Assembly (NCBI RefSeq): GCF_025118155.1
Contig: NW_026251389.1
Span: 868,001-932,000, forward strand
Direction of reading: 5' to 3'
From: Cokeromyces recurvatus
Lineage: Eukaryota > Mucoromycota > Mucoromycetes > Mucorales > Mucoraceae
DNA length: 64,000 nucleotides
Below are positions 1 through 64,000 of the stretch, one piece after another; positions within the stretch are counted from its first letter, which is position 1; every line of letters begins with the position of its first letter. A model generated the notes under the pieces. It ran no database searches. It was not told the DNA's origin and saw only the letters and a program-made list of their open reading frames with translations. Position numbers and translations under genes: made by a program.

Positions 1-769
1 AACTTTATTAGAAATTTAATGCATAATTATGTAAAATGAATGCTTCTATTTCCAAAAAAAAAGATGATTTTATATCCCTGAATAAATTTATTTATGAGAG
101 GTAAATTATTCACTTCCTCTATAAGAAGATTAAAAAAGTCATTGGAAAGTATATGCAGCCAGAAAAGGCACGTCTATCCTTAAAGTTGATAATAAAACTT
201 GCCAAATATATAACACACATGATTTAGATAAATATACACACATGTACAGTGCTAATAGCAACAAGGAGTATTTAAAAAGACTCTTTTCGACAACAAGAAG
301 ATGCATCTAAAAGATGGATAGGCCTTAACAGAATAAAAGAGTACTGTATAGCATAAAATTGATAGAAGATGCTCAAGTCTATGATAATCCTTTACTTTGG
401 TTAAGCATGAATTTATTTAAATAGCAAAAACATAAATAGAAGCAATGATGATATTGCATACGTATGTATACATCATCATTCCAAAAAGGGGGGATACTTT
501 TTTATTTATTTATTTTTTAAAAAATAATTTATTGCCACAAAAAGTTACAAAAAATTGGAATGATCCTTACAAAAGGATCTAGTCTATAATTCGTTATTTG
601 AAATGACTCGATTCATTGTCATGTCATGTTTGTCAATTAACAAAGTTTAATTCTTTTGATATATAATATTAAAAGTGAAAGTTTATTGCGTGTTGTAACA
701 TTCTAAAATACATTTTCTACTGTAATATTTTAATTTATATAAAAGACAATTCGAAGGTATATGATTATT
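1..769. other. A/T-rich stretch with no recognised gene
   Basis: No open frame, splice-bounded exon or RNA gene could be supported on either strand. It holds short A and T runs and ends at the stop codon of the minus-strand exon that begins at 1003. Confidence 0.5.
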
Positions 770-1003
770 TTAATTTTGAAATGATTGACTTCTTTTTACT
801 CTTTTGACATTATTGAGGCCTAATCTACTTTCCATATCCTTTTCTCTAAAATTGGATTGAAATCGACTCAAAAATGAATTCTGAAGAATAGCTTCATCAT
901 TATCAGTAGAATCAGAATAGCTTGTATTTTTTAGTAATTCTTTAAAGTTTTTTATATCATCCACTGTTAATTTGGCTGAAGTAGGTGGCAATCTTATCAT
1001 GAG
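770..1003 (-). CDS. Coding-like terminal exon of an unidentified minus-strand gene
   Basis: An open frame of 77 codons reads from a good acceptor (TTTATAG before 1003) to a TAA at 770-772. It starts L-M-I-R-L-P-P-T-S-A-K and is rich in D, N, S and K, with a basic end (V-K-R-V-K-R-S-Q-S-F). The composition is like a disordered protein tail rather than random A/T DNA. The 5' exons are uncertain: further minus-strand coding-like pieces lie at 1559-2211, but an in-frame stop at 1559-1561 separates them. It may be the last exon of a longer gene, an independent small gene starting at the ATG at 1000, or part of a decayed gene. The family was not recognised. Confidence 0.35.
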   Translation of the reverse strand, partial: LMIRLPPTSAKLTVDDIKNFKELLKNTSYSDSTDNDEAILQNSFLSRFQSNFREKDMESRLGLNNVKRVKRSQSFQN

Positions 1004-1093
1004 CTATAAAGAAGAAAAACCAAGTAGTAGATTTCTAATCTAGAATTAAACTGTTAAAAAAAAATAAAACTGGATGATTTTATAGACAATCGT

Positions 1094-1132
<39 letters not shown>

Positions 1133-1558
1133 GGTACAAAAGAAAAATGCAGTGAGCAGGTGTGATTTTATTCAAGTGATGCAGAAATAAGCCAGAAATT
1201 TGAAAGAATAACAGGATATCTATTTTACCAAGCCTTACTATTGCCACTGGACAAGAAAAAAAAATATGAAAGTCTAACATAAATAACTCAAGCCTTTCTT
1301 TGATTTCATTATAGTTCCCCAGGGAGAGAGGGGACACTTTAGCTCGTTGGGGGGGGAATGGTCGATAATATTATGTATATAAAGGAACAAGCAGATGAAT
1401 CAAATTGTAACTAAAATGAATACGACTTTCTTAAACTATTTTCTACTAATGGTATAAATACGCAAGTAATCATAGTTAGTTACCCTTTATTCAAAGTACA
1501 TGGACAAATAATATAGAAGAAGGGATTATTTCAATTTGTTAATATACTTCTTCATAAT
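1004..1558. other. Stretch between coding-like pieces, with a T36 tract
   Basis: It holds a 36-base T run at 1096-1131. A minus-strand open frame at roughly 1240-1337 includes the phrase G-N-Y-N-E-I-K-E-R-L-E-L, which looks coding but has no clean splice partners. The remainder shows nothing I can support. Confidence 0.4.
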
Positions 1559-2211
1559 CTATAGATTTAAGGACGTTGTAGACTTCATTCGGTCATAACT
1601 AATATAGTCCCAACTCTTCTCAGATATCCCTGTATTATTCAATAAATACCTCTCATAATCATCTTTTAGAGCGATTGTTGGGTCGTGTTAACTAATTTAA
1701 ACTTATTTTTTGTTTTGATACCTTAAGAGAAATACCACAAATGTTGTCAAAAGCCGTCTCAAGATTCATATTGTTTACATTCTCTCCTAAAAGAAAGAAA
1801 AAAAGCAAAACAAAACTATAGCTGTTTTTCGTCGTATAGCTTATATTTTAGACACTACACATGTTACTTTAGAACTTTGTCTATCATTGAGCTTTTTTGT
1901 ACTAGTGAACACATTCTTCAAAAATTAATATCAGAAAGTTCATAACCCAATGGCTTTATAAATAATAAACTTTTTTTTTTTTAGTAGGTTCGGTGATAAA
2001 CATATAATAATAAGAAAGTAAGATAAATGTGATAAATAGGACTAAAAGTAGAAAAATAGTTGAAAACTATGGATCAACCAGGAAAGAGCAAATAATTGGA
2101 CCAGTTTATACTAGAGAAAAAAAAAATAGGGCTCACCTCCATTTTAGGCTCTGTTGGGAAACGCGGTATCTTGTGTAACCGTAGATTGACTCGTTGCCTA
2201 AATTTCTCCAT
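1559..2211 (-). CDS. Possible small three-exon gene, or remains of a larger one
   Basis: Exon 1 (2211..2137) starts at ATG and gives 25 codons beginning M-E-K-F-R-Q-R-V-N-L, then a GTGAGC donor. A second coding-like block (about 1786..1722) reads N-V-N-N-M-N-L-E-T-A-F-D-N-I-C-G and ends at AAG|GTATC. A third (about 1662..1559) reads Y-L-L-N-N-T-G-I-S-E-K-S-W-D-Y-I-S and stops at TAG. Phases only join if non-optimal AG acceptors are used: the exon 2 start at GAGAG|AATG and the exon 3 start at ATGAG|AGG. That may mean mis-set boundaries or a decaying gene. No family was recognised; the basic amphipathic start resembles BAR-domain proteins only loosely. Confidence 0.35.
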
Positions 2212-3113
2212 TTAATGAAGGGTGAAAAAAAAATTTTTTTTTCTCTTATTTTCTTTATATTGAACTAATTTTCAAAATTTATAATCAACTTGTAAAAAAG
2301 GACATTCTTATTCTTTTTAGTCTAATCGCGATTTATTAATTATAAATAATATGTATTATTCATATTTATTTTGTTATTCTCATACATCATTGACGATAAA
2401 AAATAAATAAATGAGGATTTGCTGAATTCGTTATTAATGAAGTTATTGCCAATTTGAACAGTTATCCGAGATTAATTAGTATAAACAAAATAAGTATAAT
2501 AATACGTATAGATAGATCGTGTAGAATGAAAAGAATTTTAATTCCTTAAACACGTTTGTTAACAAAAAATTTGGAACTTTAGTTCAATTTTGATAGAGAA
2601 AGTGTTTTGTGCTTTGTTTCTATGATTATACTATTACAGTCCTCCTCTTTTTTTTTTCTGCTAAAGAAGACAAATATAAAAAAAAAAATACTTGAATTAT
2701 TTAAAAAGTCATGTAAGTTAATTTAATATAGTTTTCAATCTGAAGTTCTTTTGATCTCTTTTATTGATCAAATGAAAAGAAAAAGAAAAAGAGGTAGGGA
2801 AGGAAATGGATAGTATAATTAGAAACCCTTAACCTTCTCATTACAACACATGATGAATAAATTAAAGGCGAATATGAAATTTGGTTTAATGAATTCGAAT
2901 AATATCCAATTCTGATGTTGTATATATAAAGATTAATCTCATTCTTTATTGATTAAATAAAATTACATATTAAATATATTTACTCGTAAAATGAAAAAAA
3001 AATGTATAATAATGTATTAAATGCAAATGATAAATAAAAATACAGTTTAAAGCATGCCATATAACAAAGATTAAAATGATAAATATTAATAAATATGCGC
3101 AAAATTAGTTTCA
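2212..3113. other. Intergenic, A/T-rich
   Basis: It lies between the start of the fragmentary gene above and the 3' end of the hydrolase gene. It contains AATAAA-like signals near 2955 and 2997 on the plus strand and several homopolymers. No gene was seen. Confidence 0.5.
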
Positions 3114-4340
3114 TCAACACTTTTTCTTCATGTCTGTAAATCGTTCTGAAATACCACGAATGGCCCATTCCATCACACCTTCCTTCCATACCAAATCATG
3201 ACCTTCACTTTCTAATATCTTGAGTCGAACATCATGTAAACTATTAGCGAATACATGAATTGCCTTGGCTGATATCAGTCCATCCTTATCACCCCAGACA
3301 GCAGAAACAGGCACTTTTATATCTGTATAACTAAATCCAAACATATGATATTTTTCAAGGGCAACCATGACATCGCATAACTGGCCTTGACTATAGCTCT
3401 CTGACAGACGTTGCTGATTCATGGCTAAATAAAGTGATATATGTCTGGGTCGAACAAAATGCCGTAATGGTCGTTGTGTTGGAAAATCGGTCGATAACTC
3501 AAATGCTGCCTCTTCTTCAAATGAAGCCAATAACTCGTCCTCCTCAAAAGCTACGATCGTATTTCGAAACTTTGAATTGTTAACGGGGTGATGGTGATGA
3601 TGACGATGATGACGATGATCATCATCATCATTATCTTTAGTAAATGGTAATGTTGTTGTCGACTTTGTGAACATCCACATGACATCAAGGGCCAATGAGA
3701 TCGTCTTGGCTACAAGTGGGGCAGGTAATCGTCGAGTCCATTTAAATGTTTGTGCGGCCTGTGTTGAGACCCAAGGTGAAATCAAGAAAATAGGGCCCAC
3801 CACACGTTCAGGATATCGATATGCTACAGCTAATGCAAAGACAGTTCCTACCGATTGAGCAATGATACTGAATTTATCAATTTTCAAATGATTGGCAAGT
3901 TGAATAACGACGTGAGCCCAATCAAGAGCTCGTATTCGTTGAGAAGAAATGGGTTGACTAAGTCCATAGCCAGGTCGTTCTGGCCAGATCATACGAATGT
4001 TGTAACGTATTGCTAATTCTTCAAACATGATACCAACGAGTCGTGTACAGCCATATCCTCCAATAACAAATGCCGGATGTCCATTGTGTGGGCCATAGAT
4101 AGCATATCCAACACGATGAGAACGTAATCGACCATTAGATTGAAATAGAAATGTTTGATTAAGACGAGCTTCACGCAAGGCGCTAATACGTGTAGGTGAA
4201 TTGACTGATTTAAAGGAAGGTGATGTTGATGGTGGTGGTGATGGTGGTAAACGATGTGGTTCAAAACTATACTGCTTTGTTGTCTTTTGAACAGGAGCCG
4301 ATTTTGAGCTTTGTAAGTGGATAGGCGCTGACCTATTCAT
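3114..4340 (-). CDS. Alpha/beta hydrolase fold protein
   Basis: A single exon encodes 408 residues. After a Ser/Pro-rich N-terminus (about residues 1-60), an alpha/beta hydrolase core runs to the end. It has an oxyanion-type H-P-A-F-V-I-G-G-Y-G stretch near 88-97, a nucleophile elbow A-Q-S-V-G with Ser163 (Gly to Ala at the first position), acid W-G-D-K-D near 351-353, and base E-G-H with His381. The triad Ser-Asp-His is therefore complete. Between core and cap lies an odd D-N-D-D-D-D followed by a His-rich stretch (about residues 236-251) and an acidic segment (E-E-D-E-L...). Such fungal proteins are usually annotated only as alpha/beta hydrolases and the substrate cannot be told from sequence. 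No signal peptide is seen, so the cytosol is likely. It is transcribed divergently from the membrane protein at 5298. Confidence 0.88.
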   Translation of the reverse strand: MNRSAPIHLQSSKSAPVQKTTKQYSFEPHRLPPSPPPSTSPSFKSVNSPTRISALREARLNQTFLFQSNGRLRSHRVGYAIYGPHNGHPAFVIGGYGCTRLVGIMFEELAIRYNIRMIWPERPGYGLSQPISSQRIRALDWAHVVIQLANHLKIDKFSIIAQSVGTVFALAVAYRYPERVVGPIFLISPWVSTQAAQTFKWTRRLPAPLVAKTISLALDVMWMFTKSTTTLPFTKDNDDDDHRHHRHHHHHPVNNSKFRNTIVAFEEDELLASFEEEAAFELSTDFPTQRPLRHFVRPRHISLYLAMNQQRLSESYSQGQLCDVMVALEKYHMFGFSYTDIKVPVSAVWGDKDGLISAKAIHVFANSLHDVRLKILESEGHDLVWKEGVMEWAIRGISERFTDMKKKC

Positions 4341-5297
4341 AGCTTGTTTTATAATTCTATTTATAATTCTTTTTCTCTTTCACACAAAAAAAAAAATTGA
4401 AATTAAAAAAAAAAAAAAAAAAAAAATAAAATAAAATAAAATAAAATAAAGTAAAAAAAAGAATTACATGACAATTTTTCTTTATTTGGATTCAAAACAA
4501 AGATGCGAATATGGAGAAACTGTTTCAATTTTGGTTTAATAAATTTGTACCTTTTGCTGAGGATGAAAGTCTGAAATTAGTTGTTATGTAATAGAATTCA
4601 TGTGATCTTTCTTTTTTGTTAGAAAAAAAAAATACCAAAAATGGAAATATGAATAACAACATGAATAATAACGTCAAATGTCATGCACTATGATATAAAA
4701 GATGATTTACCTTTTATTATAACTACGATCGTAAAGGAGAACAAGTCGAGTTAATACATTAAACAAAGGTATTATTTACCGAAAAAAAAAAAACTTTTTA
4801 TATCTGAACAAGAGTTAATATATACGTGACAAATTCATATACACTAGGGACTAAATTGTATAAGCAAAATTATTTTAGAATCGATCTTCATACTATTTTA
4901 TTCTTTTTAATCTAGAATAAGTTTAATTCACTTTACCTTTTCAGGAGGTTTTTATTTATTTATTTTTGGCATATATATAGTATATACCACATATATTCTT
5001 CAAGCTTATTAAAAGTTACAAAGTAAATATTTAGTTGATCTATATCACACCTAGAACATAACTAAAAAAAAAGGAAGAAAAGAAAGAAAGAGCAATAGAA
5101 CAAAAGAAGAAGAAGTATTCTATAGCCTTCAGAACGTATTTTAGGGAGAGATGAAATAAGATTCAAAAAAAAAAAAAAAAAAAAGTGAGCTACATACTTG
5201 GTTTAATTGTTGTACAACGCATGTATTGATAATAACTTGTTCCTTCTCTTCCTTTTTCTTTTCTTTTTCTTTGTTTCAAGAGAAAAGAATATATATC
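4341..5297. promoter_or_regulatory. Divergent intergenic region between hydrolase and 7TM gene
   Basis: It must hold the promoters of both flanking genes. It includes a TATATATAG run near 4973-4981, poly-A blocks near 4411-4426 and 5165-5184, and an AAATA repeat near 4426-4450. No protein-coding or RNA gene was seen. Confidence 0.4.
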
Positions 5298-6714
5298 ATG
5301 TCTAGATTTGACCCTTCTAATTTTCAAAAATCTACACAGCCTGATAGTGGAGAACTTCTCTCGGAACTAGTATCACTTTTTTCCATTTCTATCATGTCCG
5401 TCCTCTTTGGCATTAAAACATTTAACGTGCAATTCAAATATCTATCTTATTCACGTTGGCTTGTTTTGACTTTATATATTTTGTCATGGTCATTTACAAT
5501 GTCTGCTGCTATCTTTGCATCAACAAATAATGGCAATTATATGAGTTGTTTTCTTTCCGAGATGACATGCGACATTTTTTATTCAGGAACCAAAATTGTC
5601 ATTTATTGCTGGTAAATAAATGATTCACAATTGTAATAAATGCATATTTGTATACATATTTATTTATTTATACTAGGTTGATTGAAAAAGTGTGGGTTGT
5701 TTCTGCAAGTCGTGAATCGAGATGGAAAACAATATCCTATCGATTTCATATATTTCTTTTGACACCTTACATAGCTATTTTTACATTAATGGTATTTCTT
5801 TCTTTCTTTTTTTTTTTCTTTTTGACATACAAATAATCATATTATATAATGTTTAGATTATTTTTCATATAGCCGAATTAGAGGAAACTGGCATGTGTAT
5901 AATTGGACTACAACCTATTGCCAGTATTCCATTGCTTGTAAGTTATACCATGTATAAAAATTTATATTATATATTTATTTTGTCTTTGTTCATATGATAG
6001 ATTTATGATTTTGTAAGGAGAACAAAATAATGTTTGTTTGTTTGATTTTTTTTCTCCCCCCCTTCTTTTGTAATTTCTTATAGTACTAAAAGATACAAAT
6101 ATAAATATATGTATACATATATATATATTTGTATATTTATATATTTATATATACATGTATAGGTTTTCAACATGTACATGACCATTTTATTTGTAAGGCC
6201 TTTGGTACATACAGGTGATGGGGTTCGAGTAAATTGGAAGGAATCTCGACTTCATCACGTGGCTAGACGTACATTAGTTGCCTCTATTGTCTCTCTTTTG
6301 GTTTCCTTGGCCAATATCATGGCCTTGACTATCTTGAACGGAAGAGAGCGAGGTGTTCTTTGTCTGTCATGCTGTATCATTGATGTCACCATCAATGTCA
6401 TTACTATTCATTGGGTTACAAATACTGGCAAAATATCCAGTAAACTTTCAAAGAATGTCAATTCCAATGCGACTTATCCAAACACCCATCATTTGGATAA
6501 CAGAGACGTCAAGGAAGAAAACCAATTACCGATGGATCGATTTTCAATGGATGACGCTGTGCCCTCCTATTATGATGCCATAGCGATACATCATGGCTAT
6601 GAAACTAGATTTAATGGTTATAAAAATACAATTGAAGAAGATTGTGTATCTGAGAGTAGAAGATCATCTATTCAAGAATCTCAAAGTAGTAGAAAATCCT
6701 TAACAAAACGCTAA
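5298..6714 (+). CDS. Seven-helix membrane protein, Mucoromycota-type, function unknown
   Basis: The model joins 5298..5611, 5677..5791, 5857..5937 and 6163..6714 and gives 353 residues with all phases matching (for example codon Trp split TG|G at the first intron). Seven hydrophobic segments can be counted: V-S-L-F-S-I-S-I-M-S-V-L-F; W-L-V-L-T-L-Y-I-L-S-W; Y-S-G-T-K-I-V-I-Y-C-W; F-H-I-F-L-L-T-P-Y-I-A-I-F; I-A-S-I-P-L-L-V-F-N-M-Y-M; V-A-S-I-V-S-L-L-V-S-L-A; C-I-I-D-V-T-I-N-V-I-T-I-H. A hydrophilic Ser-rich tail of about 90 residues follows. This is a receptor-like topology, but no conserved GPCR motif is evident. I recall similar uncharacterised membrane proteins in Mucorales. An in-frame upstream ATG at 5226 exists, but it would add a Phe/Ser-rich stretch, so 5298 is preferred. 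Confidence 0.8.
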
Positions 6715-6789
6715 TAATTATTATGGGTAGTTGAAGCATACATGATGTATATTCAAGTAATATGTATTTAAATAAATAAAAAGAATAGA
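6715..6789. terminator. Short convergent 3' end region
   Basis: Only 75 bases separate the stop codons of the 7TM gene (+) and the polymerase eta gene (-). AATAAATAAA at about 6770-6779 can act as polyadenylation signal for the plus-strand gene. The minus-strand transcript must end within the plus-strand gene or here. Confidence 0.45.
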
Positions 6790-8806
6790 TTAGGACGATG
6801 TTGTGTTTTTTGACTGAAAGAATAATGTCTTTTTTTGCTTCTTCTTTATACTTTTTTCTTCTTCATCTCTATTTTCTCTCCTTTTTGATGATTCATTTTT
6901 TTCTTCATCCATCAACGTTAACGCAAAATGATAATCTGAATGTTCTTCAATAGCTGTAATATGAATTCTTTTATTGCATTTTTCACACAGAAAGCTATCA
7001 TTATCCTCATTTGTTTTATGACCAGTATTAGCCAAATAAGAAAACAATCCTCCTTTCTTCTTAGTATCTATTGTATTCATGACTGAAGGACTACTACTGT
7101 CATGGATAGGCTTGTTTGTCTTTGTAAAGAATTGATTAATACGATAGGATGATGTAGATGAACTAAAATTAGAAGCGCAAAAATCAAGGCCAATACAAGG
7201 ATATCCATCTCCTAAAGAATTAAATAATTGACCACACCGTTTTGCAATTATTTCTAAATAGTGCTACTTTAGTATTACACATGCTAAACTGATAGATATA
7301 TATATATGTTTATATACATGTATATATTAAATTACCAGGTGTTTTAAGTTCACTTTGAGAGAATGAACGTAAAGATTTTGAACGGTAGGATCTATGATGA
7401 ATTGATGCATATCTTATCTAATAAAAATAAAATAAAATGCCGTATAAAAACATAGATAAATGAGTACTCTATGTTCTCATTTAATAAAGAGTCTATTTAC
7501 TGTTATTGTTTTGGGCCATGTTCCATACTCTTCAAAATGCCGCATAATACGGTTTCGTAATTCAGCTGCCAGAATACTAAACCACTTTTCCATTTCTTGG
7601 GGAGTTTTGATAGAAGGATTAAAAGATTTAGCTGCCATCATTGATTTTGGTGCTTTCGTTGGACTCACTGAAGGAAAAAAAAAAAAAAAGGATGCGTATA
7701 TACATATTTAATAAAATATAAACTATTTGACTTTCTTTTTTTTCTTCTTTTTCTTATTCTTGAACAAATACCTTCTTCATTGTCTATACCACGACATATA
7801 TTATATAAATAAATGCCTGTAGATTCACCAAATTTTTTTTGAAAGTCTTCAATGCTAAACTGCCATAACTCACTCGATTTTAGTATTTCAAATTCAGATC
7901 CTACTTCATTACCTAATTTTCCACCAAAGTTTCTTATTTTCGTGAATGGAATATCACGCATAAAATCCAATCTTGCAGATTCTCTTAATATCGTCTATTA
8001 TCATCACCATTGTTTAATTATTAGAATTACAGTATTGTATGTATGTATGTATACCTGTTTATTTGGCTTATTTCTACTAGAACATAATTTAGCTAATACT
8101 TTAGAATGTGCAATGCCTGCAGAACAAAAATAATGTAATTTATCATACACTTCCTTTCGTATTTCAGCTGCCAATTCAGCACCTAATGCCAATTGTAAAT
8201 CTCGCCATGTTGTAGGAGCCCATTGACCGTCTGTCTCTTCCTGTTGAGATTTTACAGTATATCCTAAACTATCCCAATCCATTTCAATATCACACACTTC
8301 ATGATCTATGTAGCCATGAGTAGGGTTTTGCTTTATATAACGTTCTATTAATCTCTCATTTACAAGTTCTGTCACATCCATAAATCCTTCATCTGTTCCA
8401 ATCTTTTGTATTATATTGACATGTTGTGCAAAAATCTTAAAGATCTCACGAGAGGCAGCACGATAGACATCTAATGAGACTTTATGAGTACTGCGATCAG
8501 GGTTTGAATGGTACTGTGGCTCTGTATCATTAGGTCCATACGTAGCAACATGAATGAGACGAATAGTGGGACATTTCTTTTGAGCTTCTTGAAGGGTTGT
8601 CATTTTTTGAATACCAAACTCTCTAGCGGCATAATTAACTACCAAATAACTAGTTATAAGTTATTAGGGCACCTCTCTCTCTCTCTCTCTCTCTCTCTAT
8701 TTTTTTTTTTTAATTGAGTATATATTTATACTTTACCTGCTATTAGGTTTTGCCATTGTTGAACTGCCAATGGAACATCAAATGGAATACCTAATCTAAC
8801 TTGTTC

Positions 8807-8854
<48 letters not shown>

Positions 8855-9042
8855 TTAAACAGGAAGGGTTAGATCTACATCTAGTTGTTGGTTTCTCTTA
8901 CCAACTTGGCAATAAAAACAATCTAACATATATAATTGAGATCAAGTTATGATTGAGAATAACTTATTTTGGAAATGTTACCTAGATCAATATGCAATAT
9001 GCATTTTGAATTCTTAAGAGCAGCAGGTAATAAAGCATTCAT
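6790..9042 (-). CDS. RAD30: DNA polymerase eta (Y-family translesion polymerase)
   Basis: Eight exons on the minus strand, 9042..8982, 8922..8902, 8805..8737, 8638..8055, 7994..7772, 7667..7501, 7417..7336 and 7253..6790, give 556 residues. This enzyme copies past UV photoproducts in the nucleus. The palm starts H-I-D-L-D-C-F-Y with Asp19 and Asp21. The fingers continue Q-V-R-L-G-I-P-F and V-N-Y-A-A-R-E-F-G-I, and the second acidic pair is in I-G-T-D-E-G-F-M-D-V-T (usually S-I-D-E). The thumb carries S-A-G-I-A-H-S-K-V-L-A-K-L, and R-N-F-G-G-K-L-G follows. The little finger follows (P-K-S-M-M-A-A-K-S-F). Near the C-terminus lies a UBZ3-like ubiquitin-binding finger (C-E-K-C then H-S-D-Y-H) and a PIP-like Q-K-K-T-L-F-F that is one residue shorter than the consensus. 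Intron 3 carries a (CT)n tract and intron 2 a 43-base A run. Exon 2 is only 21 bases. Confidence 0.92.
8672..8699. repeat. (CT)n microsatellite in polymerase eta intron
   Basis: A perfect CT repeat of about 27 bases, followed by a T run, lies in the intron between exons 3 and 4 of the polymerase eta gene. On the transcript it reads (AG)n. Confidence 0.8.
8810..8852. repeat. A43 homopolymer in polymerase eta intron
   Basis: It reads as a T tract on the transcript immediately upstream of the exon 3 acceptor (ACAG|AACAAG), acting as an extreme polypyrimidine tract. Confidence 0.8.
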
Positions 9043-9436
9043 GAGCAAGGTATATATGAATAATGATATATAAATATATAGATATGGATATAGATAAAAG
9101 AATAGATTTTAACTACGCGCAAAAAAAAAAAAAAAAAAAAAAAAACGGAACACATTAGTGACTTTTGCAGGAAAATGAAACAAATAAAAATGCAATAAAT
9201 TAATAAAAATAATATGCATAGTTTATAATCTTTTATTTAAAATAAATGTTAGAAATACGAAAAAGATTGTTATGATAAATATCAGGAAAAAAAAAGATAA
9301 ATTTTAGTTAATTATTTATTTTTTTTTCAGGGAGAAAGAGGGGGAATCAGTGTGGATATTCAATAAATGTGTGATAAAATGAATTCAAGCAAAATCCCTT
9401 TTTTTTTTTTCCTTTTAGTAGACTAAACTTTTGATT
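9043..9436. promoter_or_regulatory. Polymerase eta 5' region and metallothionein 3' region
   Basis: 394 bases between two minus-strand genes. It holds TATATAAATATATAG near 9068 and an A-rich run near 9120-9145 in the polymerase upstream region, and AATAAA-type signals for the metallothionein transcript. No further gene was seen. Confidence 0.4.
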
Positions 9437-9811
9437 TTAGCATTTACATTCAGAGCCACATTCACATCCTATTAGTAAATAAAGAAAATTGATTAAATAG
9501 AATGTTAAAAAATATATTTATATACCTTCACCAGAACCTAATAACGGCCATGGATAGGAAATATCGCGTATGTTAACATGATTTATACAAATTGATATAA
9601 ATTGATTTACCTTTACAAGCACATGTATCCTTATGTTTGGGTTGATGATGAGCCTTACAATCAGGGCAAGCACAGTCGTTACCACATTTGCATTGTCCAG
9701 TTGTGGTGCAACTATTTAAAATAATTATATTTAAACATATTAAAAGAAAAAAAAAAGGGGGAAGAGGGGAACTTACGAGCAAGAGTTTTCTTTAGTACAA
9801 GGGCAAGCCAT
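9437..9811 (-). CDS. Small cysteine-rich metallothionein
   Basis: Four tiny exons on the minus strand, 9811..9777, 9711..9611, 9537..9526 and 9468..9437, give 59 residues with 15 Cys and no aromatic residue. Cys-X-Cys pairs occur at 3/5, 11/13, 19/21, 25/27, 42/44, 51/53 and 57/59, with a single Cys30. Three His (33, 34, 38) sit in a linker between two Cys clusters. This is the pattern of metallothioneins, which bind Cu(I), Zn or Cd in the cytosol and buffer metal. Exon 3 is 12 bases (G-S-G-E); skipping it keeps frame and phase, so it could be a cassette. A TATA-like TATAAATA (minus strand, 9921..9914) lies about 105 bases before the ATG. The gene would be missed by frame scans, since no exon exceeds 101 bases. 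Confidence 0.85.
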
Positions 9812-9913
9812 TATTGATTTATTTATTTTATATTATTTTTTTTTGTTAATAAAAAAGAATAGAAAAATATATATTGGAAAGAAAGAAAAAGGGAAAAACA
9901 ACATATTGACCCA

Positions 9914-9921
9914 TATTTATA
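9914..9921 (-). promoter_or_regulatory. TATA-like box of the metallothionein gene
   Basis: The minus strand reads GAGTATAAATATGGG here, about 105 bases upstream of the metallothionein ATG, which is a usual distance for a regulated fungal promoter. Confidence 0.5.
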
Positions 9922-9957
<36 letters not shown>

Positions 9958-9977
9958 GTTATTATCGAAACACGACG

Positions 9978-9989
9978 TTGACACGTCAA
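9978..9989. promoter_or_regulatory. bZIP-like inverted repeat upstream of metallothionein
   Basis: TTGACACGTCAA is an inverted repeat of TTGAC half-sites with a two-base centre, like CRE/ATF-type bZIP sites. It lies about 170 bases upstream of the metallothionein start. Binding is inferred only. Confidence 0.35.
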
Positions 9990-10748
9990 ACGAGTATTTT
10001 TTGACTGTTATTGATGACATATGATTTGTGTCAGGGGGGGAGAGGAGAGAGAATACTAGCAAATCAAAAATCAAGCATTTATTATATTTATCTTCAGTAA
10101 ATTATTATTATTTTTCACTTTGGTCTTCATTTGCATAAATATCGCTGTGGGAAAACTTAGTCTTTTTTATTATTTTTTTCTTTCTTTCTTTTCTTTTCTT
10201 TTTTTTTTAATAGCTTTGATAACAGGGAGAAAGAAAAAATATATAATAAAAATAGCATTTATCCCTGGAATTTATTTAAGCTTTTTTTTAAAAAAAAAAA
10301 AGAAATAAATAAAAAAAAAACTTTAATTAATAATAAAGATACATGATCCTATCTAGTACAGAATAGATTATTATATATCAATACTCATTTAGACTAACAG
10401 ATTAATTATAAAATAAAGTAATTTATTGTTATATCGATATTTTCATGTTATTCACTCTTGTTTGAAACAATTATTTTATTACCGAAGAGGTGAATAGAGT
10501 TTACGCGTCATTGTTTATTATTATTGCTGCGTAGCAACGAATAGGAATAACATAGTAACGCTTATTTATAAAACTAATTGCACGCCCAAATCTCCCCCTT
10601 TTTTTTCTGATGCATGTATATAAATAAACATCGCAGTAGTATATGTTGACTTCATACTACGCGTAAATCCAATAAGTAGTTTTTTTTTTTTTTCTTATAT
10701 TATATCCATAATATCAGGGCTTTACCATCTCATTATTTGCTCATGAAA

Positions 10749-10749
<1 letters not shown>

Positions 10750-10792
<43 letters not shown>
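10750..10792. repeat. A43 homopolymer
   Basis: Uninterrupted run of 43 A, followed by GAAAAAGAAAAAG-type decay products. It is intergenic. Confidence 0.85.
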
Positions 10793-10794
<2 letters not shown>

Positions 10795-11505
10795 AAAAGA
10801 AAAAGAAAAGAAAAGGATTTCTAAACAATGATATAGTCCAAAATGAATTCTAATAAATAAAAATAAAAATGATCAGCAAAGTAAGACGAGTCTCCAGGCA
10901 TGATAATATACATATAAATATTTGGTTTAGATGAATAGTCTAGATCATAAAATAAAGACAATTATCGAAAGGTTAATTTTAGTAAATGATGATATTTAGC
11001 ACTGTAAAATGAGTATATAATATGCATGTGTTTATAATACATTATTATGTTGTTTATAATAATGAAAAAAAAAAAAAAAGAAAAAAAAGGGGGAGTTCTT
11101 AAAATTGATTGTTGATATATGTGAATAAATTGCTCTTTATATACATGTATATACTACTTCTTTGAGCTAATTGTAATGACTAATTCACAACAACAACAAC
11201 ATTACATATTGTTATCTTTTCTTTTTTTTTTTTTTTTTTTTTTTGTAAATATCTAGATTTGAATCCCTTTGTTGACAAAGACCTTTAATTGCTCTGGTTT
11301 TCGTGTTACATTTTTATGCAACTGAGGGACTCTAAAATTTGATTTTTTTTTTTTCTCTTTATTCAATAAATAGTAATACTTTTTTTTTCTTTGAACTATA
11401 TATAAATATGTTTTCGACAATAATAATAATATAATAATAAAAATATATTTACAAGACGAAATGATATGATAAAAATGAGAAAGGAGGAGGGAATATGAAG
11501 GTTAT

Positions 11506-12728
11506 TTAAAAAGATGCATTTGATGAGTTAAATAAAGTAGAGCTAAAAGAAGCTAATGTTTGATTTAATACAGCCATATGAGAATGCTCAATATGATATT
11601 TTAGTCCATTTAAATTCTTATATCGTTTACCACATTCACCAATTGTACATTGATAAGGTTTAGAAAGACTATCACTATCATCTTCAATTAAATTACAATG
11701 TCCATGTTGATTATGATATTTAAGTCCATTTGGATTTTTATATGCTTTATCACATCCGGAGACTGGACATTTGTAAGGCTTATCTGCATTATTAGCATCT
11801 ATTGAAAAGACTATTCAGAAAAGAAAAAAAGTCAAGTTAGTATATTAAGGTAGATAAATAAAAATAGATTTATAGATGTATATGACTTTACTTGAATTGG
11901 CAGAGGCTAATAAAGCACCTGCTTGGGCAAGAAATTCTTCATCTGTTAAAATAGGTGTAGGAACATCACCTCCATTTAATGAAGAAGATGCCATAGCTAA
12001 TTTCTTTACAGCAGATTGTGTTAAAAGATCTAAAGCAGAAGGTGTTTGATGATGATGATGACTACTACTATATTGACTATAAGTTCTCTTTTTATGATTA
12101 TGATTGGATGTCTTTTTAACTGCAGAAGTAGTCGTTTCTTGACTTGATTTCACCTTTTCTTTTTCCTTTTCCTTTTCTTCTACCTCTTCTTGTTTTTGTT
12201 CTTCATGTGTTGTGTTATAAAGATCAGATAAATAAGCAGCTGCCTTTTTTTAATCACTTCCATGTCTGTTTGTAAAACGGGACTTGTTGGAACAGAATCA
12301 TCAAGAGAAGCAAAAGATAGAGAAGGAGAAGACCAAGCGTCTTCTTCATCAAAGAATGATCCATCATCACTTTCTATACGTACATGACATTCCTCATAAT
12401 GTTGCAAGAGGTCATGTAAATCTTCAAGGACAAGACCACAGCAAGCAAAATCACGACAAAACGAAGCTTCAAGATCCTTTGATTCAAAAGCATCTTTAAT
12501 ATCATTTTGTGGCACGCAAAGCTGAAAATCATAAGCACTAATGTTATATAATTAGTTATCTATAAGCGCGTTTTTCTTTCCTTCTTTTTCGTTTTTTTTA
12601 AAAAAAAAAAAAAAAAGAAAAAGAAAAAAGGAGATAGAGAATGATACATACTCAAAGTTAATATCTTGTTTAGGTATGGTAATTGTACTCATACGACGAA
12701 TCGAACTATATTCAACAGGAACTGGCAT
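11506..12728 (-). CDS. Sfp1-like C2H2 zinc-finger transcription factor with a one-base frame break
   Basis: The minus-strand exons are 12728..12652, 12537..11892 and 11810..11506 (alternative acceptor at 11798). Residues near 26-70 hold an atypical finger: F-C-R-D-F-A-C-C-G-L then H-D-L-L-Q-H-Y-E-E-C-H. The end carries two paired fingers, Y-K-C-P-V-S-G-C-D-K-A-Y-K-N and Y-Q-C-T-I-G-E-C-G-K-R-Y-K-N, each followed by N-G-L-K-Y-H and a second His. This layout matches fungal Sfp1-type regulators, which in yeast control ribosome and cell-size genes; the target set here is unknown. Exon 2 is open in one frame up to codons I-K-K and then in another from K-A-A-A-Y-L-S-D. The shift falls in a 7-base A tract (plus strand T7, 12245-12251), and one extra A would give about 342 residues. 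It is either an assembly indel, transcript slippage or a real mutation. Confidence 0.8.
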
Positions 12729-13935
12729 TTAATTATAAAATATATATTCAAATCAAGATAATAGATTAAACTCTTTTATGTAATGATAACAATAAAAGAA
12801 AAAGAAGAAGAGTAAAAAAAAAGATAGAGAGAGAGAAAAAAAAAAAAAAAAGTGTATTGCGATTTGCTTCTTTTCTATTTAAATACACAATTGTACATCA
12901 TATTTCATAACTCCGCTTAGTATTACCTTGCTATCGGTAGTTCAAATCAAGTCATTTTTAACTAACGACATATGAGACAAAAAAAAAAAAAAAACGACAT
13001 TTTGCTATTCCGTCTTAAAGTCAATTTTATTAACAAATGAAAGAAAGAAGAAGAAAAAGTCAACTATTTATGAACAAATAAAAAAATAAAATAAAAAAAA
13101 GGATATATTGACAACATATAAAGTATTGAAAAAAGAAATAATTTATAAAATTCATGTGAGTTGATATTGTTGTAATAAAATAACAGCAGAAAGAAGTATA
13201 AATATTAAAGTTAAAAAAAAAAAACTGGATATCAAGGAAAAAAAAATAAAAAATACAAGTTACAGCATGCTGATTATTTAATTAGTAGTAGTTGTAAATA
13301 ATAATGACACCTTTAAGCTCACATACACAAAAAAAAAGACTACTACTAACTACTTCTTTGATGTATTATATATGTCATTTATTTGATATAGTCGTGTTAT
13401 ACATTGTGTTCTACTTAGGAAATATAGAATAAAGTGTTATGATTATTTTAGTTTATATTTTTCTATTCTACTAAAATAGCTGTAAGTAGCATGAAACTTT
13501 AATAAAAAGTCAAATTAGTTTATTCTCTTTTCCCTTATCTCCTTTTTTTTTGGGCTGAATTCTTCTTCTTTATTGAATACATAACATATCTATTTATATT
13601 GTTTGTTAATAGTAATAGTTGTTGTACAGGTTACTTTATCTATTGTAATGACACATGACACATACACACACAACAATATGAAATACATGCTATTACCAAA
13701 ATATGGATCGGCATTTCTATATCGAGAAAACGAATGCTATAAACTGGCGTCACTTGCATTTACATTATCTTCTCTTTTTTTTGTTTTATACAAAATATAT
13801 AAAAATCATTCACTTTCATGATAATGCATTGCATCTCATGTGACTGTTTAAATGGATATGGTAACCAATTAAAGATATTAAACTTTTTTTTTCCATGTCT
13901 GTTTTTTTTTTCATTTTAATTCATCTCAATTAAAG
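12729..13935. promoter_or_regulatory. Divergent intergenic region, zinc-finger gene and Gemin7-like gene
   Basis: 1.2 kb with poly-A blocks (near 12838-12851 and 12979-12993). A 72-codon open frame at 13603-13821 has no family resemblance and was not accepted. Promoters for both flanking genes must lie here. Confidence 0.4.
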
Positions 13936-14172
13936 ATGGACAAAAAAGATCTGTTACGAGATCGTTATTTACAGCTTTGGCTAAATGTGACTGACACAAA
14001 ACCTCAATGTAAATTTCATTTATATGGGGGAACAGTTGTTCAAGGTGAATTGATTGCAACAGATAGTGAAAATAATCGGTTTAGAGTTAATCAATTAGAA
14101 TCACCACTTGGAATTTACAATAAAGTTATTGTTCGTGGAACTGATGTCGATTGGATTGAATGGAAGATTTAA
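13936..14172 (+). CDS. GEMIN7: Gemin7-like Sm-fold protein (SMN complex)
   Basis: A single exon of 78 residues. The order of blocks fits Gemin7: an N-terminal helix L-L-R-D-R-Y-L-Q-L-W-L, a first strand C-K-F-H-L-Y-G-G-T-V-V, an acidic turn A-T-D-S-E-N-N-R-F-R-V-N, the diagnostic L-E-S-P-L-G-I-Y (human L-Q-T-P-L-G-V), then V-I-V-R-G-T-D-V-D-W-I (human L-L-R-C-S-D-I-I). Gemin7 pairs with Gemin6 as an Sm-like dimer in the SMN complex that loads Sm rings onto spliceosomal snRNAs. The length, about the Sm domain alone, is shorter than human Gemin7 (about 130 residues), which has a long N-terminus. An in-frame earlier ATG is absent. A generic LSm protein is the alternative. Confidence 0.72.
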   Translation: MDKKDLLRDRYLQLWLNVTDTKPQCKFHLYGGTVVQGELIATDSENNRFRVNQLESPLGIYNKVIVRGTDVDWIEWKI

Positions 14173-14731
14173 TTATACAGAAATATTCTTAACTCTAGTT
14201 TGATGTAAAATACTATATTCTTCTTCCCTATCCATGTTTATATTATGCATCTATCAATCTCTCCTCCTGTGCCCTGGATACAAAGAGCTTTCATTGGTAA
14301 AGATAATCAATTGAAACTCCTAGTGATTTTCATTAATAATAAAAACTATTTTTTTTTTTTTTGTTTGTTGTTTCACAATACCCTTTATTATTTGGATCTC
14401 AAAAAAAAAAAAAAAAAAAAAAAAAAAACCGCCATGAAGTGAACAAAAAAAATGTGTTTTAAAACAACTAAATATTTTTTTTTTAATATCAAGCAATTGT
14501 TTTAAACCAAAAAAAAAAAAAAATCTTTGTTTTATAATTGTATATATCATGTTTACATGCATTTCTTTTTTCAATGAATTTGTACAACTGATTTTTTTTT
14601 TTTTTTTTTGCATCTCCCGAAATTTTATCATAGTGCAAAAAAGAATATCCAAGGAAGCAAGAAATAAAACATGCTATTGCAATAATAATAATAATAATAA
14701 TAATACAATGATGATGATCCGAAGTAGCAGA

Positions 14732-14734
<3 letters not shown>

Positions 14735-14773
<39 letters not shown>
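14735..14773. repeat. A39 homopolymer
   Basis: Uninterrupted A run that creates false Lys or Phe open frames on both strands. Confidence 0.85.
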
Positions 14774-14774
<1 letters not shown>

Positions 14775-17700
14775 ATCCTTCATTAATAAAAAGTTATATA
14801 ACATACTCAAAAGTCTAAATGATAATTTTAACAGATTTAGTTGGTCCAAATAATAGACACCATGCTGAATTATTCTGATACACTTTTATATTACACTATT
14901 TCCGCTGAATGGTGGTCTAGTAACATAGATTTTTGGAAATAAATAGTATATTTATAATGCATAAAAACAGTGGACATCACACAAAATTCAAACACTCGCC
15001 TTACAAGTAATTTCTCTAAAAATAGATACTTAACCCATCATCATCGTTGTATTTAGCTTTAATTCTCTATTCTATTGTTTACTTTAATTCAAACCTATTT
15101 AATAGAAAATATGGATAGTAATAATAGTCGCTTATATGTTGTACAATAGATATTACTTGAACTGACTTATAATTGGATAAGAACACATTTGTTTTATACC
15201 GAGAATGAACTCTTTTTTTTTTTAATATCAATAAAGAAGACTCCTCATATCTTATTTTTCTTTTTCGAAATACAACTTGATTTCTATGTCAAATATTCAC
15301 ACTTATTGTTGTAAATCAGACATTTAAAATTGCTTTGATCCATTCATATCGGCCCTCTTTTTGCTTCTACACAGTTATCAGTCCACATTTATTATTTATT
15401 GTTACTACACAATCATTATGACTAAGGAATCTATTTGAAATTAAAAAAAAAAGAAAAAAAAAAGAAAACGATATATAGTGTTAAAGATTTACTTGTTATT
15501 GTCTTCATCATGGTATCACTGCTTTGGGCTTGTCATTTTCTTAAAAAAATAAAATAAATGAATAAATGGATCTGTTTCGCTTCTTTCCACCTCAGACAGA
15601 CTTCACATGATGCCCGGAATCTGTCTCTGAAATACCACGTTTTTGTGTTTCTTCTTTATAACGTAAATAAGATGACTATTGAAAAAAAACTGAATACTGC
15701 TGTAGTTACTGAGCTTGATAAAGATGGGTAGGAGATTTTGTTTTTTCCCCCCTTCCTCCTTGCTGACAATAAGAAACGATGAATAAATCTACTTTATAAA
15801 TAAACATACATGCACAAATGTAAACAGTATACGTAAGAGTCTCAATCTGAATATTTTCTCATTATAATAGAACACTTTTTTTTTATCTAGTAATTGCAAT
15901 AATATCAAGTAGTAGTAGCTTCTTCTTCCCATTTGACTCAGTATAGACAATTTAACGAACTTTATTATCACATATCTTCTTTTCATAATAATACAAATGA
16001 ATCCCATTTATAGTAGTTCCTTTTCTTTAATACACTACTTTTGGGGTTAATAAAGAAAGTCAGCGTTTTACAAACAAATTAGAGAAAAAAAAATATCCCT
16101 TGTGTAATCTTTACTAAAAGTCCTTTTTGATCCTTATTTCTTCTTTCAAAAGAAATTTGATAAAAAATTATTTTCTGAAGCTGCGGTTAAAATTATATAA
16201 TACAGCAACGGCGGTAATAAAGTTAAAGTTTTTTTTTTTTTGTAGTCTATTATTTTCATTCAATAAAGTTTAATTCAGTCGCCTACGTAATAAATATTTA
16301 CTATTTTTTCAAGTTAAATTATCGTAGTTCATTTAAATAAAAGTAACCTTCTGATGTTGTTGTAGCTGCTGCTGCTGCTGTATTATTCTTAGACAGTTGA
16401 CAAGTTGTATTACCTATTTTTTATGCATGTGATATAAAGTTTTGTAATAAGTAGAGATTTTACTATTTTTTTTTAAAAAAAAACTATTATTCTACTTGTT
16501 TTTAAATATGTATAAAAAAAAAGTAACTACTAATAATGCAACAAATAACACGTAAACGGTAAATTATTAAATTTGAGTTTAATGCATTATCTCTTGATAA
16601 AAAAAAAGGGAAATTATTAAAATGTTGCAATATAATGATGTAATAATTAAAATAAGAATTATTCAAATGAAAAATATGTATGCATACATGTATGTATGTT
16701 AGTATGAAAGAGCGTAGGGACATGATGAGCAGAATCATATAAAATGACTCCTTTCGAAAAAATTCTTTTACTGCTGTCAAAGAAGCCGATCCTATTTATA
16801 CACTTGCAAAAGTATGCTGATAACAGTCATTCTTAAGGATGCACGCACGTATATAGGCCTCAATGATATATTTGCTCGTAACAGTTTTCCGATACAAAAG
16901 AGATACAACAAAAAAAAAAGCTCATATTAACACGAATGAAAAAATGAAGCTTACTAATAATGCTTTTGACCATCAGTTTAATATATTATCTTTATTTATT
17001 GCTTATTGGTTTTGTTTAACATAATACAAACATGTAAGAAACTCGTAAAACACACACACCCTTCCCGAGTATCTGTTAAAGAGCCCTTCTATCCAAGATG
17101 TTTTTTTTTATTATTATTATTCTTATTAATAAACAAGTCGAGTATATATGCTGGTAGCAAAAAACAAAAGAATTCATTTTTGTCTACTTTTATTCTTGAT
17201 AGAAACGCGTAAAGGTAGTTTCCTATATTAACTTAATTAAATGTAGTACAATAGGCTCTTCTTTATTTAATTGATTTGATAAAATAGATAATACTCGAGT
17301 TTTTTTTTTCATTTTACTCTTAATTTCCTTGATCAATCAATCATTCAAACATAAAATAAAGAAGGCATCATTATCAATCAACTTTATTATTATAAATAGC
17401 AATTCAAGCTGATATTAACATAGTCTCCCGCCCCGTGTTTTATTAACAATCATTATATCTATTCATATTTACACACAAAACGGAAAGAGAGGAAGAGAAC
17501 TATTTTTCTTCTTGATAAAGAGAACCATTAAATTATCAGATGTTGTTTTTTATTATCATTATGATGACATTTTATTCGTTAATACTGAGAAAACACTAAT
17601 TTTTATCCCCCCCAAGTAGGGTTTTAACATGTTATGTGTGTTAAGATGCTTTTATTCTCAAAAATCAATTGTTTCCATCATTTTATTTCCTCTAATACTG

Positions 17701-18716
17701 TCGAGCATGGTTTATTCGTGTCGGTCTCTGAGGACGGGAGATATTTCCCTTATAAATCGCTATGGCTTCATGAGGAACGGAACCCCTATTCAGTTTATAA
17801 ATTAATTGGTTTACTTTTAAGTTCAAAACAATCATTTCTTTGTCTTGAAATAAAAATAAGAACAAGGGATTTATCAAGGCCGTCTACTTACAACAGCGAT
17901 AAGAAGCTTTGTTGTCCAAGTAATAAAAGGGGATAATAACTCTTTCTTTAAAATTAAAGAAGTGTAAACTAAATAGTGTTAATCATTCTTTATTTCTATT
18001 AATATTATAATAAAGCATCAAGTCTATCTGTACATTTAGGAGATAATAACAAAGTTACCTAAAATAGAGTATAATTTCATAAATATTAGCCACCTTTCTC
18101 CTTTTCACATTTTAATAATAATCATTCAATCTAGCATATATATAAAGACAAGACTTTAATTTATCGAGCCAAAGCTATAGACTCTATTTTACTACAATTC
18201 ATGGTCTTTTTTTTTTAAAAAAAAAATGTGTCATATGTTCTAGAATAAGAAACATATTCACATAACCTAGAGAAAGACAAAAGATATCAAGTGACTAGAT
18301 GTATATACAGTTTGAAAAGATACAAAGCCTAGAAAGTTAAAGTATCCCCCCTGCTTAAAAAAACAACAACAACAACCTTATCTACTCCTAGGTAAGCAAT
18401 AGCTCTCTCTTTTCTGGCGAGTAGAATGGTGTAGTAAATAAGATACCTGTATAATAACCCTATCAAATTTCAAAAATGAGAGACCTTTATCTTTTAATGA
18501 TTGCATCTAAACTGGATGGTATTGTTAGATCCCATATATACTAATTTAATAAAAAAAAAACAAAAAACCATGTAGAATCTTAGTAATTAATATAAGCACT
18601 AGCCATTATTAAAGAATAAATATACACTCTTAACAAAAGTAAAAAAAAAATTAAACAAAAAAGTTAGAGAAGCTTAAGTTGCGTTTTGGCACATCTCATT
18701 CCCTCTCCTTAGTGTA

Positions 18717-18739
18717 TACACACACACACACACACACAA
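18717..18739. repeat. (AC)n microsatellite
   Basis: A run of about eleven AC units inside the gene-poor region. Confidence 0.8.
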
Positions 18740-21460
18740 TGCTAAGCTATCATAATCATCAGACATTTGTTGGAATTAGATACAATTTTATTTAGTATAT
18801 AATATTTTGTATTTTGCATGGAAATTCCTTCTTTTTTTTTTTTTAATCCATTGTTTGGTATCTTATTAATCTTATATCGTCATCATTAAGCACAATGGCC
18901 ATCTAATTTACATATTAGTCTGTAGCATATTATTGTTTAATTGCATCGTTTGTCTAAAATTACAGCTTTATAATTTATATGCTCGATTTTCTTTTAAAAG
19001 TTATTAGAAAATGCGGTGAATCTATTAACCCTCCCACCCCGCAGTTCTCGTTATCTAATACAATAGGTACATCTTGTAGAGAAGTCCTTTTTTTTTTAAC
19101 AGCGCATCATTGGAGTAGATTTTCTCCATATTTTAAGGAGAAATTGGTAGAATATAATGCTGATGATAATATAGCAACCCACCACTAACCATCAAGATAT
19201 GCATAATATCTACGCTAAATTTATCAAAGAATGAGTTATAAATAATGCAAGTAAAACCTTCTTTATTAAGGACGTTCTTGATTCATATGTTAGATCAAAC
19301 CATGGTGAATTATATGGCATAAAGAGCCTTATACTGTATTATATAGGAAAGAAAAAAGTACATATACACACACACACATATATATATATATATGTATATA
19401 CATTGATTCAATATCCTTGATAGTATTTTTAAATATGGCCTCTTTGAAAAAAAAAAAAAAAAAAACTTTCAAATTAGAAGGCTGTGAAGTCTTTCAATAT
19501 GCCTTGCTGAAGGAAAATGAGTTAACTGATATAAAACTACAAGCCAATAGAAAAAAAAATTCAATATGAATTCAAAGGATTATAGAAACTCAAGCAAGTA
19601 TAAGGTTACTTGGATTTTGTAACTGAGAATAGTCCCTCGACAAGAAAAAATAGGGTCCATGGCTTATATTATCAAACAAACGACTTCATAGTGTGTAAAA
19701 ATACACAAAAAAACGAAGAGAAAAATAATAAAAAAAAAATGCTTTCCTACTAGAAAGTAACGAATCAAATAATATGATAGAATTAAAGTTTCAACACATA
19801 GAATTTCTGCGCAATTTCTTTAATATGATTTCAGGAACAATCCTTCGATAGAAAAAAAAAGTGTTGTTTATGGCCTTTCTAGAAATCAGTTCAATTTTGT
19901 TATCAAATCTTTGGAGGCATCCCATTTTAAATGCTTCTATCGGCACTCAAGAAGCTGAAACCGGTTGCTGTGTTCATAAGAGAGAAAAAAACCCTCCCCC
20001 CAACAGTATTATTAAACTACGCAGAAACAAAAAGTCTCGAATAAGAGAATTACAAGAATATGAACTTTTAAATAAAGACTATGACTTTATCAACAAAGAG
20101 GGGTTTCGATATACATATTTGAAGATACTGTAGCAAATCTAAGAAAGATAAATTTATGAAAGCAGTTATTTTTAATTTTTTTTTAATCAGAGAAGTCACG
20201 ATGACTATTGCTATAATTGTGATTTTGTCTTTATGACAAAATTAATCGTCGAAATAAAACGTCAGTTATTACATAATAAATAAACATTTGAAATAAAATC
20301 AGTATATTGTGCTTTACAACACAAAATTCACTCAGCCTATAGTCGTTGTTAGACTATATCTGGACATAATATTAATTATATATTGTATTACGTAATAATA
20401 GAATGGATACTACTCAATTACATATTTATTTAGAATTATATATTATGAATATAACGATATTTCATGATGAAATTTTAATATAGTGACATATTTTAATACT
20501 TGATATTAATATATTATTTACCCCGCTAAAAAAAAAAATATAAATATTAATATTTTTTGAAACCGCGACAGCTTATGGAGAAAAGATAAAGATATCTTAT
20601 TGTAGATGTAATATTCCGATACAATTCTGTATTACACCACATTTTTTTTTGTGGCAAAGTCACATGTCCATAAATAGTACCATCGTTTATCTTACATATA
20701 AATATCCCATTATTATATTTCCATTTTTTCTTTTTTTTTTGTATTATAACTATACAAAGTTTTCATAGACTTTCTTCCTGTTTTTGTTAGATTTTTACTA
20801 TTCAAGTCATTCTCCATCATTAAGATGAAAGAAGGATTTACAACATCAGTGCCAGACTATATAAATAAAAAGCGTATTTAAAACTTTTAGAAGCTTTAAA
20901 TATCTACTTTTTTTTTATATAAAAACAAAACTCAAAAGAAAGCCATTGTACATATTAAGTCGAATCTCTTTAACAATAAATAAAAGCATAATTTAATTAA
21001 AAAACAAATGCTTGCTCACACCACAAAGGCCAACATTTTTTATTTTTTTTTTTAAAACCTCGTTGTATAATTGAGTAAAGAAAAATCCAATAATTACCTT
21101 TTAAGGTATTTATAGCGGAACAACAAGTGTGTATGTGACTTAGATTTAGATCTAGAATAAGTGAATCATACTTGTTAAAAAAAAATAGATCTTTCCTCTA
21201 TTTTCATATAAAATATATATCAAATAGAAAGTATTTTATTCTGTTAAAAAGCGACTAATGTTAAAATAAAGAAAAGAAAATGAACAAAGGGGTTTGATAA
21301 AAACAAATTTTCATTTAGGATTCTTGTCCATTATGCTTTATTTTTTTTATCTATTTATTTATTTTATTTTTTTTTATAGATATAAGACTCATAGATGAAC
21401 CTGGATTTATAACTGACTTTGAAAATTAGTTTCTTTTTTTTTTTTTAGAAAAAAAAAAAA

Positions 21461-21470
21461 GTATAAAAAG
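21461..21470 (+). promoter_or_regulatory. TATA-like box upstream of URA2-type gene
   Basis: GTATAAAAAG stands out after a T/A homopolymer about 410 bases upstream of the ATG at 21879. The leader between them is pyrimidine-rich. Confidence 0.35.
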
Positions 21471-21878
21471 GACTCCAAAATACAATTTATGAACTTTTCA
21501 GCTTCTTTGGCTGACAATTCCCGTATTACACTTTCTTTCTTATCAAATAAACTTTTTTTCTATTTTATAAATACCTATTTACATTACTTGTGTTCTCCAA
21601 ATCAAGGCACGCACAATTAAATTATCTTTCGAAATCAAGTTTCTTGTCATTTTCTGTGTGTATATAAATTAGATTTCCTTCTATTTTTTTTTTGTAAAGA
21701 TTTATTTCATGCAAATTTATGTTAATACAGACTATAGTTAATACGATACTAATGCATATTTTTTTTTCTTCATTTATATAAAGAATTTCAAGGAAAAAAA
21801 ATAATCGTCTAGACATTCTCTCGCATAGTATCTATTTAATCTATTAAGAATTTTCCTTTTTTTTTCTTTTCAAAAAAA

Positions 21879-24750
21879 ATGACATCCAACATGCCTTCTG
21901 CTGCTAATCCTCTTCTTAATGCCCATATTACGGCTCCTGCTGCTAATGCTACACCTATTAGTCGTTCCCCTCGTTCCCCTAACGCTCCTACTCGTCCTGC
22001 TGCTGCTTTGGAAGATCCTAAGAATGTAACTACTGCTGCTTTTGTTTTAAAAGATGGAACCAGTTTCCAGGGTATTTCATTTGGTTCTGAAACAAAGAGT
22101 ATTTCCGGTGAATGTGTCTTCCAAACTGGTAAGCATTTTTTTTTATTTTTTTTTTAAAAAAAAAGAAAGCTGCGGTTTCATAAAGAGGGAGGAGGGGATA
22201 GGAGAAATGAAAGGCTATTTGTTATGTGTATGCATATACGTATGTCAATATGCATACATGTGTACAAAGAGTTGTGTGAAAGAGAATACAAATATTTATA
22301 AATGTGTAATCATTTATTTTGTGACACTAACAAAAAAAAAATTACCTTATACAGGTATGGTCGGTTATCCTGAATCTTTGACCGATCCTTCTTACCGAGG
22401 CCAAATATTAGTAATTACTTTCCCTTTGGTTGGTAATTATGGTGTACCCTCTCGTACTGAAATGGACGAGTTATTAAAGGATATACCTAAACGATTCGAA
22501 TCTAACCAAATTCATATTGCTGGTTTGATCGTGGGTAGTTACTCATATGATTATTCTCATTATCTTGCTGAATCTTCCTTGTCTACCTGGTTAAAAGAGA
22601 ATAATGTCCCTGCTCTCTATGGTATTGATACTCGTGCCATGACCAAGAAGATTAGAGAAGAAGGTGTTACTTTAGCCAAGATTTTGTTTCCTAAAAAGCC
22701 TTCTAGTGCTATTGAAAGCGCTGCTTCAGCTCTCGGTCTTTCTAGTTCCACCGAAGAACCTTTGAAAGAACGTTGGATGAAAGATTATGAAAATGTCGAC
22801 TGGGTAGATCCTAATGAACGTAATTTGGTTGCTGAAGTCTCCATTAAGGAGCCTAAGGTATATTCTCCTGATCCAGCTAATGCGATCAAGACCCCCTCTG
22901 GTCGTAACTTACGTGTGATCGCTGTTGATATCGGTATGAAGTACAATCAAATTCGTTGCTTTGTTTATCGTGGTGTTGAACTTAAGGTAGTCCCCTGGGA
23001 TTATGATTTCAATGCTGAACCTGAGGACTCCTTTGACGGTCTCTTCCTTTCTAACGGTCCTGGTGATCCTACTACCATTGACCTCACCATTCATCGTGTT
23101 CGTGAATACATCAAAGATATCAAGAAACCTATCTTTGGTATTTGTTTAGGTCATCAAGTCTTGGCCCTTGCCGCTGGTGCTAAAACGATGAAGATGAAAT
23201 ATGGTAATCGTGGTCATAATATTCCTTGTACAAATATGATCTCGGGTCGTTGTTATATTACTTCTCAAAATCATGGTTATGCTGTTGATGCTTCTACATT
23301 ACCCAAAAACTACATGGAACTCTTTGTGAATGCTAACGATGGTTCAAATGAAGGTTTGATGCACACATCTTTACCCATCTTCTCTGTTCAATTCCATCCT
23401 GAATCCACACCCGGTCCTCGTGATACTGAATTCCTCTTTGATGTCTTTATTAATAATATTAAGGATTGCCTCGAAAAGAAGGCATTAGTACCTGTTCAGA
23501 TGCCCGGTGGTCTTAAGGCGGATAACATCAAGAAGAATCCTCGTGTTCACGTCAATAAAGTCCTTGTCTTGGGTTCAGGTGGTCTTTCGATTGGTCAAGC
23601 TGGTGAATTTGATTACTCTGGTTCTCAAGCCATTAAGGCTCTTAAAGAAGAAGGTATCTATACTGTCTTGATCAATCCCAATATTGCTACTATCCAAACC
23701 TCAAAGGGTCTTGCTGATAAAGTTTATTTCTTACCTGTTACACCTGATTTTGTTCGTAAGGTAATCCAATATGAGAAACCAGATGGTATCTATGTTACCT
23801 TTGGTGGTCAAACGGCTCTCAGTGTCGGTATTGCTCTTAAAGATGAGTTTGAATCCCTTGGCGTAAAGGTCCTTGGTACTCAGATTGATACCATCATCAC
23901 TACAGAAGATCGTGATTTATTTGCTCAAGCCCTTTATGAGATTAATGAAAAGTGTGCTAAATCATCCTCTGCTGTAACCGTCGAGGAAGCCCTTGAGGCT
24001 GCAAAGGAAATCGGATACCCTGTTATCTGTCGTGCTGCTTATGCCCTTGGTGGTCTCGGTTCTGGTTTTGCTGATAATGAGCAAGAATTGATTGCCCTTT
24101 GTAACAAGGCCTTTGCTACCTCTCCTCAAGTCTTGATTGAAAAGTCGATGAAGGGTTGGAAGGAAATTGAATACGAGGTCGTTCGTGACTGTCAAGACAA
24201 TTGTATCACTGTCTGTAATATGGAAAATTTTGATCCTCTTGGTATTCATACGGGTGATTCCATTGTGGTTGCACCTTCACAAACACTATCTGATGAAGAC
24301 TATAACATGCTTCGTACCACTGCTGTCAATGTTATTCGTCATTTAGGTGTCGTTGGTGAATGTAATATTCAATATGCCTTGAATCCCTTCTCAAAGGAAT
24401 ATTGCATTATTGAAGTCAACGCTCGTCTCTCTCGTTCCTCTGCTTTAGCCTCTAAAGCTACAGGTTATCCATTGGCTTTTGTAGCTGCTAAACTTGGTTT
24501 AGGTATTCCCTTGAATGAAGTATCTAACAGTGTCACTAAGGTCACTTGTGCTTGCTTTGAACCTTCACTTGATTACTGTGTTGTTAAGATTCCTCGTTGG
24601 GATCTCAAGAAGTTCAATCGTGTCAGTACTGCTCTTTCTTCTTCTATGAAGTCTGTCGGTGAAGTCATGGCTATCGGTCGTACCTTTGAAGAAACTATCC
24701 AAAAGGCTATTCGTGCCATTGATTATAACCTTGTTGGTTTCAATTCTGTA

Positions 24751-24797
<47 letters not shown>

Positions 24798-27700
24798 ATT
24801 ATTAGTATAACATAAATTTATGTTTATTGATTTTTTTTTTTTTTTTTTTTGCATTATAGTCCAATACTATTAAGGATGAAGATATTGAGTATGAACTTAC
24901 ACATCCTTCTGATCAACGTTTGTTTGCAATTGCTAATGCTATGGAAAAGGGATATACAGTTGATCATATTTGGGAATTGACAAAGATTGATAAATGGTTC
25001 TTGAACAAATTAATGCGTATTCATAAATTGGGAGAGCGTCTTACAGGATTTACTAAGGCTAATCTTCCTGGTAATTTGATTCGTTCGGCTAAACAGTTAG
25101 GTTTCTCTGATCGTCAAATTGCTAACAAGATCAACAGCAATGAGCTAGCTGTTCGTCGTCTTCGTCAAGAATATGGTATTACACCTTTTGTTAAACAAAT
25201 TGATACCGTTGCTGCTGAATTCCCTGCCTTCACTAATTATCTTTACATGACCTATAATGCTGTTGAACATGACATTGAATTCAATGATAATGGTATTATG
25301 GTTTTGGGTTCAGGTGTCTATCGTATTGGTTCATCAGTTGAGTTTGATTGGTGTGCCGTCCGTTCAATTCGTACTTTACGTGAAAAGGGTATTAAGACAG
25401 TCATGGTCAATTACAACCCTGAAACAGTATCCACCGATTACGATGAAGCTGATCGTTTGTATTTTGAAAATATCAACATTGAACGTGTATTAGATATTTA
25501 TGAAATTGAAAAGTCATCTGGTGTCATGATGTCCATGGGTGGTCAAACCCCCAACAACATTGCCTTACCTCTTTATCGTCAAAATGTGAAAGTCCTTGGT
25601 ACTTCACCAGAAATGATTGATAACGCTGAAAATCGTTACAAGTTCTCTCGTATGTGTGATAATATTGGTGTTGATCAACCTCTTTGGAAGGAATTGACAA
25701 GTTATGAGGAAGCTGAAGTCTTCTGTGCCAAGGTTGGTTATCCTGTCCTTGTCAGACCTTCTTATGTTCTCTCTGGTGCTGCTATGAACGTTGTCTTCTC
25801 TAAGGATGATCTTGCTTCATATCTTAAGGAAGCCGCTGCTGTTTCTCGCGATTATCCCGTTGTCATTTCTAAATACATCGAGGACGCTAAAGAAATCGAT
25901 ATGGATGCTGTCGCTCTTGATGGTAAACTTATTATGCATGTCATTTCTGAACATGTTGAAAATGCTGGTGTTCACTCAGGTGATGCCACTCTTGTCTTAC
26001 CTCCTCAAGATTTAGCCCCTGAGACGATCAAGAAGATCGAAGAGGCAACTGCAAAGATTGGTCGCGCCTTGAATATCACAGGTCCCTTCAATATTCAATT
26101 CATTGCAAAGAATAATGAAATTAAGGTGATTGAATGTAACGTACGTGCTGCTCGTTCTTCACCTTTTGTTTCAAAGGTGACTGGTGTTGACTTGATTGAG
26201 ATGGCCACCTTGGCTATGTTGGGCTTGCCTGTCACTCCTTACCCTAAGGTTGATATTCCTAAAGATTATGTTGGTATTAAGGTCCCTCAATTCTCCTTCA
26301 GTCGTTTATCTGGTGCTGATCCTGTCTTAGGTGTCGAAATGGCCTCTACTGGTGAAGTTGCCTGTTTCGGTAAAGACAAATACCAAGCTTATCTTAAGGC
26401 ACTCTTGGCTACTGGCTTGACCTTACCCAAGAAAAATATCTTGCTTTCTATTGGCTCTTATAAGGAGAAGATTGAATTGTTGCCCTCTGTTAAGAAATTA
26501 CATGAATTGGGTTATAATTTATTTGCCACCACGGGTACCGCTGATTTTATCTCTGAACATGGCATCCCTGTTAAACATTTGGATACATTAGATGCTGATA
26601 CAGACGATAAGCTCAAGGCTGAATACTCTTTACAACAACACTTATCCAACAACTTGATTGACATGTACATCAACTTGCCCTCTCGTAATCGATTCCGTCG
26701 TCCTGCTTCTTATATGTCCAAGGGTTATCGTTCACGTCGTATGGCTGTGGATTATTCTATTCCTCTCTTGACTAATGTCAAATGTGCCAAATTATTTGTT
26801 GAAGCCCTTGCTCGCCATAAGAACTTTGACATCTTGAACATTGATTGCAAGAGTAGCCATACACAAGCTCAGTTACCTGGTCTTTTCAACATCAATGCCT
26901 ATCTGGAGTCCAACGATGAATTTGCTGCTGTCTCTAAGGCTTCTCTCTCTGCTGGTTTCACTACCATTGCTACCTCTGTCAAGAGTGTGACAGATAATAT
27001 TCAACTCAATGATTTAAGCGAGAGGGCACTCAAGACAAACTATACCGATTATTTATTGAATATTACAGCTACTTCTGAAAATGCCGCCCATATTGGTGAT
27101 TACGCCTCTGATGCAGCTGCTGTCTATATCCATTCCGATGTGATCGGTAGCAACGTCTCTGTTCTTGATTCAGCCTTTTCATCATGGCCCGATTCTCAAT
27201 TAATTATGACTGATGCTAAGGGTACCAACTTGGCTTCCATCTTGCTCTTAGCCTCTCTTCATAATCGCGTTATCCATGTCACCAATATCATTAGCAAAGA
27301 TGATTTGGCTCTCATCAAGATGAGTAAAGAAAAGGGATTAGCCGTTACCTGTGATGTTGCTATTTATTCTCTCTTCTTTACATCTGAAGAATTCAATCAT
27401 ACTCAACTTTTACCCACTAAACAAGATCAAGAAATTCTTTGGAAGGATTTGGACGTCATCGATTGTTTCACTATCGGTACTGTTCCTCGTCAATTGGCCA
27501 AGGAGTTGGGACATGAGGTAGATGCTACAGCTGGTATTCATGAGGCTTTACCCTTATTATTGGGTGCTGTTGCTGCTAAACGTTTAACTGTGAAGGACTT
27601 GGTTGAACGTCTTTATGAACGCCCTCGTGCCATCTTTGGTTTGACTCATCCATCTGATGCCTCCGTTGAGGTTGTGATCGATCGTCAAATCAAATGGTCT

Positions 27701-29038
27701 GGACAATGGTCTCCTCTTCTCGGTCGTACTGTTCATGGCTCTGTCGAACGTGTCACGATGAACGATGTCACATTATTTATGGATGGCTCCTTTACAGATA
27801 AGTCTATGTTTGGACGCAATGTGTCCTTACAAGCTCAAGCCATTATGGAACCCATAAAGAAGAAGAAGAAGACGAAGACAGAAACTCCTGCTAATCATCA
27901 AGCTGCTGAAGTTGCCTCAGCCACTTCTGTCGCTACCACCACCGCCACTACAAAGACAACAATCGAACATCCTGCGATTGTCAACAAGGAGAAGGCGCCT
28001 CATGCTGCTGGTTCTATTCGTTTAGCCGGTGTCGCTGGTCAACAATTGGTATCACTCCAAGCACCTCAATATGAGATCTCTGCCTCCCTTGCACGCGTTG
28101 TAAGTCGCTCCCCCTTCTATCGTAAACATATCTTAAGATCTGCTCAATTCGACCGTGACGATCTTCATCTTTTATTCGGTGTTGCACATGAAATGCGTAA
28201 CTTGGTTGAACTCTATGGATCTATTAATTTATTGCAAGGACGTGTGATGAGCACGATGTTCTTTGAACCTTCTACACGTACTTCATCTTCATTTGAAGCT
28301 GCCATGTATCGATTGGGTGGTCAAGTTGTGTCTGTCAGTGCTACTACCTCCTCTGTTCAAAAGGGTGAATCCTTGGCAGATACAGTTCGTACCCTTGGTT
28401 GCTATGCAGATGTCATCATTCTTCGCCATCCTCAACCTGGTAGTGCTCAAATTGCTGCTAAATATTCCAAGGTGCCCGTTATCAATGCTGGTGATGGTAT
28501 TGGAGAACACCCTACACAAGCTTTCTTGGATACATTTACGATCCGTGAGGAATTAGGTACTGTAAATGGACTCACGATTACTCTTGTTGGTGACTTGAAG
28601 AATGGCCGTACAGTCCATTCACTTGTCAAGATCTTGACTTACTATCAAGTCACTATCAACTACGTCTGTCCTGAGTCACTAGCCATGCCAAAGGAAGTCA
28701 TGGATGAAGTTGCAGCTGCTGGTATTCAACAAAATGTCTATCGTACCTTGGATGAGGTCATTGGTACTACTGATGTACTCTATATGACTCGTGTTCAAAA
28801 GGAAAGATTTGAAACTGAAGAAGAATACTTGCGTGTAAAGGATAGTTTCATTTTAAACAATGATGTCTTGAGTAAGGCCAAGTCACAAATGATTGTCATG
28901 CATCCTTTGCCACGTGTAAATGAAATTGAACCTGAAGTTGACTTTGATCAAAGAGCTGCCTACTTTAGACAAATGCGTTATGGTCTTTATGTTAGAATGG
29001 CTTTATTGGCACTTGTAATGGGAACTCTTCGTGGTTAA
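21879..29038 (+). CDS. URA2: Multifunctional CPSase-ATCase (URA2/CAD type)
   Basis: Exons 21879..22128, 22355..24747 and 24860..29038 give 2273 residues, close to yeast Ura2. The enzyme makes carbamoyl phosphate from glutamine, then carbamoyl aspartate, the first steps of UMP synthesis in the cytosol. In order: a glutaminase domain with F-G-I-C-L-G-H-Q (Cys347) and F-H-P-E; two CPSase ATP-grasp halves ([12 protein letters not shown] and [13 protein letters not shown]); an MGS-like allosteric domain with F-R-R-P-A-S (Ser near 1498), matching the PKA-type site of CAD; and a dihydroorotase-like domain from about 1510. That domain lacks the zinc-binding H-x-H (it reads [11 protein letters not shown]) and is presumably inactive, as in yeast. 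A Lys/Thr-rich linker leads to ATCase from about 1950 with [13 protein letters not shown] and H-P-L-P-R-V-N-E-I. Codon choice is biased to T/C-ending codons, suggesting high expression. Confidence 0.97.
24753..24791. repeat. T39 homopolymer at a splice donor
   Basis: It begins directly after the GTAAG donor of intron 2 of the URA2-type gene. The same intron has a second T run just before its acceptor. Confidence 0.85.
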
Positions 29039-29444
29039 AAAAAAAAAAATCACATATTTTATTAATATTATTATTATTATTATTATATATAGTCATATAC
29101 ATTGTTTTTGGTACATATATGTAGTCATTTATTTTTTATAATTGTTAAATAAAGTATATTTTATGCGAACCTAAATCAATGATTTGATTTGCTTTGATTT
29201 TCTTTCTTTTTTTTTCTTTTTTTTTTTTTTTTTTTTTTTTTCATTTTTATTATTCGTATTACTGTTATAATTATTAAAAAATTCAGTCACATCAAGTATA
29301 TAATGAACTCGTTGCTGCTGTATATTCATATACAAATAAACATACACATATACAAATAAATATATATATAAATATATACACATATACAGTATTTATACAT
29401 ATCTATTTTAATTCATATTTTATATATTCTTTTCTTTATTAATC
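29039..29444. other. URA2 3' region and RanBPM-like gene promoter
   Basis: 406 bases. An ATT repeat near 29062-29085 and AATAAAGTATA at 29149-29159 are likely 3'-end signals of the URA2-type gene. A T run at 29219-29240 and ATATA-rich sequence near 29355-29395 precede the next start. Confidence 0.4.
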
Positions 29445-31581
29445 ATGTCGTCTTATCCATTTGTTTCTGAATTCTCCGTAAGATCCAGATTTAGCCGACG
29501 TAATGCCAACGGTAATCCAAGCATAGCAGCAGCACTCACTTCGTCTTCTTCATTACAAGCACTTTCACGCATGTTAAAACAAAGAACCTTTAAAGATGAA
29601 CTTTTAGGGTTTTATGCAAGGCAATCAGAGGGACAGTCATTCATTCCACCTTATTTATCATCATCGGTCTATGCTGATTTGGTCAGACAACAACAGTTTA
29701 TTTTTCAAACCATCAAACAAATAGACGGAGACGAAAACAAAAGAATACCTACATCAAACGAATATGATACTCTTCAAGCTTGTCTTTCAAATGATTCGTT
29801 CAAGATGACATTAGCATTACAGGATCTACGTTTACCAACAGCATGGGATATTAAAGCAAAAGGAGAATATATTGACATTAGTTTGGATCATATGCAACTG
29901 ACTTACAAAGGTATATTTTAATAAACCTTCCCCCCCCTCCTCCTCCTCCCTCCGAATCTAAATAACGATTCATCATTTATATATATATATATACATGTAT
30001 ATTTATTTATTTAATCAAGGTAATGGAAAAGATGAATCTGAAGTTTCTTCTGTACGAGCCAACCATGCTATGCGAAAACAATGCGGCATTTATTATTTCG
30101 AAATTCAAATTCTTTCAAAGGGAGTTGATGGACACATTGGCATTGGGTTTTGTCGAAAACTAAATAGTCTTGATCGATTCCCAGGTTGGGAAGAATATTC
30201 TTGGGGATACCATGGAGAAACAGGCAAAGTTTATTCAGGATCAGGAACTGGCCAAAACTATGGACCTAAATTTGGTACAGGCGATATTATCGGTTGTGGT
30301 GTCGACTTTCGAAACATGACAGCATTTTATACGAAGAATGGAGTTTATTTGGGAACAGCATTTAAAAAGATTAAAGAGACTATGGAGTTGTTCCCGTTTA
30401 TAGGATTCAAGACACCAGGCGAAAAGATAGAAGTCAATTTTGGAGCAAAACCATTTATGTTTGATATTGAACAATGGATAGAGAATGAAAGGAGAACACT
30501 TTTAAGTCAGATTGTAGAGGAAAGAGAGCAAGAAAGTGAATCAGCCGATCAGATTGTAGTAGAATATTTGAAGCATAATGGATACACAAAGGCAGCCAAA
30601 TCGTTAGAGGCAGCTTTATTAACTAAAAATGGGGATATAATAAATAAGGACAAAAAGGGTTCTAATGATATTATCGATGTTGATTCATTATATAGACAAG
30701 GTAGTCAATAGGACATATATATATGTATATATACCATACAGAAACAAGTATATACATACATTATAAAATTTAAATATAGATATTCGAAAAGCAGTTCTAG
30801 AAGGAAGCATTGATAAAGTATTTCAATTATGTTCAGAGTATTATCCCAACATATTAGAAAGGAACCCAATGTTATTATTTAGATTAAAATGTAGAAAATT
30901 TGTGGAAATGGTGAAAAGAGTACAACAGACAGCACCCACTTATGGAGAATATGAGACAAATAGTTTAAGAGTATCAACAACACTACCATCCAATACTAAT
31001 AAGAATAAACGTACAACAAGCCATATTGATGATTTTGATGAAAATGAAGACGAGCTATTATATGGAAAGAAGACGAAAAAACATAAAAAGTTAACCAATG
31101 ATGAAACTCACTTTATAGAAACATCATTATTTGCAGAAGTCATGGCATATGGAAATAAATTAAAACAAGAGTATGCTGAAGAAGCCAAAGATAATATGAT
31201 AATCAGAACTGAATTATTGGTAAAAAGAAAGGAGGAAAAAAAAAAGTATAAGAGTAAAGAGTTTTTACTTAGAATCAACATATAGTCTGCATTTTCTACT
31301 TTAGCGTATACGAATTTATCTAATCCTGCAATTGCTTATTTGTTTGAGCCCTCATATATAGAACAAGTTGCATCAGAACTAAATTCAGCTATTTTAGGTA
31401 AGCAATCTAGAATAAAATGTAAATTAAGTAATTAAATCATACCTTATTAGTGTCACTTGGAAGATACCCTAATTCATCCCTTGAACGTATTTATCGTCAA
31501 ACAACAGCCAATATTCAAGAATTAGTTTTATTAGGAAATGCGCAAGCTGCACTTATTCAGCCTAAAAAAGATTGTTTTTAA
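29445..31581 (+). CDS. RanBPM/Gid1-like SPRY-LisH-CTLH-CRA protein of the CTLH/GID ubiquitin ligase
   Basis: Exons 29445..29910, 30020..30700, 30780..31219, 31286..31397 and 31451..31581 give 609 residues. A Ser/Arg-rich start precedes a SPRY domain (about 150-310: C-G-I-Y-Y-F-E-I-Q-I-L, G-H-I-G-I-G-F, W-G-Y-H-G-E-T-G-K, Y-G-P-K-F-G-T-G-D). A LisH motif follows (V-V-E-Y-L-K-H-N-G-Y-T-K-A-A, about 330-360), then CTLH (D-I-R-K-A-V-L-E-G-S-I-D-K-V, about 383-440). The C-terminal CRA half reads F-S-T-L-A-Y-T-N-L-S-N-P. This is the layout of RanBP9/10 and yeast Vid30/Gid1, the scaffold and receptor-holding subunit of the GID E3 ligase that degrades gluconeogenic enzymes in yeast. Intron 3 uses GTAAAAAG and leaves exon 4 opening S-A-F-S-T-L-A. 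No truncation was seen. Confidence 0.9.
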
Positions 31582-32275
31582 CATCAAACATGATATCCTT
31601 TTAAATATATGAAGAACTTCTCCTCCCCTTTTTTATACATTTTTTTTTTGTCTTGTATCTGCTGTATGTATATAATAAAATAAGGAAACATAATTCAAAT
31701 ATGTAAGCTAAATTATTATGTAACACATTATGATAAAGGGATAATATTTACTATATCATGTGAGAGATATAATCTTTGATTTTGAAACAACAGGAGTTCC
31801 ATGCATGCAATATGAAATTGAGTTGCAACATCAACTCTATTCAAACTTATAAGATACCTTTTTATTAAATATACTTTCTTTAATATTATTAATACTACAC
31901 TGTATTCTTTATATATTAGAAAGTAATAGAAATAATAAGCACGAAAGAAATAACAAGCACTAAAGAAATAATAAGGCACTGAAGAAGTAATTGTTTTAGT
32001 GTCACTATAATGTGTCTCTTATCAATACAATCATTAATGATCTAAAAAAAAAAAAGAAAAAAAAATGTTAAGGAGTCATTTATTTATATTGTTATGCATT
32101 TACGCGATTATTTTTTTTTATTTTTTTTTTAATAGTATACGCATGTATCTGTATATATTTTAAGCATATATAAATCAGGTTAATTTTTACAAGACCTCTT
32201 ATTCTTTCTTTCCCTCTCTCTATCTATCTTTTCAGTTCTCTTATTTAAATATAAATATTTATATACTTTCTAAAA
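31582..32275. other. Intergenic between RanBPM-like and RING-BRCT genes
   Basis: 694 bases, A/T-rich, with likely polyadenylation AATAAAATAA near 31673 and a CT-rich leader just before the next ATG. No gene was seen. Confidence 0.45.
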
Positions 32276-33500
32276 ATGTGTCCTACTCGCAATGCTCTTT
32301 TCACTTTAGAAGATACTATGACATGCATTATTTGGTATGTACATTGCTTAACAAATGTTGTTAAATGCTAATTTGTAACTGATCATATACTAGTTCTGAA
32401 TTTATTATTGAAGCAACTATCATTATTGATTGTGGCCATGCTTTTTGCAGGTATATGTTGTTATATCTTGTATTTAAAAAATAAAAAAAATAAAATTGTA
32501 TTTTAATTTTTTTTTTGTTATTGTAGAGAATGCCTTGAAAAACATTTAATGTTTAGAAATGATTGCCCTACGTGTCTTCTAGAATCTTCTATGGATCGTG
32601 CATCCTATGATTATACAAGTAACAAATTTATTAAACAAATTATTCAATTAAAGAAATATCTGTTTAATGAACCTCTGAATCCTTTAGAACGCGCTCTACA
32701 AGAAAATTGGCAATCTGTTATTTTGGCTGATAAACGTCCTTATTCAAGTATCTCTGAAGATGACCAACTTGAAGATGAATATAATAGCACTGCATCTTCT
32801 TCTAATAAAAAATTAAAATCTTTTCAAGAAGGTCAGGAGAATACTAACTCTAAAAAACGTTCTTATCAAGATATATCTGACTCCAATGACGTTAAAGGCT
32901 ATGAATCTGATGACTCTAGTTGTAGTAAAAAAAGTAAATTATATATCCCATCTCCTACCCATTCTACTAGTAATGCGTCTACTCTTCTGACTCACTCATC
33001 TTCAAGTGTTATGGATAACAAACAACCTAAAGATTCTGCTCTTGCTCCCCTTCCTCTTCATACTGATAGTGATTGTGAAGAATCAGGCAGTGTCATCTCT
33101 ATAGACTCTTTATTCAGTGGAGGAACTTTCTTAGATGCAAAGAAAGAAATTGACGCGTTAGTTTCTGGTGATGAAGAAGATCAGGAGAATTCTAATACGT
33201 GCTTATCTGGTTCAAATCCTACTTCACAAACTGCTAATAAAATATCCCATGCTTGTATTGAAGCTGAAAACAAAGCATCCTCTGCTGATACCTCAAGTTC
33301 TTTTGAAAAGACTTCTTTTATTGAAAATCAACAAGAAGAATCCTTATCAATGATTGATAAAAAAGCCATCGTTGATGAAGCAGCACAACAGAATGAGAGT
33401 CAAGATGATAAAGAAAATTTATCTGTTGAAAAAAAGTTGGATATAGATTCATCTGATGAAGAGGTAAAGTATATTAAAATACCAACTCTATACGAATGCT

Positions 33501-33540
<40 letters not shown>

Positions 33541-34310
33541 AGTTTGGTGAAAATTGGTCTTGTCCAGAATGTGGTCTTGAAAATAAACCTTACATTCAAA
33601 CATGTGGTGTTTGCCGTGTTTCAAGAGATTCTGGTGTAATAGAACCTGCAACAATAGAAAAAGATGAAGATGTACAGCAGACATTAAAAATAGAGGATAA
33701 GGTTCATATCCTTTTAACTGGTCTCACACCTGCCGCACAAAAGCAAGTTGATCGAATTCTCACTCGTGACTCTTCTCTCAAGGTTGTGGTACATACTCAA
33801 TTTGAAGATAGCGTTACTCATCTTGTGACCAGTGTCAACAATCGTGGGCTTTGTCGTCGTACAATTAAATATTGCCATGGCCTTTTAACTGGTAAATGGA
33901 TTGTAGATGTCTCCTGGCTCCTCAACAGTCTTCAAGCCAGAAAATGGCTACCTATGTCTGACTTTGAAGTACAAGGTGATCAACAATCGGGCCTGACGCA
34001 TGCACCTAAGCGAGCCCGATTAAACGGTGGTGGTGTCCTGTTGAAAGGTATGACGTTTTACCTTTGTGGTGTTTTCAAAGGAAAACACAGTAAGGCGGAT
34101 CTTTTGGCCTTGTGCAAATCGGGAGGCGGTCAAGTGATAATAAGAAGGCCCACAAATGGAAGGCATGAAACAGGGCCGGAAATTGTAAGAAATCAGCCTG
34201 TGGTGATTGTCTCAGGGGAAGAAAAGAGACGTCCCACATGGCTGAAAAACTGCCAGGTACGTGATTCGAGCTGGCTGGTCCAGTGCATCAGTACCTTGTG
34301 CATTGAGTAA
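32276..34310 (+). CDS. RING + RanBP2-type zinc finger + tandem BRCT protein, BRCA1/BARD1-like
   Basis: Exons 32276..32334, 32394..32450, 32527..33463 and 33543..34310 give 606 residues. Residues about 16-60 form a RING finger spread over three exons: C-I-I-C, then D-C-G-H-A-F-C-R-E-C-L, then C-P-T-C. A long Ser/Asp/Glu-rich disordered middle follows (about 70-350). Next is a RanBP2-type finger, W-S-C-P-E-C-G-L-E-N then C-G-V-C. The C-terminus holds two BRCT repeats: V-H-I-L-L-T-G-L ... G-K-W-I-V-D-V-S-W-L-L, and G-M-T-F-Y-L-C-G-V-F-K ... L-C-K-S-G-G-G-Q-V-I ... S-S-W-L-V-Q-C-I. A RING plus tandem BRCT is the BRCA1/BARD1 layout, and the F-Y-L-x-G-x-F-K and G-G-G-Q phrases resemble BARD1/BRCA1 BRCT2. 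No ankyrin repeats were seen. Likely role: nuclear ubiquitin ligase in DNA-damage signalling (inference). Confidence 0.83.
33503..33538. repeat. T36 polypyrimidine tract before an acceptor
   Basis: It is immediately followed by GCAG and exon 4 of the RING-BRCT gene, so it makes up nearly the whole distal half of the intron. Confidence 0.85.
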
Positions 34311-34433
34311 ACTTGGCCGTCTCCCCCCTTCCATTCCTTATTTTTTTTTTATTATTATTATTTATTATATAAAAATTAAAATACAAAGTATTTTGTTAAA
34401 ATTTAAAAAATTTTGTCTCTTATATTTTGAAGC

Positions 34434-34475
<42 letters not shown>

Positions 34476-34905
34476 TAAACTTGTTTGTTTCTGCTTCTTT
34501 TTTCTTTTTTAAGTTGTTGATAAGCAGGAGGAAAAAAAAATCTAAATAAACATTTGACAAGTATTATTTGTAAATACAGTAGATTAATTTTTTAAACTAC
34601 AAAAACAGAAAAGAAAACTGCGTTATTATAATTATTATTATTCATATAAAAAAGCATATAAAAATTAAAGAGTAAAAGTAGAGGGAAAATTATACTAGTT
34701 ATGTATGAAAGTATTTATACATTTACAGCATATGTTATTAGGTAAGCCAAACAGAAAAGAAGTCATACTTTAGATGCGCATATATATACATATATAAATA
34801 TATATATATATATATATAAATGTAAGTAATGTAGAATAAATAAGATGGAGGGTGATTTGATATAAAATAAATAATTTATATACTATAATAAAGCTCTGTT
34901 CATGT
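34311..34905. other. Convergent intergenic region with a T40 tract
   Basis: 595 bases between convergent 3' ends. A 40-base T run lies at 34435-34474 and a TATA-rich microsatellite at about 34781-34818. No gene was seen. Confidence 0.5.
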
Positions 34906-36018
34906 TCAAATGTCATGAAATGTCACTACATCTTCATTTGGAGTTGCTGCAGTTGTTGTAAAATGAGAAAATATAGGCTGTTGTTGTGTTGACAAGACAG
35001 CAGAATGAGGATCCATAAGGTCTATATTAGTACGCATAATTGACGGATAATAGAAAGTTGAATGATGATATCCTTGTTGTTGATTATAAAATATGTTATG
35101 TGATGTAGGACGATAATAGTTATTATTACGAGACTGTTGTTGTTGTTGTTGTAAACAGTCATAAGGATCAACAGCTACTAAAAAGTCTTGTTGTTGATGC
35201 TGTTGCTGCTGTTGCTGCTGCTGCTGTTGTTGTTGTTGTTCTTCTTCTTGATAGATAGAATTAAAATAAGTTCTTCCAGGTGAAGGATGAGGAGGAGGCA
35301 TCGTATCATAACTACTATCTGAAGAAGATGGAGGTCCTGATGAAAGATCGTCTGTGGCATCAAATGAATAACGGTAGCGAGGACTATTACATTTAGCAAT
35401 CAAGACACTAGGGCTATGGCCACTGTTACGTCGTGTGATACAAAATGGACAATGGCGTACAAATCGAGCTACCAATTCTTTTGGAATCCAAGAATATCTT
35501 CTTCGTACCTAGAGGGAAAATACAATAATAATAATACAATTAGCCAATCACATTGCAATTTAATTACTTTGATTTATTACCAGGGCAGAAGTTTTATCTC
35601 TTCCTCCATGATGTGCTTCTCGATGCGCTTTGACTAAAATTTCATAAATTTGCTCTTTCATAGCTACCGGCTTATTATCGTGACATACAACATCGGTTGT
35701 ACCAGGTTGTAATTGAAACATTTTTTTCACCCAAAAACGAAATTGAGCTGTAGAAATAGCCGTATTACGCGGATCTCTTAGTACCTGTTGTATAAGACAA
35801 TATCGGTGAGTATCTACAAGAGCCTTATCTCGTTTCTTTGGACTTAAATTATTTAGATAATCATCAATAATGGTCTTGAATTCAGTTACAGTAGGGATTT
35901 GATCATCATCATCAAATATCGGAGATTCTTCTTCAGATAGTGGTTGATCATGGCTGCTATATCTAAAAGCTGAATAAGGATGATATAATGGCAATGCTGT
36001 AGTGGTAGGATTTATCAT
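34906..36018 (-). CDS. Protein with gypsy-type integrase zinc-binding (HHCC) domain and polyQ tract, probably domesticated
   Basis: The minus-strand exons 36018..35581 and 35508..34906 give 346 residues. The core (about 115-170) reads I-L-V-K-A-H-R-E-A-H-H-G-G-R-D-K-T, then Y-S-W-I-P-K-E-L-V-A-R-F-V and C-P-F-C. That is the H-x3-4-H...C-x2-C (integrase H2C2) zinc-binding module of Ty3/gypsy integrases. No integrase catalytic core (D,D-35-E), reverse transcriptase or protease is present in or around the gene. The module instead follows a helical N-terminus and is followed by an acidic/Ser region and a Gln tract (about 13 Q) with further Q and N runs. An intron splits the domain between the His and Cys pairs, which is unlike an active element. 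It is likely a domesticated nuclear DNA-binding or adaptor protein; the role is unknown. Confidence 0.75.
35187..35240 (-). repeat. CAA/CAG triplet repeat encoding polyglutamine
   Basis: A mixed CAA/CAG run within the coding sequence of the integrase-domain gene (plus strand TTG/CTG). The mix of codons suggests selection at the protein level rather than recent pure slippage. Confidence 0.8.
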
Positions 36019-36488
36019 TTATTTATCTTTGACTAAATAAATAAATAAAAAATAAATAAAAAAAAAAAAACGAAAAGAAAAGAAAAGCGAAAGCCCTTCG
36101 CTAATTGTTCAAGATATGTAAAATAAAAAAAAAAAAAATTGTAACTCTAAACTCACGTTTACATTTGGCAAAGAATAAAATAACTCTTATTATTGTTATT
36201 TATTATTCATGCAGCCGCACGGGCCCAAGATATTATAATAAATATAAGACTTTTAAGGATAAAGGAGTCATTAGTATGTGCTTGAATATAACAGTTATTA
36301 TTCTCTTTTCAGCCAATTATATTCATTTTATATCTAATTCCGGGTTTCCGGTATACAATTGCATATATATTTAATTATTAAACCTTTTGCATAGACAACA
36401 GTTGATATGAAACAATGATGTAATTTATATAAGGAATGCTTTCAGACTTAATATTTGTTGATTGTTTGTAATTTTAGTTTCGTCCATA
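36019..36488. other. Intergenic, 5' of integrase-domain gene
   Basis: 470 bases between two minus-strand genes. It contains AAATA and A-rich runs near 36033-36085. An open frame on the plus strand (36105-36374) has no support as a gene. Confidence 0.45.
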
Positions 36489-37390
36489 TTATATGTCTAT
36501 GTCCATACTATTAGCTGCTATTGTAGTTTGTTCAGATAAAGAAGTCTCTGTCTCCATTGCTTCTTCTTTTTCCTCGTCCTGATCTTTATTATCATCACTT
36601 TCTTCTGTCTTACTGCTAAAATTATGTGGTTCTAATTCTATAATCGAATTCTCATCTAATCTATTTAATGTTAACGAGTTATTATTATTATCTAGTGATA
36701 GTTCCTGTTCTTCTTTATTTAAATGTGCAAAATCTTCCCAATATGAATTCACTAAAAGTACCTGTCAAACTACTGTATTAATTTACAATACTAAAAATAA
36801 AGGGTATCAAATATCCTTGTACAAACCTTTTCTACTGCACGTAAATATTTAATATACATTTTATAATACTTTTTGGGCTCAGTTACTAATTCACATAAAC
36901 GTTGGATAGTAAAAGGACAACTAATAATAGGAGAAAAAAAAATGTAATCTTAATAACGATTCGTTTCTTCTCTCTCTCTCTCTTTACTTTAAATGATCAT
37001 TAATTGCATGTGTAATTTTTATTAACAAGTCATCGGCAACCTTTTTCACTGATTTATCAGTAAGCTTACTTTCCATCAATTCATGTTGCTAATCTACAAG
37101 TTATTATACTGCTAATCTTTGTAAATTTGAATACATACCTTTGAAATTAAATCAACTAATATCTTTTGAAGTTGCTTCCAGCTAATTTCTAGCTGGTTTG
37201 TCTTTGCAATATGAAAAAGAACGGAATCAACAGTTACATCGTCTAATGTATCATTAATCTCTACAAAAAGTTCATTGTTAACAGTGTCTTTAGGTTTTGC
37301 ATCATTCTCATTGGCTGACACAGTCTCTTCTGTATCACTAGCTGTTCCTGAAGATGAAGAGGAAAGCATAAGTTTTTCTTCTATTGACAT
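36489..37390 (-). CDS. PPP4R2: PP4 regulatory subunit 2 (PPP4R2/Psy4 family)
   Basis: The minus-strand exons 37390..37139, 37088..36988, 36920..36827 and 36761..36489 give 239 residues. After an acidic Ser/Thr-rich start, the conserved core reads L-F-H-I-A-K-T-N-Q-L-E-I-S-W-K-Q-L, then the family signature C-P-F-T-I-Q-R-L-C-E-L-V-T-E-P-K, then Y-I-K-Y-L-R-A-V-E-K-V-L-L-V. The tail is a highly acidic disordered region, as in human PPP4R2. The protein directs protein phosphatase 4 catalytic subunit, with PPP4R3, to DNA-damage and centrosome substrates. It is divergent from the importin gene, with ATGs only 162 bases apart. Confidence 0.9.
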
Positions 37391-37552
37391 AATTTAAAAA
37401 AAAAAAAAAATAAAATAAATAAAAAAAACACGAAAAAGAAAAATCAATGTTATTGTGACGACAGTTTTGAAGAGTACACAAAAACACACAATATTTATAA
37501 ACTTTTTTTCTATTTTTATTTTTATTTTATTTTTTCAATCTAAAACTGCTTA
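37391..37552. promoter_or_regulatory. Compact bidirectional promoter, PPP4R2 and Mtr10/TNPO3
   Basis: Only 162 bases separate the two divergent start codons, so both promoters and leaders lie here. It contains A and T runs but no obvious TATA box. GTGACGACAGTTTTGAAGAG at 37455-37474 is the only less A/T-rich block. Confidence 0.5.
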
Positions 37553-40500
37553 ATGGTAACAGAAATTATAAATAATGTTTTAGAAGCACTGTCTTCTTTG
37601 TACAGTTCTACAAATCGACAAACAAACAGAGAAGCTAGTCGTTGGTTAGAAGGATTTCAAAAAAAGGTAGTCTAAATTGATTACTCAAATAACCTTAAAT
37701 TACTAAAGCTTGCATTTTCTTTTCTTTTTTTTTTTTAAAATAAAAAGCCTGAAGCTTGGGCGGTCGCTGATTATTTATTAAAATCAAAAGATTCGAATTT
37801 CGAAACACGTTTATTTGCTGCACAAACCTTTAAACAAAAGGTATAAAAATACATGAAGAAAGATCACTTCATTACTAAATCTATTTTTATTTTTCTCTTT
37901 GCCAGATTACATATGACTTGCGTGAATTAGATGTAGAAGCTCGATTACAATTACGTGATTCACTTATTGAAATGGTTTGGCAATCATCCACTCGTGAAAA
38001 AGCTGTCATGATCCAATTATGCTTGGCTATTAGTATTTTAGCTATACAGTTATTACAATGGAAAACAGTTATTCCGGACCTTATTAATAAGTTCAATAAA
38101 TCAAGTACTCAGGGGTTGATATGTTTACTTGAGATTCTCAAAACATTACCCGAAGAAATGAATGGCAATACAAGATTACCTTTAACTGTACATTTCTACA
38201 TCCATACCTTATTGATATATCTTTGATTAATAACTTTGCTTTCACATAGGATGCAGAATATAAATCAAGAGGAGAAGAATTGATTGACAACAATGCTAAA
38301 GAAGTACTTAATTTATTAACCATGTACATGCAAACAAGTGGTAAGATCAAGTTGTAAATTATTAATTATTCATTTCTGACATTCCTTTTTTTTTTTTTTT
38401 AAATTATCAATAGGGAATAATACAGAACTTCAAGAACAGATCTTTAAATGTTTAACAAGCTGGATTCGTACAGGTGAAATAGATATGAGACTACTTAGTA
38501 CAAGTCCCCTACTCGAACTTGCATTCAAGGCTCTCGAGTCACCTGAATTATTTGATGTTACTGTTGACCTAGTTTCAGAAATCATCTATGAAACACGAGA
38601 TGTCATTGAATCACGGCCGATTATTGAGCAGATCTATCCTTATTTTACCGTCTTGCTGTCAAAGTTAACAGAGGCCATTGAAGAAGAAAATGAGGATGAT
38701 GTTCGTGGTTATTGTCGTATTTTTGTTGAAGCTGGAGAAGCATATATCAATTTAATTGGAGCTCATCCTGAGTCCTTTAGAACTCTCTTAGAGGGTATTT
38801 TGAAATGCACAGCTTATCATGAAGATCTTGTAGATATCGTACCTATGACATTCAAATTTTGGTATGAATTGACAAACTTATTGGAGACTGATACATATGG
38901 ACATCAAAAACCCCAATTTTTAGCTTATTATGATCATTTAGTAGACATCATGTTAGGACATTTACAATATCCTGATGATGAAGGCAAAATGACAGCTGAA
39001 GAACGTGATGATTTTCGTGATTTTAGGCATAAAATGGGCGATACGCTTAAAGACTGTTGCCGTCTTTTAGGTCCACAGCCATGCCTTTTGAAACCTATGA
39101 ATCGTTTAACAGCACTTTTAAATGATAGCAATGCAACATGGCAACAAATTGAAGCACCCATTTTTTCCTTAAGAGTGATGGGATCTGAAATACCTGCAGA
39201 TGAAGATCAAGTGATGCCTCATATTATGGAATTTTTGTCGAAATTGCCAGCACATCCAAGGATCCGCTATGCAGCTACTTTGGTTATCTCTCGATACTCA
39301 TTTTGGACACAACTACATCCCCAATTTATTACGTATCAGTTAAATTTTATTTCTAATGGTTTCCAGAATGAAGAAGTAGCTGCTGCTAGTGCACTTGCCC
39401 TGAAGCATCTTTGTAAGGATTGTAGTAAACATTTGATCGACTTTGTACCACAACTTCATGTTTTTTATTTAAATGTTATCAAGACATTACCGTTTAGAGA
39501 TGTTTTGGAGGTGACAGAAGCAGTATCCTATGTCATCACCGAACTTCCTTTTACCAAAACAGAAGAAGCTTTACGTTTATTTTGTTTGCCTATTGCTCAA
39601 GAGTTGCATACCCTAGTTTCTAAAGGCAAAGAGCAAGTGACTAATGATGAATGTATTAAGATAGGAGGTATATATACATATACATATATATATAATAGTA
39701 AATATGAATGAACAACTTATACACTTTGAAATAGATTTTCTTGAACAAATTAGTGTATTTTTCCAAATAATTCGACCTGAAAATATACCAAGTGGACAAG
39801 CACATCCTTGTGTGACCTTTATCAGCGAATTATGGCCCGTTTTGGATATTATTTTGGCTAACTTTGGAGGATTATCAACTATATCGGAGCCTCTTTCAAA
39901 ATGCTTTAATAGTTTTATAAGCTCGTATGGAATTGATTTTGTACCTTTGTTACCATCTCTTATGGAACGTATTGTAAACGCCTTTGATCGTACTGGACTG
40001 AGTGGATATCTATGGGTAGCACTTCGTATGGTACGTGAGTATGGTAAACGAGAGGCTGCAGCAAGTCCTTGCTTCGAACTTGTACAGAGATTAAGTCAAA
40101 CTATGTTTACTAAATTACAATCGAGTCAAGTTAGTGATATTCCTGATGGTATAGATTAAATGACAAAAAACAATATATATATATATATATATATGTATAT
40201 AGTTCCTTTAGAGTCTAACACTTTTATATAGTAATTGAAGATTATTTCCGTTTAATTACAGCCTTTTTAGATAATACACCTACTATCAATGATGATTTGC
40301 TGAGATTGCTTTCAACTGTCTTTCAAGCAGGATTAGTAGGATTGACAGTGACTGAAATTCATGCTCTCTTTGCTGTATTAGGGTTCTATCGAAGAATGTT
40401 ATCATTAGGGGCTACATATGAACTGATCATTAGTAGACTATTTAAAGAATTTGGACAACAACTGGTGATTATTATGTTTGATGGATTAATTGACTTTTAT

Positions 40501-40808
40501 CATCAAGATGTTATACCTGATGTAGCAGCCCTATTTAAGTCATTAGCTGAGTTATTACCTAATGAATCAACTACATGGATAATGCAGGTTGTAAATCAAG
40601 TTCCTGATGATTACATGACAGTAGAAATTAAATCAGATTTTATGACAAATTGGACAGCGTAAGGAAAAAAAAAACTAATGAATATTAAATATAAACTCAC
40701 TCATTTTATAGGGCAATTCATGAGCAACATTGGATTAAAGTAAGAAGAATATTATCAGATTTTATAGCTACTTATCGTAGAAGAAACGCTAATAAAGTGA
40801 GACGTTGA
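37553..40808 (+). CDS. MTR10: Importin/karyopherin beta, Mtr10/transportin-3 family
   Basis: Exons 37553..37666, 37748..37840, 37906..38187, 38250..38340, 38414..39667, 39735..40148, 40232..40658 and 40712..40808 give 923 residues, the size of human TNPO3. It begins with a HEAT-rich N-terminus (A-S-R-W-L-E-G-F-Q, A-W-A-V-A-D-Y-L-L, F-A-A-Q-T-F-K-Q-K) typical of the exportin-N domain. Later come R-Y-A-A-T-L-V-I-S-R-Y-S-F-W and Y-L-W-V-A-L-R-M-V-R-E-Y-G. The end is basic (Y-R-R-R-N-A-N-K-V-R-R). Family members carry SR proteins or the mRNA-binding protein Npl3 into the nucleus under Ran control. The gene is intact, with no odd features beyond short introns. Confidence 0.93.
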
Positions 40809-41089
40809 CTTGTTCAATAATGTATTATCATCAAATATTTGCTGCATTAAAATATTGGGTTTATTTCCAAATTAAGAAACTCTGCCATATATATAAAAAG
40901 AGAGAGAGAAAAAAAAACTTTGTGCTACAACACTATTTATTTTTAACAATTATATATAAAAAGATCTCCTCTTCCTCCTTCTTCCTTCCATCCCCTTTTG
41001 AAATACATTTTTCATTTTCATTTTCTTTTTATTTATTTATTTATTTGTTCTTTCATTAATATTTGTATATACGTATATCATATTGTAAA

Positions 41090-42718
41090 ATGACATCACC
41101 AACATTGTTATCATCATTATCACGTATATCATTATTATGTACAACACTTTTACTATTAGTAGTACTACTACTATGGCTATTCAATAACATGATGATGACA
41201 ACAACAACAACAACAAGTGTAGTTTTATTTGATCCTGTTATACCATCACCTCAAGAAATAGATGCCATGTATGCATCAACTCAACTACCAGAACCTATTG
41301 AAATCACAAACTTATCATTATGCAAAAATATTGATTTTCATTGGCTGTAAGTAGTTAATCTAAGTAATAAAATGCAACAATCATCCTATTAAATCTTTTA
41401 TCTATCTGGAAGGGCTTCTGATAGAGACTATTGGGATGGATGGACATCCAAGTCTATGTTTATGAAACCTAATGGACAATTTACACGTAAAAATGTTTAT
41501 ATTCAAAAGGAAGAGACAGTCTGCATTTTAGTTATGGTAATTGATTCGATCTGATAATAAGCTAAGCTAATAAAGAAAGTTGATATATAGTTAGGACCTA
41601 TTCCAGCTGTTTCTTCTATCAAAATTGTACCTCATTATGCACCACCTGATTCTATTATCGTCACAGTTAAATCTCTTGATAACAAATCATCAATACCTGT
41701 TACATTAATACATCATCCTATTCAATCTAACATCTATTTTGCCCCTGTTCAATTTGTGATGGAAGGTGATTGGATACTTGAAACCAGAGTTGAATTTCGT
41801 TCTTATTTCTGGAAACAGCCCAGTTTACATCGCTATTTACCTTTAGACTTCAAATCATCCAATCAACTTACTGTTACTTCAACAAATGATATAAAAGTAT
41901 CGCATAAGACACGTTGTATTGGATCAGCCACGAAAGGCGTATGGCAGTTAATAAGCGGGAAACATGTCTTTATGCCTTCCTGTCAATTGTTTGATGTTCG
42001 ACGTGATGACTGTCCACAATTACCAAAGGTGATACATGCATGGGGTGATTTCCATCTAAAACGTAATATTTTGTCTATGAAGAAAGAAATGATCATGTCT
42101 TCATCATCATCACCACTAGAAGATAATGATGTTTCTTTTTGTGATGATACTCACTATTTTTATGAAGACGAAGAAGTTTCTTTTTTGTCATCTGCCTTAG
42201 TAGATAAACCAGTCTTATTGAATAATAATACAATGGCAGTGTACTTTGGTGATATGTCACATGTTAAAATCACTGAAGAAGCCATGTTGCATCATCGATG
42301 GAAGTTGAACATCTTACAGATTGCACGTCGATTGCCTAAACCTAATGTTGTAATAATTGGAACTGGCAATGAGGATCTATCATCTGGACAGCAAAACCCT
42401 ATTGAGTTTGCAAAAGCCTTTTCATCCTTTTTAGAATTTATTGTAACTGAAATATATAAAAATGTGTCTATTATAGTCAAGACAACCCAATATGCAACTC
42501 ATGGTTCAAAAGGATGGAATTATGGACGAAGTCTTGCTTATTCCAATATTATTCGTTCAACTGTTGCCAGTTTAGTAGCTCAAGATAAACAGGTCATGCT
42601 ATGGGATACGCATCAAATTGGATTTAAAGAAAATGAATGCCAATCAAAAGGATTCATTTCAAATCATAATGTACTTGAAATTGAAAATAATTTACTTTTC
42701 CAGCTACTTTGTTGGTAA
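41090..42718 (+). CDS. Type II membrane protein, PC-esterase/NXPE-like, function uncertain
   Basis: Exons 41090..41346, 41413..41536 and 41591..42718 give 502 residues. One signal-anchor (S-L-L-C-T-T-L-L-L-L-V-V-L-L-L-W-L-F, about residues 14-31) is followed by a Thr run and a lumenal domain. Blocks resembling the PC-esterase/SGNH superfamily occur in the expected order: W-D-G-W near the start, C-Q-L-F-D-V, V-I-H-A-W-G-D-F-H-L-K-R-N (the place of G-D-S-H), V-V-I-I-G-T-G-N, and near the end W-D-T-H-Q-I then S-N-H-N-V-L-E. If the alignment is right, the usual nucleophile Ser is Phe, so the enzyme may be inactive or use another residue. Related proteins modify polysaccharides in the Golgi. Family membership is a structural guess; the membrane topology is sure. 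Confidence 0.6.
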
Positions 42719-42850
42719 TAATCAATATCACGTGCTTTAAAGAAATTTAACACTTTTTTTTTTCTCATCATTTCTTCTTTCTATCTCTCTTTTTCTCTTT
42801 CTCTCTCTCTCTCTCTTTTTTTTATATATATTGATATTCATATATAAAAC

Positions 42851-43192
42851 ATGATACGGTTTTTTTTAATTGTAAATAAATCCTGTCAAACACGTTTTTC
42901 TAAATATTTTTATGACTTGAATTGTAAAGATCGTCCTACCTTTGAATTAGAAATAGCAAGACAATGTATAACTCGTAAATCAAACACAGTAAAATAAAAA
43001 TAGAATTCTACTTTATATATACATTCTTAGTAGATTATTATAGACATTATTCTTTAGGACAAAAGAATATAAAATAGGTTATTTTATTATCTCTTAGGGA
43101 AAGATAAATAATCGGAGTGTTAATATTATTTCCAAAATAGTTTATAGAGTTTATGCGTCATTGTATTTTATCATTGGATGTGATTTTGAAGA

Positions 43193-43226
<34 letters not shown>

Positions 43227-43607
43227 TAATTTTTTTGGTGTTCAATTCTAAATTACTTTATTATAGAATGAGTTTTCGTTATTAGAGTTAATTCAAACAT
43301 TTGTAGGTCAAGTATTTTTTTTTTCCTCATATAAAAACAAAAATCTATTTTTATTTTATTTTTATCCTAATTTTATTTTCTTCTATTAGAATGTTTAGAT
43401 CAATATTTCGAAAAAGTTGTAAGTAAAATAAAAAAAAAAATTCTATTTTCTTTTTTTCGAAAAAATTAACCTTATCCAAATATGGAAATTCAGACTGAAC
43501 TTGATCTTGTGTTTAATATCGAAAAAGTTCATATAATCATGGACGAAATTATCTTGAAAGGCCTTATCTTGGAAACCAATCAAGAGCGAGTTTTGTCTGT
43601 ACAATAA
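42851..43607 (+). CDS. AP4S1: Adaptor complex small (sigma) subunit, closest to AP-4 sigma
   Basis: Six short exons, 42851..42988, 43044..43077, 43141..43193, 43267..43306, 43390..43418 and 43494..43607, give 135 residues. It starts M-I-R-F-F-L-I-V-N-K and Q-T-R-F-S-K-Y, the sigma-adaptin signature. It continues K-E-Y-K-I-V-Y-R-V-Y-A-S-L-Y-F, L-L-E-L-I-Q-T-F-V-E-C-L-D-Q-Y-F, E-L-D-L-V-F-N-I-E-K-V-H-I-I-M-D-E and L-I-L-E-T-N. K-V-H-I-I-x-D-E with E-T-N, and the spacing from C-x2-R to the Y-K-x-x-Y-R block, fit sigma-4 better than sigma-1, -2 or -3. AP-4 sorts cargo at the trans-Golgi network without clathrin. The protein is somewhat divergent (T-L-F-F in place of C-S-F-I). A sigma-1 or sigma-2 paralogue is the alternative. 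Confidence 0.8.
43198..43223. repeat. A26 run in AP-4 sigma intron
   Basis: It follows directly after the GT donor of intron 3 (GAT|GTAAAA). Confidence 0.7.
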
Positions 43608-43801
43608 GAAAAAAAAAGCCTTACTTTATATCCCAGCCTATCTTTTAGTGTAACAGTCCTTTAATAGAACATAATAGGCAAAAAAAAAAATAAAAATTAA
43701 AGTATAGAAAAATCATATTTCAATTCTTTTTGGTTTTATTTTTTGAATTTTCGTTTCCTTTCCTTTCCTTTCAATAAAAAAAATATATATTACATATTAT
43801 A

Positions 43802-44649
43802 ATGATAGATAAAATAACTAGTAATGGGAACACTAGTAGCTATGAGTCCCAAAAAATAGAAGAATTTGAAAAAGCACCTTCTTATTTTTCAAATAGTCAT
43901 GTTGACCAAGAGGATCTTGAAAATAATAATCATATTCAAGATGGCACTGTACGTGGATTAAGTGCTAGACATATTCAAATGATTTCCCTTGGTGGTGCTA
44001 TTGGGTAACTATGGATACAATTTGAGTAAATAAAGTTATATTCTTAATCGTTGTATTATAGTACTGGTCTTTTCTTGAGTTCTGGTAGTAATGTAGCTGA
44101 GGTAATAATATACAAACAGATATTCACATACAGCACTTACTAATATATATATTTATATATGTATAGGCTGGTCCTGCTGGTGCTCTTATTGCCTATTGCG
44201 TTGGTACATAAATTTAATTCTTTTATAGACAATATATATATGTTATTCTAAACTTATTTTATAGTCGGTTTCATGGTTTACTGTATTATGACATGTCTTG
44301 GTGAAATGGCTACTTTTATGCCTGGTATATAAATGAATACAATTTTTTTTTTAACTTTAAACACTTTAATTAACTTATTCTTAGTTTCTGGTTCATTTAA
44401 CCATTACGCTACTCGCTTCGTTGAGCCTTCATTGGGATTTGCTTTGGGTTGGAATTATTGGTAAAAATAATAATAATATAAAATTCCTTTAAATAAAACA
44501 ATAATAATGACTAATAACGTTGTTGTTTTTTTCTAGGTTTTCTGTAAGTTCTTTTAACTTGTAGAATTATTTTTTTTTGTTTCTCATCTGTTTTATTTAA
44601 CAACGTTTATTTATTTATTTTTTATTTTAGTGGGTAAAGTAACAAGATC

Positions 44650-44691
<42 letters not shown>

Positions 44692-46401
44692 AATCTAATT
44701 TCTTTTATAAAATAGGCAGTTACAATCGCTACTGAACTTGCTGCTGCGGCAACTATTATCAAGTTTTGGAAAGAAGTGCTACCAGATGCTGCATGGTCTA
44801 CAATCTTTTTAGTTTTAACAGTTGCTGTCAACTTTTTAGGTGTTCGAATTTATGGTGAACTTGAATATTGGTTTGCTATGATCAAGATTGTGATCGTTAT
44901 TGTCTTTATTATCATTGGTATTTTAGTTGCAACAGGAGCTGTTGGTGGTCATACGATTGGCTTTGAGTAATATAATCATAATTTTTTTTTCTTTCTTTCT
45001 CACTTTATTTACTAATATAATCTATATGACTTAGATATTGGAAAAATCCTGGTGCATTTAATAATGGTGTCGTTGGTACCATTAGTGTCCTCTTAGCAGC
45101 TGGTTTCTCTTTCCAGGGTACAGAGATTGGTAAGTTTATTAAGCATGATGATTAAAGTATTACAGTTTATATAAAAATAACGTCCCTTTTTTTTTCCTTT
45201 CTTTCTTTTAGTCGGTATCACAGCAGGTGAAGCCAAAAATCCCACGAAAACTGTACCTCGAGCTATTCGTAATACCTTCTGGCGTATTATTATCTTTTAT
45301 GTCTGCACTATATTCTTAATTGGTTTATGTATCCCCCATAATAATGAGAATTTATTAAATGCAGATGGTGGACCAGGTACTGCTTCTTTTACTTTGGTCT
45401 TTCAATTAGCTGGCATTGAAGCTGGTTCTCATGTCATTAATGCTATTGTTCTTACAAGGTAAATAGATGTTTGTTTTTGTTTTATCTGTTGAAAAAAAAG
45501 GGGGAGAATGAAACTAACCTTCCCCTCCTTAACTCAAAGTGTATTATCTGCTTTGAATTCTTCCATGTATACTACATCTCGTACACTTATGGGTCTTGCT
45601 CGTGATAATAATGCACCTGCTTTCCTTGGCCGTGTCAATAAATATGGTGCACCTTTCTGGTAAATTATAAAAATAAAATAATTGAAATACATATTAATCA
45701 TCCTTATTTAATATAGGGCTGTTTGCTTTTCTTCGTTAGTTGGATTTGCTTGTGTGTTTGCTTCTATCTACAGGTAATAAAAAAAAAAAGCTCTTACATA
45801 ATATAATTTGCTATATACAACGCTCACAACTTTAATCCCTCTTTTTTTCTTCTTCTTCTTCTTCTTCTTTCTTTCTTTCTTTATAGTGCTGAACAAGCAT
45901 TTGTTTGGTTCTTAAGTATTACTGCTGTTAGTGGTTTTATCAGCTGGGCTGGTATCGCTGCTGTTCATATTCGTTTCCGTCGTGCATATATTCGTCAAGG
46001 ACGTAGTATTGAAGACTTACCTTATAAAGCCTTTGCTTATCCCTTTTCTGGTCTCTTTGCTACCATTCTCTGTATTCTTATTATCCTCGGTCAGGGTTAT
46101 AGTGCTTTTTCACCTCAGTTTGATTCAATATCATTTGTCACAAGTTATATCGGTATTGTTCCCTTTTTCTTATGTTATATTATACACAAATTAGTTACCA
46201 GAAAGAAATTGATACCTCTAGAAGAAGTTGGTAAGTTTATACAAATCCTTCATATGCTCTTTTGTATACAAATTCACTTTATTATTATTATTATTATTAG
46301 ATTTTGAGACAGGTCGCGTTACTCGATATGATATCGAAAAGGATAACGAGCAAGATAAAACAATTCCTCGTTGGAAACGTATTATTGCCTGGATTATTTA
46401 A
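43802..46401 (+). CDS. Basic amino-acid permease (Lyp1/Can1-like, APC superfamily)
   Basis: Fourteen exons, 43802..44004, 44062..44101, 44167..44203, 44265..44324, 44385..44460, 44538..44544, 44631..44633, 44716..44966, 45035..45129, 45212..45458, 45540..45659, 45717..45773, 45887..46230 and 46301..46401, give 546 residues. An acidic cytosolic N-terminus leads to [17 protein letters not shown], the family signature. About twelve membrane segments follow, including [33 protein letters not shown] and [10 protein letters not shown]. The tail (D-Y-D-I-E-K type, ending [10 protein letters not shown]) matches fungal permeases. It imports amino acids across the plasma membrane with protons; substrate basic or neutral is not certain. 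Exons 6 and 7 are 7 and 3 bases and encode Phe-Ser and one conserved Trp. Confidence 0.92.
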
Positions 46402-48744
46402 AAAAAAAAAAAGAAAAGATATCCTACATATTAATTAAAGAACCAGAAGGTTGTTTTTAAAGAAAAAAAAATACATATTTAATTATTAAAAAAAAAAAAA
46501 AAAAAAAAAACTATCTTCAAGTCATCTATTTTACTCATTAATTCTATAATAAATTCAAGGAAATGGAATTATCAAAAAAAGACTTGGTCATAAAGCATAA
46601 CTTTGTTGAATTTGTCTTTAATAGTTTATTATACAGAGTATTGAATCAAAAAAAAAATAATATTATATTAGCTATTCTTTTTTGTCCTCTCATGTTTGCC
46701 TCCATATATCTTTGAGAAGAATACTAAGCTTAACTACAAAAGAATACTATGATAATGCTAGACAAATAGAGTTTTATAGGAGTACATGAATGAAACAGGT
46801 ATTCTAATCTGCTCCTCCTAAATAATAGATTAGATACACTGCGGTTCAACTAGATATATACTCGATTTAGCGAACCTTTTTCTTTTTTTTTTTTTTGAAT
46901 ACAATTGTTTAACCTTGTGAAAAAACTACTTACTATTCAGATATTACGTATATATTTATAAATATATGCATATATTATCTCCTGAATTTTCTATTTATGA
47001 TACTGGGTATCATCATATACTGAATATGCTTCATAAGTAGAAGAGGAACTGAAAACAATAATTTAAAGGTGCACATTCACTTTTTATTATATCCTTCAAC
47101 TTTTATATTTACCTAATAATTATTGAACAATGATTAATCCAATAAAAGTAATTACAGCAATGCAAGAGAGTAAAAAAAAAAAGGAATAGAAAGGAATAGA
47201 AATCTTATTTGTAATTATGTAGAAAGTTGATTTATGATCTCTAAGGATGTATTATATAATTAAAAAAAAATATAAATACATAGAAATGAAGCATTAGTTT
47301 TCATTAGAGAGAAGCTAGAAAAAAAATAAAGCTTCTACTAAAATACAACCACTTTCAAGTTACAGATTGGTTATAGAAAGAGGCTATGCTAGAGTTGAAA
47401 TAATCATACGCAATAGAATAAGTAATAATAATCTATGAAACAAAATAATAAGCACTATGCTCATTCATAATTAACGCAAGCTTCTTTTTTTTTTTTTTTT
47501 TTTTTTTTTTGATTTATAAAAAAATGAATATTACACGTATTATTTTAATAATTATTGAAATGTATTAAAATGGAATCCTTTATCCCTATAAATTGATGAT
47601 ATATTGAAGTCAACATTAATAAATAAACAAAAAGAAAAAAGGAGTTTTTAAGATTAATTTATTGATCCTCTACTAGTCTTTATTATGTTATTAAAAAAAA
47701 AGGTACTTTTAAACTAAATATGTATGAGTTATTTCGTAAAATTATTTTTTTATTTTCACGGTAATAATTGCAAAAATAACGCCAAATTGAATACTATTTA
47801 GTAAAGTAAATAAAACTTGTATATTTACAGCATAATAATAATAATAATAAAGAGTGAATAATGTTCAACGTGCTATATATTTCAATATTCGAGATTACTT
47901 GAAAAATAAATTTGAATCATTCTATCAAGTAAATACCATTTGGCTTAAAATACAGTGATTGACTGGCGCCCTTTTCTTTTTTAAGGATTTTTGTTGTATA
48001 GATGTGTTACATCGTACTACATTAATTTTGCTCTTAATCCCGGACTTTATAAGTATGAGCTGCAAGAAAAACGTGCCAAACTGTCAAGGAAAGTTTATTT
48101 ATTTATTTGACAAAATTATAAGGAGAACATAATTCTAGTTCAATAATTTTTGTTTTCCTTGGCAAAAGTATAGTATAATTAAGGAGTGTAATTTAAGCTC
48201 AAAGCCAAAATTAGACTTATTTCCAAAATGAGCCATTGTATAGAATCTATTATATGCTTATACAATCCATAACAAACAATAAGAGTATAGTTAGTTAACA
48301 GGCTCATAAGTTTGTTGTGTGTAAAGAGAAAAATAGAAAGAAAAAAAAATTGATTGACTGATTCATGAATACTAAATTATAACGATTGATGTACCAATTA
48401 AAATACATTAATAAAAGATGACAGATTGCTGGTATTTTATTAAAAAAAAAAATACACAAGGAAAAAGGATCATTTGCCTGAAAAGTAAATTTTACTCGGG
48501 AAAATAAGAAGCTTTTTCTTGTATACAAAAAGTTATGTTTTATTTTATTTCTATTTATTTTGTTTTTATTCTTGAATCATTTCTTTAATTTTATCTTTAT
48601 TTATTTATTTACTTTTAAAAGAAAAGAAAAGAAAGAAAAAGCAGATTTATATACTTTCTTTTTAGTACGGAAGAAGAAATTTATTTTACAGAAAAAAAAA
48701 AGAAAAGAAGCAGCAAATGCCCCTAGAAAATAAAATTATTTTTC
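46402..48744. other. 2.3 kb gene-poor region
   Basis: A/T-rich with homopolymers (A near 46490-46510; T near 47486-47510) and an ATAATA triplet run near 47831-47850. Open frames are short and biased to Phe, Lys and Ile. No gene was supported. Confidence 0.5.
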
Positions 48745-50907
48745 ATGATAAACAATGTTTACAATAAAACCAAAAAGAGAAGAGGAAGAATGGTGTTGTT
48801 TAATTGTAAAGCATTATTAACAAAGACACAATGGTGGCGTCAGTTTAAATCAAAAAGAGAAGATTCCTCCCAACAGCCAAATATATTTAATTGGAGATCA
48901 CTTTCTCCTGATCGACCCCCGCTTCCTATCTTTATACCTGAATTTTCATCACCATCCATTCATGATTCTTTAAGCTTAGACAACAACAATATTCATAAAA
49001 ATGCATTCAATCATTCATCTTCACTCTTACTAAATACAACATTAGATATACCCTTAGACTCTTTATCATTTAATAAGGTAAAAAAAAAAAAAATCTCCCC
49101 AAGAAAGCCCCTTTATGTTCCATTCAATTCCTTTGCTCTTTTTACTTCATTGTTTATATGTATTTGTATTCTATAAATGATGGTCACATATTACATAAAT
49201 ATACATGGTAATACACAATTATAAAGTGAATTCTCCGGAATTATGCTATCCGATAATAAAGAGATCAAAGAACAAATACATTCATTCTATGCATACATGT
49301 ATAAAAAAAAGGGGATTCATTCATTTCTTTTACCTTTGCCATTATCTATTCTTCTTTAATATTCTCTCTTTATCCTTTTTTAATATAAATTCCATACTTT
49401 TTTATTCTAATTTTGTCTTTTTATAACTTAGTCTATCTCTCGGAAAAGTTCACATAGATTTAGAAAACAACCCCTTTACCCTATTCCTGAAGAAAGCGAA
49501 ATAATGACAAAATCATCCACTGTAACAAATAATAATAATAGTAGTAGGAGCAGTAGTAGTAGGAGCAGTAGTAGCAGCAGTAGCAGCAGTAGTAATAAAA
49601 ATGAAAATACTCAACAACCAAAAAAAATACCTTTACTCGATAGTCTTGTAGAAGAAGAAGAAATGCTTTATGATTCTTCTACTCAATCTTCTATCAGCTT
49701 TCATCCCGCTTCTGTCATTAATGATCATTCAAGAAAGAGATCTCCAAGATTAGAAACTATTCCCGAACCATCCATGAGTTCTATTGAAAAGAAAGGTAAT
49801 TCAACTGCCTCAACATCGGCTGATCCCTTTAGAATTGATATTTCTTCTTGTCAACTTAAAACTATAAATATTGAAGATGCATCCCGTATCACTCACTATC
49901 CTGATAGTTTTAAAGGCAATGAAAATCTTTGTAAACATGAACTTGCAACTATGATTTTGACAGCTCGAGAGTATCGAAAGAGTAATTTAAACAGAAATGA
50001 GCCAGTAGAAATGAATTTATTGTTTGATATTAATGGCAATGTTGAATTTATGCGCTTGCTTCGTCAAAATGATCGAACTGAGTATCATAAGTTTATTGGT
50101 AACTGTCAATTCCTTCCACCCGAGTTATATAATGATCCTACCTATAATGCAGAAAAAGCAGATATTTGGGTAATGGGTATTTGTTTGTACCTTATGTATT
50201 CGGGAGATCTTCCATTCATGGCTCCAACACATCAACACATGTTTAAGAAAATGCAAAACAGTAATTATCAATTCAAACATCGTGGTTTTTCTGATGGTAA
50301 AAAAAAAAAAAAAAAAAAAAAAGACTAAATAGTGTTCCATACATAAATAGTTTTATAATATGTACCTTCTTTTTTTATAGATTTGCAACAACTTATAAAG
50401 CTCATGTTAAATCCTATACCAGAACAAAGAGCATCCTTGGATTTAATTTCTCATCATTCTTGGCTTCAACCTTATCGATCTCAATTAATCCAAGATAATA
50501 ATAATAATAACAGATTTTCTGGTGCAACAGTTGTAAATAAAAGAAACAGCGAAGTGCTTTCAATGACATCATCATCTGCATCTTCCAAGCATCATACCAA
50601 CTTGATGGATTTTCCTGTCCAAAGATACAGAAAATCTATGAAAAGATTCGTAGCACCTAATCAAAAGACTAAAACTACTCCACTTACCTTGATTAACCCA
50701 ATTTCAGAGAATCAAAGTCGTGCCCCTGAACAAGATTTACCAAAAGATAAAATGCATAAACTGAAAGGGATTTGGAAAAAGACAATTAAATTTATCGTTC
50801 ATGGTCCTTCTCCTCCTCCTCGAAGATCTCGTGAAAAATTAAATAATCTTGGTATTTGCCAAACAACGTTTACTGAATATACCAAGTTTTATAATATGCC
50901 AAACTGA
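48745..50907 (+). CDS. Pseudokinase: degenerate Ser/Thr kinase C-lobe with long disordered arms
   Basis: Exons 48745..49077, 49432..50296 and 50381..50907 give 574 residues (an alternative start at 48790 removes 15). The first 230 residues are Ser/Pro/Asn-rich with a long Ser/Arg run. A kinase-like C-lobe follows at about 280-420: N-L-L-F-D-I-N-G-N-V-E-F sits where a catalytic loop would end; then F-I-G-N-C-Q-F-L-P-P-E-L (APE region), K-A-D-I-W-V-M-G-I-C-L-Y (subdomain IX), L-M-L-N-P-I-P-E-Q-R-A-S and H-S-W-L. The H-R-D position reads R-N-E and the D-F-G position reads R-L-L, and no N-lobe Lys motif was found, so phosphotransfer is unlikely. The tail is basic and Pro-rich. It probably works as a scaffold. 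The neighbourhood gives no hint of a partner. Confidence 0.78.
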
Positions 50908-51292
50908 GAAATTTCCTTCTGTATTTTGTAATAATATAATTAGTTGTATCTATCTTACATAGATTTCCATTTTTTTTTTTAAATAGTATACACTCTATTT
51001 CATTATTTTATAAATTTTGCATTTTAATTTGTTGTAATAATAATAATAAAATTACATATAATTCGATTTAGATTACTCTAACTATGCATAATTCAAGTAA
51101 TGGTATTTCATGGCGGAGCAATGAAATTATTAGGAATTATGTTTTCCTCCATTTTTTCTATGACCATCTTGAGTCGGAGAATTTTTTTATTATTTTTATT
51201 TTTTTACTGCTACGATAAAAAATGTTTACTATTAGAAGAGTTCTTTTTTCTTTTAAATTAAAACAAAAAAAAAAACACATTAAAACAATATA
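50908..51292. other. Intergenic before V-ATPase gene
   Basis: 385 bases. AATAATAATAATAAA near 51036-51050 is a likely 3' signal of the pseudokinase gene. CATTCAAGTAATGG-type sequence near 51089 and a T run near 51181-51208 precede the V-ATPase start. No gene was seen. Confidence 0.4.
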
Positions 51293-54200
51293 ATGACACA
51301 AAGTACTCTCTTCCGTTCGGAGGAGATGTCTCTTATCCAACTTTACATCCCTGCCGAAGTTGCTCAACCAAGTGTTGCTGAATTAGGTGAATTGGGCAAG
51401 GTTCAATTTAGAGATGTGAGTACATGATTATTATTTCAGAAGTTTTGTTTTTTTTATAATTGTTTATTTATATTCTAGCTTAATCCTGAAGTCAATGCCT
51501 TTCAACGTTCTTTTGTCTCTGAAATTAGAAGACTTGATGAAATGGAACGTCAATGTCGTATGTATCTTTTTTTTTTTTTGTTAATTTACTTCCTTGATAG
51601 TGTCATTTGTAAAAGAAAAGAAAGAAAAAAAAAAGGGGGGGAGGAGGAGGAATTAAGAAGAATTGAATATAAATTATATCATATACCAAATGTTTCTATT
51701 TCTCTTTCCTTTTGTATCGTGTTTATTTGTGTTTTCTATTCTTTTTATGTCACTATCATGAAAACAAGTTTATTTTATTATTATTATTATTTTATTTTAT
51801 TTTTTTTCGTCACTATGATAAAGCAAGCACTAAATCTTTCAATTTTAATCTTGTTTTATAGGATTTCTTCAAACACAACTTCAAAAAAACGAGATTCCAA
51901 CTCGTCCCTTAACACCTGCAGCTTATCGTTCTCGTGCACGTTCAGCTCAAGAAGTAGACGATCTTGAAGAAACTTTAAAAGAATATGAAACTCGTATTTC
52001 TCAAATGAACTCCTCCTATGAATCTCTTCAGCTTCGTTATCTTCAGTTAACTGAATTGCGTCATGTTTTAAGAGAATCATCTGGTTTCTTTGAACAAGTA
52101 AGCATTCTACTTACCAATCTAATTAAATAAAAGGTATCAACTAATTCTCTCTCTTTTTTTTATGCTAACTTAGGCCGATTCAAGACAAGATACCATTCGT
52201 AATTCACTTGATGATGATTCAGCCCCACTCTTAGAAAACGATGTTGAACAAGCACATTTTGATAGTGAGAATTTACATCTTGGATATGTAACAGGTGTAA
52301 TTGCTCGTAATCGTATACAAACATTTGAACGTGTCCTCTGGCGTTCTCTTCGTGGTAATCTCTACATGAAGTCTGCCGAAATTGATGAACCTATTGTAGA
52401 TCCTAATACAGACAGTCTAGTTGATAAAAATGTCTTTTGTATCTTTGCACACGGTACTGAGATTATTGCTAAAATTAAAAAGATTTCTGAAAGTATGGGT
52501 GGCACGTTATATTCTATTGATGATTCTGCTGATAAACGTCGTGATGCTCTTTTGGAGGTCACTTCTCGTATTGAAGACTTGAATAATGTAAATTCTTTAT
52601 TCAAGATTAAATATAGATGTTATTACTCTTACTATTGTTAACCAAGCTATTTTCTTTTTTTTTTTAGGTTTTATCTACAACAAACCAAACTCGTCGTTCT
52701 GAATTGATTAAAGTGTCTGAAAATGTCGTTGCTTGGACTACTATTGTTCGTAAAGAAAAGGCTATATACCATACTATGAATTTGTTTAATTACGATGTTA
52801 ATCGCAAATGTCTTATTGCTGAAGGCTGGGTTCCTACAAATGATATCCCTTTAGTTCAACAAGCCTTAAAGGATGCTACTGTAAAGTGTTTATAACTTTT
52901 GTTTGTTTGTACGTACTTTATTTATTAACTCATTCTATTTATATAGGATGCTTCTGGAACTAGTCTTCCTTCTATTCTAACAGAATTAAATACCAAAAAA
53001 ACACGTCCTACATACCACCGCACTAATAAATTTACAGAAAGTTTCCAAGGCATCATTGATGCTTATGGTATTGCTCGTTATCGTGAAGTCAATCCTGGTC
53101 TCTTCACTATCATCTCGTTCTCTTTCCTTTTTGCTATGATGTTTGGTGATATTGGTCATGGTGCTCTTTTGTTCCTTATTGCTCTTTATCTTTGTATTAA
53201 TGAAAAGAAATTGGCTTCTAATAATGGCGAGGTAAAAATAGTTTATCTCATTTTTTATATTTCATACTTGAGCTGTTTTTTTTTTCGTTAGATCTTCAGA
53301 ATGTTTTTTGGTGGTCGTTATATGATGTTGATGATGGGTCTGTTCTCTATGTTTACAGGAGCTGTTTACAATGATATGTTCTCATTATCACTCAACATTT
53401 TTAAATCCGGCTTTGATTTACCTTCTAATTACACTTCAACTGAGTCAGTTGAAATGATTCCTAATGGACACGTTTATGCCTTTGGTTTTGATCCTGCATG
53501 GCATGGATCCGAAAACTTTTTGTTATTTTCCAATTCATACAAGATGAAGCAAGCGATTATAGTTGGTGTACTTCATATGTCATTTGCTATCTGTCTCAAT
53601 GTCTTTAATCATATCTATTACAAACGTAAGGCATTCGTTTGGCTTGAATTTTTACCTCAAATCTTATTTATGGAATCTATATTTGGCTATTTGATCTTTT
53701 GTATCATGTATAAATGGAGTGTCAATTGGTGGGAACTTGATGCTAATGGTCATCATATTCGTAACCCTCCTCCTAATCTTTTGAATATGTTGATTTATAT
53801 GTTCCTAACTCCTGGTAAAGTAAATCCTGAGGAACAGCTTTATCCTGGTCAGGGTTCTGTTCAATTGGTATTAATCTTATTAGCTGTTGTCTGTGTTCCT
53901 TGGATGTGGTTTGCTAAGCCATTCTATTTGAAAAAAGAAGCAAGTAAACATCATTATACATCTATTGCCGCTGATGATGACGATGAAGAACAACAACCTA
54001 TGATTGAGGGTGCATTGAATGAAGAAGATGAAGAAGAAGAAGAAGTAAGGACAAGCAAACTAGATGCATTTTATATTTATATTTATGTTGCCTACGTTTT
54101 TTTTTTTTATATATATATATACATGTATAGTTTGAGTTTAGTGAAGTTATGATTCATCAAACAATTCATACAATTGAATTCTGTCTTAACTGTATTTCCA

Positions 54201-54581
54201 ATACAGCTTCTTATCTACGTCTTTGGGCTCTGTCACTTGCTCATGCACGTAAAGTTTCTATTTAATATTTGTTTTAAATAATGCAATGCTTCTAACTCCT
54301 TTTATTATCTAGAATTATCAAGTGTTTTGTGGGACATGACAATTAAAATTTGGTTTAACATGACAGGTGCCATTGCTGTTATTGGATTTGTAGTAGGCTT
54401 TGCTTTATGGTTTTCATTAACAATTGGTATTTTATTATGTATGGAAGGTCTTTCTGCTTTCCTTCACGCTCTTCGTTTAATGTGGGTTGAGTTTGATGGT
54501 AAATTTTATAACGGTGATGGTATCAAGTTTGAGCCCTTTACTTTTGCTAGTATTATGGAGCCTACGATTAACAATGAATAA
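51293..54581 (+). CDS. VPH1: V-type H+-ATPase subunit a (Vph1/Stv1 family)
   Basis: Exons 51293..51415, 51479..51557, 51862..52097, 52174..52587, 52668..52880, 52947..53231, 53292..54044, 54131..54248 and 54313..54581 give 829 residues, the family length. The cytosolic N-half starts [14 protein letters not shown] and includes [12 protein letters not shown]. The membrane half includes [33 protein letters not shown], and [16 protein letters not shown], with the Arg needed for proton transfer. It ends [10 protein letters not shown]. Subunit a forms the proton half-channels of V0 and sets organelle address (vacuole versus Golgi). Which isoform this is cannot be told. Intron 2 is long (304 bases) compared with the others. 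Confidence 0.96.
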
Positions 54582-54771
54582 ACCTTTTTTTTTATGAGTG
54601 AGTGTGTATGTGTGTGTGTGTGTATGTGGCTTAATATAAAGTATAATAAAGAGTTTCTTATTTTAATAAAAAGTATTTTTTTTTTGTTTTGTTTCTTTTT
54701 ATATACACATATTTTTTTTTTTTATTTATTTCCTTATAATTATTATTTATTTTTTTTTTTGCTTCTTTTTC

Positions 54772-57630
54772 ATGTCAGATGTTAATACGCCTTTATTAGC
54801 AACCAAAGATCAACGACCATCAACTTCAATCCATCCTAATAATGAGGAACAAGAAGAAAGTTATGTTAGAGCAACTGATTATGGAACAGGCATATATCGT
54901 TACCCACGACATCTTCAACCAACAAGACAATTTACATCGTTAGAGAAATTCATGTTTTTCTCAAGTTCCATATTGGTCATTCTTTTGTTTTTATTTATAG
55001 ACCTCTATGCTAGAAGCAGTCAAAAGGACGATGACGAACCTATCATAAGACCACCTGCACCAACTCATGATATACCGAAGAATCATACAAAAGTAAAGTG
55101 GAGGAAATATTATTATTATTACTATTATTATGATAGTAAGAATTGATATACAATGGTTTGTATATAGATTTCTTATTGTTTAGATTCAAGTTGTATTGTA
55201 ACAGCAGCTCAAATTCTTCAGGCAAATAAACAAAATTTATATATGTGTGTATATTATCAACTTATGATTGCGTATTGATTTTTTTTTTTTTTTTTTTTTT
55301 TTTTTACCTTTTATAGGATGTAGATCGTGAATTGGATCCATGCAATGATTTTTATGCCTATGCTTGTAATATATACATATTTATATTTATATACATATAC
55401 ATATTATATATAAAAAGAGGATAAAACTTTTAAAATATATATTTACATTTTTTTTTTTTTTTTAGGTAATCAATGGAAAGAAAATCATGCTTTATCTGAT
55501 GATAAATCAAGACTGGATAGACAAGAAATAACAACTGAATCTATTTATCATAGACTTGAACAGATATTAAAGAGAGAATGGATGGATGAGAGTACAAGCT
55601 TACCTAATCCAGAAGATATACTCAATAAGCAACTTTTCACAAAACTGAAGGATCTCTATCAATCCTGCATAAATCAAGAACCAATCGTGATAGAGCCTCT
55701 TTATGCCCTCTTTCGCGATATTCAATCTTTCATTCCACTTAGTAAGCCCCAGCTGGATCGAGAGAGTCTGAATAAAGCCATTCACTATCTAGCCGACCTC
55801 AATATATGGCCCCTTTTCCGCATAAAAATGAAGTCAGATGTCTTCACCAACACGAGACGGCCCATTCTGTCGTTAGAAGTTCCTTATCTAACTCTACCTT
55901 ACCGTGCCCTTTATGATGATCCCTCTACGATGTCTGTTTATACACAGCTGATTGTCACCATCCTTGATGCTGTCTTTAAACATGATGTATCGAATGAATT
56001 CGGCTGGAAGGCCTGGAGTACGATTGCTACTGCGCGTCGTATTGTTGAGTTTGAAAAAACCATTGTAAAGGCACTTGTGTTAGAAAAGAATGAAGAACAA
56101 GAAAGTAAAAAGTGGAGGATAGAGGAGCTAGAGGGAGAGGTATCGAGTATTGACTGGCGAGAGTTATTAAGGGGACATAAAGGAACAGTACTTGTTCCAT
56201 CTATTCCATTTATGAAGCATCTTAAAAGGGATGTTTTGAGCGTAACAAATTCACGTACGATACACATGTATTTCATTTGGCGTATCATTTGGTATCATTT
56301 GGATAGGTTAGGAGATCAATTGAGCATTCTCAAGACACCTATGTATACCAAGTTAACAGGCGTCCAAAGGACAGCAGGGTCTGAAAGGCAGTATAGCTGT
56401 ATGAAATGGATTCATCAAAGTGACATGGGTCTATTGATGGGACACTATTATGCCCTTGATCAACAAGAACGTATCGAGAAAGCTAAGCGCCAGGTAGAGG
56501 TCATGTCTCAAGATATCGTCCGTATCTTTAAGGAACGTATCCCACATCTTCCTTGGATACCCCACAATGATAATTTGACAAAACAAGCCATCTTGAATAA
56601 ATTAGAAAATATTGAATTCCAAATTGATTATTCTCAAGCGTCTGTTATTTCTTTAGTGGAATATTTTAGCGATATTAAGATTGAAAAGAATGATTTCTTT
56701 CGAAATATGTTAAGAACTGATATGCATAAAATGAAACAGATATGGAGATTGTTGGATGATGATCTACCACCACCACTCATCCATAAAGACGTGTGGAATA
56801 AAATAAACACGCAATTCACTCGTGTCTATTATGACAGAGAATTAAACAAGGTAAAGTTTACGTAATAATAACTGTTGAATTACATTTACCAATAACAATT
56901 CTTTTTTATAGGTGACTGTTCCGGGAAGTCTATTGCAATTACCTTATTTTGATCCTAACGGACCACTCTATTTATATATGGGAACACTAGGATGGATGAT
57001 TGGACATGAGATTATGGTAAGTTTAAATTAACCAATGAATTGAAGTCTCCTGATCCCCACGTGCATCACTCATTGTATACTCCGAAATAGCATGGATTCG
57101 ATAACATAGGAAGACATTACAATGATAAAGGCCAATTTGGTCAACACTGGTGGACAGATGAGAGTGTGAACAGTCTTGAACAAGAAACCCAATGCTTAAT
57201 ACGACAATTTGATGACTATGGTTTAAATGGTCAACTTATTGTAGATAATAATTTTGCAGATCTGGGAGGATTAAAAGTCATAGAATATATGAATATTACA
57301 AATAAGATGGATTTACCCGGTTTAGAACATTGGAATAAAGAGCAGATTGCTTATATTCAATTTGCAAGACTAAAATGTAGTAAAACAAGAAAAGAACGAG
57401 AAGAGGTAAGATAAATTCTGCATGTATTGTATTATTTTTTTTTCGTTACTTAAGTATTTTTTTTCACTATATAAAAGATGCTTGACAATAACAAGCATGC
57501 ACCTGATCGATATCGAGTCAATGGCCCATTAATCAACTCGAAACATTTCTCGAATACATTTCAATGTAAATCAGGATCTTATATGAACCCAGCAGAAACA
57601 GCAAGTAAAAAAAAATGTCAAGTTTGGTAG
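54772..57630 (+). CDS. Neprilysin-family (peptidase M13) type II membrane protein, zinc site altered
   Basis: Exons 54772..55092, 55168..55221, 55317..55365, 55466..56850, 56912..57016, 57091..57405 and 57478..57630 give 793 residues. A cytosolic N-terminus of about 60 residues precedes one signal-anchor (S-S-I-L-V-I-L-L-F-L-F-I-D-L, about 65-79). The ectodomain opens with M13 features: C-L-D-S-S-C-I-V-T-A-A-Q-I-L and D-P-C-N-D-F-Y-A-Y-A-C-N-Q-W. The zinc motif G-H-E-I-M-H (His635, Glu636, His639) is kept but split by intron 5. The third ligand, normally Glu in E-N-I-A-D, is Asn691 (D-N-N-F-A-D-L-G-G). H-A-P-D-R-Y-R-V-N-G-P-L and the C-terminal K-C-Q-V-W are intact. It is probably weakly active or inactive toward peptides. 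Intron 2 uses a GC donor (CAG|GCAAAT). The stop lies 112 bases before the next ATG. Confidence 0.85.
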
Positions 57631-57666
57631 AAATATACCTCTTTTATTTTATTTTATTTTTTCTTT

Positions 57667-57668
<2 letters not shown>

Positions 57669-57704
<36 letters not shown>
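57669..57704. repeat. T36 tract in the short gap between M13 and SPX-RING genes
   Basis: It fills much of the 112-base gap. With flanking CTTTT repeats it makes the SPX-RING leader almost pure pyrimidine. Confidence 0.85.
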
Positions 57705-57742
57705 CTTTTCTTTTTTTTCTTTTTTCTTTTTTAATAATAAAA

Positions 57743-59454
57743 ATGAAGTTTGGAAAACAGTTGGAGAGTGAGGCAGAAGATATTCCTTCTGAATGGAGAC
57801 CTTACCTTATTCAATATAAGGCTCTAAAAAAACTTGTTACAAAAGTAGCAGAAGAAATTGAAAGTAGAGGTCTTTCAGCTTCATTACTTCATGAATGTCT
57901 AGAAGATTCATCTGAAAATGAACATTCACAACATCCCCGAGAAGAAATACCTAGAATAAGATATTATTTTAGAGGTAATTTTACATTTACATATTTATAT
58001 AAATATTTATATATTTTTTTTTCACCCCACACATGAATGAATCTATTTTATTATTTTTTTTAATATTATGTAGGTGAGCCACCTAATGTAAAACCTAATA
58101 TAGAATTCACTTATGATACAAAAAATCCTCAAGTGCAAAAAATGGTTTCATGTTTATTATCGACAAATAAGAATGATATGTTAGAGAAACCAAAACTAGA
58201 ATTTAAAAGAAGTCAAAATAATAAAGACTTTTTTGGTTTAATTTTGAACAAAGAACAAGAGGCAGTTGAAGCTTCAGACGTTAAAAGACAAAGAAGAGAT
58301 TCGACAGTAGTATTAGTGAAGGAGTTATTAAGTCTAACTCTAGAAAAGAAACAGCATCCAGAACAAGAAGACGAAGATGAGGAGAGGAATTTAAAGACGT
58401 TGGTAATAGAATTAGAACAAGATGATGAATTCTTTAAAATGTTGATGGAAGAAATACAACAAGCGGCTCAATTAAATGATATTAATTCAAAGAAAATTAC
58501 AAACACTATATCTGATCTAGAGACAAGAATAGTGAAAGTAGTAAGTTTTTTTTTTTTGTCATTCAATTATTTATTACAAGTTTGTTGTATTAAATAATTA
58601 TTTGCTAGGCGTCACCATCTCACAAGTCAGAAATGTATACTTGGCGTAAAATATTTTCAATCTATATGGATGCTCATATATTTCAAGGAAGCAATACAAC
58701 ATCTATCGAGAAAGCTAAGAAACAAATGACTTGGTTTGTGGAACAATTACACAATAAAGATATTCTCAAGAAAATAAAGTCTAGAGAATCCAAAATTGCT
58801 TTTGAGCGATTTGTAAATTTGAATAACGAATTGGTGACCATGAAGCATTATCAATTATTAAATCAGACAGCGATGCGTAAGATTCTAAAAAAACATGATA
58901 AACGAAGCGGCCTAACTGCTTCTCAATCTTTCCCGGGTTTTATTTCTACGGAATGGTTAATTAATCCGAAATTAATCAACATGTTGTATAGTGTAATCAC
59001 AACAAAATTAATAACTATTATACCACAACCAGAAGACTATGGTAAAGTTTATTGACATTATATCTATGTATATATTTATATACTTAGTTTATCTATCTAT
59101 GTTTATATAGCTTGTCCTATTTGTATGAATGTCGCTTGGAGACCTATTCGATTAGCTTGTAGTCATCTATTTTGTGTTCGATGTTTAATTAAAGCTCAAA
59201 AAAAGAAGATGGACAGTTGTCCACTATGTCGTCATCCTACAGCGGTTCGAATCGCTACTGCACTTAATTTAGATGAAGGTTTACAAAATTTCCTAAAATT
59301 ATACTTTCCCCAGGAAATCAAACAAAAAAAGTTAGAAAATGATCGTGAACAAGCTATTGAAGATGTACAAGCAATGACAGGGAAGAGATATACAGAAGAA
59401 CAATTATTAAGAATGAATCAGCAAATGTCAGATAACAAATGCTTTATTATGTAA
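57743..59454 (+). CDS. SPX-RING E3 ubiquitin ligase
   Basis: Exons 57743..57974, 58074..58540, 58609..59041 and 59111..59454 give 491 residues. The N-terminus M-K-F-G-K-Q-L-E-S and W-R-P-Y-L-I-Q-Y-K-A-L-K-K-L is the SPX start. The SPX third helix is split far downstream: F-V-N-L-N-N-E-L and A-M-R-K-I-L-K-K-H-D-K-R, whose Lys cluster binds inositol pyrophosphates in the family. An acidic insertion (about 150-230) lies between. A C3HC4 RING finger begins near residue 379: C-P-I-C, C-S-H-L-F-C-V-R-C-L, C-P-L-C. A basic helical tail with E-Q-L-L-R-M-N-Q-Q follows. By analogy with plant NLA/BAH1 this ligase would tie ubiquitylation (for example of phosphate transporters) to phosphate status; the substrate is not shown here. 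Confidence 0.9.
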
Positions 59455-59507
59455 AACACTTTATAGAATGTATACACACACATATGCCATTATTACCTGT
59501 ACATAAA

Positions 59508-59580
59508 CATATACAAATGCATATACATACACATATACATACACATACACATATACACATACATATACATATTTATATAT
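59508..59580. repeat. Mixed (AC)n/(AT)n microsatellite
   Basis: A run of ATACAC/ATATAC units after the SPX-RING stop codon, in the convergent gap before the gene at 59679. Confidence 0.75.
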
Positions 59581-59678
59581 TATTATTAATGTTGAAAGTA
59601 AAAAACAAACTATTTACAAGAATAAATAAAAAGGACTTTTTTTTTTTTTTTTTTCTTTCTTTCTTTCTTTCAAGACTA

Positions 59679-60296
59679 TTAAGGCTGATAGGGTGGTGGA
59701 GGTAATAAAGAAGTCGGAGATGAAGTTTTACTTGAAGAAGAAGAAGAAGTATGATGTTGAATTGGCTTTAAATTCGAATGCTGTTGTTTTTCTCTTTCTT
59801 GTTGTAATAATTTTAGTTGTAATTGATATTGTTGCATTAATGGACTCACATCTTCTACATGTGTTACTACTGGTTTAGGTGCTTCAACGTGATTATCAAA
59901 ATCACTGGCAAATCGGTTAATGATTGTTTGTTGTATAGAGATGTCTGTAGATTCCGTCATTCTATTATTCTCAACATCTCTTTTTAAATAAGATTGTTTT
60001 CTTCTTCGTTTATATAGTATAAATATAATGATTGCAACCGCTATTGCCACTACAATACCAATAACAGCAACGATGATATGTATTGTATTAAATATAGGTG
60101 TATGTTCTGTATGTGTAGCAAACGTTGAACCCCCTGACGTTGATCTTTTTTGAAACAAACTAGATGATTTTTCTCTATATTATAAAGGGAAATTAATTCA
60201 ATTGACATCCTTTTCTTTCTATGTTGTGCGTTAAGTTTACTTGTTTATAACTGTTGTTAAAATTAAGTTTTGTACTGCAAAGATTATATTTTTCAT
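59679..60296 (-). CDS. Small single-pass membrane protein with PPxY tail
   Basis: The minus-strand exons 60296..60241 and 60174..59679 give 183 residues. Exon 1 (M-K-N-I-I-F-A-V-Q-N-L-I-L-T-T-V) looks like a short signal peptide. A Ser/Thr-rich segment of about 30 residues follows. One membrane helix (I-H-I-I-V-A-V-I-G-I-V-V-A-I-A-V-A-I-I-I) ends with a stop-transfer K-R-R-R-K-Q. The cytosolic part is Gln- and Ser-rich and ends L-L-P-P-P-P-Y-Q-P, a PPxY motif of the kind bound by WW domains of Rsp5/Nedd4 ligases. Such proteins can be ligase adaptors or sensors. The family was not recognised. The start relies on the ATG after an 18-base A run, which makes exon 1 less sure than exon 2. Confidence 0.68.
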
Positions 60297-60877
60297 TTTT
60301 TTTTTTTTTTTTTGGGCCAAGCTAGTTTCGTTTTCCCTTTGAAGAGATAGTAAAAAAAGAAAGAAAGAAAGAAGAAAAGAAAGGAAAGGAAAGGGAAGGG
60401 AAGGAAAAAAAGAGGTATTATTACTTGTATATCAGTAATAATAGTTATGTGTATGTATATGTATTTATTATGGTAATCATTCGGATATTCAAAAATAGCT
60501 TAGAAGTTGAAGAATGTCAGGAAGATGGAGTAAAATGCGAGTATAGAAATCTATAATTTTTTTTTTTTTTTTAGGTAACCATTCTATATACAATATCTTG
60601 TTTATTAACGGGTGTAAATAATAAATAAAAAGAACTTTTTTTTCTTTAAAGAAATAAACAAGAATTCTTACATGACCTTTAAAAATATCATTATTTGCAT
60701 ATCAATGGATCAGCAACTATTACAAAAAAAAAAAAAAGAAATAATGGAAAATCGGATTCCCATCATCCCCCTCTTATTACCCCCCCTTCCTCTCTTCTAA
60801 TTTATATAATTTATCCGCCAATAAAAAATGTTTTATTGTGTGACTGTATTACTAAAGATGAAATAAAATAACGTATA

Positions 60878-61063
60878 ATGATGCAGAATTTCTTCTTAAG
60901 AAAGAGACACACATCAATTGATAAAACTCGAATTAAAGAATATAAGCAGTTGTCTATTATGGAACAAGGGTATGACTGTTTTTTTATAAATACATTTGTA
61001 AAAGAAAAAGGAAAAAAAAGAATTAGTATTGTTATGGTGACAACAAGAAGAGAATGGATATGA
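60878..61063 (+). CDS. Possible small hypothetical protein
   Basis: An open frame of 61 codons, rich in Lys, Arg and Thr, with the phrase S-I-M-E-Q-G-Y-D-C-F-F-I. It contains a run of A near 61005-61019, where an indel could alter the frame. No start context, intron or family supports it; it is listed because its composition differs from the homopolymer-driven frames around it. Confidence 0.2.
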   Translation: MMQNFFLRKRHTSIDKTRIKEYKQLSIMEQGYDCFFINTFVKEKGKKRISIVMVTTRREWI

Positions 61064-61329
61064 GGATAATTAGATTATCAGAGTTAAATTATACGTCATC
61101 TGATAAGCTTAATAATGAAAAATAAAGTTTTTTTTTTTCCACAATAAATGATAAAAATTAATTCAATTCTAGTTTGTAACTATGCTGCATTCTACCTTTT
61201 TATATGTGTATGAAAATAAATACGCAAGTTATTTATAGTCGTCATTTAAAATAAGGGACAACCAATGAAACGGGTCATCTAATCTTATATCCGAAACATT
61301 GATAACTGAATTCAATAGGCCTATCTAGG

Positions 61330-61339
61330 TTGACGCCAT
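61330..61339 (+). promoter_or_regulatory. CYS3/Met4-type bZIP site candidate
   Basis: TTGACGCCAT matches the published fungal CYS-3 consensus ATGRYRYCAT at nine of ten positions and lies 144-153 bases upstream of the O-acetylhomoserine sulfhydrylase ATG. Sulfur-metabolism genes are the known targets of that factor. Function here is inferred. Confidence 0.35.
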
Positions 61340-61473
61340 ATTTGACATTTCTTAAAAAAATACAAGCATATCCAATATCTATATAAATATATATTTTATA
61401 TTTATAGTTATATTTATATTTTTAATCTTCTTTATTTTTTAATACTAAAAAAGAAAATATACATACATAATAG

Positions 61474-63001
<1,528 letters not shown>

Positions 63002-63057
63002 GTTTGCCTGTACATTTTGTTTATTATATTTACATGAGTAGTACTATCATTATTATT
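63002..63057. terminator. Short convergent 3' end region
   Basis: 56 bases separate the stop codons of the sulfhydrylase (+) and the Csm1-like gene (-). No separate terminator can be assigned, and the two transcripts must overlap at their 3' ends. Confidence 0.4.
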
Positions 63058-64000
63058 TTAATTTAATAAATTAGCTAATCTTAAAAAAAAGGTAGCTAAA
63101 TTAGCTCTTTCAAACTCGACTTCCTCTTTAAGAAATTCAGGTAAAATGGCTAATAATTCAGTATTACGAGTAGCATTTATATGTGGACAATAATTAACTG
63201 GTCCATTTTTGTCTTTTCCAAGGAACATGTCGAATTGAATACCTAATAGATAGAAAAAATAAATTGCTCCATCACATTCCCATTTTTTTTTTTGTTCTAA
63301 AGCAATCATTATTACTTACTTCCTTTCCTGCCCGATATGACACATTTATACATAATTCCATCATTTTTTTTCTCAGTATTTATTACTTTGATATTTGTCA
63401 GCTCTTCTAAAAAATCCAATATTGCTGAAGAATCTTTTGATAATACTAAAAATAGACATGACCATCAATAAGTAAATCTAAGTTTCCTACTCTCATTGAC
63501 TTACTAGAATCTTTTAAAGAAGCATAAGCTACAAAAAAAAAACAAAAAAAAGAGAGCTTTACAATAAAGAAATAAATATATATATATTTTTTAATATTAC
63601 CTTCATCTTTTGCTTTTGCTGCTTCTATATAGTTAGCCAAAACAGCTTCTGTTTCAGTATATCTAATATTATGTAGACGCTCATATTGCTGTACAAGTTC
63701 TTCCATCTGCTTCTTATACTTTTTTCCAAGATAAACAAACATTAACTTGATGATATTTTTTTTTTTTTGTGTCTTCATTAAACTTACTAATTGATTCATG
63801 TCCTTCAAGTGTTGAACTTCTTTCATAGCTTCTCGTGCTCTTTGTTCCCATGTAAAAGAAGATTCAATACTGGTATAATCATTAGAATAAGAAAACAAAT
63901 AGTCCCTATTTGGTATATATCTTTCTTCACTTCCAATTGATTTTTGAGAATTAATAATTTCTTGTAATTGTGTAGATCGATTTCTAATTGAGGGACCTTC
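63058..64000 (-). CDS. CSM1: Monopolin subunit Csm1/Pcs1-like protein (5' part outside the window)
   Basis: Minus-strand exons: 64000..63788 (continues beyond the window), 63718..63601, 63528..63505, 63445..63320 and 63242..63058. The visible part starts in a charged region, then a coiled coil (H-L-K-D-M-N-Q-L, K-K-Q-M-E-E-L-V-Q-Q-Y-E-R-L, T-E-T-E-A-V-L). The C-terminal globular domain reads I-L-D-F-L-E-E-L-T-N-I-K-V-I, Y-K-C-V-I-S-G-R-K-G-S-I-Q-F-D, Y-C-P-H-I-N-A-T-R-N-T-E-L, and L-P-E-F-L-K-E-E-V-E-F-E-R-A. These match the RWD-like Csm1/Pcs1 domain. Csm1 dimers cross-link kinetochores in meiosis I in budding yeast and organise rDNA or centromere clamping in other fungi. The third listed exon is only 24 bases. 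The N-terminal length cannot be judged. Confidence 0.8.

Follow-up and report, generated by a model that had tools for sequence, protein, structure and literature searches.

Ultra-small exons are already known. In Fusarium, a 1-nt exon of CYP621A was confirmed by RNA reads, as described in the available part of that report (PMC12940212). As far as that part goes, it resembles the exon considered here in that both are ultra-small, belong to fungal genes and fall within a conserved motif, with an overlong intron, an intronless relative, an AG-x-GT arrangement and an annotation that missed the exon. It differs in that it is 1 nt long, its omission breaks the frame and it is found in Fusarium orthologues. 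The exon of Cokeromyces recurvatus, by comparison, is 3 nt long and frame-neutral, adjoins a 7-nt exon and occurs in two paralogues. Arabidopsis APC11 contains a 1-nt exon that was shown to be spliced and tested with constructs; according to the accessible portion of the source (PMC4674806) it is likewise below the size of any exonic signal and constitutive, and it differs in its length and in coming from a plant. The 3-bp exon of Drosophila homothorax likewise comprises 3 nt and one codon, although in the excerpt available these 3 bp are the first bases of a 48-bp exon, are subject to alternative splicing and lie between two domains (PMC7392893). In plants, gene models have likewise missed conserved small exons, among them an adjacent pair of 5 nt and 12 nt in rice, but those misannotated microexons were, by the text available, established from RNA-seq (PMC8831610). 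Fungal stwintrons, as portrayed in partly available sources, also consist of two closely linked introns that are removed stepwise, but there one intron splits the splice signal of the other, whereas the two introns considered here keep separate signals, with a codon between them. Introns 6 and 7 of the present gene each carry their own GT, AG and branch-like motif and do not form a stwintron, nor is there a recursive (zero-nt) splice site, since TGG separates the acceptor AG from the donor GT. Exons as small as 6 bp in basidiomycete P450 genes (PMC1184071) and a regulated 20-nt microexon in Trichoderma (PMC11121469) are described in the accessible parts of these papers, and in the corresponding part of PMC4462047 the mention of microexons concerns an aligner setting only. 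Among the matches listed from open-licence main texts, none dealt with an exon of 3 nt in Mucorales. What is added here is the pair of 7-nt and 3-nt exons, its occurrence in two paralogues and the scale on which a Trp is absent from the Mucorales records examined.

The window, which is the whole stretch of 64,000 nucleotides analysed, lies in contig C23 of the genome (28.05 Mb, 64 contigs) of C. recurvatus, a species of the order Mucorales. At 43802..46401 on its plus strand it contains a lysine-permease-like amino-acid permease gene, running from ATG to TAA in 14 exons, the 3-nt exon being one of them. The NCBI model of the product, P0001 (545 aa), matches the Pfam family AA_permease (PF00324) with 465.4 bits over residues 57-505, the profile covering most of the protein, and by its sequence the permease is a LysP-like member of this family that may carry lysine or similar amino acids. 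Gene structure was derived with a threading script, which returns the GT-AG paths with introns of 35-400 nt that yield a stated protein. P0001 as deposited can be threaded by one path only, with 12 introns, and P0001 plus one Trp also by one path only, with 13 introns; the sole difference between the two is that an intron of 172 nt is resolved into 87 + 3 + 82 nt. P0001 is therefore identical to the threaded protein minus this Trp, and what the 7-nt exon encodes is present in it.

In the Trp-containing structure, a 76-nt exon (44385..44460, plus strand as for all features of the gene) ends with the codons for GWNY and the first two bases, TG, of a Trp codon. Intron 5 (44461..44536, 76 nt, GTAAAA..TTCTAG, with a branch-like CTAAT) is followed by the 7-nt exon GTTTTCT (44537..44543), which provides the last base of that codon, Phe and Ser. 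Intron 6 (44544..44630, 87 nt, GTAAGT..TTTTAG, with a branch-like TTAAC 30 nt before its end) leads to the 3-nt exon TGG (44631..44633), which encodes Trp and is missing from the NCBI model, and intron 7 (44634..44715, 82 nt, GTAAAG..AAATAG, with a branch-like CTAAT 17 nt before its end) to a 251-nt exon (44716..44966) that starts GCA GTT ACA (AVTIATEL...). Both small exons can be read directly in the window, as ttctag/GTTTTCT/gtaagt and attttag/TGG/gtaaag, and both are microexons in size, i.e. internal, of about 30 nt or less and with spliceosomal introns on both sides, as judged from the GT-AG borders and the unique threading. The original prediction was right about the two consecutive microexons and their splice motifs, but placed the start of the 7-nt exon one base late; of the W-F-S and Trp that it assigned to these exons in the WFSWA block, the TGG Trp, Phe and Ser are supplied, whereas of the first Trp codon the 7-nt exon gives only the final base. 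The stop that it expected immediately upon reading through TGG is indeed a TAA in frame, but two codons intervene (TGG GTA AAG TAA). Its argument that the exon can only be these 3 bases if Trp is kept stands: there is one GT-AG path, and within the 172-nt stretch TGG is the sole open in-frame insert that lies between an AG and a GT and leaves an intron of at least 40 nt on each side. Other sources of the Trp were considered by enumerating the in-frame open inserts of the long intron, which left TGG alone.

Given the sequence and its unique threading, a paralogue with the same exons, a conserved Trp and the absence of this Trp from many public models, a probability of about 0.9 is assigned to the reading that TGG is a real and normally included 3-nt exon, which restores the Trp of the WFSWA block, is recognised by intron definition and was missed by annotation. 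It would presumably be included in the mRNA of C. recurvatus, and used constitutively rather than in a regulated manner. NCBI's model, which omits the Trp yet contains the residues of the 7-nt exon, would be correct if 44544-44715 were a single intron, if Mucorales permeases truly lacked the Trp and if AG-TGG-GT were a fossil or a product of chance. We regard this as very unlikely, as the intron would then measure 172 nt (166 nt in the nearest paralogue), against 57-113 nt for the 24 introns threaded in the two genes (13 in the window gene, 11 in the paralogue).

Intron positions in permease paralogues, whose comparison had been proposed along with the original prediction, were followed in the C. 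recurvatus loci on contigs C64, C56, C45, C40, C25 and C1, the more distant PF00324 loci being set aside. The nearest paralogue, on C64 (63% identity over residues 193-479), also threads uniquely and has the same two microexons at the matching place, 7 nt (GCTTTCT) and 3 nt (TGG), with its 166-nt long intron becoming 94 + 3 + 69 nt once the TGG exon is included. The microexon is thus conserved as an exon at the DNA level within the same genome. In all five other paralogues, the Trp lies uninterrupted inside one open exon (C56 and C45, YNWAV; C40, ACWSI; C25, ANWAV; C1, VNWSV). Introns 5, 6 and 7 of the window gene and of C64 are no more alike than shuffled sequences (z of -0.8, -1.5 and 0.5), and since AG-TGG-GTAA has nevertheless been kept at the matching place, selection on it is suggested by the sequences. 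TGG with good splice sites at the same position, amid introns that cannot be aligned, also speaks against a single annotated intron. In C64, an alternative insert of 21 nt reading WVSKFIL is possible, but it exceeds the normal spacing. The C64 paralogue has in addition exons of 11 nt (2672-2662) and 19 nt (2165-2147) on the minus strand of L036 (G000:C64), both absent from the window gene, and its public model, P0104, comprises 373 aa only and begins downstream of the microexon region.

Chance was assessed by shuffling each long intron 20,000 times with its dinucleotides preserved. An exact 'W' exon arose in 0.125% of the shuffles for the window and 0.405% for C64, and one with YAG and GTAN in 0.005% and 0.03%, respectively. 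Looser outcomes were more frequent, namely an open in-frame insert with any Trp (3.0% and 9.1%) and any 3-nt insert (8.5% and 9.1%). Across the genome, TTTAGTGGGTAA occurs at 12 places on both strands, compared with 7 for the reversed pattern, and two of the 12 are the homologous position of the window and C64 permeases; by arithmetic, the other ten correspond to about 3 in 100,000 per stretch of such size on one strand. A genome-wide class of 3-nt exons was also considered and rejected, as TTTAGNNNGTAAGT showed no enrichment (18 places versus 38 for the reversed pattern), and nothing usable was found in the open frames around these 18 places of the genome. Being rarer than its reversed pattern, TTTAGNNNGTAAGT gives the impression that the genome avoids acceptor and donor signals at a distance of 3 nt.

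Three protein searches (best 120 of 3744, of 549 and of 2652 matches) gave together 225 different proteins, all of which were aligned to the query. Measured from the Tyr of WNY to the Glu of ATEL, spacing among these 225 was normal in 141, one residue short in 52 and otherwise altered in 7, with no anchor in 25; Trp was present in all 141 of the normally spaced homologues. Within the best 120 of 3744 matches, 90 records carry names that, except for the query species, we take to be those of Mucorales. Only 9 of these contain the Trp, while 48 are exactly one residue short with intact flanks, 11 are disrupted and 22 lack the anchor; the remaining 30 (other fungi or unassigned) include 27 with Trp and 3 with no anchor. 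Forty-eight records lacking exactly this residue could be taken to support the annotated model, but the pattern rather indicates a systematic annotation error. If so, alignments and structures built from Trp-less records begin with a wrong helix, and an overlong intron together with a one-residue gap at a conserved position would be a usable sign of other hidden 3-nt exons. Mucor mucedo P0005, 81% identical, contains the Trp, and Mucor flavus P0064 reads WLSWVRAVTI, which to judge from the codons may reflect run-through of TGG into the donor GTA AGR.

Distribution of the Trp-less label was followed on a 64-row tree (48 short and 16 with Trp), in which the block was masked and disrupted rows, anchorless rows and most distant rows were left out. 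The label requires 11 changes, of which well-supported branches force 9, and is somewhat clustered, as 7 to 9 of 500 shuffles gave values as low. Phycomyces blakesleeanus (with Trp) and P. nitens (without) are sister rows, and the three Umbelopsis rows and three others farther away contain the Trp. Despite the clustering, these changes and the differing sister rows agree better with errors in the gene models, or with introns lost independently, than with a single inherited loss, and such disagreement between close relatives speaks against permeases that truly lack the Trp.

A transcript-like record points in the same direction. P0038 is an uninterrupted frame of 556 aa with NYWLSWAVT, found in four contigs, none longer than 2738 bases. 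P0097, from a contig of 5479 bases, matches the final 383 residues of P0038 exactly, as a genomic copy split farther upstream by an intron should. Judging from contig sizes and identity, the two probably come from one organism, and P0038 looks like spliced cDNA of an organism other than C. recurvatus; its Trp again disagrees with the annotated model. The argument from two microexons and one Trp is thus supported by the C64 structure, the five uninterrupted paralogues, the 141 normally spaced homologues and this cDNA-like record. An exon-end and donor scan for other Mucorales DNA returned at least 118 stretches in the prokaryote collection (80 among the matches listed) and 53 in the viral one. 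The motif check on 191 occurrences gave 23 matches, 20 of which were overlapping loci of the C. recurvatus genome; none of those outside it had both microexon motifs, and three outside stretches (L074, L097, L226) had AGTGGGT only.

Within the protein, the Trp of the WFSWA block is predicted to lie in the middle of a transmembrane helix, the third of the long helices in the LysP-like fold. The closest solved chain in a search with P0005, the lysine-specific permease 9eyd, carries the Trp and aligns without gaps through WNYWYNWAVTIA. In an AlphaFold2 model of M. mucedo P0005, W147 is in mid-helix (133-162) with a mean pLDDT of 95 over residues 141-150. Trp-less P0001 was also folded by AlphaFold2, retaining one helix (128-156) with a mean of 86 over residues 141-150 and an overall mean pLDDT of 81.6, which is compatible with the annotated model; these are different proteins, modelled from alignments whose other 37 rows were chosen for carrying Trp, and their comparison does not settle the effect of Trp removal. 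Removal of the residue would rotate the two halves of the helix relative to each other, so the Trp-less permease is probably impaired.

Skipping of TGG keeps the frame and deletes only the Trp, as had been predicted and as both the sequence and the threading of P0001 without Trp confirm. Both forms might therefore be made, the 3-nt exon being regulated, and 3-nt exons with alternative splicing are known in animals, according to the available excerpt (PMC7392893). This appears a slim prospect: splice sites are good on either side of TGG, nothing positive speaks for it, and a skipped form would probably be poorly active, because the Trp is found in every normally spaced homologue. It is similarly doubtful that the exon serves as a frame-neutral one-residue switch, conserved across Mucorales, by which cells tune the share of permease with the helix Trp.

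How an included exon of 3 nt is defined without room for exonic signals was the question raised originally, and it is largely dissolved because the introns are short (57-113 nt) and have their own splice sites, so that recognition across the intron would suffice. Splice sites were scored by leave-one-out over the 24 introns, the matching site of the paralogue staying in the training set, which flatters both genes. Scored in this way, the sites around TGG match the remaining ones in quality: the acceptor before TGG reaches 11.8 bits in the window gene, the top of the 24, and the donor after it 8.9; in C64 the acceptor reaches 7.2 bits and the donor 11.5, again the top of the 24. The donor behind the 7-nt exon is weak in its exonic bases (TCT) but reads GTAAGT within the intron in both genes. 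Branch-like motifs precede both acceptors around TGG in the window gene and in C64, which is weak support, as 8 of the 24 introns lack the simple motif (2 of the 13 in the window gene and 6 of the 11 in C64). Recognition across the intron is the mode assumed for short introns, and it has been proposed that microexons depend on it, exon definition being sterically infeasible, according to the part of the source available (PMC8378409). For introns of 76, 87 and 82 nt, nothing beyond intron definition seems to be required.

In the proposed mechanism, the introns of 87 and 82 nt would each be recognised across the intron, by U1 at the donor, and by the branch point and U2AF at the acceptor, and TGG would be what remains between two well-defined introns, making exon definition unnecessary. 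Only 3 nt separate the intron 6 acceptor from the intron 7 donor, and from the footprints of U1 and U2AF both complexes probably cannot sit there together, so introns 6 and 7 should leave one after another. The order of removal would not alter U1 pairing, since the three bases TGG just fill donor positions -3 to -1. Accordingly interpreted, the locus would offer a clean natural case of a spliceosome handling two introns with splice sites 3 nt apart in a short-intron organism.

Within intron 7, positions 44653-44684 are 32 consecutive T, and such stretches can be hard to sequence. An assembly or sequencing error near this run, concealing a different gene structure, is nevertheless extremely improbable, as the exon also occurs at C64, a separate locus where the T run is shorter, and the rest of the window gene threads without a frame error.

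Elsewhere in the window, two long open frames occupy 22051-29038, and by eye their translation resembles what we take to be a multifunctional carbamoyl-phosphate synthase / aspartate transcarbamylase. The pattern YAGTGGGTAAR has two matches in the window, against a shuffle mean of 0.07, and the second TAGTGGGTAAA, at 27409-27419 on the minus strand, is antisense to a long open frame and probably due to chance.
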